From Trueperaceae bacterium (GTDB lineage Bacteria > Deinococcota > Deinococci > Deinococcales > Trueperaceae), in assembly GCA_011390735.1 (NCBI GenBank), contig JAABRV010000004.1, positions 1 through 40,685 of the forward strand: DNA of 40,685 nt. Direction: 5' to 3'. Positions 1 to 40,685 of this stretch are shown here, piece after piece. Positions within the stretch are counted from its first letter, which is position 1. Every line of letters begins with the position of its first letter. Both the position numbers and the translations under genes were made by a program. The notes under the pieces were generated by a model. That model worked only from the letters and a program-made list of their open reading frames with translations. It had not been told where the DNA came from and did not search any database.

Positions 1-724
1 TGCCCACGGGGGTTTGGCGCGTCGCGGCCAGCGAGCGCTCCTCTTCGAGCGCCGCCTCCACGTGGCCGAGGCGCGCCCGATCGATCATGAAGCCGAGGTA
101 GATCAACCCCGCCACGACGGTGTTGAACAGCAGCACCGCCAGCATCGTCGAGTCCATCGTCACGCCCGAGCCGTCCAGCGCGACGCTCTTCGCCGGGTGC
201 AGGGTGCGGAACCACTCGGCGGCGAGGTAGTTGAACGGCAGGCTGGCGGCGGCCACGATCGCCACCACCGCCGACACGCGGCCGCGGCGCACGGGGTCGT
301 CGATGAGGCCGCGCACGATGAAGTACCCGACCATCAGGGCCACCATGATCGCGGTCAGCGTGAGCTTGGCGTCCCACGTCCAGAAGGTGTTCAGCGTCGG
401 CCGCGAGTAGGTCATGCCGCCGATGATCGTCAGGCTCGCGAAGAAGAGGCCCATCTCGCCCGAGGCGACCGCCAGCACGTCGTCGCGGCGTTTGCCGCGC
501 CACAGGTAGAGCGCGCCGAACACGGCGGTGAGGCCGACCGCCACGAAGGCGATCCAGGCGACGGAGACGTGGGCGTACATGATGCGGATCAGGTCGCCCT
601 GGGTGACGTCGCGCGGGCTGAAGAGCAGCCCGAACGCGGCGGCGGCGAGGAACAGCAGCAGGGTGATCCCCAGGTAGATGCGCAGCCACGGTGGGCGGCG
701 CAGCCGAGCGGCAGCGTCGATCAT
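1..724 (-). CDS. ccmC: Heme exporter protein CcmC (cytochrome c maturation), runs off left edge
   Basis: Reverse-strand translation from ATG at 724: MIDAAARLRRPPWLRIYLGITLLLF...YAHVSVAWIAFVAVGLTAVFGALYLWRGKRRDDVLA...TLNTFWTWDAKLTLTAIMVALMVGYF; CcmC-type WD-rich motif; follows ccmA/ccmB. Not in the ORF track because no stop lies inside the window. Confidence 0.88.
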   Translation of the reverse strand, partial: MIDAAARLRRPPWLRIYLGITLLLFLAAAAFGLLFSPRDVTQGDLIRIMYAHVSVAWIAFVAVGLTAVFGALYLWRGKRRDDVLAVASGEMGLFFASLTIIGGMTYSRPTLNTFWTWDAKLTLTAIMVALMVGYFIVRGLIDDPVRRGRVSAVVAIVAAASLPFNYLAAEWFRTLHPAKSVALDGSGVTMDSTMLAVLLFNTVVAGLIYLGFMIDRARLGHVEAALEEERSLAATRQTPVG

Positions 725-789
725 CCTTCGGTCACTCCTCCGGGGCCCCCGGGCCCCTTGGCGTCGTCGAACCCCATGTACGGCGCACG

Positions 790-1509
790 TCAGGCCTCCA
801 CCACGAAGCGGAACAGCACCAGGCAGACGACGGCGTACACGAGGTCGAAACCCACGAGCAATCTTAGCCATGCCCAAGCCAGATCGAGGTCGCCCGATCC
901 GACGAGCGCGTTGCTGGCACGCACGGCGGCCAGCAGGATCGGCACCACGACGGGGAACATCAACACGGGGAGCAGCGACTCGCGCGCCCGCAGGTTGGCG
1001 GTCAGGCCGGCGTAGAAGACCGCGATGAGGGCGAAGCCGAGCGTGCCCGCCGCGATCGTGCCGAGCAGCACGGCCACCACCAGCGCCGGCGCCGTCTCCC
1101 CGCCGCCGCCGGGGGCGCCGCCGCCTCCGATGTCGGCGCCGTACAGGCCGCCGGCGAGCGGCAGCAGCACGAAGCCGAGCGCGGTCATCAGGCCCCAGTT
1201 CGCCAGCAGCTTGCCGAGGTAGACGGCGGCCCGCGGCACGGGCCAGGCGAGCAGGGCCTCGAGCGCGCCGTCCTCGAGGTCGGCCTGCCAGCTCTGGGCG
1301 GCCGAGATCACCCCGGCGAAGGCCAGCGCCACCCACAGGGCGCCCATCGCGCCCTCGCGCATGAGCAGCGGGTTCTCGCCGAAGGCGAAGGCCAGGACGC
1401 CCAGCGTGACCGCGGAGAAGAACACCGTCGCCACCGTGACGGCCTTGGAGCGCGCCTCCTGCAGCAGGTCCTTGCGCGCGATCCACAGCACGGCGTGGAG
1501 GTCGTTCAC
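790..1509 (-). CDS. ccmB: Heme exporter protein CcmB
   Basis: GTG at 1509: (M)NDLHAVLWIARKDLLQEARSKAVTVATVFFSAVTLGVLAFAF...; multi-TM CcmB pattern; 4-nt overlap with ccmA. Confidence 0.88.
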   Translation of the reverse strand: MNDLHAVLWIARKDLLQEARSKAVTVATVFFSAVTLGVLAFAFGENPLLMREGAMGALWVALAFAGVISAAQSWQADLEDGALEALLAWPVPRAAVYLGKLLANWGLMTALGFVLLPLAGGLYGADIGGGGAPGGGGETAPALVVAVLLGTIAAGTLGFALIAVFYAGLTANLRARESLLPVLMFPVVVPILLAAVRASNALVGSGDLDLAWAWLRLLVGFDLVYAVVCLVLFRFVVEA

Positions 1510-2258
1510 GCGTCGCCCTCCCCGTCCACGGGCGCGCTCGTGGTCGCGGCCACCGCCGTGGCGCGTGTCGGCCGCGCCATCACCCGCAGGTGCCCGCCCG
1601 CGATCTCGACGACCGCGTCGGCGGTGGCCAGCGAGCGGGGGAGGTCGTGCGAGGCGACCAGCACCGTGCGGCCGTCGTCGCGGGCCGCGGCGATCAGGGC
1701 GTCGACGAGCTCCTGACCCTGCTCGTCGAGGGCGGCGTACGGTTCGTCGAGCAGCCAGACGGGCGCGTCGGCCAGCGACAGGCGCGCCAGCGCCAGCCGC
1801 TTGCGCATGCCGCTCGAGTAGGCCCGCACCAGGTGGTCGGCCGCCGCGCCCAGCCCCACGCGCTCCAGGGCGCGGTCGACGGCCTCCGGGTCCTCGCCGC
1901 CGCCCCGCAAGGCGACGCCGAGGCGCAGGTTCTCGCGGCCGCTCAGGGCCCCGTACGCGCCGCCGTACACCGGCAGCGTCGCCACGCACGTCCGCACCTC
2001 GTGCGCCTGGCGCACGACGTCGTGACCCAGCACCCGCGCGTGACCGCGAACGGGCCGCAGCCGGGTGGCGAGCAGCCGCAGCAGCGTCGTCTTGCCGGCC
2101 CCGTTGGGGCCGTGCAGGGCGACGACCCGGCCGACGGCGACGTCGAGGTCGATGCCAGCGAGCACGGGCGGCCCACCGTAGCCGTGGACCAGGCCGCGGA
2201 GCTCGACGGCGGGCGGTGCGCCAGCCGGTTCGCCCGTCGGTGCGCCCGTGGGGGCCAT
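1506..2258 (-). CDS. ccmA: Heme ABC exporter ATP-binding protein CcmA
   Basis: Walker A GPNGAGKTTLLRLL, signature YSSGMRKRLALARLSL, Walker B VWLLDEPYAALD; next to ccmB/ccmC. Confidence 0.9.
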   Translation of the reverse strand: MAPTGAPTGEPAGAPPAVELRGLVHGYGGPPVLAGIDLDVAVGRVVALHGPNGAGKTTLLRLLATRLRPVRGHARVLGHDVVRQAHEVRTCVATLPVYGGAYGALSGRENLRLGVALRGGGEDPEAVDRALERVGLGAAADHLVRAYSSGMRKRLALARLSLADAPVWLLDEPYAALDEQGQELVDALIAAARDDGRTVLVASHDLPRSLATADAVVEIAGGHLRVMARPTRATAVAATTSAPVDGEGDA

Positions 2259-2962
2259 CACAGCCGGCTCCACAGCCACTCGGGCGTCCAGCGGATCAGC
2301 ACGGCGTTCAGGGCCGTGAAGGTGCCGGTCACCAGCATGACGCCGACGACCAAGAGCAGGGCGCCCGCGCCGCGCTCGATCCACGGCAGCCACGGCCGCA
2401 GGCCCCGGCTCATGCGGGTGAAGGGCTCGATCGCCAGGGCGGCGAGCAGGAAGGGGACCGCGAGGCCCGCCGCGTACGCCGTCAGCAGCCCGACGCCGGT
2501 GGCCAGCGTGCCGCTCGCGCCGGCCGCCGCCAGGATCGAGCCGAGCACGGGCCCGATGCACGGGGTCCAGCCGAACGCGAAGGCCATGCCCAACAGTGTG
2601 GCGCCCCAGGGGCGCTGCGTGTCGGTCGCCGAGCCGACGTTGCGGCGCGTGTCGCGGTAGAGGAACGGGACCCGGATGACCCCCAGCATCACCAGCCCGA
2701 AGACGATGACGAGCACGCCGCCCACGATCGTCAGCAGCTCCTGCTGCGCGCGCAGGACGCTGCCGAGGGCGCTGGCGGAGGCGCCCATGGCGATGAAGAC
2801 GAGGGAGAAGCCGAGCACGAAGAGGCCGGCGTTGCGCAGCAGCAGGGGCCGGCTGGCGCCGCTGCCGCCGACGTACGCCAGGTAGGTGGGCACCAGGGGC
2901 AACACGCAGGGCGACAGGAACGACAGGATGCCGGCGAGGAAGGCGATGGGCGGGGTCGGCAT
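2258..2962 (-). CDS. ccdA: Cytochrome c biogenesis protein CcdA family (DsbD-like transmembrane)
   Basis: MPTPPIAFLAGILSFLSPCVLPLVPTYLAYVGG...FAFGWTPCIGPVLGSIL; two conserved Cys in SPCVLPLVP and TPCIGP motifs. Confidence 0.92.
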   Translation of the reverse strand: MPTPPIAFLAGILSFLSPCVLPLVPTYLAYVGGSGASRPLLLRNAGLFVLGFSLVFIAMGASASALGSVLRAQQELLTIVGGVLVIVFGLVMLGVIRVPFLYRDTRRNVGSATDTQRPWGATLLGMAFAFGWTPCIGPVLGSILAAAGASGTLATGVGLLTAYAAGLAVPFLLAALAIEPFTRMSRGLRPWLPWIERGAGALLLVVGVMLVTGTFTALNAVLIRWTPEWLWSRL

Positions 2963-3071
2963 TCGGGACAGTTTGGCACGCGTCGATGAGTGTGGACGGG
3001 GCGGCGGTCCCGCGGTAGCATCCGCGCACCCCGACGGCGGCCACGGGTCGCCCCCCGAGCAGGAGGATCCC

Positions 3072-4097
3072 ATGCGCATTGTCCGTTCGCTCGTCCCCCT
3101 CGTGATCGCTCTGGCGCTCGCCGGCGCCGCGGTCGCCCAGACCGCGGTCGAGCCCCTGTCGCCGCGTGAGACCGTGCGCGTCGCCTACGTGCCGATCACC
3201 AAGTTCGGCACCCTCTACGTGGCGGCCGACCGCGGCCTCTTCGACGCCTACGGCCTCGACGTGGAGATCAACCGCGTGGCCTCCGGCACCGAGGCGATCG
3301 CCTTCCTGGAGCAGGGCCAGATCGACGTCGGCGGCATCGCCATCGTCGTCTCGCTGTGGAACGGCTGGGCCCAGGGCCTCGACCTGCGGGTCATCGCGCC
3401 GGGCGGCCTGGAGCCCTTCGCGAACAGCCCCACCAAGCTCATGCTGCGCGCCGACCTGGCCGACGAGGTCGCCGACATCGCCGACCTGCGCGGTCGCACG
3501 GTGGCGGTCGCCGGCGGGCCCGGCTCCGGGGGCGAGTACCTGGCGGCCAAGGCGCTCGAGCGCGGCGGCCTGACGATCTTCGACGTCAACCTGGTCAACG
3601 TCGCGAACCCGGACATCCCGCTGTCGTTCGAGTCGGGGGCGATCGACGCCGCCATCCTCGGCTCGCCCTTCGCCGAGCAGGCCGAGGCGAGCGGCGGCGC
3701 CGTGCCCTTCGCGGAGGACCTGGCTCCGGGCCTGATGACCGTCGCCTTCGTCGGCTCGGGACGGTTCGTGCAGGAGCGTCCCGAGGTCGCGCAGCGTTTC
3801 GCGCTGGCGCTGCTCGAGGCCTCTCGGCTCATGCAGGGCGATGATTTCCTGTCGCCAGCGAACCTCGATGCGTACCTGACGTACGTGCCGAACGCCACGG
3901 TCGAGAGTCTACGAGCCGACACACGGCTGATCTTCGACCCGGACCAGCAGATCCCCGTCGACGGCCTCGCCGACGTCGAGCGCACCCACCGCGAGAACGG
4001 CCGCACCGCCTACGAGACCCCGATCGACCTGGGCGCGGTCGTCGACCCCTCGTTCATGGACTGGGCGCTGGAGCAGCTGGGCGCGTACGGGGAGTGA
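3072..4097 (+). CDS. ABC transporter substrate-binding protein (NMT1/SsuA/TauA-like)
   Basis: Signal peptide MRIVRSLVPLVIALALAGAAVAQ, then VRVAYVPITKFGTLYVAADRGLFDAYGLDVEI...; AGGAGG SD upstream. Confidence 0.85.
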   Translation: MRIVRSLVPLVIALALAGAAVAQTAVEPLSPRETVRVAYVPITKFGTLYVAADRGLFDAYGLDVEINRVASGTEAIAFLEQGQIDVGGIAIVVSLWNGWAQGLDLRVIAPGGLEPFANSPTKLMLRADLADEVADIADLRGRTVAVAGGPGSGGEYLAAKALERGGLTIFDVNLVNVANPDIPLSFESGAIDAAILGSPFAEQAEASGGAVPFAEDLAPGLMTVAFVGSGRFVQERPEVAQRFALALLEASRLMQGDDFLSPANLDAYLTYVPNATVESLRADTRLIFDPDQQIPVDGLADVERTHRENGRTAYETPIDLGAVVDPSFMDWALEQLGAYGE

Positions 4098-4202
4098 TCT
4101 CCGCGCGGTGACGCCTGGGGCGCCCGCAGCGGGCGGCGTCCGGCGCGCCGCCACGTGCCGCGCCCGCGGCGTGCCGCGCCCGCGCGGTACGCTCGCGCGA
4201 GC

Positions 4203-4985
4203 ATGAGCGCCAAGATCGTCGCCCGTTCCGCCGAGAAGCGCTTCCAGACCCGCGCGGGCTGGATGACCGCCCTCCGCGACTTCGATCTCGAGGTCGCGGA
4301 GGGCGAGTTCCTGTGCCTCGTCGGCCCGTCGGGCTGCGGCAAGTCGACCTTCCTGCGCATCCTCGCCGGGCTCGACCACGCCACCGGCGGCGAGGTGCGC
4401 ATCAACCCGGGTCCCGACCCGCGGCAGCCGCTGGCCAACGTCGTGTTCCAGGAGTACGCCGTGTTCCCGTGGAAGACGGTGCTGCACAACGTCGCGTTCG
4501 GCCTCGAGATGCGCGGCGTGGGCCGCAAGGAGCGCGAGGCGACAGCACAGCGCTGGATCGACAAGGTGGCCCTGACGCGCTTCGTCGACTACTACCCGGC
4601 GCAGCTCTCCGGCGGCATGAAGCAGCGGGTGTCGATCGCCCGCGCGCTCGCCAACGATCCCCAGGTCCTGCTGATGGACGAGCCGCTGGGCGCGCTCGAC
4701 GCCCAGACCCGGGCGGTGCTGCAGGAGGAGCTGCTGCAGCTCTGGGAGGAGTCGCGCAAGACCGTGCTCTACGTGACCCACTCGATCGACGAGGCGGTGT
4801 TCCTGGGCGACCGGGTGGTCGTCATGACCGCCCACCCGGGGACGGTGAAGACCGTGATCGACGTCGAGCTGCCGCGCCCGCGCGACCTGTCGGTGATGGC
4901 CACGCCCGAGTTCGCCGCGCTGACGGGTGCGGTCTGGGACGCCCTGCGCGACGAGGTGCGGCGGGCGATGGCGGAGCAGGCATGA
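4203..4985 (+). CDS. ABC transporter ATP-binding protein (nitrate/sulfonate/bicarbonate family)
   Basis: Walker A GPSGCGKSTFLRIL, signature LSGGMKQRVSIARAL, VLLMDEPLGALDAQTR. Confidence 0.92.
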   Translation: MSAKIVARSAEKRFQTRAGWMTALRDFDLEVAEGEFLCLVGPSGCGKSTFLRILAGLDHATGGEVRINPGPDPRQPLANVVFQEYAVFPWKTVLHNVAFGLEMRGVGRKEREATAQRWIDKVALTRFVDYYPAQLSGGMKQRVSIARALANDPQVLLMDEPLGALDAQTRAVLQEELLQLWEESRKTVLYVTHSIDEAVFLGDRVVVMTAHPGTVKTVIDVELPRPRDLSVMATPEFAALTGAVWDALRDEVRRAMAEQA

Positions 4986-6031
4986 TGCCGGGTTCGGCGC
5001 GCGGCGCCGGCGGCCCAGCCGCCACGGCGTGGGGGCTCCCGCTCGCGGTCCTGCTGGCCACGCTGGCGGCCGGCTTCGCCTTCGGCCTGTGGGCGACCGC
5101 CTGGTGGGCGCTGCTGGCGATCGGCTTCGTGTGCGTGGTGTTGCTGGCGCAGGAACTGGAGTCGCGGCTCGCGCTGCGCTGGCGCGGGCCGTTCCAGCGC
5201 GGCCTCGCGCTCGGCTTCCCGCTCTCGCTGCTGCTGATCTGGGAGCTGCTCGCGGGCGCCGGCATCCTCAATCCGCGCTGGTTCCCGCCGCCCAGCCAGA
5301 TCGCCGTGGCGCTGTGGGAGCTGACGGTGACCTTCGACCGCTTCAACCGCAGCAGCCTCCTCGGCCGACCGTGGCTGCTCCCGCAGGTGGTCTCGGAGCA
5401 GGGGTGGGCCGGCGCCCAGGCGCTCGTGCGCGAGAGCCACGTGTGGGCGACGCTGTCGCGCGTGCTCGGGGGCTTCCTCATCGGCGCGTTCCCCGGCGTG
5501 CTCATCGGCATGGTCATGGGCCTCAACCGCACCGTGCGGATGATGCTCGACGCGACGATGTCGGCGATCTACGTGCTCCCCAAGATCGCCATCTTCCCGA
5601 TCCTCATGCTCGTGTTCCCCAATCCCTTCGGCGAGGGCCCGAAGATCGCCGTCGTGGCGATCAGCGCCTTCTTCCTGGTGGCCATCAGCACGATGGCCGG
5701 CGTGCAGGGGATCGACAAGGTGTACCTGGAGGCGGGGCGCAACTTCGGCGCGTCGCGCTGGCAGATGTTCCGCCACGTCATCCTGCCCGGCGCGCTGCCG
5801 ATCGTGTTCTCGGGGCTGCGCCTGGCGCTGGGGACGGCCCTGATCGTCATCGTGGCGGTCGAGTTCGTGCGCGCCGACCGCGGCGTGGGCTTCCTCATCT
5901 ACTACTACTGGCAGGTGCTCGTCACGCCGCGGATGTACGCCGCCCTGGTCGTGGTCATGGCCCTCGGCGTCGGCCTGACCGCGCTGCTGCAGTGGGTCGA
6001 GCGGCGCGTCATGCCGTGGCGGCGGAACTGA
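4982..6031 (+). CDS. ABC transporter permease (nitrate/sulfonate family)
   Basis: Multi-TM; EAGRNFGASRWQMFRHVILPGALPIVFSGLRLALGTALI EAA-type loop; 4-nt overlap with ATPase gene. Confidence 0.88.
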   Translation: MMPGSARGAGGPAATAWGLPLAVLLATLAAGFAFGLWATAWWALLAIGFVCVVLLAQELESRLALRWRGPFQRGLALGFPLSLLLIWELLAGAGILNPRWFPPPSQIAVALWELTVTFDRFNRSSLLGRPWLLPQVVSEQGWAGAQALVRESHVWATLSRVLGGFLIGAFPGVLIGMVMGLNRTVRMMLDATMSAIYVLPKIAIFPILMLVFPNPFGEGPKIAVVAISAFFLVAISTMAGVQGIDKVYLEAGRNFGASRWQMFRHVILPGALPIVFSGLRLALGTALIVIVAVEFVRADRGVGFLIYYYWQVLVTPRMYAALVVVMALGVGLTALLQWVERRVMPWRRN

Positions 6032-6077
6032 GCGCGGTGCAGGCGCTTCGGCCGTGTGCGCCGCGCGACCAAAAGAG

Positions 6078-6106
6078 CGCCGGCCCCGCACTGGGCGGGG
6101 CCGGCG
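6078..6106 (-). terminator. Intrinsic terminator between convergent genes
   Basis: Perfect 12-bp stem CGCCGGCCCCGC-ACTGG-GCGGGGCCGGCG, followed on the minus strand by ...CTCTTTTGG. Confidence 0.8.
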
Positions 6107-6125
6107 TGGTGGTGAGCCCTGGCGT

Positions 6126-6677
6126 TCAGTTGCCGAGGTAGACCAGCGTGCCGTTCGGGTCGGCGTTGAAGACGGCGCGGTAGGCGACGCCGTCGGCGGT
6201 GAAGCCGAACGCCCGGCCGCTGGCTTCCATCTCGCCGATCTGCGCGCCGATGGCCTGCAGGTGCGCCATCAGCGTCGACATCGCCTTGGTGTTGCTGGTC
6301 TCCTCGAGGACGAAGAGCACGCCGCCCTCGTAGGGCTCGATGACCTTGATCGAGCACACGCAGCGCTCGAGCTCGTAGTCCTCGAGGGCGTTCTCGGGCA
6401 GCGTCTCGACGTCGAATCCGGGGACGAACACGTCACCGATGTAGCCCAGGTCTTCGTTGGTCACCACGACCTTGAGGCCGTGATCGATCTCGAAGCGGAT
6501 GCCCATCGTCTCGACGATTTCGTCCTCACCGTCGTCGTTCTCTTCCTCGAACTCGAGGCCGGCCTCGGCGCCGATCAGGATCCCGTTCGCGGCGGACGCG
6601 AAGGAGAGGGACACCGCCAGCAGGCCGATCAGGATGGCGAGCAGCCACCGCGTGGGGTTCTTACGGATGTGTTGCAT
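6126..6677 (-). CDS. Small predicted secreted/membrane-anchored protein of unknown function (possibly DUF302-like)
   Basis: MQHIRKNPTRWLLAILIGLLAVSLSFASAANG signal-like N-terminus then an acidic stretch EFEEENDDGEDE; AAGGAGCG SD; terminator downstream. Confidence 0.7.
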   Translation of the reverse strand: MQHIRKNPTRWLLAILIGLLAVSLSFASAANGILIGAEAGLEFEEENDDGEDEIVETMGIRFEIDHGLKVVVTNEDLGYIGDVFVPGFDVETLPENALEDYELERCVCSIKVIEPYEGGVLFVLEETSNTKAMSTLMAHLQAIGAQIGEMEASGRAFGFTADGVAYRAVFNADPNGTLVYLGN

Positions 6678-6806
6678 GCTGCGCTCCTTGTTCTGGGCGC
6701 CGCGCCGCGGACGGGCGCGGCAGAGAGAAGCTCATCGTGCGGCCGGGGCCTGGCGATTGCCTCATCCGGGCTACCACCTCCTCCGTCGTCAGTGTGGGGC
6801 ACGGGC

Positions 6807-6833
6807 CGTGACACGACCGTGAGACCAGCGTGA
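6807..6833 (-). promoter_or_regulatory. Three phased direct repeats (CGTGA on +, TCACG on -), candidate response-regulator box
   Basis: CGTGA at 6807, 6818 and 6829: exact 11-bp period, about 130 bp upstream of the 6677 start. Confidence 0.4.
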
Positions 6834-6849
6834 CGGTGGTGGGGTGGTT

Positions 6850-7248
6850 TCAGTCTGGGTCGGGAACGAAGCGCAGCGCGATGCCGTTGCTGCAGTAGCG
6901 CAGGCCGGTCGGCTCGGGGCCGTCCTCGAAGACGTGCCCGTGGTGGGAGCCGCAGTGGGCGCAGTGGAACTCGGTGCGCGGGTAGCGCAGGAGGTAGTCG
7001 GTCTTCGTCTCGAAGGCGCCGGGCAGCGCGTCGTGGAACGACGGCCAGCCGCAGTGGGCGTCGAACTTCGTCTCGGCGCGGTAGAGCGGGTGGCCGCAGG
7101 CGGCGCAGACGTACGTGCCCGGGCGCCACTCGTCGTTGAGCGGGCTGCTCCCCGGGCGCTCCGTCGCCTCCCGGCGCAGGACCTGGTACTGCTCGGGGGT
7201 CAGGCGTGCGCGCCAGCCAGCGTCGTCACGGGGGAGGTCGTCGGCCAT
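6850..7248 (-). CDS. msrB: Peptide-methionine (R)-S-oxide reductase MsrB
   Basis: YVCAACGHPLYRAETKFDAHCGWPSF...EFHCAHCGSHHGHVFEDGPEPTGLRYCSNGIALRF; Zn CxxC pairs and RYCSNG catalytic Cys motif. Confidence 0.96.
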   Translation of the reverse strand: MADDLPRDDAGWRARLTPEQYQVLRREATERPGSSPLNDEWRPGTYVCAACGHPLYRAETKFDAHCGWPSFHDALPGAFETKTDYLLRYPRTEFHCAHCGSHHGHVFEDGPEPTGLRYCSNGIALRFVPDPD

Positions 7249-7251
7249 GGC

Positions 7252-7941
7252 TCAGGATACGCGGTCGGCCAGGCTGCGAACGTGGTCGGCGATCCACCCG
7301 AGCTCGTCGGCGTTGACCGTGTGGGGCATCCCGGGGTAGATGCGGCTGGTCACCGACGCGCCCTGGGCGAGGAGCTGGCGGCCGCTGGCGTGGACGCGCG
7401 CCTCCGGGATGTGCGCGTCGACGTCGGAGCAGCCGAGGAAGACGGTCGTGCCGTCGAGGCGCTCGGGGTAGCGGGCCGGGTCGACCTCGGCGCCGATCAG
7501 GCCGCCCGACAGGGCGACCGCGCCGCCCCAGGCGCCGCCGGCGCGGGCGACGTACTCGAGCGCCAGGCACGCCCCCTGGCTGAAGCCGGCGACGACGATG
7601 CGTCCGCGCGCCAGGCCGGCCGATTCGAGCTCGGCGACGGCCCGCTCGACGACGGCCAGGGCCGAGCTCAGCCAGGGCTCGTTGCGTTCGACGGGCTCGA
7701 GGAAGCGCAGCGGGTACCACTGGGAGCCGACGGCATCGGGCGCGAGGACGGTGACCGGGCCGGCGCCGCGGGCCTCGAGCTCCGGCGCGAGACCCAGGAT
7801 GCCGGCCGCCGAGTCGCCGCGGCCGTGCAGCAGCACGATCGCGACCGGCGCCTCGCCGGGCGCGGGCCCCCAACGGAGGATCGGCGCGTGCGCGTGGGGG
7901 TCGGCGCCCGGTCGGGTGGGTCGCAGGTCGATGCCGTTCAT
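7252..7941 (-). CDS. Phospholipase/carboxylesterase family alpha/beta hydrolase (MhqD-like)
   Basis: IVLLHGRGDSAAG, GFSQGACLALEY (GxSxG nucleophile), GMPHTV His. Confidence 0.88.
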   Translation of the reverse strand: MNGIDLRPTRPGADPHAHAPILRWGPAPGEAPVAIVLLHGRGDSAAGILGLAPELEARGAGPVTVLAPDAVGSQWYPLRFLEPVERNEPWLSSALAVVERAVAELESAGLARGRIVVAGFSQGACLALEYVARAGGAWGGAVALSGGLIGAEVDPARYPERLDGTTVFLGCSDVDAHIPEARVHASGRQLLAQGASVTSRIYPGMPHTVNADELGWIADHVRSLADRVS

Positions 7942-8942
7942 CGCGCCACCGCCGCGTCGGCGGCCGCGGTCGGCGCGGCCGCGGGCGGGAGGGCGCCCGA
8001 CAGGTCGGGCAGCACGGCCTCGATGCGCGGACGGTAGGGCTCGAGCCAGGGCGGCAGGATCAGCCGCTCGCCGAGGGCGGCGGGGTCCTCGTCGACGGCG
8101 AAGCCGGGTCCCTCGGTGGCGAGCTCGAACAGCACGCCGCCCGGCTCCATGAAGTACACGGAGCGGAACCAGAAGCGGTCGATGACCTCGGACGGGCGCC
8201 GGCCGGCACGCGCGACGGCGTCGCGGAGGGTGACCTGATGCCCACCGTCGGCGACGGTCCAGGCCAGGTGGTGGACGCTGCCGACGCCCCACGCCCCGCG
8301 GCGCCCGTCCGGGTCCTCGCGCACGTCGAGGATGCGGCCGGCGCCGCCCGCGGGCGCGCCGGGCAGGACGAAGCGCACCCAGCCGTGCTCTTCGCCGACG
8401 CGCTCGAACCCCATGACCTCGGTCAGGAAGCGTTCGCTCGGCGCGATCTCGCGCAGCGGTGCGCGGGCGCCGTGGAGGCCGCGCACCTGCTCGGCGGCGG
8501 GCACGGGTCCGTCGTGCCAGGGGGTGAAGGCGAACGGATCGGGACCCTCGACGAGCGCCAGTCGCAGGCCGTGAGGATCGGCGAAGGGGAGGGCGCGCTC
8601 GCCGAAGCGCTGCACGATCGGGTCGACGCGCGCGCCGGCGGCCAGGAGCCGGGCCTCCCACGCCTCGAGGGTGCCGGGCGGGACCGTCAGGTAGGTCTCC
8701 TGCACCACGCCGACGCCCGGCGTGCCGGGCTTGGCGTGGGCCCAGGGGAAGAAGGTCAGGTCGGTGCCCGGGTGGCCCTCGCCGTCGGCGTAGAACAGGT
8801 GGTAGGTGGCGGGGTCGTCCTGGTTGACGCTCTTCTTGACCAGCCGGAGCCCCATGACGCCCTGGTAGAAGCGCAGGTTCTCGACGGGATCGCCGGCGAT
8901 GGCGGTGACGTGGTGCAGGCCGGTGGGTGGACGTGCGTTCAT
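7938..8942 (-). CDS. VOC-family ring-cleaving dioxygenase (MhqO/MhqA-like)
   Basis: GLHHVTAIAGDPVENLRFYQGVMGLRLVKKSVNQDDPATYHLFYADGEGHPGTDLTFFPW; duplicated glyoxalase fold with VHHLAWTV and second EPGGVLFELATEGPGF. Confidence 0.9.
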   Translation of the reverse strand: MNARPPTGLHHVTAIAGDPVENLRFYQGVMGLRLVKKSVNQDDPATYHLFYADGEGHPGTDLTFFPWAHAKPGTPGVGVVQETYLTVPPGTLEAWEARLLAAGARVDPIVQRFGERALPFADPHGLRLALVEGPDPFAFTPWHDGPVPAAEQVRGLHGARAPLREIAPSERFLTEVMGFERVGEEHGWVRFVLPGAPAGGAGRILDVREDPDGRRGAWGVGSVHHLAWTVADGGHQVTLRDAVARAGRRPSEVIDRFWFRSVYFMEPGGVLFELATEGPGFAVDEDPAALGERLILPPWLEPYRPRIEAVLPDLSGALPPAAAPTAAADAAVAR

Positions 8943-9412
8943 GCGAGGACCTCCTCGGGGGTCGCGGGGCGGGCGGTGCCGAGGCGCTTGGCGAGCTCGG
9001 CGAGGCGGGCGACGTCGGCGGGGTCGAGCGCGGCGAAGGCAGCGACGATGCGGCGCACGTGCGCGGGGTACGCGCGCTCGATGCAGGCCCGGCCGGCGTC
9101 CGTGAGCGTCACCACGACGTTGCGTCGGTCGCCGGGGTCGCGTTCGCGGGCGACGAGCCCGTCGCGCTCGAGGTGGTCGACGACGACGGTGACGTTGCCG
9201 CTCGACTTGAGGATCTTGCGGCCGAGTTCGCGCTGGTTCAGCGGACCGAGGTGCCACAGCGCCTCGAGCACCCCGAAGCGGCTCACCGTGAGCCCCTCGT
9301 CCGCCAGCGGGCGGTGGATGCGGGCGTCGACGGTGGCGAGCGCGCGCGAGAGCTTGACGTAGGCGTCGAGCGCGCGTCGTTCCTCTTCGCTGCCGCGGTG
9401 GCGGTTCGGCAT
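8939..9412 (-). CDS. MarR-family transcriptional regulator (MhqR-like)
   Basis: LTVSRFGVLEALWHLGPLNQRELGRKILKSSGNVTVVVDHLERDGLVARERDPGDRRNVVVTLTDAG: winged-helix MarR signature. Confidence 0.92.
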   Translation of the reverse strand: MPNRHRGSEEERRALDAYVKLSRALATVDARIHRPLADEGLTVSRFGVLEALWHLGPLNQRELGRKILKSSGNVTVVVDHLERDGLVARERDPGDRRNVVVTLTDAGRACIERAYPAHVRRIVAAFAALDPADVARLAELAKRLGTARPATPEEVLA

Positions 9413-9468
9413 GCAGGTCTCCTCGGGGTCGGGCGGCGCGCCGCCGAGGTCGCTCGACGTCGAACCGT

Positions 9469-9478
9469 TTGACATCAA
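9469..9478. promoter_or_regulatory. Candidate MarR operator TTGA-CA-TCAA
   Basis: Inverted repeat in the divergent intergenic region between the MarR gene and the 9567 gene. Confidence 0.45.
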
Positions 9479-9554
9479 GACGTTATCCGACCCGTCGTCC
9501 GCCGTCAAGCGGTCGCGCGACGTCCCACCCACCGCGCCCGAACCGGCGGACGGC

Positions 9555-9560
9555 TACGCT
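9555..9560 (+). promoter_or_regulatory. Candidate -10 element TACGCT, 6 nt before ATG (leaderless)
   Basis: TACGCTggacgcATG; no SD possible. Confidence 0.45.
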
Positions 9561-9566
9561 GGACGC

Positions 9567-10040
9567 ATGGAACACGACCCGCCCGGCCCCGCCCCCGCCT
9601 GGCTCGACGACTGGGTCCATGGCGACCCCGTCACGCCGCCCCCGTCCTGGGGACGCCCCGGCCTCGCCCTCACGTTCAACCTCGAGTGCGCCGGCTGCGT
9701 GGGCCGCGCGGTGCCGTGGCTCAAGCGCGTGGCCCCGCGGGTGGGCGAGCGCGCCACCCTGCTCGCCGTCCACACCGCCTACGGCCACCGGGCGCTGCCG
9801 CGCGACCAGGTCGTGCCCCAGCTCGCCCGCTACGCCGCCGACTTCGCCCAGTTGCCCTTCCCGGTGGCCCTCGATCTCGACGGCGCCTGGGCGCAGGCGA
9901 TGGGCGCCGAGGGCACGCCGCACTGGTTCGTGTGGGACGGCGCCGGCGCGCTGGTGCGCAGCGTCTACGGCTCGCAGGAGAACGCGCTCACGCGCCTGGC
10001 CTACGTGCTCGAGGACTGGGGCGTCGCGCTGGACGACTGA
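9567..10040 (+). CDS. Thioredoxin-fold (TlpA/AhpC-TSA-like) protein
   Basis: LTFNLECAGCVGRAVPWLKRVAP with CxxC; GTPHWFVWDGAGALVRSVYGSQ resembles the cis-Pro region of the thioredoxin fold. Confidence 0.75.
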   Translation: MEHDPPGPAPAWLDDWVHGDPVTPPPSWGRPGLALTFNLECAGCVGRAVPWLKRVAPRVGERATLLAVHTAYGHRALPRDQVVPQLARYAADFAQLPFPVALDLDGAWAQAMGAEGTPHWFVWDGAGALVRSVYGSQENALTRLAYVLEDWGVALDD

Positions 10041-10046
10041 CGCGCA

Positions 10047-10673
10047 TCAGCTGGCCGGGGGCGTCTCGGGCCGTGGCAGGTCGAACAGATCGCCCATCGC
10101 CGCGTAGCCGAGGCCGGCGAGGCGGGCGACCGGGTCGAGGCCGCGCGCGTCGACGCGGTGCGGCGGGGTGAACAGCCCGTCGTCGACGTGGACGTGGACG
10201 ACACGCGCGAAGACCACGTGGTTGGCCACGCTGCCGTCGTCGTTCTCGACCGGCACGATGCGGGTCACCCGCGCCTCGAGGTGCGCGTGCGCCTCGGCGA
10301 CCCGCGGCGGCCGGACGACGCGGCTCGGCACGGCGGTCACGCCCGCGAAGACGAACTCGTCGTGGTCGGGCGCCGACTCGACCGAGCTGGCGTTCATCGC
10401 CTCGACCGTTTCGCGTGAGACGACGTTGACCACCAGCTCGCCGGTGGCGCGCGCGTTGGCCAGCGTGTCCTTCTCGCGGTCGGCGCGCTTGCCGACGGAC
10501 ACGACCAGCGTGGGCGGGGCGGACGAGACCAGCGCGAAGAAGGAGTAGGGGGCGAGGTTGGTGGCCCCGTCGGCGTCCACCGTGCTGACCCAGGCGATGG
10601 GCCGGGGGACGACCAGGCCGGTCATGAGCAGGTGGCGGCTGCGGGCTTCGAGGGTGGCGGGATCGATCTCCAT
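10047..10673 (-). CDS. Flavin reductase-like FMN-binding split-barrel protein
   Basis: LLMTGLVVPRPIAWVSTVDADGATNLAPYSFFALVSSAPPTLVVSVGKRADREKDTLANARATGELVVNVVS. Confidence 0.9.
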   Translation of the reverse strand: MEIDPATLEARSRHLLMTGLVVPRPIAWVSTVDADGATNLAPYSFFALVSSAPPTLVVSVGKRADREKDTLANARATGELVVNVVSRETVEAMNASSVESAPDHDEFVFAGVTAVPSRVVRPPRVAEAHAHLEARVTRIVPVENDDGSVANHVVFARVVHVHVDDGLFTPPHRVDARGLDPVARLAGLGYAAMGDLFDLPRPETPPAS

Positions 10674-10840
10674 GGCGCGAGGGTACCGGGCGGCGGCGAG
10701 GCCCACCGTCGCCGGGCGCGCCCCCGCCGGTCGCCCCGGGTTGGCGCTGCATGCCGTGGGTCCGCGCCGGCCGGCGCGGCGGGCCGCCCACCGCCCCCGG
10801 CGGGCCGCTCACCGCCTCCGGCGGGGTCTACGATGGGGAC

Positions 10841-11875
10841 ATGAGCGACTCCTGGCCCGCCTCCGAGCGATACGACACGATGACCTACCGCCGCGTCGGC
10901 CGCAGCGGGCTTCACCTGCCTGCCGTGTCCCTCGGCCTGTGGCAGAACTTCGGCCACGAGGTGCCGCTCGACGACGTGCGCGCGATGCTGCGGACGGCCT
11001 TCGACCTCGGCATCATCCACTTCGACCTGGCGAACAACTACGGCCCGCCGCCCGGCTCGGCCGAAGAGCAGTTCGGCGAGGCGCTGGCCCGCGACTTCGC
11101 GCCGTACCGCGACGAGCTCATCATCAGCACCAAGGCCGGCTACCGCATGTGGGACGGCCCGCACGGCGAGTGGGGCTCGCGCAAGTACCTGCTCTCCAGC
11201 CTCGACCAGTCGCTCGAGCGCATGGGGCTCGACTACGTCGACATCTTCTACTCGCACCGATTCGACCCCGACACCCCGCTGGAGGAGACGATGGGGGCCC
11301 TCGCCAGCGCGGTGCAGCAGGGCAAGGCACTGTACGTGGGCGTCTCCTCGTACTCCGCCACGAAGACCCGCGAGGCCGCCCGCATCCTGCGCGACATGGG
11401 CGTGCCGCTGCTGATCCACCAGCCCTCGTACTCGATGCTCAACCGCTGGATCGAGCCCGACCTGCTCGACGCCATCGAGGAGCTCGGGGTCGGCGCGATC
11501 GTCTTCTCGCCGCTGGCCCAGGGGCTGTTGACCGACAAGTACCTCGGCGAGATCCCCGAGGACGCGCGCGGGGCGAAGGGCGTCCCCAGCTGGCGCCCCG
11601 AGTTCCTGCGCCCCGAGGTGCTCGAGCGCGTCCGGGCGCTCAACGACATCGCGCAGCGCCGCGGCCAGACGCTGGCGCAGATGGCGCTCGCCTGGTGCCT
11701 GCGCGACCCACGGGTCACCTCCGTGCTCATCGGCGCGAGCAGCCCGCGGCAGATCGTCGAGAACGTGGCCGCGCTGGGGCGCCTCGACTTCGCCGAGGAC
11801 GAGCTCGCCGACATCGATCGGCACGCCGCCGACAGCGGGCTCAACATCTGGGCGCGGTCGCACCAGGCGGGCTGA
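10841..11875 (+). CDS. Aldo/keto reductase (YghZ/GPR-like)
   Basis: YRRVGRSGLHLPAVSLGLWQNFG...IIHFDLANNYGPPPGSAEEQFG...YVDIFYSHRFDPDTPLEETM. Confidence 0.94.
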   Translation: MSDSWPASERYDTMTYRRVGRSGLHLPAVSLGLWQNFGHEVPLDDVRAMLRTAFDLGIIHFDLANNYGPPPGSAEEQFGEALARDFAPYRDELIISTKAGYRMWDGPHGEWGSRKYLLSSLDQSLERMGLDYVDIFYSHRFDPDTPLEETMGALASAVQQGKALYVGVSSYSATKTREAARILRDMGVPLLIHQPSYSMLNRWIEPDLLDAIEELGVGAIVFSPLAQGLLTDKYLGEIPEDARGAKGVPSWRPEFLRPEVLERVRALNDIAQRRGQTLAQMALAWCLRDPRVTSVLIGASSPRQIVENVAALGRLDFAEDELADIDRHAADSGLNIWARSHQAG

Positions 11876-11888
11876 GTCGCCGGCGGCC

Positions 11889-11918
11889 TTGCGTTCCCCG
11901 ACGCGGATGCGCTACGCT
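11889..11918 (+). promoter_or_regulatory. Candidate rplS promoter (TTGCGT - 18 - TACGCT)
   Basis: -35/-10-like hexamers upstream of a structured leader. Confidence 0.5.
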
Positions 11919-11930
11919 CCTTGGGCTTGG

Positions 11931-11953
11931 CCGTGGGGCTCCGGTCCCCACGG
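11931..11953 (+). promoter_or_regulatory. rplS leader hairpin
   Basis: Perfect 8-bp stem CCGTGGGG-CTCCGGT-CCCCACGG in the 5' UTR of rplS. Confidence 0.55.
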
Positions 11954-12007
11954 CGTCGCGGCGCCCAAGCGCCGCCCGCCGCCTCCGCGCGGCCCCTGGA
12001 GATGACC

Positions 12008-12421
12008 ATGAAGTACAACAAAGGCGCCATCCTGCGCGCGATCGAGCAGCCCTCCATGCGTGACGACCACCCCGAGTTCGACACCGGCGACACGCTGCGC
12101 GTCGACTACAAGGTCGTCGAGGGCAACCGCACCCGCATCCAGGCGTTCGAGGGCGTCGTCATCGCCCGCAAGAACGGCCGCGGTGCCCGCTCCACCATCA
12201 CCGTCCGCAAGGTGTCGGGCGGCGAGGGCGTCGAGCGCGTGTTCCCGCTGCACTCCCCGCTGATCTCCAGTCTCACCGTGGTCAAGCGTGGCCGCACGCG
12301 GCGCGCGAAGCTCTACTACCTGCGCGAGCTGCGCGGCAAGGCCGCCCGCCTCAAGACCGACGTCGGCCGCCAAGAGGCCGACCGCGCCGCGGCGCGCGCC
12401 GCCCGCGAGGCGAACGGCTGA
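12008..12421 (+). CDS. rplS: 50S ribosomal protein L19
   Basis: [92 protein letters not shown]. Alternative ATG at 12002. Confidence 0.97.
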
Positions 12422-12450
12422 GCGAGGCGCCGCCTCCGATCGGCGTACCG

Positions 12451-12484
12451 AGCGCGTGCCGGCCCGAGAGGGTCGGCACGCGCT
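12451..12484 (+). terminator. rplS terminator hairpin
   Basis: 15-bp stem (one G-U) AGCGCGTGCCGGCCC-GAGA-GGGTCGGCACGCGCT followed by TCTGCT. Confidence 0.75.
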
Positions 12485-12533
12485 TCTGCTGGACGATCTA
12501 GCGCGGCGGCGGGGCGGGCCGGCCGGGCATCGG

Positions 12534-12562
12534 TTGACACGCCCGGAGGCCGTCGGTACACT
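12534..12562 (+). promoter_or_regulatory. sigma70-type promoter for tRNA-Ala
   Basis: TTGACA - 17 bp - TACACT, consensus -35 with ideal spacing, 21 nt before the mature tRNA 5' end. Confidence 0.85.
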
Positions 12563-12582
12563 TCGGTTCGCCTGCGCGTGCG

Positions 12583-12659
<77 letters not shown>

Positions 12660-12692
12660 GGCAGGTTGCCGTCCCACACGGCATAGGTCAGG

Positions 12693-12722
12693 GAAGCGGT
12701 CCCGAGACATCGGGACCGCTTC
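12693..12722 (+). terminator. Terminator hairpin after tRNA-Ala
   Basis: Perfect 13-bp stem GAAGCGGTCCCGA-GACA-TCGGGACCGCTTC. Confidence 0.7.
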
Positions 12723-12762
12723 GTCGTGCTGAGTAGCGGATCCCGGGCCAAGGGGAGGGTGC

Positions 12763-13533
12763 ATGGACGCCGAGCTGCTGCGTCTGCTGTGGATCACGTT
12801 CTTCGCGGCCGTGCTGGCCGACCTGTCGATGGCGTTGGGCGTCGCGCCGTTCTTCTTCCTCGAGGACCTGTCGAAGCGCGCCGCCGCCACCCTGTCGGCG
12901 GTGGCGGCCGGCATGATGGCCGCCGCGAGCCTCGTCCAGCTCGTCGGCGAGGGACTTCGGAGGGCGCCGGGGCTGCAGGCTTGGGAGGTCGCCGTGGGGC
13001 TCGCGCTCGGGGCGCTCTTCTACGCGGGCGTCGCGCGGTGGGTGCGGGCCACCGAGGGACTCGATCCCTTCGGCCTGCGCGAGTCGGGTGGCACGGCGGC
13101 ACTGATGGTCGTCGCGGCCATGACCGCGCACTCGCTGCCCGAGGGCATCGCGATCGGCGTCGCCTTCGGCTCCGGCGAGGCGGGCTTCGGCGTGGCGGTC
13201 GTCTCCGCGCTCGCGGTCCACAACGTCCCCGAGGCGATCGCCATCACCCTCGCCCTGCGCGCGAAGGGCCTGACCATCTGGCAGTGCCTGGGCTGGGCCC
13301 TGTTCACCAGCGTGCCGCAGCCGATCGCCGCCCCCTTCGCCGCCGGGGTGATGTGGTTCTTCGAGCCGCTGCTCCCCTTCGGACTCGGTTTCGCCGCCGG
13401 CGCGATGCTGTTCCTGGTCGTCGACGACCTGTTGCCGGAGGCGCTCGAGGAGATCGACTCCTCCCGGACCGCGACGGCGTTCACCGTCGGTGCGGTCGCC
13501 ATGATCCTGCTCGGACGCCTCGTCGGGCTGTGA
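12763..13533 (+). CDS. ZIP-family divalent metal transporter
   Basis: AMTAHSLPEGIAIGVAFG and AVHNVPEAIAITLALR (TM4/TM5 metal-site motifs); multi-TM. Confidence 0.92.
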   Translation: MDAELLRLLWITFFAAVLADLSMALGVAPFFFLEDLSKRAAATLSAVAAGMMAAASLVQLVGEGLRRAPGLQAWEVAVGLALGALFYAGVARWVRATEGLDPFGLRESGGTAALMVVAAMTAHSLPEGIAIGVAFGSGEAGFGVAVVSALAVHNVPEAIAITLALRAKGLTIWQCLGWALFTSVPQPIAAPFAAGVMWFFEPLLPFGLGFAAGAMLFLVVDDLLPEALEEIDSSRTATAFTVGAVAMILLGRLVGL

Positions 13534-13751
13534 GGGGCGGCGTGCGGGGTGCCGCCGGTCCGGCCCCCGCGGGACCGCGCCGGGGCTTCGTGCCCGACGC
13601 CCGTTCGCCAACGGGGCGACGTCGAGGCCTCGGTCATGCGTGCTAGCCTGAACCATCAAGAGGTGTGCGACGGCGACACCCGTGTCGTCCCTCACGTGGA
13701 TGTCAGTGCATGGCGGGGTCCGTCGCCACGCTTGGTGAGGGAGGTTCTGAC

Positions 13752-14090
13752 ATGGCCGCGAACGACCTCGAGAAGGAGATCCAGGAACTGCGCAAGGAAC
13801 TCGGCACGCTGCAGCGGGACGTGGGTAGGCTCGCCGAGGAGAGCGGCAAGGTAACCAAGCGAGCGAGCGACAGCGCCCAAGAGGCGGCCGCGACGGCCTT
13901 GGCCAAGTTGGAGGCCGAGGCGCAGAAGCTGATGGACAAGCTGCATGACGCCGGAGAGCGCGCCGTGCGCGGCGGTGAGACGGTGGTCGCCGGCGTGGAG
14001 GAGTCGATCCAAGAGCGACCGCTGCTCGGAACCGCCGCCGCGCTCGGCATCGGCTTCGTGCTGGGGATGCTGCTCAACCGGAGGAGCTAG
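13752..14090 (+). CDS. DUF883/YqjD-ElaB-like membrane-anchored protein
   Basis: Long amphipathic helix then GVEESIQERPLLGTAAALGIGFVLGMLLNRRS, the typical C-terminal TM of YqjD/ElaB proteins. Confidence 0.85.
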   Translation: MAANDLEKEIQELRKELGTLQRDVGRLAEESGKVTKRASDSAQEAAATALAKLEAEAQKLMDKLHDAGERAVRGGETVVAGVEESIQERPLLGTAAALGIGFVLGMLLNRRS

Positions 14091-14094
14091 CGGC

Positions 14095-14391
14095 GTGGTA
14101 CGTCACCTCGTCGCCCTACTGATCGCCTTCGTGGAGCTGCTCGAGGCAGAGGCGGAGCGGCTGACGCTCGGCCTCCGTAGGGTGCTCGTCACGGGCGCGA
14201 TGCTGGCGGTCGGCGCATCCCTCGTGGGCGCCCTGCTGCTCGCGGCGAGCGGCCTGCTGCTCTGGTCGCTCTACCTGGCGCTCGCGCCGCTGATGCCCGA
14301 GGCGCTGGCGGCGTTGACGGTGGGCCTGGTGGTCTGGCTCGTGGTGGGGGGTGGGGCGTGGCTCGCCGTGACCCGGATCCGGCGCTCGTGA
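14095..14391 (+). CDS. YqjE/holin-superfamily-like small membrane protein
   Basis: LLIAFVELLEAEAERLTLGLRRVLVTGAMLAVGASLVGALLLAASGLLLWSLYLAL; GTG start; adjacent to DUF883 gene. Confidence 0.75.
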   Translation: MVRHLVALLIAFVELLEAEAERLTLGLRRVLVTGAMLAVGASLVGALLLAASGLLLWSLYLALAPLMPEALAALTVGLVVWLVVGGGAWLAVTRIRRS

Positions 14392-14672
14392 ACGCCCGGA
14401 TCGCCGTGGCCAAGGCCCGCTTGGAGTTGCTTGCCGCCGCGGCTGACGCGCGACCCGGTCTCGCCGCGCAGGCGCTCGACCTGGTTCGGCGGCGACCGTG
14501 GCACGGGGTCGGCCTGGCATTGGCGGCGGGCGTCGTGTTGGGGATCGGGCGCGGTCGCGCGCTGCGAACGCTCGTTCCCCTCATCGCGTCCCCGTGGCTC
14601 GAGGCTGGCGCGCTGAGGCGTCGCGCGGCGGTGGGCGCGTCGGCGGCGCGAGACGGCCGCCCGATCCGCTAG
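14388..14672 (+). CDS. YqjK-like small protein
   Basis: MNARIAVAKARLELLAAAADARPGLAAQALDLVRRRPWHGVGLALAAGVVLGIGRG; 4-nt overlap with upstream gene. Confidence 0.65.
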   Translation: MNARIAVAKARLELLAAAADARPGLAAQALDLVRRRPWHGVGLALAAGVVLGIGRGRALRTLVPLIASPWLEAGALRRRAAVGASAARDGRPIR

Positions 14673-14733
14673 GTAATGACCGCGGGCATGGGGTGAGAGT
14701 GGTCGTCGGGTCCGTTCGACTCCCCGCCCCGAC

Positions 14734-15447
14734 TCAGCGCAGGGCCGCGGCCGCCGGCGCGGCGAAGCCGACGAGTTCGTCGTCGAAGCGTGCCAGCGCG
14801 TCGAGCAGGTTCTCGGCCCGCGCCTCGAGCATGCGGGCGTAGCCGTCGGCCGGGAACCCCAGCGCGATGCCGTCGGCCAGCAGCTGCGGCCGCAGCCCCT
14901 CGATCCGCGCGTCGGTGAGCACGTAGTCCAGGGCGATGGCCTCGTCGGGCACGCCGGCGGCGCGCAGCAGCAGCGCGGCGATCAGGCCGGTGCGGTCCTT
15001 GCCGGCGGAGCAGTGGAAGGCGACCGGTCCGTCGGACGCCGCGAGCGCCGTGGTGAGCTGCGCGAAGACCTCGCGGTAGCCGTCGCGGGCGAAGACGAAC
15101 GACGCGCGGTAGCGGGTGCGGAGGTCGAACGGGTCGCCGGCGACCTCGCCGCGCTCGATGGCGTGGCCGACCGCCGCGAAGAGATCGACGGGGAGCAACT
15201 CGAACCTCGGGTCGTCCGCGAGGGCGCTGGGCGCGGTGGCGCGCTCCGCGTCGGTTCGTAGGTCGACCACGAAGCGCAGCCCGTGGCGCGCGAGGGTGTC
15301 GCGGTCGGCGGCGGTGGCGTGGGTGAAGGCGTCCGAGCGCCACAGCCGGCCGGTTCGCGTGAGGCCACCCGTCGACAGCGGCCAGCCACCGAGGTCGCGG
15401 GTGTTGACCGTGCCCTCGAGGTCGACGTGCAGCGGCGCCCGCCTCAC
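14734..15447 (-). CDS. Tyrosine-protein phosphatase (Tyr_phosphatase_3/IphP-like)
   Basis: NTRDLGGWPLSTGGLTRTGRLWRSDAF...FVVDLRTDAER...VAFHCSAGKDRTGLIAALLL (CxxGKDR P-loop); GTG start. Confidence 0.92.
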   Translation of the reverse strand: MRRAPLHVDLEGTVNTRDLGGWPLSTGGLTRTGRLWRSDAFTHATAADRDTLARHGLRFVVDLRTDAERATAPSALADDPRFELLPVDLFAAVGHAIERGEVAGDPFDLRTRYRASFVFARDGYREVFAQLTTALAASDGPVAFHCSAGKDRTGLIAALLLRAAGVPDEAIALDYVLTDARIEGLRPQLLADGIALGFPADGYARMLEARAENLLDALARFDDELVGFAAPAAAALR

Positions 15448-15968
15448 CGGTCGCAGCTCCTGCTGGGGCAGGCATCCGCGGTGCCGCAACCGAGCCAGCG
15501 CAGCGCCTCCTCGAAGCCGGCCGTGGTGAACACTGCCGCCGGCGCAGGGGATCCCTCGGCGTCGGGCGTCACGGCGAAGCGCAGCGTCTCGACGGTGGCC
15601 AGGAGGGCGGCGATCGCCTCGGCGTCCACGCCACGCAGGACGATGGCACCGTCGGCGCTCGCCGCGCGCGCGGTGGCGCGATTCGGCCCGCTGCCTGCGC
15701 TGACGCTCACGGTGGTCGTGCCCGGAGCGAGGCCAGGGAAGGTCAAGCGGACCTCCAGTCCGTCGCCGTCGACCTCGCACGCGACCGTCAGGGCGGCACC
15801 TTCGCTGCAGGCGACCAGCCCCACGCCGGGGACGAGCGTCCAGTCGCCGATGTCCACGGCCCGACCGTCGACGCCCGCCGTGGCTGGGCAGACGCGGTCG
15901 GGCTGGCCAAGGCCGACGCACCCTACGATCGCGGCCGCGATCACGAGCCAATCCCGACGATGCTGCAT
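15444..15968 (-). CDS. Hypothetical secreted protein
   Basis: MQHRRDWLVIAAAIVGCVGLGQPDRVCP signal-like N-terminus; GTGA overlap with the phosphatase gene. Confidence 0.65.
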   Translation of the reverse strand: MQHRRDWLVIAAAIVGCVGLGQPDRVCPATAGVDGRAVDIGDWTLVPGVGLVACSEGAALTVACEVDGDGLEVRLTFPGLAPGTTTVSVSAGSGPNRATARAASADGAIVLRGVDAEAIAALLATVETLRFAVTPDAEGSPAPAAVFTTAGFEEALRWLGCGTADACPSRSCDR

Positions 15969-16161
15969 GCTCTCTCACCGGCCATCCGGCCCCTCGGGCC
16001 GCGGGCAGTCTAGCCACGGCGCCAGCGGCAAGTGTCCCTATCTGGCGGCCCGCTCTCGTGCGAACGTGCAACAAAGTCCATCCGTCGCGTCCCGCGGAGC
16101 GTCGCCCCCGGGCCGCCGCCGACCATCGCCCGCGTTCCGAACGTGGAGACACCTCCGGACC

Positions 16162-16647
16162 ATGCGCACCGCGTCGACGACCGTCGCCCTCCTCCTCTTC
16201 TGGACCGTCGTGGTGCCGCCCGAGGGGTGGCTGGACGTGGCGATCGGCGCCGGCGCGGCGCTGGCGCTCGCCCTGTGGTCCACCCGCTTCCTGTGGCCGG
16301 CCACGCCATCGGCGCGGGCGCCCTTCCGCCCGCTCCGGCTGCTCTGGTTCATCCTGATCACGGAGTGGCGGATCATCGTCTCCGCCGTCCAGGTGCTGCG
16401 CATCGTGTTCGACCCGCGCCTCCCGATCGCCCCCGAGGTCATCCGGCAGACGGTCCGCTTCGACGGCGACCTCGCCCGCGTGGCGTACGCGAACGCGATC
16501 ACCGTCACGCCGGGCACGCTGACGCTCGACGTCGAGGGCGATGTCTTCACGGTGCATGCGCTCGATCCCGGGTTGGCGAGCGAGTTGGTCGACGGCACCC
16601 TGGCCCGCGACGTGGTGCGCGCCTTCGGACGGGGCGGTGACGGGTGA
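16162..16647 (+). CDS. mnhE: Mrp/MBH antiporter subunit MnhE-like
   Basis: LLLFWTVVVPPEGW...RLLWFILITEWRIIVSAVQVLRIVFDPRLPIAPEVIRQ...YANAITVTPGTLTLDVEGDVFTVHAL. Confidence 0.92.
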   Translation: MRTASTTVALLLFWTVVVPPEGWLDVAIGAGAALALALWSTRFLWPATPSARAPFRPLRLLWFILITEWRIIVSAVQVLRIVFDPRLPIAPEVIRQTVRFDGDLARVAYANAITVTPGTLTLDVEGDVFTVHALDPGLASELVDGTLARDVVRAFGRGGDG

Positions 16648-16955
16648 CGAACCTGCTGTGGATCAGCGCGACGACGCTCTTGGTGCTGGCCTTCGCCTGC
16701 CTGTGGCGGGCCGACGTCGGGCCGACGATCCAGGACCGCCTCCTGGCCGTCAACGTCGCCGGGACCAAGGCGATGGCGGTGCTGGTCCTGATGGCCGCGA
16801 TCGCCGGCCACGACTTCCTCATCGACGTCGCGATCGTGTACGCCCTCCTGAACCTCGTCATCACCTTGGCGGCCACCCGCTACATCGAGAGCGGTCGGCT
16901 GCGCAGCGAGTCGCCCGTGGACGAGCTACCGCTGCGGGCGGAGGGGCCCGGATGA
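16644..16955 (+). CDS. mnhF: Mrp antiporter subunit MnhF-like
   Basis: FACLWRADVGPTIQDRLLAVNVAGTKAMAVLVLMAAIAGHDFLIDVAIVYALLNLVITLAATRYIE. Confidence 0.92.
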   Translation: MTNLLWISATTLLVLAFACLWRADVGPTIQDRLLAVNVAGTKAMAVLVLMAAIAGHDFLIDVAIVYALLNLVITLAATRYIESGRLRSESPVDELPLRAEGPG

Positions 16956-17272
16956 CGATGCTGCTCGATGCCCTGGCCGTCGCCCTGCTAATCGTGGGCC
17001 TCGTCTTCGTCCTCGGCGGGACCCTCGGGCTGGTGCGCCTGCCGGACCTCTTTTCCCGCGCGCACGCGACGGGCAAGTGCGACTCCGTCGGGGTCGGCTC
17101 GATCCTCCTCGGGGTCGCGCTCTTGGGCGGGCTGCAGGTCGGCGACCTGAAGCTCCTGCTGCTGCTCCTGCTCAGCCTGGTGTCGGGACCGACGACGGCG
17201 CACGCGCTGGCGCGCGCCGGCCACCGCACCGGGCTGCCGGTCTGGCGCCGGCCGGACGGAGGCGACGCGTGA
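16952..17272 (+). CDS. mnhG: Mrp antiporter subunit MnhG-like
   Basis: LIVGLVFVLGGTLGLVRLPDLFSRAHATGKCDSVGVGSILLGVALLGG...VSGPTTAHALARAGHRTG. Confidence 0.93.
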   Translation: MTMLLDALAVALLIVGLVFVLGGTLGLVRLPDLFSRAHATGKCDSVGVGSILLGVALLGGLQVGDLKLLLLLLLSLVSGPTTAHALARAGHRTGLPVWRRPDGGDA

Positions 17273-17514
17273 GCGACGTCTTCGACGCCGTCATGCTGAG
17301 CCTGCTCATCGCGACCGCGGTGAGCGTGGCGCGCGCGCGCGACCTGCTGGCGGCGGTGGTCATCTTCTCGCTGTACAGCCTGACGATGACGCTCGTGTGG
17401 CAGCACCGCGGCGCCCCGGACGTGGCCATGACCGAGGCCGCGGTCGGCGCCGGCGTCACCACCGTGCTGTTCCTCATCACCATCGCCCGGACCACCCGGC
17501 GGGAGAAGCCATGA
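17269..17514 (+). CDS. DUF4040/MbhD-like small subunit
   Basis: ATAVSVARARDLLAAVVIFSLYSLTMTLVWQHRGAPDVAMTEAAVGAGVTTVLFLITI. Confidence 0.87.
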   Translation: MSDVFDAVMLSLLIATAVSVARARDLLAAVVIFSLYSLTMTLVWQHRGAPDVAMTEAAVGAGVTTVLFLITIARTTRREKP

Positions 17515-18233
17515 AGCCCTGGTCGCTGCTGCTGGTGCTGCTCGTCGCCCTGCCGCTCGTCGTCGGCGTGGTCAACCTGCCGCCCCACGACGCGCCGGAC
17601 GCGCCGATCCACACCGGCGTCGGCGTCCGCTACCTCGCGCGCGGGGTGGAGGAGACGGGCAACAAGAACCTCGTCACCGCCGTGCTGCTCAACTACCGCG
17701 GCTTCGACACCTTTTTCGAGGTCGTCGTCATCTTCACGGCGTTGGCCGCGGTGCTCGCGCTCCCGCGGGGCAGCGCCGCCGACCCCGGCGGTGCGCCGGC
17801 GGCGGCCGCGAAGGCGGCCAACGGATCGGACATCGTCCCGGTCAGCCCGGTCGTGAGCTACGTCGTGCGCCTCATGGCCCCGTTCATGGCGATGTTCGCC
17901 CTGGCGATGCTCTTCCGTGGCCACGTCACGCCCGGCGGCGGCTTCCAGGCCGCGGCGGTGTTCGCGGCGATCTTCATCGCCCTCGGCCTGGTCCTCGGGC
18001 CCACCCGCGTGGCCGAGCTGGTGCCCGACGACTGGCGACCGTGGCTGCAGGGCGCGGCGCCGTTGGCCTTCGCGCTGATCGCGGCGATCGGCTGGCGCCT
18101 CACCGGCGCCTTCCTCGGCTTCCCCACCGACGACCACACCGCGCAGGAGGCGATGGGTCTCTTCCTGGAGGTCGGCATCGCGCTCGGGGGCGGCGTCATC
18201 CTGGCGCGCCTGTTCGTGGAGATGGAGACCTGA
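17511..18233 (+). CDS. mnhB: MbhE-like domain fused to MnhB
   Basis: N-part GVRYLARGVEETGNKNLVTAVLLNYRGFDTFFEVVVIFTALAAVLAL (MbhE/MrpA C-terminal-like); C-part VVRLMAPFMAMFALAMLFRGHVTPGGGFQAAAVFA (MnhB). Confidence 0.88.
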   Translation: MKPWSLLLVLLVALPLVVGVVNLPPHDAPDAPIHTGVGVRYLARGVEETGNKNLVTAVLLNYRGFDTFFEVVVIFTALAAVLALPRGSAADPGGAPAAAAKAANGSDIVPVSPVVSYVVRLMAPFMAMFALAMLFRGHVTPGGGFQAAAVFAAIFIALGLVLGPTRVAELVPDDWRPWLQGAAPLAFALIAAIGWRLTGAFLGFPTDDHTAQEAMGLFLEVGIALGGGVILARLFVEMET

Positions 18234-18584
18234 ATGCTGCTCTTCGGGCTCGATCTCGACTACGTCCTCGTCGTCGTCCTCTTCTGCGTCGGCCTGTACA
18301 TGCTGGTGTCCAAGAGCAACCTCCTGAAGAAGCTGCTCGGGCTCAACGTCATGGAGACGGCCGTCTTCGCCTTCATCGTCACCTCCGGCATGATCGAGGG
18401 CGGCGACCCGCCCATCCTGGTCGCCGGGACCGCGGCCCCGTACGCCAGCCCGATCCCCCAGGCGATGGTCCTCACCGGGATCGTGGTGGCCGTGAGCGTG
18501 ACGGCCGTCGCCCTGGCGCTCATCGTGCAGATCCACGCGCACTTCGGGACGATCGAGGTCGATGAGCTCAAGGAGCTGCCGTGA
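18234..18584 (+). CDS. mnhC: Mrp antiporter subunit MnhC (NuoK-like)
   Basis: FCVGLYMLVSKSNLLKKLLGLNVMETAVFAFIVTSG...DPPILV...IPQAMVLTGIVVAVSVTAVALALIVQIH. Confidence 0.94.
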   Translation: MLLFGLDLDYVLVVVLFCVGLYMLVSKSNLLKKLLGLNVMETAVFAFIVTSGMIEGGDPPILVAGTAAPYASPIPQAMVLTGIVVAVSVTAVALALIVQIHAHFGTIEVDELKELP

Positions 18585-20074
18585 ACGCCGGCTGGGCCGA
18601 GGCGCTCCCCTGGACGATCGTGCTGCCGATGGTGGGCGCCGTGCTCACGCCGGCCGTGGCCGCGCGGCGCCCGCGGCTGGCGGGCACCTGGGCGTGGGGC
18701 GTGCTGCTGGTCGCCTCGGCGCTGGCGTCGGGGCTCGTCTACCAGCTGGCGACAACGGGGCCGTTCTCCTACGACGTGGGCGGCTGGGCGCAGCCCTACG
18801 GCATCGAGCTGCGCTTCGACCACTTCAGCGCCTGGGTGCTACCGCTGCTGCTGCTGTTCGTCGTCATCGTGCCGTTCTCCTGGCGCTACCTCGACCACGT
18901 CATGCCCGACGAGCGGCGCCCGGCGTTCTACGCCCTCCTGCTGCTCAACGCCGGCGGCATGATCGGCTTCTGCGTCACCGGCGACTTCTTCAACCTGTTC
19001 GTCTTCACCGAGGTGGTGTCGCTCTCCAGCTACGCGCTGGTGGCGGTCGGCGGCCGCGGCCTGGCGGCGTTCGCGGCCCTGAAGTACCTGTTCATCGGCG
19101 CGGTGTCGTCGCTGCTCATGCTCTTCGCGACGGCGCAGCTGTTCGCCCTGACCGGCAGCCTCAACATGGCGGACGTCGCCGGACGGCTCGCGGACGTGGG
19201 CGGCGGCCCGGCGGTCATGGTGGCCTTCGCGGCCTACGCCGTGTCGTTCATGGTGAAGACGGCGATGTTCCCCGTGCACGTGTGGCTGCCGGACGCGCAC
19301 GCGATCGCGCCCAGCCCCGTCAGCGCCGTGCTCTCGGGGATGGTCGTCAAGATCGGCATCATCGGCATGCTGCGCGTCTACCAGGTGTTCTTCGCCGCCG
19401 ACGTGCTCGAGCTGGGGGCCTTCAACCAGACGCTGGTGTGGTTCGGCGCGATCTCCATCGTCATGGGGGCCTTCTTCGCCATCTTCCAGGACGACATCAA
19501 GCTGATGCTCGCCTACTCGACGATCTCGAACATCGGCTACATCGTGCTCGGCCTCGGGTTGGCGTCGCCCTACGCGGTGATCGGGGCCTCGGTCCACGTG
19601 TTCAACCACGCGCTGATCAAGGCGACGCTCTTCCTGGCCGCCGGCGCCATCATCCACCAGACCGGTCTCCGCACGCTCTCCGACCTCCGCGGCATCGCGC
19701 GCCGGATGCCGCAGACCTCCGCCGCGATGGCCGTCGGCGCGGTCTCGATCGTCGGGCTGCCGCCCACGGCCGGCTTCGTCTGCAAGTGGTACATCGCGCT
19801 CGGGGCGTTCGAGTCCGGTCAGGCGCCGTTCGGCTTCGCGCTGGTGTTCGGTGCGCTGTTCATCTTCATCTACTACGTCCGCATGCTCAACGCCTTCTAC
19901 TTCCAGGAGCCGGTGCACGACGTCGTGATCGAGGCGAACGAGGCGCCCTGGTCGATGCGGGCACCGGTCATCGTGCTCGCGACCCTGTGCCTGGTGCTCG
20001 GTGTGCTCGGGGGGATCCCGCTCAGCTTCGTCGAGCCCGCCGTCCTCGAGCTGTTGCCCTTCTGGGGGAACTGA
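18581..20074 (+). CDS. mnhD: Mrp antiporter subunit MnhD (proton-conducting, NuoL/M/N family) copy 1
   Basis: FVKTAMFPVHVWLPDAHAIAPSPVSAVLSGMVVKIGIIGMLR-type core (...SFMVKTAMFPVHVWLPDAHAIAPSPVSAVLSG); DDIKLMLAYSTISNIGYIVLGL. Confidence 0.93.
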   Translation: MNAGWAEALPWTIVLPMVGAVLTPAVAARRPRLAGTWAWGVLLVASALASGLVYQLATTGPFSYDVGGWAQPYGIELRFDHFSAWVLPLLLLFVVIVPFSWRYLDHVMPDERRPAFYALLLLNAGGMIGFCVTGDFFNLFVFTEVVSLSSYALVAVGGRGLAAFAALKYLFIGAVSSLLMLFATAQLFALTGSLNMADVAGRLADVGGGPAVMVAFAAYAVSFMVKTAMFPVHVWLPDAHAIAPSPVSAVLSGMVVKIGIIGMLRVYQVFFAADVLELGAFNQTLVWFGAISIVMGAFFAIFQDDIKLMLAYSTISNIGYIVLGLGLASPYAVIGASVHVFNHALIKATLFLAAGAIIHQTGLRTLSDLRGIARRMPQTSAAMAVGAVSIVGLPPTAGFVCKWYIALGAFESGQAPFGFALVFGALFIFIYYVRMLNAFYFQEPVHDVVIEANEAPWSMRAPVIVLATLCLVLGVLGGIPLSFVEPAVLELLPFWGN

Positions 20075-20075
20075 C

Positions 20076-21581
20076 ATGGACGTCGTCGACGCCCGCCCGA
20101 TCCTGGCGCCCTTCGTCTCGTTCCTGTGCGCGGGCCTCGTGTTCGCGGTCGGCCGCAGCATCTTCTGGCGGCGCTTCTTCACCTTCCTCGCCGCCTTCAT
20201 CAAGATGGGCCTGGTCCTCTCGATGCTGCCCGGCACGCTCCGCGGCGTGGTGTACGTCTACGACTTCGTCGAGTTCACGCCCGGCATCGGCATCGCCTTC
20301 CGCGCCGACGCCTACGGCATGTTCTTCGCGCTGGTGTCCTCGACGCTGTGGCTGTTCACGACGATCTACGCGATCGGCTACATGCAGGGGGACCGCGACC
20401 GGGTGCGCTTCTTCGGGTTCTTCGCGCTGTGCGTCTCCACGACGGTCGGGGTCGCGTTCGCCGAGAACCTGCTGACGTTCTTCCTCTTCTACGAGACCCT
20501 GACGATCTGCACCTACCCGCTGGTCGTGCACGCCGAGACGCCCGAGGCGCTGCGCGCCGGCCGCATCTACCTCACCTACACGCTGATCGGTGGCGGCTTC
20601 GCGCTGGTCGGCGCGGTCATGGTCAACGCGGTCGCGGGCACGCTGACGCTGTCACAGCCGGGCATCCTGAGCGGCGACCTCGGGACCCCCACGCTGGCGA
20701 TCATCTTCACGTGCCTGACCATCGGCTTCGGGGTCAAGGCGGGCATCATGCCGCTCCACGGCTGGCTGCCCATCGCGATGGTCGCGCCGACGCCGGTCAG
20801 CGCGCTGCTGCACGCCGTCGCGGTCGTCAAGGTCGGCGCCTTCGGCGTCACGCGGGTGATCTACAACGTCTTCGGCGTCGAGCTGCTCGGCGTCCTCGGC
20901 TTCACCGTCCCGCTCGCCTTCCTGGCGGCCTTCACGATCGTCGCCTCGTCCACGATCGCCCTCACCCAGGACCACCTGAAGCGCCGGCTCGCCTACTCGA
21001 CGATCAGCCAGCTCTCGTACATCGTGCTGGGCGCCGCGCTGCTCACGCCGTTGGCGGCGACCGCGGCGATCATCCACGTCGCCAACCAGGCGTTCGCCAA
21101 GATCACGATGTTCTTCGTCGTCGGCGCGATCGCCCGCACCACCGGCAAGAAGCACGTCAGCGAGATCGACGGCATCGCCGCCCGCATGCCGATCAGCATG
21201 GCGGCGTTCACGATCGCGGCGCTGTCGTTCGTCGGCGTGCCGCTGACGGCGGGCTTCATCACCAAGTGGTACCTGGCGCTCGGCGCGCTCGAGGCCGACG
21301 CCTGGTGGTTCGTGCTGGTGCTCATCGTCAGCGCCCTGCTCAATGCCGGCTACTTCTTCCCGATCGTGCACCGCGCCTACTTCCGGCCGGCCAAGGAGCC
21401 GTGGCCGACGCTGGAGGAGGGGCGCCGCTTCGAGACGGCCAAGACGCTGCTGTTCCCGATCGTCATCTGCGCCGCCTACGTCCTGCTGCTCGGCGTGACC
21501 GCCGAGGTGCCGGGCATGCCCTTCTCGATCGCACAGGTGGCGGTGGAGAGCTTCTTCGCCGGGGGCGGGGTCGTCCCGTGA
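20076..21581 (+). CDS. Proton-conducting membrane transporter (NuoL/M/N family) copy 2
   Basis: GFGVKAGIMPLHGWLPIAMVAPTPVSALLHAVAVVKVGAFGVTR; DHLKRRLAYSTISQLSYIVLGA. Confidence 0.92.
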   Translation: MDVVDARPILAPFVSFLCAGLVFAVGRSIFWRRFFTFLAAFIKMGLVLSMLPGTLRGVVYVYDFVEFTPGIGIAFRADAYGMFFALVSSTLWLFTTIYAIGYMQGDRDRVRFFGFFALCVSTTVGVAFAENLLTFFLFYETLTICTYPLVVHAETPEALRAGRIYLTYTLIGGGFALVGAVMVNAVAGTLTLSQPGILSGDLGTPTLAIIFTCLTIGFGVKAGIMPLHGWLPIAMVAPTPVSALLHAVAVVKVGAFGVTRVIYNVFGVELLGVLGFTVPLAFLAAFTIVASSTIALTQDHLKRRLAYSTISQLSYIVLGAALLTPLAATAAIIHVANQAFAKITMFFVVGAIARTTGKKHVSEIDGIAARMPISMAAFTIAALSFVGVPLTAGFITKWYLALGALEADAWWFVLVLIVSALLNAGYFFPIVHRAYFRPAKEPWPTLEEGRRFETAKTLLFPIVICAAYVLLLGVTAEVPGMPFSIAQVAVESFFAGGGVVP

Positions 21582-23134
21582 GCCCCAGCGTCGGCGTGGT
21601 CGTCTCGTGGTGGCCGGGCATCGCGGTCGCCCTCCCGCTCGTCGGCGTGGCCGTGTCCGCGGCGACCGGGTGGTCGGAGCGCCGGCGCGCCTCGGTGTTG
21701 GCGGGCCTGACCTTCGGCTCGCTGCTCGTTGCGCTCGGCCTGATCCGCGAGGTGCTCGCCGGGCGGATGCCCGAGGTCCACCTGCTGCACATGACGGCGC
21801 AGCTGTGGATGGTGCTGCGCGTCGACGCTGCGGGGGCGCTCTACGGCGCGACCGTGGCGGCCCTCGGCCTGTTGGCCCTGACGTACGCGTTCGGTTACGT
21901 GCAGCCTGGACCACGGCGCGCGCGTTTCTTCGCCTTCTTCATGGCCTGCCTCGCCTGCACCCTCGGGGTGGCGTACGCCGGCAACCTGCTCACCTTCCTC
22001 GTCTTCTACGAGGCGTTCTCGGTGCTGACGTACGCGCTCGTCGTCCACGAGCAGACGCCGGCCGCCATCGCCGCCGGGACGAAGTACATCGCCTACATCC
22101 TCGTCGGCGGCAGCCTGGTCCTCGCCGGCGTGCTGCTCACGTTCTTCCTCGCCGGCGACCTCGCCTTCGTGGGCGGCGGGTTCCTGCCGGTCGATGCGCC
22201 GCGCGGCCAGCTGCTGACGGCGTTCTGGTGCTTCGTCGTCGGCTTCGGGGTCAAGGCCGCGCTGGTGCCGCTGCACGGCTGGGTGCCGGACGCGCATCCG
22301 GCCGCGCCGGCGCCGTTCTCGGCGGTGCTCTCGGGCGTGATGGTCGCCGCCGGTGCCTTCGGCATCATGCGGGTCGTCTTCGACGTGGTCGGCGTCGGGC
22401 TCTTCACTTCGCTGGGGGTGGCCCCATGGCTGACCGCCATCGCCGCGGTCACCATACTCGTGGGCGCGCTGCTGGCCCTGGGCCAGGAGGACCTCAAGCG
22501 CCGACTGGCGTACTCGACGATCAGCCAGATGGGGTACCTGACGCTCGCGGTGTCGCTCGCCGGCTCCGGCGTCATGGCCGGGGGCCTGGTCCACCTGGTG
22601 CACCACGCCTTCATGAAGGGCACGCTGTTCTTCTGCGCCGGCCTGTGGATCCACGTGACGGGCGCGCGCCGGCTCGGCGAGCTGCGGGGCGTGGGGGCGC
22701 GCATGCCGCTGACGACGGCGGCCTTCACGCTGGCGGCCCTGGGGATGATCGGCGTCCCGCCGCTGTCCGGCTTCGTCAGCAAGTGGTGGCTGGGCGTCGG
22801 CATGCTCGAGATCGGCGCCGGGGCGGCGCTGGCGGTGCTGTTGGCGGGCGCCCTGCTCGCCGCCGCCTACCTGCTGCCGGTCGTGTACGCCGCCTACTTC
22901 GCCCCGACCCGGCCCGGTGCCGCGACCGGGGCCGGCGCCGCGAGCCGAGCGGGTGGGGCGACCCCGACCGGCGACCCGGCATCGCGGGGTGCCCGCGAGG
23001 CGCCCTGGACGATGCTGGGCCCCACGCTGGCCGCCGCCGCGCTGACGCTCGCCTTCGGCCTCGGATCGCACCTGCGCGGCTTCCCGCTGCAGCTGGCGGA
23101 GCGCGCCGTGCTCGCCTGGTTCGGTGGGGGTTGA
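21578..23134 (+). CDS. Proton-conducting membrane transporter (NuoL/M/N family) copy 3
   Basis: GFGVKAALVPLHGWVPDAHPAAPAPFSAVLSGVMVAAGAFGIMR; EDLKRRLAYSTISQMGYLTLAV; GTG start 21578. Confidence 0.92.
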   Translation: MSPSVGVVVSWWPGIAVALPLVGVAVSAATGWSERRRASVLAGLTFGSLLVALGLIREVLAGRMPEVHLLHMTAQLWMVLRVDAAGALYGATVAALGLLALTYAFGYVQPGPRRARFFAFFMACLACTLGVAYAGNLLTFLVFYEAFSVLTYALVVHEQTPAAIAAGTKYIAYILVGGSLVLAGVLLTFFLAGDLAFVGGGFLPVDAPRGQLLTAFWCFVVGFGVKAALVPLHGWVPDAHPAAPAPFSAVLSGVMVAAGAFGIMRVVFDVVGVGLFTSLGVAPWLTAIAAVTILVGALLALGQEDLKRRLAYSTISQMGYLTLAVSLAGSGVMAGGLVHLVHHAFMKGTLFFCAGLWIHVTGARRLGELRGVGARMPLTTAAFTLAALGMIGVPPLSGFVSKWWLGVGMLEIGAGAALAVLLAGALLAAAYLLPVVYAAYFAPTRPGAATGAGAASRAGGATPTGDPASRGAREAPWTMLGPTLAAAALTLAFGLGSHLRGFPLQLAERAVLAWFGGG

Positions 23135-25277
23135 CGCGATGACGCATGCCGGACCCATGCTCGTCCTGCTGGTGCCGCTGGCGGCGATCCCGCTGCTGTG
23201 GCCGGCCGGCCGCTGGGGCCGGGTGGCGATGGGGTGGCTGGTCACGCTCGCCTCGGCCGCATCCTTCGCCGCGGTGGCGGCGATGGCGCCGGCGGTCGTG
23301 GCCCACGGGCGCCTGACCGTCAGCGTGCCCGGGGTGCTGGGCCGGTTGGGCTTCGCGCTCGACGGCGTCGGCCTCGTCTTCGCGCTGATCACCACGTTCG
23401 TGTGGACCTGCGCCTCGCTCTACGCCATCGACTACCTGCAACACGACGGCAAGGAGCGGCGCTACCACCTCACCAGCCTGCTGACGCTCGCGGCGATGAT
23501 CGGCATCGTCGTCGCCAGCGACCTCATCACCCTCTACGTGTTCTTCGAGTGGCTCGGGTTGGCGGCCTACCTGTTCGTGGTCCACGTCGGCGGCCGCGAG
23601 GCCGACCGGGCTGGCCTCAAGTACCTCATCCTGACGCTGCTCGGCGGCTTCGCGGTGCTGACGGGCGCGCTGATCGTGCAGGGGATGGGCGGCGGCGAGC
23701 TGGGCGTCGCGCTGGCCCTGGAGCCCGGCAGCGAGACGATGCGCTGGGTGGCCGCCGCACTCCTGGTCCTCGGCTTCGGGGTCAAGGCGGGCGTGCTCGG
23801 CCTCCACATCTGGCTGCCCGACGCCCACACGGCGGCGCCGGCGCCCGCAAGCGCGCTGCTGTCGGGCCTGATGATCAAGGCGGGCGCCTACGGCATCCTG
23901 CGCACCGTGGCCGGCCTCTTCGGGGGCGGCCCCGATGCGCCCCCGTCGCTGGCGCTGCAGGCCGAGACCCTCGCGCTGGCGGTGCTGTTCCTGGGCAGCG
24001 CGACGATGTTCGTGGGCGTCGTGATGGCCCTGTGGCAGAACGTGGCCAAGCGGCTGCTGGCGTACAGCAGCGTCAGCCAGATGGGCTTCATCCTGGTCGG
24101 CATCGGCGCGGCGGCCTACCTGGCGGAGGGCGGCAGCGTCGGCTGGACCGGGACGCTGCTGCACGTGGTCAACCACGCGCTGTTCAAGGGCCTGCTGTTC
24201 CTGGGCCTCGGCGCCGTCATCCACGCGACCGGCGAGGGCGACCTGCGGCGCCTCGGGGGCCTCTGGCGGCGCATGCCGTGGACCTTCGCCTTCGTCGTCA
24301 TCGCCGTCGGCGGCATCTCCGGGCTCCCGGGGCTCAACGGCTTCGTCAGCAAGAGCGTCCTGCACCACGCGCTGGCGTACGCCGAGGGCCACCACCACCT
24401 GGTCGCGCTCCAGTGGGCCGAGTGGGTGTTCACGATCACGACGATCGGCACCGCGGCCGCGCTGATCAAGCTGCTCGCCATGACCTTCCTCGGGTCCGCC
24501 CGCGCGGACCTCGGGCGGCCCGTGCACGAGGCCTCCTGGCGCATGCGCCTGGCGATGGGGGCGATGGCCGCCGCGATCGTCGCGCTCGGGCTGCGCCCGC
24601 AGCTCTTGGCGCCGGTGCTCGCCGCGGGCGTCGAGGTCTACGCCGCCTCCTCGGCCGGCGTGCTGGGCTACGTGACCTCGCCGATCGGTCACGCCGCCGA
24701 CCTGCGCGCGGCGGCGACGGCCCTCACGCTGGGCGCTCTGGTGGCCTGGGCGAGCGCGCGCTGGCGCGTGTTCGATCGGCCACCCCCGGTGTGGCTGTCG
24801 CTCGACCGCCTGCTGGCCCTGGCGATCGCGGCCGGCACCGCCGCGATCCGTTGGGGCCTGGCCGAGCGCGCGGCCTTCGAGGCGAGCGCGCGCCGCCTCT
24901 TCGAGCGCGAGCGCGACGCGGTCCTCGCGGCCACCGCCCGACCCCCCATCGTCGGCCGGCGGCTGTGGCTGCGCCTGCGGGTGCAGACCCTCGCCGCCAT
25001 CGAGCGCCTGGCCGCCAACTGGGAGCTCGCCGAGCGCTTCACCCGCCAGCTCGGCCAACGCCTCGACGAGAGCCGGCGGCTCGACGAGAGCCGGCGGCTG
25101 CAGCGCGAGGCGCGCCTCGCGCACCCGGAAGCGGTCGTGGTGCCCGGGAGCGAGGAGCTCAGGCGGGCGGCCCGTCGCCGCATCCAGCGCGATACGCGCG
25201 ACCTCAGCCTCAACGTGGGCGTGCTGTTCGTCGTTTGGCTCCTGTTCCTGGGGGCGCTGTGGATCGTGGCGAGTTGA
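23124..25277 (+). CDS. Proton-conducting membrane transporter (NuoL/M/N family) copy 4 with long C-terminal extension
   Basis: GFGVKAGVLGLHIWLPDAHTAAPAPASALLSGLMIKAGAYGILR; KRLLAYSSVSQMGFILVG; then an extra Arg/Glu-rich region and final TM. Alternative ATG 23139. Confidence 0.9.
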   Translation: MGVDAMTHAGPMLVLLVPLAAIPLLWPAGRWGRVAMGWLVTLASAASFAAVAAMAPAVVAHGRLTVSVPGVLGRLGFALDGVGLVFALITTFVWTCASLYAIDYLQHDGKERRYHLTSLLTLAAMIGIVVASDLITLYVFFEWLGLAAYLFVVHVGGREADRAGLKYLILTLLGGFAVLTGALIVQGMGGGELGVALALEPGSETMRWVAAALLVLGFGVKAGVLGLHIWLPDAHTAAPAPASALLSGLMIKAGAYGILRTVAGLFGGGPDAPPSLALQAETLALAVLFLGSATMFVGVVMALWQNVAKRLLAYSSVSQMGFILVGIGAAAYLAEGGSVGWTGTLLHVVNHALFKGLLFLGLGAVIHATGEGDLRRLGGLWRRMPWTFAFVVIAVGGISGLPGLNGFVSKSVLHHALAYAEGHHHLVALQWAEWVFTITTIGTAAALIKLLAMTFLGSARADLGRPVHEASWRMRLAMGAMAAAIVALGLRPQLLAPVLAAGVEVYAASSAGVLGYVTSPIGHAADLRAAATALTLGALVAWASARWRVFDRPPPVWLSLDRLLALAIAAGTAAIRWGLAERAAFEASARRLFERERDAVLAATARPPIVGRRLWLRLRVQTLAAIERLAANWELAERFTRQLGQRLDESRRLDESRRLQREARLAHPEAVVVPGSEELRRAARRRIQRDTRDLSLNVGVLFVVWLLFLGALWIVAS
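25062..25097 (+). repeat. 18-bp perfect tandem duplication inside CDS (LDESRR x2)
   Basis: CTCGACGAGAGCCGGCGG repeated twice head to tail. Confidence 0.95.
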
Positions 25278-25337
25278 GGCCGTGCCGGCCGGCGGGCGCG
25301 GCGCCGCTCATGGCCGCGCCGGGGGCCACGAGGGCGC

Positions 25338-25367
25338 TTGCCTAGCTCGCGGCCGATCTGGTAGGCT
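25338..25367 (+). promoter_or_regulatory. Candidate rplU promoter (TTGCCT - 18 - TAGGCT)
   Basis: -35/-10-like hexamers about 150 bp upstream of L21. Confidence 0.5.
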
Positions 25368-25517
25368 TTCGGTTCTGGACCGGAGCGCCCGCGGGCGCGA
25401 CCGGCCATCGAACGGTCGGACGCCTGCCAGGCCTCGGAGCCCAAGCGGTGCGTCCACGTTCGCACGTCGCCCCGACCCCGGCCTTCGCCGGCCGCGGGCA
25501 TCGGAGGTAGGAGAGCC

Positions 25518-25823
25518 ATGTTCGCGATCATCGAGTCCGGCGGCAAGCAGTACCGCGTCCAGCAGGGCGACGTGCTGCGCCTGGAGAAACTCGACGCCGA
25601 GCCCGGCGCCACGGTGGATTTCCCCGTGCTGCTGCTCGGCGGCGAGTCGGTCAAGATCGGCAGCCCGCGCGTCGACGGCGCCAGTGTCAGGGCAGAAGTC
25701 GTCGCCCACGGGCGCGGCAACAAGATCCACATCTACAAGTTCCGCGCCAAGGCCAACTACCGGCGCCACACCGGCCACCGTCAGCCCTACACCGAGGTCC
25801 GCGTCACCGGCATCGCCGGCTGA
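25518..25823 (+). CDS. rplU: 50S ribosomal protein L21
   Basis: MFAIIESGGKQYRVQQGDVLRLEKL...KIHIYKFRAKANYRRHTGHRQPYTEVRVTGI. Confidence 0.98.
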   Translation: MFAIIESGGKQYRVQQGDVLRLEKLDAEPGATVDFPVLLLGGESVKIGSPRVDGASVRAEVVAHGRGNKIHIYKFRAKANYRRHTGHRQPYTEVRVTGIAG

Positions 25824-25844
25824 CCGCGGCGCGAGGAGACCCCC

Positions 25845-26123
25845 ATGGCTCACAAGAAAGGCGTCGGCAGCTCCAAGAACGGCCGCGACAGCCAGTCCAA
25901 GCGTCTCGGCGTGAAGCGCTTCGACGGCGAGGTGGTCACCGCCGGCCACATCCTGGTCCGCCAGCGCGGCACCAAGTTCAAGCCCGGCCTCAACGCCGGC
26001 CTCGGCAAGGACTTCACCATCTTCGCCCTGCGCGACGGCGTGGTGCGCTTCGCCGACAAGGGCGCCAAGGGCCGCTTCATCTCCGTCGAGGAGACCGCAC
26101 CGGCGGCGGTGTCGGCCGACTGA
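25845..26123 (+). CDS. rpmA: 50S ribosomal protein L27
   Basis: [48 protein letters not shown]. Confidence 0.98.
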
Positions 26124-26207
26124 GCCGAACCCCGCAGTTGGCCGCGCGGCGCCCGCGGTGGGTCGCGGTGCACCCCGCCGGCCCGATGACTTCGAACGCT
26201 CACCCGT

Positions 26208-26234
26208 CGCCCGCGGCCCGAAGGTCCGCGGGCG
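26208..26234 (+). other. Intergenic hairpin between rpmA and obgE
   Basis: 9-bp stem CGCCCGCGG-CCCGAAGGT-CCGCGGGCG; no T tract. Confidence 0.5.
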
Positions 26235-26324
26235 CGTCCTTGGCCCCCACGAACCTGAACACCGCGCCCCCGAGGGAGCGCGGCGCACGCGGCGAGGCAT
26301 CGACCCCGCCAGAGGAGTCCCGCC

Positions 26325-27785
26325 ATGCCCTTCCGTGACGTCATCGAGATCACCGCCCAGGGTGGCAAGGGGGGCGACGGGGCCATGTCGTTCATGCGCC
26401 TCAAGTACATCCCCAAGGGCGGACCCGATGGCGGCCACGGAGGCGACGGCGGTGGCGTGTGGCTCGAAGCGATCGACGACGTCACCTCGCTCGACCGGCT
26501 GGTCACCCGGCAGGTGTACAAGGCGGGCGTGGGCCAGCAGGGGGAGGGCCGCAACCGCGCGGGCCACGGCGGTGCGGACGTCACGATCCCCGTGCCGATC
26601 GGCACCGTCGCGAGCGATGCCGACACCGGCGAGGTGCTGGCCGACCTCGTCGAGGTGGGCCAGCGCGCGCTCGTCGCCGCCGGTGGCGTGGGCGGCCGCG
26701 GCAACTCCGCCTTCGCCAACTCCTACCGGCGCGCGCCGCGCTTCGCCGAGTACGGCACGCCGGGCGAGAAGCGGAGACTCCGGCTCGAGCTGCAGACGAT
26801 CGCCGACGTCGGGCTGGTCGGCTACCCCAACGCCGGCAAGTCCAGCCTGCTGGCGGCGCTCTCCAACGCGCGCCCCAAGGTGGCGGCCTACCCCTTCACC
26901 ACGCTCAGTCCCAACCTCGGGGTCCTCGAGCGCGATCACCAGCGCCTGACGATCGCCGACGTCCCCGGCATCATCGAGGACGCGCACCTGGGCCGCGGGC
27001 TCGGTCTCGAGTTCCTGCGGCACATCGCGCGCACCCGGCTGCTCGCCTTCGTCGTCGACCTGGCCGACGACCCCGTCGTCCACCTGGAGGCGCTGCGTGG
27101 CGAGCTCGAGGCGTACGACGCCGACCTGCTCGAGCGTCCCGCCGTGGTGGTGCTGAACAAGCTCGACCTCGTCGGGGCGGGGGAGGCGCAGGCGGGCGCC
27201 GAGCTCCTCGCCGACTTCGGGTTGCCGACCTTCGCCGTGTCGGCGGCGACGGGCGAGGGCCTGGACGCCCTGGTGGCGGCCCTGTTCCAGCTGGTGCCGG
27301 AGGCGCCGCGGGTGTCCGGGCCGCTCCCCGCCCGGCGGGTGGTCGCGCCCGAGCCGTTGCGGGTCGCGCGCGACGCCAGCGGCCTGGGCTGGGTCGTCCA
27401 CGGCCGCGAGATCGAGGCGCTGGTCGCCCGCTTCGACCCCACCAACCGCGACGCGGTCGCCTACCTCCAGCGCCACTTCGTCTCGCTCGGCGTGTCCAAG
27501 CTGCTCGCCAAGGCGGGCGCGCAGACCGGCGACGAGGTCGTCATCGGCGACGCGGTGTTCGACTACTTCGACGAGGCCGCGATCGAGGCCGAGACGCGCG
27601 CGGCCGAGGAGGCCGAGCGGGCCGAGGCCGAGGCGGCGGAGCGCCGCTGGAGCGACGACGACGCGGCCGAAGACGTGGCCGCGGTCGATGACGTGGACGC
27701 GGGCGACGATGCGGGCCCGGCCGGCGTCGACGGTGGCCCGCCTTCCGCGACCGGCGACGACGGGGCCCCGCGTAGCGCGTGCTAA
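26325..27785 (+). CDS. obgE: GTPase ObgE/CgtA with C-terminal OCT domain
   Basis: [55 protein letters not shown]1; [22 protein letters not shown]. Confidence 0.98.
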
Positions 27786-27867
27786 GTTGGGCGCGCTGGG
27801 CCCGCACGCCCTCGGGGCCAACGCCCTCCGGGCGGACGCGCACGCGCGCGGGCCCTTTCGCCGGAAC

Positions 27868-28482
27868 ATGACCCAGACCCCCGATCGCGACCTCGTCCTC
27901 CGCTTCCCGCCGACCGGTCCCTGCCGCCGGCCGAGCATCGCGCCGTACTGCGAGCGCGTTCGCGCGCGCCTGTCGGCCGAGCGCTTCGCGCACGTGATGC
28001 GGGTGGCGGAACTGGCCGAGAGCATCGCCCTGGCCAACGCGTTCGACGACGGCGACCTGCGGGCCACGCTGCTCGCCGCCGTGCTGCACGACGTCGCGCG
28101 CGAGGAGGACGTCGAGACGCTGTTGCGGCTCGCGCCGCCCGAGAACGACATGGAGCGCAGCCACCCGATGGCCGTCCACGGGCGCGCCGGCCGCGCGATC
28201 GCCAGCGACTGGGGCATCAACGACGAGCGCGTGCTCGACGCCATCGAGGGGCACGTCTTCGGGGTCCGCCCGGGCGACCGCGTCGGCATGGCGGTGTACG
28301 TGGCCGACGTGTCTGAGCCCGGTCGCGGGGTCAACGACGACATCCGGGAGCTGGCCATGGCTCACTTGGAACGTGCCTACCGTCGCGCGGTCCAGACCAA
28401 GGTGCGTTACCTGCGCAGTCGCGGCAAGGACGTCCATCCGCGTACCCTTCAGGTGCATGAGGAACTCGGCCACCCCACGTGA
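27868..28482 (+). CDS. yqeK: HD-domain YqeK-like (bis(5'-nucleosyl)-tetraphosphatase, symmetrical)
   Basis: RFAHVMRVAELAESIALANAFDD...TLLAAVLHDVAREE...SHPMAVHGRAGRAIASDWGI...AIEGHVFG; located between obgE and LCP/rsfS. Confidence 0.9.
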   Translation: MTQTPDRDLVLRFPPTGPCRRPSIAPYCERVRARLSAERFAHVMRVAELAESIALANAFDDGDLRATLLAAVLHDVAREEDVETLLRLAPPENDMERSHPMAVHGRAGRAIASDWGINDERVLDAIEGHVFGVRPGDRVGMAVYVADVSEPGRGVNDDIRELAMAHLERAYRRAVQTKVRYLRSRGKDVHPRTLQVHEELGHPT

Positions 28483-28486
28483 CGCC

Positions 28487-29812
28487 GTGAGCCGCGACCG
28501 CCTCCGCCGGCGGCGGGCCCGCTGGTTGCAGGCCCTGGGGCTGGTCGTCGCCCTGGCGGGTCTCACCGGCTACTGGCTCGACCGCGACGTCGAGCGCAGC
28601 GAGCTGACCGACGTGCAGCGCGACATCCTGGGGCTCGACGAGGGCGTCGCGCACTACAGCTTCGTGGTCGCCGGCCGCGACCGGCTGTACTACCCCGAGA
28701 TGAGCACCCCGGTGTACGGCGCGGACGGCGAGATCGTGGCCTGGAACTACCGCGGCCCGCGCAGCGCGGACGGCACCAACACGGACACCATCCTCTACGT
28801 GTCGATCGCGGGGGACGACGTCACCCTCATCGCCATCCCGCGCGACCTCTACCTCGAGCCCTGGCAGACGAAGATCAACGCGATGTACTACTACCAGGGG
28901 GCCGAGGGACTGCGGCGCACCGTCTCCGAGGTGCTGGGGCTGCCCGTCGACTACCACGTCATCGTCAACCTCGACATCTTCAAGAACGTCGTCGACGCGC
29001 TCGGGGGCGTCGAGGTCAACGTCCCCTATCGCATGCGGTACGTCGACGTCGCTGGCGGCCTCGACATCGACCTCTTTCCCGGTGCGCAGGTCCTGGACGG
29101 TAAGCGGGCGGCGGACTTCGTCCGCTACCGCGAGACCGTGCGCGGCGACTACGACCGCATCGACCGCGTGAAGACGCTGGCCTACGCCATGCTGCAGCGC
29201 GTCCGCGACCTCAACGTGCGGGCCGTCACCGTGCTGCCCGAGCTGATCGAGACCGTCCTCGCCGACGTCGAGACGAACGCCAGCCCGGCGCTCGTGCGCG
29301 AGCTGCTGCCGCGCCTGGCCCGCCTGCAGTTGCAGGCGGCGACGCTGCCGACCGTCGAGAACGAAGGGACCTCGCTCCTGCGCACCGATCAGCGCGAGGT
29401 CGAGACCTTCCTCGCCGCCACCTTCGGCGGCACCGCGCGCGACTGGAGCGAGCCGCCGGACGTCGTGCTGCAGGTGATCGACCGCTCCGGCCGCGAGGGC
29501 CTCGGCGAGGCCTACGTCGAGCGGCTCGTCGCGATGGGCATCCCCGAGGCGCAACTCGTGACGACGACCGCCTCGCCCGACCCCGCCGGCTCCCGGCTCA
29601 TCGCGGTGGCCGAACACTGGTCCGACGCGGACTACTTCGCGGAGCTCCTGGGGGTCGGCAAGCAGCAGATCGACCGGTTGCCGTTCGTCGCCGGACGCGC
29701 CATCGGCCTGCAACTCGTGCTCGGCCAGGACGCCCCCGATCCCTCCCCCTCGCCCGAACGCGTCGCCTCGCTCGAGGTGGTCGCGTTCTCCACCCCCCCG
29801 GCCGCGCCATGA
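28487..29812 (+). CDS. LytR-CpsA-Psr (LCP) family cell wall ligase
   Basis: DGTNTDTILYVSIAGDDVTLIAIPRDLYLEPW...KINAMYYYQGAEGLRRTVSEVLGLPVDYHVIVNLDIFKNVVDALGGVEVNVP...DGKRAADFVRYRETVRGDYDRIDR. GTG start; ATG 28457 is possible. Confidence 0.93.
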   Translation: MSRDRLRRRRARWLQALGLVVALAGLTGYWLDRDVERSELTDVQRDILGLDEGVAHYSFVVAGRDRLYYPEMSTPVYGADGEIVAWNYRGPRSADGTNTDTILYVSIAGDDVTLIAIPRDLYLEPWQTKINAMYYYQGAEGLRRTVSEVLGLPVDYHVIVNLDIFKNVVDALGGVEVNVPYRMRYVDVAGGLDIDLFPGAQVLDGKRAADFVRYRETVRGDYDRIDRVKTLAYAMLQRVRDLNVRAVTVLPELIETVLADVETNASPALVRELLPRLARLQLQAATLPTVENEGTSLLRTDQREVETFLAATFGGTARDWSEPPDVVLQVIDRSGREGLGEAYVERLVAMGIPEAQLVTTTASPDPAGSRLIAVAEHWSDADYFAELLGVGKQQIDRLPFVAGRAIGLQLVLGQDAPDPSPSPERVASLEVVAFSTPPAAP

Positions 29813-30213
29813 GTCGCGGCGAAGGAGCCCAGGTGACCGAACCGAACGCCGCCGACGCGAACGCCGCCCCCGCCGTGCCCGACGAGGTCCAGCTGATCGT
29901 GGACGCGCTCGACGACAAGCGCGCCAAGGACATCGCCGTCCTGCGCCTCGAGGAGGTGTCGGAGACGCTCGACTGGTTCGTGGTCGCCACCGGCGAGTCC
30001 GCCCTGCAGCTGCAGGCGCTGGAGGACGGCGTGCGCGAGCGGCTCAAGGCGGCCAAGGTACCGATCCGGGCGGTCGAGGGACCGTCGAGCCGCTGGATCC
30101 TGATGGACTACGGCCCCTTCGTCGTCCACCTGATGAGCCCCGAGGCGCGCGAGTTCTACGACCTGGAGGGCCTGTGGGCGGACGCGCCGCGGGTGGACGT
30201 GACGCCTCGATGA
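29809..30213 (+). CDS. rsfS: Ribosomal silencing factor RsfS
   Basis: LIVDALDDKRAKDIAVLRLEEVSETLDWFVVATGESALQLQAL...WILMDYGPFVVHLMSPEAREFYDLEGLWADA. Confidence 0.96.
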   Translation: MSRGEGAQVTEPNAADANAAPAVPDEVQLIVDALDDKRAKDIAVLRLEEVSETLDWFVVATGESALQLQALEDGVRERLKAAKVPIRAVEGPSSRWILMDYGPFVVHLMSPEAREFYDLEGLWADAPRVDVTPR

Positions 30214-30608
30214 AGGAGTCCGTGCACCCGACGAAGTCGGGTGCCAAGGAACACCCGACGCAGTCGGGTGTTCCCAAGCATTGGGCCGAGGCCCTGGCGC
30301 GCGACGCGCTCGAGCGCCGCGGGTGGACGACGGTGGCGGCCAACGCCCGCGTCCCCGGGGGCGAGCTCGACCTGATCATGCACGACGGCCGGGCGCTCGT
30401 CTTCGTCGAGGTGCGCCAGCGGCGCGGCGAGGCCCAGGGCGGCGCGGCCGAGAGCCTGGTGGCGCGCAAGCGCGCGCGCGTGCGGCGCGCCGCCGCGCTG
30501 TGGCTCGCGCGCCACGGCGGCGACGATCGCCCCGTCCGCTTCGACGCCGTCCTGGTGGACGGCGATCGCCACGCGCCGCGCCTCCGCCTCGTCCGCGACG
30601 CCTTCTAG
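30210..30608 (+). CDS. YraN/UPF0102 family nuclease-like protein
   Basis: HWAEALARDALERRGWTTVAANARVPGGELDLIMHDGRALVFVEVRQRR (GELDLI...VFVEVR motif). Confidence 0.9.
   Translation: MKESVHPTKSGAKEHPTQSGVPKHWAEALARDALERRGWTTVAANARVPGGELDLIMHDGRALVFVEVRQRRGEAQGGAAESLVARKRARVRRAAALWLARHGGDDRPVRFDAVLVDGDRHAPRLRLVRDAF
30225..30274 (+). repeat. Two near-identical hairpins in tandem at the 5' end of yraN
   Basis: CACCCGAC-GAA-GTCGGGTG (30225-30243, 8 bp) and GGAACACCCGAC-GCA-GTCGGGTGTTCC (30248-30274, 12 bp). Confidence 0.85.
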
Positions 30609-30624
30609 CCCGGGGTCGGCTGCC

Positions 30625-32148
30625 GTGCCGCGCATCGCCATCGTCGACGTCGGGTCGAACACGGCCAAGCTGATCGCCCTGGAGTACCGCGCGGACCACA
30701 GCTGGCGTCAGCTCGACGAGCTGCGCGCGGTCGTGCGGCTGTCGTCGGGCCTGGACGACGGCGGCCTGCTGCGGCCGCGCCCCTATGCCCGTGGCTTGGC
30801 GGCCCTGCGCACGTTCGCCAGCTACGCCACGGCGGTCGGCGTCGATCACCTGGTCGCGACGGCGACGAGCGCCGTTCGCGATGCGCGCAACGGGCCCGAG
30901 TTCGTGGCGGCGGTCCGCCGGATGGGCATCGACCTGCGGGTGCTGGACGGCATCGAGGAGGCGCGCATCGGCGCCCTGGCCGTGGTCAACGGGCTCGACG
31001 TCCGCGATGCGGTCAGCCTCGACCTGGGCGGCGGCAGCTTCCAGCTGGCCGAGATCGCGCAGCGGCGCTGGCGGCGCGGTGGCAGCTGGCCGCTCGGCGC
31101 GGTGCGTGCCCAGGAGCGCTTCCTGCGGGGCGATCCCCCCAAGGCCAAGTCGGTCCGGGCCCTGCGCGTGGCCGCGAGGGCGGCGGTCGAGGCGTTCATG
31201 GCCGGCGCGCCGCCGCCCGCGACCTTCGTCGGTCTGGGCGGCACCGTGCGCAACCTGGCGAACGTCCACCAGAAGCGCGTCGGCTACCCCCTCGACCTGC
31301 TCCACGGCTATTGCTTGCCCGCCGACGACCTGCGGGCGCTGGCCGACGAACTCGTCGGCCTCGACGCGGCACGGCGGGCCGACGTGCCCGGCCTCAACCG
31401 CGACCGCGTCGACATCATCGTCGCCGGCGCGGTGGTCGTGGCGGAGGTGGTCGCCGCGCTGGGCGTGGACGCGCTGCGGGTGTCCGGCCAGGGCCTGCGC
31501 GAGGGCCTGTTCTACCCGTTCCTGTTGCCCGCGTCCCCGGAGCACCTGCTCGACGACGTGCGCGGCTTCTCCGTGCTCAACCTCATGCGCCAGTACCACG
31601 ACGATCCCGCGCACAACGGCCACGTGCGGGCGCTGGCGCTGGCGCTCTACGACGGCCTGCGGCCGTGGCACCCGTTCGGGGATGCCGAGCGCGAGCTCCT
31701 GGGTCACGCGGCCTGGATCCACGACATCGGCATGGCGGTGGACTACTACCGCCACGAGCACCACGGGCTGGCGTTGACGCTCGGGCGGGCGCTGCCCGGC
31801 TTCAGCCACCGGGAGCAGGCGCTCCTCGCGCTGCTGGTCCGCTACCACCGCAAGGGGAGCCCGGGCGCCGACGGCTTCGGGGCGCTGTTCGAGCCCGGTG
31901 ACGACGACCGCCTGCGGCTGCTGGCCGGCGTCCTGCGGCTCGCCGAGTACCTCGAGCGCGGCAAGGCGCAGCGGGTGACCGGCCTGGAGGTGAGGGCCGA
32001 GGGCGACGCAATCGTCGTCTGGGCACGCTCCGAGGGCGACATCCACGTCGAGGTCGAGGCGGCGAACCTGCGCCGCGACCTGTTGGCGCAGGCGCTCGGC
32101 CGGCCCCTGCGCGTGGTCGGCCGCGACGACGTCGATGGTGCGCCGTGA
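30625..32148 (+). CDS. Ppx/GppA phosphatase family protein with C-terminal HD-like domain
   Basis: IAIVDVGSNTAKLIALEY...HLVATATSAVRDARNGPEFV...VSLDLGGGSFQLAEI...FVGLGGTVRNLA; C-terminal HAAWIHDIGMAVDYYRHEHH. Confidence 0.93.
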   Translation: MPRIAIVDVGSNTAKLIALEYRADHSWRQLDELRAVVRLSSGLDDGGLLRPRPYARGLAALRTFASYATAVGVDHLVATATSAVRDARNGPEFVAAVRRMGIDLRVLDGIEEARIGALAVVNGLDVRDAVSLDLGGGSFQLAEIAQRRWRRGGSWPLGAVRAQERFLRGDPPKAKSVRALRVAARAAVEAFMAGAPPPATFVGLGGTVRNLANVHQKRVGYPLDLLHGYCLPADDLRALADELVGLDAARRADVPGLNRDRVDIIVAGAVVVAEVVAALGVDALRVSGQGLREGLFYPFLLPASPEHLLDDVRGFSVLNLMRQYHDDPAHNGHVRALALALYDGLRPWHPFGDAERELLGHAAWIHDIGMAVDYYRHEHHGLALTLGRALPGFSHREQALLALLVRYHRKGSPGADGFGALFEPGDDDRLRLLAGVLRLAEYLERGKAQRVTGLEVRAEGDAIVVWARSEGDIHVEVEAANLRRDLLAQALGRPLRVVGRDDVDGAP

Positions 32149-32879
32149 GCCGCGGTCCCACGCCCTTCGCGCGCGGCCGGGCGGCGGCCGGGCGCACACA
32201 GCTGCCGGCCCGCGTGCGCGTCAAGGTCTGCGGCGTCACGCGGCCGCAGGACGCCGTCGCCATCGAGGCCGCGGGCGCCGACGCGGTGGGTGTGATCTTC
32301 GCCGCGGGCTCGCGCCGACGGGTGGACGTGGCGCGGGCGGCCGAGGTGCTCGCCCCCCTCGGGCCCTTCGTGGCGCGCGTCGGCGTGTTCGTGTCCCCCA
32401 CGCCGGAGGAGGTCCTGGCGGCGGTGGATGCGTTGCGCCTGCACGCGGTCCAGTTGCACGGCGAGCTCGCCGCCGGGGACGACGCGAGCTGGGCGGCCCT
32501 GCGCGAGCGCGTCGCGCTCATCCGGGCGGTCGCCTGGTCCCCGCAGCTCGACCTCGACGCGTTGGCGAGGTCCGGCGCGGACGCCGTGCTGGTCGACGGT
32601 CCGCGTGCGGGCAGCGGCCGGCCCTTCGATTGGGCGGGTGCCGGCAACCTGCGACGCCTCACGAACTGGGTCCTGGCGGGCGGCCTCGAGCCTGGAAACG
32701 TCGCGCAGGCGATCGCGAGGCTCGCCCCGCCCGCCGTCGACGTGGCGTCGGGCGTGGAGTCGGAACCGGGGATCAAGGACGCCGGCCGCTTGGCCGCGTT
32801 CATGGCCGCCGTCCGCGGCGCCGAGGCGGGGTTCGCTGACGATCCGCCGCACCACGGACCGGCCGGCGGCGCGGCCTGA
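32145..32879 (+). CDS. trpF: Phosphoribosylanthranilate isomerase
   Basis: VRVKVCGVTRPQDAVAIEAAGADAVGVIFAAGSRRRV...LHAVQLHGE...AVDVASGVESEPGIKDAGRLAAFMAAVR. Confidence 0.95.
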   Translation: MSRGPTPFARGRAAAGRTQLPARVRVKVCGVTRPQDAVAIEAAGADAVGVIFAAGSRRRVDVARAAEVLAPLGPFVARVGVFVSPTPEEVLAAVDALRLHAVQLHGELAAGDDASWAALRERVALIRAVAWSPQLDLDALARSGADAVLVDGPRAGSGRPFDWAGAGNLRRLTNWVLAGGLEPGNVAQAIARLAPPAVDVASGVESEPGIKDAGRLAAFMAAVRGAEAGFADDPPHHGPAGGAA

Positions 32880-32903
32880 TCCGCGCCTCACGCGCTTCCT
32901 GCG

Positions 32904-32912
32904 TTGTCCACA
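32904..32912 (+). promoter_or_regulatory. DnaA-box-like TTGTCCACA
   Basis: Matches TTNTCCACA. Confidence 0.6.
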
Positions 32913-32922
32913 GTTTGGCCGA

Positions 32923-32946
32923 GTTCTCCACAGCGATGTGGAGAAC
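32923..32946. promoter_or_regulatory. Inverted pair of DnaA-box-like 9-mers TTCTCCACA / TGTGGAGAA
   Basis: Perfect 10-bp inverted repeat GTTCTCCACA-GCGA-TGTGGAGAAC. Confidence 0.6.
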
Positions 32947-33080
32947 CCGCACGGCGTTGGCGCGAGCCCGCTCACAGACGCCGCAAACCGACCAGACTCG
33001 TCCAGCACGTGTTTTCTCCGCTTCGTCGCGAACGGGCGCCGCCTACCAGAGAGGCACCCGGGTTGTCAAGTACCCACCGG

Positions 33081-33089
33081 TTATCCACA
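33081..33089 (+). promoter_or_regulatory. Perfect consensus DnaA box TTATCCACA
   Basis: Exact match to the canonical R-type 9-mer. Confidence 0.7.
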
Positions 33090-33206
33090 GCCTCGTACGC
33101 GCATGCACGACCCGGAAGGGCCGTCCATGGGCCCCCTCGGGCCGCATCGCGGCCACGGCCTGACGCCCCGACGCGTCGTAGGATGGAGCGCATTCGAGGA
33201 GGCCCC

Positions 33207-33515
33207 ATGCAAGTGATCACCATCGCCGATGCCCGCCGCTTCTCGCTCGCCCGCGTCGAACGGCGTTCGCTCGTCGACGCCCCCGACCTGCGGGTCGAAC
33301 TCGTCTGTTTCGAGGCCGGCCAGCGCGAGGATGAACTCGACCACGCCGCCACCGTCAGTTACCAGGTGCTCGAGGGCGAGGCCCTCGTCCGCGCCGGCGA
33401 GGAACTCGTGCGGCTGGGCAAGGGGAGGCTGCTGCGCGTCGACCCGGGGACGGTCCACACGCTGGAGAACGCCGGCGGCGGCCTGCTGGTCGTGCTGTCG
33501 ACGCGTGCCGGCTGA
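33207..33515 (+). CDS. Small cupin-domain protein
   Basis: VSYQVLEGEALVRAGEELVRLGKGRLLRVDPGTVHTLENAGGGLLVVLSTRAG; GAGGAGG SD. Confidence 0.85.
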   Translation: MQVITIADARRFSLARVERRSLVDAPDLRVELVCFEAGQREDELDHAATVSYQVLEGEALVRAGEELVRLGKGRLLRVDPGTVHTLENAGGGLLVVLSTRAG

Positions 33516-33549
33516 GCACGCGGGGTAGGCCAGACATCAGGGGCCACCG

Positions 33550-35259
33550 GTGAGCGTCAGCTTCGCGGCGCCGGCGTTCCTGGCGCTGCTCGCGACGCTG
33601 CCGCTGGTCGTGTGGTGGCACGTGACCCGGCTGCGTCACCGGCCGCGGCAGGTCGCCGCCCTCTTCCTGTGGGAGCAGGCCCTGCGCGACGCCGCCCGCC
33701 GCCGACGCTGGCGGCCGACGTGGTCGCTGCTGCTGCAGCTGTTGGCCGTCGCCGCCGCCGCGCTCGCGCTGGCTCAGCCGAGCGTGAACTGGCAGGGCCC
33801 TCCCGACCTGGTCATCGCGCTGGACGCCGGCGCGCGCATGCGGGCCGTCGATCCCGAGGGCGAGCGCGCTGCTCGGGCGCGGCAGGCTGCCCTGGAGCTC
33901 GCCGAGCGCGCCGGCGCCGTGGCCGTGGTGCGGGTGGGCAGCGTACCGGAGCTGGCCCTCGGCTTCACCCGCGACCGGGGCGCGCTGCGCGCCGCCTTGG
34001 AGGCGTTCGAGGCCGGTGACGCCGACGTCGACGTCGAGCGTGGCCTCGATCTCGCGCGCAGCGTCGCGGACGGGCGCGAGGTCGCCTGGGTGAGCGACGA
34101 CCCGGGACCGCCCGCACCCGGCATCACCCGCGTCGACGTCGCCGGCAGCGGCCGCAACGTGGGCATCGCCGCCTTCGACCTCGGCATCCAGCAGGCGTTC
34201 GTCGGCGTCGTGTCCGATCATCCCCGGCCCGTGTCGGTCGGCGTGGTGCTGGAGCGTCTCGACGGCTCGCTGGTGGCGAGCACCGAGCTGCTGGTGCCCG
34301 CCGGCGGGCGCGCCAGCGCCACGTTCCCCGTCGACGTCGTCGGCGAGATCGTCCGCGCGCGCCTCGATCTCGGCCCGCTCGCCGACGCCCTGACGCTGGA
34401 CGACGTCGCCTACGCCGGCCGCCGCGCCCTGCGGGTGGTGATGGACCAGGACGAGCCGGCCCTACGGCGGGCGCTCGGCGCCGTGCCCGGGGTCGAGGTG
34501 CAGGTGACGGGCGCCGCGCGCTTCGTGGCCGCCGACCTGCGGGTGTTGACCGGGGTCGCGCCGGACGGGTTGCGGCCGGGCGACCACCTGCTCCTGCCGG
34601 CGCCGGCGGCCGAACCCGAGGCCCGGCGGGTGGCCGACTGGGACCGCGCGCACCCGCTGATGCGCTTCGTCGACCTGCGCGAGACGGTCGTCGGTCTCGG
34701 GCCGTCGACCGGGGGGGCAACCGGCCCGGCCACGGCACCCGCACTGCCGTGGGCGACCGACGTCGCCACGTTGGAGTCCGAGGGGTGGACGGTGCTGGCG
34801 CGCACCGGCGACCTGCGGCCGGTGCTGGCCTTGCGTGAGCGCGATGGCGTCCGCGCGTTCGCGTTCGGCGCCCATCCGAGCCAGACCGACCTCGTCTTGC
34901 GCGCCGCGTTCCCGACGCTGGTGGCGAACCTGGTCGAGCTCTTCCGGGGCAGCGGCCGGGCGCCCCTCGGCGTGAGGGCCGACGACGGTGCGCGGGTCAC
35001 CGAGCCCGGCCTCGCCCGCGTCGGCGGGCGCGAGGTGACCGTCAGCCTGCTCGACGAGACGCAGTCGCGGCTGCCGGGACCTCAGCCGGACGACCGCGAG
35101 ACGAACGCCGGGGCGCCGCTGCGGGTCGAGCGGCCGACGCCGCTGGCTTGGTGGCTGGTGGCGATCGCGGCGCTCGCGCTGCTCATCGAGTGGTGGGGCT
35201 GGGCGCGGGGTCCGGGCGCGCGGTCGCGACCCATGACACCTGCACCAGGTCGTCGGTGA
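33550..35259 (+). CDS. BatA-like N-terminal membrane region plus VWA-like domain protein
   Basis: SFAAPAFLALLATLPLVVWWHVTRLRHRPRQVAALFLWEQA (aerotolerance-regulator N-terminal); VIALDAGARMRAV degenerate VWA; C-terminal TM PTPLAWWLVAIAALALLIEWWGWAR. Confidence 0.82.
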   Translation: MSVSFAAPAFLALLATLPLVVWWHVTRLRHRPRQVAALFLWEQALRDAARRRRWRPTWSLLLQLLAVAAAALALAQPSVNWQGPPDLVIALDAGARMRAVDPEGERAARARQAALELAERAGAVAVVRVGSVPELALGFTRDRGALRAALEAFEAGDADVDVERGLDLARSVADGREVAWVSDDPGPPAPGITRVDVAGSGRNVGIAAFDLGIQQAFVGVVSDHPRPVSVGVVLERLDGSLVASTELLVPAGGRASATFPVDVVGEIVRARLDLGPLADALTLDDVAYAGRRALRVVMDQDEPALRRALGAVPGVEVQVTGAARFVAADLRVLTGVAPDGLRPGDHLLLPAPAAEPEARRVADWDRAHPLMRFVDLRETVVGLGPSTGGATGPATAPALPWATDVATLESEGWTVLARTGDLRPVLALRERDGVRAFAFGAHPSQTDLVLRAAFPTLVANLVELFRGSGRAPLGVRADDGARVTEPGLARVGGREVTVSLLDETQSRLPGPQPDDRETNAGAPLRVERPTPLAWWLVAIAALALLIEWWGWARGPGARSRPMTPAPGRR

Positions 35260-35818
35260 CGAGGCCCAACAGCGCCGGTCGGCGCATGCCGTGCGCCGTC
35301 AGCGACACGTCGAAGTCCGCCTCGGCCCGGTAGCTGGGGTCGCCGTTCGCGTCGCGTGACGCCGACAGCCGCGCCTCGATGCGGTAGGTCAGCGTCACCC
35401 CGTGCAGCGTCAGTTCGGCGTCCAGCATCAGCGTGAGCGAGCCGTCGGGTTCGAGCGCGGCGAGCTCGGGCCCCGGTACGGCCGCGGCCACGAGCCGCGC
35501 CTCGGGGAAGTCGTCGGTCTCGAAGACGGCGGCGCGGGCGCGACCGTCCCGCAGCCGGTTCCCGGAGTCGAACGCGGCCGGCTCCATTCGTGCCTCGACC
35601 CGCAGCGAGGCGGGATCGCGCGGATCGAACGACAGGCGGATCTCGCTCACCGGCGCCACGCCGCTCCAGCTCGTCAACGCGTCGCGGGCCACGTAGCGGA
35701 CCTCGCCGCTCGCGATCCAGGCGTCTTCCGAGGCCGCCGCCGAGGCGCCCGCGCCCGCGAACGCGGCGGCGGCGAGCGCGACGAGCGCGATGACGGCGGT
35801 GCGCGACCAGGTCCTCAT
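35183..35818 (-). CDS. YceI-family periplasmic protein
   Basis: Signal peptide; AWIASGEVRYVARDALTSWSGVAPVSEIRLSFDPRDPASLRVEARMEPAAFDSGNRLRD...LTLMLDAELTLHGVTLTYRIEARLS; 77-bp convergent overlap with 33550-35259. Confidence 0.82.
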   Translation of the reverse strand: MRTWSRTAVIALVALAAAAFAGAGASAAASEDAWIASGEVRYVARDALTSWSGVAPVSEIRLSFDPRDPASLRVEARMEPAAFDSGNRLRDGRARAAVFETDDFPEARLVAAAVPGPELAALEPDGSLTLMLDAELTLHGVTLTYRIEARLSASRDANGDPSYRAEADFDVSLTAHGMRRPALLGLVTDDLVQVSWVATARPDPAPSPTTR

Positions 35819-35927
35819 GCGTCCAGGCTGCGCCCGCCGCCCGCCGCACGCCGTAGCCCAGGACGCACACCGGCCCTTCATGGGTGGCGGCCTACACTGG
35901 GGAAGGCCGCAGGGCCGGGACCCAACC

Positions 35928-36989
35928 ATGACCCGAGTCGATCTCACCCTCCCCCTCGTCGTCGCGCTGCTGCTCGCGGCCGGCCTGATCACCCTGTCGA
36001 GCGCGGCGCCGGGGGACGAGTTCCTCCGTCAACTGGTCTTCCTCGGCGTCGCGGCGGTCGGCGTGGGGGCGGTCGTGTGGCTCGGCCGCGAGCGGCTGAT
36101 GCGGCTGGCGCCGTACGCCTACCTGACGGCGCTGGGGCTGCTGCTGGCCGTGCAGGCCTTCGGGACCGAGGTCAACGGCGCCAAGTCGTGGCTCCACGTC
36201 GGCCCGCTCCCCGGCTTCCAGCCGTCCGAGATGATGAAGCTCGCGATGATCCTGGTGCTGGCCCAGGCGATGCACGACCGCCCGATCCGGCGGCCGTTCG
36301 ACTACCTGCGGCCCCTGGGCCTGATCGCCGTGCCCACCGCGCTGGTGCTCGCCGAGCCGGACCTCGGCGGGGCGCTGGTGTTGGCGGCGATCGGCGCCGG
36401 CATGGTGCTGGTGCGCGGCGTCCCCTGGCGCCACCTGGCGGCGGTCGCGGTGGTGCTGGCGGTCGCCGTCCCCACCCTGATCGTGCCGAACCTGCGGCCG
36501 CACCAGACGGCCAGGATCGCCACCTTCCTCAACCCGGGCGCGGACCCGCAGGGCGCCGGCTACCAGGTGATCCAGTCGACGATCGCGGTGGGTTCCGGGG
36601 GGCTCCTCGGCAAGGGGTACGGCCAGGGGACGCAGTCGCAGCTCGGCTTCATCCCCTTCCGCCAGACCGACTTCATCTTCCCGGTGCTGGCCGAGGAGGG
36701 CGGGTTCCTCGCCGCGGTGCTCCTGCTGGGCCTGTACGCGCTGCTCTTCTGGCGCCTGGTGGCGATGGCGTCGGAGTGCCCCGCCGAGCGCGACCAACTG
36801 ATCGTCGCCGGGGTGCTGGTGTTCATCGGCTTCCAGGTGCTGCTCAACGTCGGCGTCACGCTGGGCCTGGCGCCCGTCACCGGCATCACGCTGCCGCTGG
36901 TGAGCTACGGCGGCACCTCGCTGCTGTCGACGCTGCTGGGGCTCGCCGTGGTCTTCGTGGTGCACAGGGATCGCTACGCCGGCTGGTAG
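35928..36989 (+). CDS. rodA: FtsW/RodA/SpoVE family, likely RodA
   Basis: EVNGAKSWLHVGPLPGFQPSEMMKLAMILVLAQAM...EPDLGGALVLAAIG...GYQVIQSTIAVGSGGLLGKGYGQGTQSQLGFIPFRQTDFIFPVLAEE...LPLVSYGGTSLLSTLLGLAVV. Confidence 0.96.
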   Translation: MTRVDLTLPLVVALLLAAGLITLSSAAPGDEFLRQLVFLGVAAVGVGAVVWLGRERLMRLAPYAYLTALGLLLAVQAFGTEVNGAKSWLHVGPLPGFQPSEMMKLAMILVLAQAMHDRPIRRPFDYLRPLGLIAVPTALVLAEPDLGGALVLAAIGAGMVLVRGVPWRHLAAVAVVLAVAVPTLIVPNLRPHQTARIATFLNPGADPQGAGYQVIQSTIAVGSGGLLGKGYGQGTQSQLGFIPFRQTDFIFPVLAEEGGFLAAVLLLGLYALLFWRLVAMASECPAERDQLIVAGVLVFIGFQVLLNVGVTLGLAPVTGITLPLVSYGGTSLLSTLLGLAVVFVVHRDRYAGW

Positions 36990-36992
36990 GCT
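36987..36992 (+). promoter_or_regulatory. Candidate -10 TAGGCT, 6 nt before ATG (leaderless), overlapping the rodA stop codon
   Basis: ggTAGGCTggggccATG. Confidence 0.45.
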
Positions 36993-36998
36993 GGGGCC

Positions 36999-37634
36999 AT
37001 GCGCATCCGTTGGTGGGTCACCCTGGTGCTGGCGGCGCCGCTCGCGCTGCTGGCCGCGGCGAACTGGTCCGAGCTGCTGACGCCGGTCGAGATCGACGTC
37101 TTCCTGTTCTCGGTCCGCTGGCCGCTGTGGCCCTTCGTCGTCGGCATCCCGGTCCTCCTGGTGGTGCTGTACCTCGGGGCGGCGCTGCTCGACCGCGCTC
37201 GCCAGCTGCGCCAGGTGGCGGCACTCGAGCGCCAGCTCGAGGAGGCCCGGCGCGACCTCGATCGCGGGCGCGAGGCGGCGATCGACGCCCTCGGCGACCG
37301 CCTGCAGGGGCACATCGCGACGCTCGAGTCGGCCGTCGAGGGCGCGGTGAGCGGCCTCGAACAGCGCCTGGTCGAGCGGGTGGAGGCCGTCGACGAGCAC
37401 CTCGGCCGCGTCGAGGAGGAGCAGCGCACGCGGACCGAGGCTTTGGCCGCGCGCGTGGCCGCCGTCCGCGACGAGATCGCCGCCGACGTCGGCGAGGCGG
37501 AGGACGCCGTCCTGCGTGCCCTGCGCGGGCGCGGCGAGGCCGAGCTCGCAGCGGGAGAGCCGGCCACGGCGGAGGTCGAGCGCGTCCACGGGGACGACGT
37601 ACGCCCGGCGCTGCCCGGCGCGCGCCGCCCCTGA
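36999..37634 (+). CDS. Membrane protein with LapA-like N-terminal two-TM region and coiled coil
   Basis: MRIRWWVTLVLAAPLALLAAANWSELLTPVEIDVFLFSVRWPLWPFVVGIPVLLVVLYLGAALLDRARQLRQVAALERQLEEARRDLDR. Confidence 0.7.
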   Translation: MRIRWWVTLVLAAPLALLAAANWSELLTPVEIDVFLFSVRWPLWPFVVGIPVLLVVLYLGAALLDRARQLRQVAALERQLEEARRDLDRGREAAIDALGDRLQGHIATLESAVEGAVSGLEQRLVERVEAVDEHLGRVEEEQRTRTEALAARVAAVRDEIAADVGEAEDAVLRALRGRGEAELAAGEPATAEVERVHGDDVRPALPGARRP

Positions 37635-37647
37635 TATCGTCGCCCGC

Positions 37648-37989
37648 ATGAGCGAACCCCAGCCTACCGACGCCGAGAGCGTCCGCAGCGCGTGCATCGA
37701 GGCCCTCAAGGTCGTCCGCGACCCCGAGATCCCGGTCAACATCGTCGACCTCGGCCTGGTCTACCGGCTCGACGTCGACGACGAGGGCGCGGTGGAGGTC
37801 GACATGACCCTGACCAGCATGGGCTGCCCGGTGCAGGACATGATCCAGGCGGACGTCGAGCTCGCCTGCATGAAGGTCGACGGCGTGAAGAAGGTGGCCG
37901 TCGAGTTCGTGTGGTCGCCCCCGTGGTCGACGGACAAGATGACGGACGACGGCAAGAAGCAGATGCGCATGTTCGGCTTCCACGTCTGA
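37648..37989 (+). CDS. MIP18-family Fe-S assembly factor (SufT/PaaD-like)
   Basis: ACIEALKVVRDPEIPVNIVDLGLVYRLDVDDEGAVEVDMTLTSMGCPVQDMIQADVE...VEFVWSPPWSTDKMTDDGKKQM. Confidence 0.94.
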   Translation: MSEPQPTDAESVRSACIEALKVVRDPEIPVNIVDLGLVYRLDVDDEGAVEVDMTLTSMGCPVQDMIQADVELACMKVDGVKKVAVEFVWSPPWSTDKMTDDGKKQMRMFGFHV

Positions 37990-38053
37990 CCGGCGTCCGG
38001 CGCGGGACGCGCACTCGCGCGTCGGTGGCCCGCCGTGGTACCCATGGCGCAGC

Positions 38054-38710
38054 GTGTGGTTCCGCAAGCCCCCCACCCCCCCGTCGCGCGCCCATCGCTG
38101 GCCAGCGTTCGCGGCCACGCTCGAGGCCCAGCCCGCCGAGGGGGCGGCCGAGCGGCTCCGTCGGTTCCTCGACCTGAGTGACGCCGAGGTTCGGCACGTG
38201 CACGTGCTGCGGCGGAGCGGTCAGCCGTCGCTCTACGTCTTCGACGTCGTCCGCAGGCGTGCGGGCCCGGCGGGCGAGGTGGTGCGCTGGTCGAGTTGGG
38301 TGCTCGTGCGCAGCGACCGGTCGATCTCGCCCGTCTCGTTCCGCGTGGCGCCCCGGCGCGACGCCATCCTGGAGTCGCTCGAGGCGAGCCGCATCGGAGC
38401 CAGCCGCGTGGACCTGGCGTCGCGGCCCGAGCTGGACGCGGTGCTGGCGGTGCTGGCGCGCGACCCGGCGGCGGCCCGGGCGCTGCTCACCCCCGCGGTG
38501 ACCGAGGTGCTGCAGCGGATGGTGGCGGCCGGCCCCGGCGCGGCGGTCGTCGCCGGTGAGCGGCACGTGCTGGCGCACGTCGACGTGGTCGAGGACGACG
38601 ACCCCGCGGCGTTGCTCGGGCTGGTCAGCGACCTGCTGTTCCTGTGCACGCTGCTGCCCATCGCGGGCCCCGCGACCGTCGATCCGGCCGACTTCCTCGA
38701 CCTCGGCTGA
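38054..38710 (+). CDS. Hypothetical protein
   Basis: MWFRKPPTPPSRAHRWPAFAATLEAQPAEGAAERLRRFLDLSDAEVRHVHVLRRSGQPSLYVFDVVRRR; GTG start; no recognised domain. Confidence 0.65.
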   Translation: MWFRKPPTPPSRAHRWPAFAATLEAQPAEGAAERLRRFLDLSDAEVRHVHVLRRSGQPSLYVFDVVRRRAGPAGEVVRWSSWVLVRSDRSISPVSFRVAPRRDAILESLEASRIGASRVDLASRPELDAVLAVLARDPAAARALLTPAVTEVLQRMVAAGPGAAVVAGERHVLAHVDVVEDDDPAALLGLVSDLLFLCTLLPIAGPATVDPADFLDLG

Positions 38711-38771
38711 CGCCGCCGCGCGTCATCGGGGGCTTCGGCCCATCGCTGCGGCGCGCCCGGTACCATGCGCC

Positions 38772-39638
38772 ATGGCCCGAACCACCGTGCCCGCCGCCGA
38801 CGCCCTGCTCGACGAGCGTCTCGACGTCCTCGACCACGGCTTCGTCCGCCTGGTCGACTACCTGGGCGGCGACGCCCGCATCGTCCAGGCCGCTCGCGTC
38901 TCCTACGGCGAGGGCACCAAGAGCCTGCGCGAGGATCGCGCGCTCATCGACTACCTCCTGCGCCACGCCCACACCAGCCCCTTCGAGCAGGTGGTGCTGA
39001 CCTTCCACCTCAAGATGCCGATCTTCGTGGCCCGTCAGTGGCTGCGCCACCGCACCGCGCGGCTCAACGAGCTGTCCGGGCGCTACAGCGTCATGCGCGA
39101 CGAGTTCTATCTCCCCGCGCCCGACGAGGTGCGCTACCAGTCGACGGCGAACCGGCAGGGGGGCTCCGACGCGCCGGTGCCCGACGAGCTGCGCGCGCGC
39201 GTCGCCGAGACCCTGGCGGAGGGCCAGCGCCGGAGCTACGCCGAGTACGAGGCGCTGCTGGCCGACGGCGTGGCGCGCGAACTCGCCCGCGTCAACCTGC
39301 CGCTGGCGCTCTACACGGAGATGTACTGGCAGATCGACCTGCACAACCTGTTCCACTTCCTGCGGCTGCGGATGGACTGGCACGCGCAGGCCGAGATCCG
39401 CGCGTATGGGGACGCGATCGCGCGCTGCGCGCGGGCGGTGGCGCCGCTCGCCTACGAGGCCTTCGAGGAGCACGTGCTGCACGGCCGCAGGCTGTCGGCC
39501 TCCGAGCTCGAGCTGCTGCGCGGCGCGCTGGACGAGCCGAAGCTGCGCGCCGCGCTGGCGGGCTCCGACCTGCGCCCCACGCGCCGGCGCGAGCTGCTCG
39601 AGAAGCTGGGCCTGGCGCCCGACGAGCCCGAAGCGTAG
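38772..39638 (+). CDS. thyX: FAD-dependent thymidylate synthase ThyX
   Basis: RQWLRHRTARLNELSGRYSVM contains the ThyX signature RHRxxxxNExSxRY; HTSPFEQVVLTFHLKMPIFVARQW; NLFHFLRLRMDWHAQAEIRAY. Confidence 0.98.
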   Translation: MARTTVPAADALLDERLDVLDHGFVRLVDYLGGDARIVQAARVSYGEGTKSLREDRALIDYLLRHAHTSPFEQVVLTFHLKMPIFVARQWLRHRTARLNELSGRYSVMRDEFYLPAPDEVRYQSTANRQGGSDAPVPDELRARVAETLAEGQRRSYAEYEALLADGVARELARVNLPLALYTEMYWQIDLHNLFHFLRLRMDWHAQAEIRAYGDAIARCARAVAPLAYEAFEEHVLHGRRLSASELELLRGALDEPKLRAALAGSDLRPTRRRELLEKLGLAPDEPEA

Positions 39639-39640
39639 CC

Positions 39641-40099
39641 GTGCGCTACCGGGTGGCGTGCGTCGGCCGGCCCGACGGCGGGGTGTTCGGGCCGGCCGTC
39701 GCCGCCTACCTGCCGCGGCTCGCCGGTCTGGCGCCCACCGAGTTGTGGCCCGTCAAGGCGGGGCGGGGTCGCGATCCGGTCGCCCGGCGGCGGAGCGAGG
39801 CGGCCGCGCTGCGCGCGGCGGCCGTGGGGCGCACGGTCGCGCTCGACGAGCGCGGCGCCGCGTTCACCACCGAGGTCCTGGCGAGGCACGTCGAGCGGCT
39901 GGAGTTGCGCGGCGAGGGGCGCCTGACGCTGTGGATCGGTGGGGCGGACGGCCTGGACCCCGAGCTCGCCGCTGCCGCCGACGAGCGCTGGCGCCTGTCG
40001 GACCTGACGCTGGCGCACGAGCTCGCGCTGGCGGTGCTGCTCGAGCAGCTGTACCGGGTCGAGTCGTGGCGGGCGGGACATCCGTACCACCGCGCGTGA
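39641..40099 (+). CDS. rlmH: 23S rRNA pseudouridine(1915) N3-methyltransferase RlmH
   Basis: TLWIGGADGLDPELAAAADERWRLSDLTLAHELALAVLLEQLYRVESWRAGHPYHRA, RlmH C-terminal signature. Confidence 0.95.
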   Translation: MRYRVACVGRPDGGVFGPAVAAYLPRLAGLAPTELWPVKAGRGRDPVARRRSEAAALRAAAVGRTVALDERGAAFTTEVLARHVERLELRGEGRLTLWIGGADGLDPELAAAADERWRLSDLTLAHELALAVLLEQLYRVESWRAGHPYHRA

Positions 40100-40311
40100 G
40101 GTAGGCGGACGGATCTTGCGGCCTGGACGTGCCTGCGGGCCGCTCGGGAGGGCCCATCATGGGCCTGGGATGGCGGATTCATGAGAAGCGCGCGCGCGTC
40201 CAGGCCGGCGCTCGCGCGAATCGTGAGGTTTTTCTGAGTGACCCGCTTCACGAACGCCCGAATGTGCGTGGTCGACAGTGCTGAAGACCTCTCATGGAGG
40301 ATTCACGTCGT

Positions 40312-40341
40312 TTGACACGGGCGCCCCCCGCGTGCCATCCT
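40312..40341 (+). promoter_or_regulatory. Candidate S-layer gene promoter (TTGACA -35, TGccatcct extended -10-like)
   Basis: Consensus TTGACA followed after 18 nt by CATCCT; long leader downstream. Confidence 0.4.
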
Positions 40342-40347
40342 GGCTGT

Positions 40348-40365
40348 TGGACCCGTGTGGGTCCA
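40348..40365 (+). promoter_or_regulatory. Leader hairpin upstream of S-layer gene
   Basis: TGGACCC-GTGT-GGGTCCA, 7-bp perfect stem with tetraloop. Confidence 0.5.
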
Positions 40366-40394
40366 GGGTCGCACGTGGAAGGAGGTGTATCCCC

Positions 40395-40541
40395 TTGAAA
40401 CGGCCCTGGAACGCAACGGAACCCGGCGACCGCACGCACGCCGAAGACTTGGGACGAGGAAACACGGAAACTCCCCCGGGTCGGAGGCACCGCCAGACGG
40501 CGCCGAACGACTTCATTCAGCACGTCAAGGGGTTCACATGA
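40395..40541 (+). CDS. Candidate 48-aa leader ORF (TTG start), translationally coupled to the S-layer gene
   Basis: AAGGAGGTG (40379-40387), strong anti-SD complement 7-9 nt before TTG; LKRPWNATEPGDRTHAEDLGRGNTETPPGRRHRQTAPNDFIQHVKGFT stops at TGA overlapping the ATGA start of the next CDS. Confidence 0.4.
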   Translation: MKRPWNATEPGDRTHAEDLGRGNTETPPGRRHRQTAPNDFIQHVKGFT

Positions 40542-40685
40542 AGAAGTTCTTTATCACGATCCTCGCGGCGCTCGTCGCCGGCGGCATGGTGTCTGCTCAG
40601 TCCTTCCCGGACATCCCGAGCGGTCACTGGGCCGGCGACGCCGTCGAAGAGATCGCCGACCTCGGCATCGTCATCGGCTTCCCCG
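40538..40685 (+). CDS. S-layer (SLH-domain) protein, N-terminal fragment, truncated by window edge
   Basis: MKKFFITILAALVAGGMVSAQSFPDIPSGHWAGDAVEEIADLGIVIGFP: signal peptide plus SLH motif FPDIPxGHWAxxAV...LGIVxGFP. Confidence 0.9.
   Translation, partial: MKKFFITILAALVAGGMVSAQSFPDIPSGHWAGDAVEEIADLGIVIGFP

Follow-up and report, generated by a model that had tools for sequence, protein, structure and literature searches.

A conserved DnaA-box cluster behind trpF in Trueperaceae, probably a DnaA-control locus apart from oriC

The gap between trpF and a small cupin gene of Trueperaceae (Deinococcota) holds a cluster of four DnaA boxes, and this cluster is a conserved locus. DnaA is the protein that starts chromosome copying, and we consider it somewhat probable (roughly 55%) that the gap serves as a stand-alone chromosomal DnaA-binding control locus, apart from oriC, which would sequester DnaA and/or lower its activity. 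We infer binding of DnaA to the boxes from their shared consensus, and the presence of DnaA itself from relatives, since no dnaA gene was found in the source assembly. That assembly is a MAG of 2,580,265 bp in 262 contigs, 81% complete; as close relatives carry dnaA, its absence here is likely due to incompleteness. The window (the whole stretch of 40,685 nucleotides that was analysed) has the following features in and around the gap, with identities taken among 14 genera:

32145–32879, plus strand: trpF (phosphoribosylanthranilate isomerase; Pfam PRAI 2.8e-39, NCBIfam TrpF models; start codon uncertain)
32880–33206: gap of 327 bp between trpF and the cupin gene, non-coding, with all four DnaA boxes inside
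32904–32912, plus strand: DnaA box 1, TTGTCCACA, 85% identity
32924–32932, plus strand: DnaA box 2, TTCTCCACA, 20 bp past box 1, 51% identity
32937–32945, minus strand: DnaA box 3, TTCTCCACA, converging on box 2, 91% identity
32999–33009, no strand assigned: conserved near-palindrome CGTCCAGCACG, 74% identity, with T-rich DNA after it; the family consensus is CGTCCAGGACG
33040–33045, minus strand: candidate -10 of a putative leftward promoter, TAGGCG after TGG
33042–33050, plus strand: conserved block CCTACCAGA, 61% identity; the putative extended -10, TGG-TAGG, lies in its complement
33063–33069, minus strand: TTGTCAA, which is TTGACAA on the minus strand, putative -35, 11 bp from box 4
33081–33089, plus strand: DnaA box 4, a perfect TTATCCACA, 144 bp from box 3, 98% identity
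33207–33515, plus strand: small cupin gene of 102 aa (Pfam Cupin_2), downstream of the cluster

An earlier note on this DNA had reported four DnaA-box-like 9-mers, and all were found exactly where it put them, inside the gap. Boxes 2 and 3, with starts 13 bp apart and a 4-bp gap between them, form the inverted repeat TTCTCCACA-gcga-TGTGGAGAA, and the full layout can be written as (+)20(+)13(-)144(+). The note's estimate of less than one chance match of TTNTCCACA in the window also holds: 4 are present, while 100 dinucleotide shuffles gave 0.12 expected and a maximum of 1. Genome-wide counts, here and below, come from pattern searches. The whole source assembly contains four matches of TTNTCCACA, all of them in the trpF-cupin gap; a reversed control pattern likewise has 4 matches in the assembly, so it is the clustering, rather than the total, that is remarkable. 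Boxes lying close together outside dnaA and oriC, beyond chance, are what characterizes a general non-oriC DnaA-box cluster, and the locus in the gap is of this general kind.

The shuffles bear directly on one reading that we reject as having a negligible likelihood, namely that the sites arose by chance or belong to a trpF terminator with a hairpin that reads like DnaA boxes by accident. The inverted repeat of boxes 2 and 3, and a spacer palindrome followed by T-rich DNA, are what lends it some appeal, but the scan gave no terminator-like site, and conservation reaches 85% and 98% in boxes 1 and 4, neither of which takes part in a hairpin. It is also contradicted by the copies of the cluster found at sites other than trpF.

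The gap interrupts a run of plus-strand genes: obg, yqeK, an LCP-family gene, rsfS, ppx and trpF before it, and the cupin gene, a BatA/VWA gene, unassigned ORFs and rlmH after it. No RNA families or tRNAs were found in the gap. TrpF was located in 41 genomes and the DNA behind trpF was scanned for boxes. The cluster is present in all 25 sampled Trueperaceae genomes (source included), 22 times directly after trpF and three times elsewhere. Sister families differ: the cluster lies behind trpF in 4/4 genomes of family f2 and in 1/4 of f5 (genome G040, in the order trpF, cluster, M32-like peptidase, the peptidase recognised by eye), and f3 has boxes behind trpF in 4/4, as boxes only and in a different layout. 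From the end of trpF to the start of the cluster, the distance is 0–135 bp across the 22 family genomes, f2, f3 and the one f5 genome. No box cluster was found behind trpF in the four genomes checked of family f4 (0/4).

A marker combining spacer and box, TTGTCAA-N6-13-TTATCCACA, has exactly one match in each of 25 of the 111 Deinococcota genomes, while its control pattern has 0 matches in the 111. It is missing from the other 86, some of which have the cluster with altered motifs (e.g. G020, G006, G007). Every f4 genome searched lacks it, and since f4 shows neither marker nor trpF cluster, the locus appears dispensable in that family, a point against a control function. As a marker on its own, GTCYAGGACGG was rejected: it is not enriched genome-wide over the reversed control, and most of its matches look coding or tRNA.

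Loss or replacement of neighbours is seen in several genomes: (i) In G005, G012 and G021, trpF does not adjoin the cluster. The relocated cluster is complete in each, lying between a class-II tRNA synthetase and a cupin/carboxyl-transferase pair in G012, and upstream of cupin in G005 and G021. (ii) The cupin is absent beside the cluster in G017, G007 and G014. (iii) Two f5 genomes have neither trpF nor cupin beside the cluster while a similar layout remains; the cluster of G036, 7 kb away from dnaA, has an M32 peptidase on one side and an Era-like GTPase on the other, and that of G028 is flanked by a BTAD regulator and an AI-2E transporter. A third f5 genome, G032, has a partial relocated cluster. 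Because the locus survives the loss of either neighbour, an operator of a single gene is disfavoured. In several family genomes, an acyl-CoA carboxyl transferase is the next gene after the cupin. The earlier note had proposed looking for equivalent clusters in the rest of the genome and for conservation of the boxes in relatives; there are no such clusters in the source assembly, and relatives keep the boxes together with their layout and spacing.

In relatives, about ten boxes (one mismatch allowed) with the same consensus TTATCCACA lie between dnaA and dnaN, and the existence of this separate cluster places oriC elsewhere than the gap. In same-genus genomes, most strict boxes fall in just these two loci, the gap cluster and dnaA-dnaN. 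The two are arranged differently, as the oriC boxes of Trueperaceae are divergent head-to-tail, pointing apart (−−−/+++), and mostly have no convergent pair.

A compact box cluster in an assembly without a dnaA locus might itself be taken for a second replication origin, or for the true oriC of the organism. We reject this as very improbable: all sampled family relatives have dnaA, the dnaA-dnaN regions that were read hold rich box clusters, and the gap boxes converge, unlike those of oriC. Nor does the gap contain an unusually AT-rich stretch; its lowest-GC 27-bp stretch has 48% GC, and when the window is cut into equal pieces, 14% of them go as low, although by the same measure oriC of G003 is no AT-richer than the gap. 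Thus the combination by which an oriC is recognised, an AT-rich unwinding element beside the boxes (judged here by GC content alone) and linkage to dnaA/dnaN, is not found in the gap. GC skew, which was sampled for two complete relatives, is too weak to place the origin. The proposal of the earlier note, a DnaA-box regulatory locus rather than an origin, accordingly gains support from the conservation of the cluster, the separate oriC of relatives and the survival of neighbour loss.

The locus lies 7–120 kb from dnaA in seven genomes (G017, G026, G030, G034, G029, G040 and G036), at about 0.6 Mb in G011, and at about 1.9 Mb, or 44% of the genome, in G020. As it is near oriC in most measurable genomes, titration or inactivation of DnaA is weakly favoured over reactivation. 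The distances in G011 and G020 are unlike what a pure origin-proximal dosage model would give, which counts against a control locus of that kind.

The general layout consists of a proximal module, a spacer, and then one or two distal plus-strand boxes. Usually the proximal module has two plus-strand boxes and one convergent minus-strand box. In several genera, box 2 is shifted 10 bp to the left, making the convergent spacing 23 instead of 13 bp (22–24 in sister families), i.e. about one helical turn apart, and this change of position among genera is why box 2 reaches an identity of just 51%. Many relatives have a second distal plus-strand box (a fifth box) 20–22 bp past the first, which is absent from the source genome. 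The spacer from box 3 to box 4 is mostly 142–144 bp; other lengths are 130, 133, 140, 152, 155 and, once, 220 bp, and in most of the altered lengths the difference from 143 bp is close to one helical turn. A Rayleigh test on spacer lengths gave p ~0.0005, with genera that are not independent of ancestry, so the periodicity is only suggestive of looping.

Among the 14 genera, column identity is 51–98% in the boxes and 35% in the remaining columns, with the spacer blocks GTCCAGNAC, CCTACCAGA and TTGTCAA at 61–74%. G006 and G007 have the CGTCCAGGACG motif upstream of box 1 as well, and in G016 it precedes a TTGACAAG/TAAGAT promoter-like stretch. A leftward TTGACA lies 9–12 bp from box 4 in 18/21 genomes, usually with TAG 17–18 bp farther on, and this TTGACA-17/18-TAG arrangement looks like a promoter reading toward the convergent pair. 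A simple sigma-70 consensus scan gave no match in the window, the promoter-like element included, and for this reason we call the leftward promoter a candidate. RNAalifold at the locus returns the box inverted repeat plus a 3-bp hairpin, at about -5 kcal/mol (0 for shuffled columns); given this result, no conserved RNA is claimed beyond the box repeat.

The same element invites the reading that the boxes form a DnaA-regulated promoter, controlling either the cupin gene or a non-coding RNA that would be read leftward from the TTGACA inside the spacer, with any effect on replication secondary. The recurrence of that TTGACA and the cupin homologue found behind the cluster in 22/25 family genomes, among them G005, G012 and G021, in which trpF is no longer adjacent, speak for it. 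We regard it as doubtful. The element points away from the cupin, G017 has the full layout with no cupin, and the boxes and some spacer motifs are retained beyond the family, where the cupin is absent. What the leftward element would read into varies as well (trpF antisense, Era, a tRNA synthetase, an AI-2E transporter antisense), and both the missing sigma-70 match and the scarcity of conserved RNA structure past the box repeat weigh on the same side.

The essential boxes of datA in Escherichia coli are co-directional, and datA needs IHF. Compared using E. coli K-12 DNA, datA is like our locus in several respects: both are non-coding, lie outside oriC just behind another transcription unit, and have their DnaA boxes in two groups with a long spacer (162 bp between the central boxes of datA, ~143 bp in the locus); this is a likeness of layout, and no sequence homology is claimed. 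It is unlike our locus in that the proximal module here has a convergent pair (boxes 1, 2 and 4 are co-directional with a long spacer, box 3 converges), and in its use of IHF, for which the relatives gave only HU-like matches below the cut-off. Models for IHF-alpha and Hda scored above cut-off in 0/21 genomes, and each did so in 1/14 control genomes. With no IHF or Hda recognised, the locus is not datA or DARS2 as defined, and for the same reason the share of such a site in controlling DnaA could be larger than in E. coli.

A second comparison is with the DARS1 and DARS2 loci of E. coli, whose three-box cores have one opposing box and a convergent pair 13–14 bp apart. Boxes 2 and 3 of the locus are oriented to each other as boxes I and II are in DARS1/DARS2. 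The DARS cores can be written as (+)14(-)12(-), and the locus as (+)20(+)13(-); after turning of the strand the orientations agree, while the spacings are 13 and 20 instead of 14 and 12, so the locus falls outside the DARS definition. The locus further differs in its extra distal boxes, in the lack of a recognised IHF, and in being usually closer to oriC.

These likenesses are the ground for a DARS-like, reactivating reading, in which the convergent pair would hold two ADP-DnaA head to head, ADP would leave, and the apo-DnaA would rebind ATP, promoting initiation. The convergent pair common to the DARS1/DARS2 cores, within a module of two boxes one way and one opposing, fits it, as do a convergent spacing that keeps to 13 or 22–24 bp, about one helical turn apart, and the scarcity of such pairs in the oriC of most relatives. 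Indeed, the pair is closer to a reactivating DARS core than to the co-directional essential datA boxes, which is a point against the control locus that we propose. Still, we judge the reactivating reading unlikely, as the third box stands 20 bp instead of 12 bp from the next one, a DARS core has nothing that corresponds to the distal box or boxes ~143 bp off, no IHF was recognised, and DARS1 and DARS2 are far from oriC whereas the locus is mostly near it.

Precedents come from E. coli, B. subtilis and Streptomyces, where initiation is restrained by clusters of DnaA boxes that lie outside oriC (PMC5742627, PMC5295017). The DBCs of B. subtilis and the cluster of Streptomyces coelicolor share with the locus their position outside oriC, and they exert their restraint by binding DnaA (PMC5295017, PMC5742627). 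B. subtilis has six DBCs, the Deinococcota locus is single; as to the oriC-proximal position of B. subtilis-type DBCs, the locus lies within 7–120 kb of dnaA in seven relatives and 0.6 and 1.9 Mb from it in two. The layout and spacer motifs of the locus are found in Deinococcota, the sole phylum searched.

As a control locus that titrates or inactivates DnaA, the gap could work as follows. DnaA would assemble on the proximal and distal box groups, ~143 bp apart; the DNA between them would bend or loop so that the groups touch; and the resulting complex would draw DnaA from oriC and/or lower its activity, such that a premature start of replication is avoided. In function the locus would then resemble datA and the B. 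subtilis DBCs, with a convergent pair like that of the DARS cores. Four or five boxes would make a small sink, which is a further point against this model. E. coli datA is regulated by transcription reading into it (PMC10950094), and hence the internal promoter-like element of the locus deserves attention: transcription from the leftward TTGACA element between the groups, or RNA polymerase binding there, may make or break the complex.

DnaA boxes were also seen in another setting. Boxes of the form TGTGGANAAC precede a CRISPR-type repeat at 44 places in 19 Deinococcota genomes, with 0 control matches, and the spacing is almost constant, ~107–110 bp from the leader DnaA-box to the end of the first repeat. 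In the leaders that were read, TGTGGANAAC is the inner half of convergent TTATCCACA pairs. Such leader boxes occur in G017, G026, G013 and many genomes of f4, a family with a seeming loss of the control locus, yet in which many CRISPR leaders retain the DnaA-box. Often a CAGGACGG-like motif, similar to the spacer near-palindrome CGTCCAGCACG, comes just before the leader repeat. In the open-licence literature searched, we found no paper combining 'DnaA box' and 'CRISPR leader'. DnaA may be linked to the transcription or adaptation of CRISPR, or another protein may recognise the convergent pair; the main conclusion on the locus does not need this finding. More speculatively, and with quite low probability in our estimate, Deinococcota may have a type of DnaA-activity switch independent of IHF and Hda, consisting of a bipartite locus with a promoter in the loop and the combination of a convergent DnaA-box pair with CAGGACGG that CRISPR leaders also use. 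Replication timing, and also CRISPR transcription or spacer uptake, could then be gated by the state of DnaA.

No published description of the locus was found in the open-licence literature searched. DnaA control is poorly known outside E. coli and B. subtilis, and this small, deeply conserved locus is a ready target for its study in Deinococcota, where no IHF or Hda is recognised.
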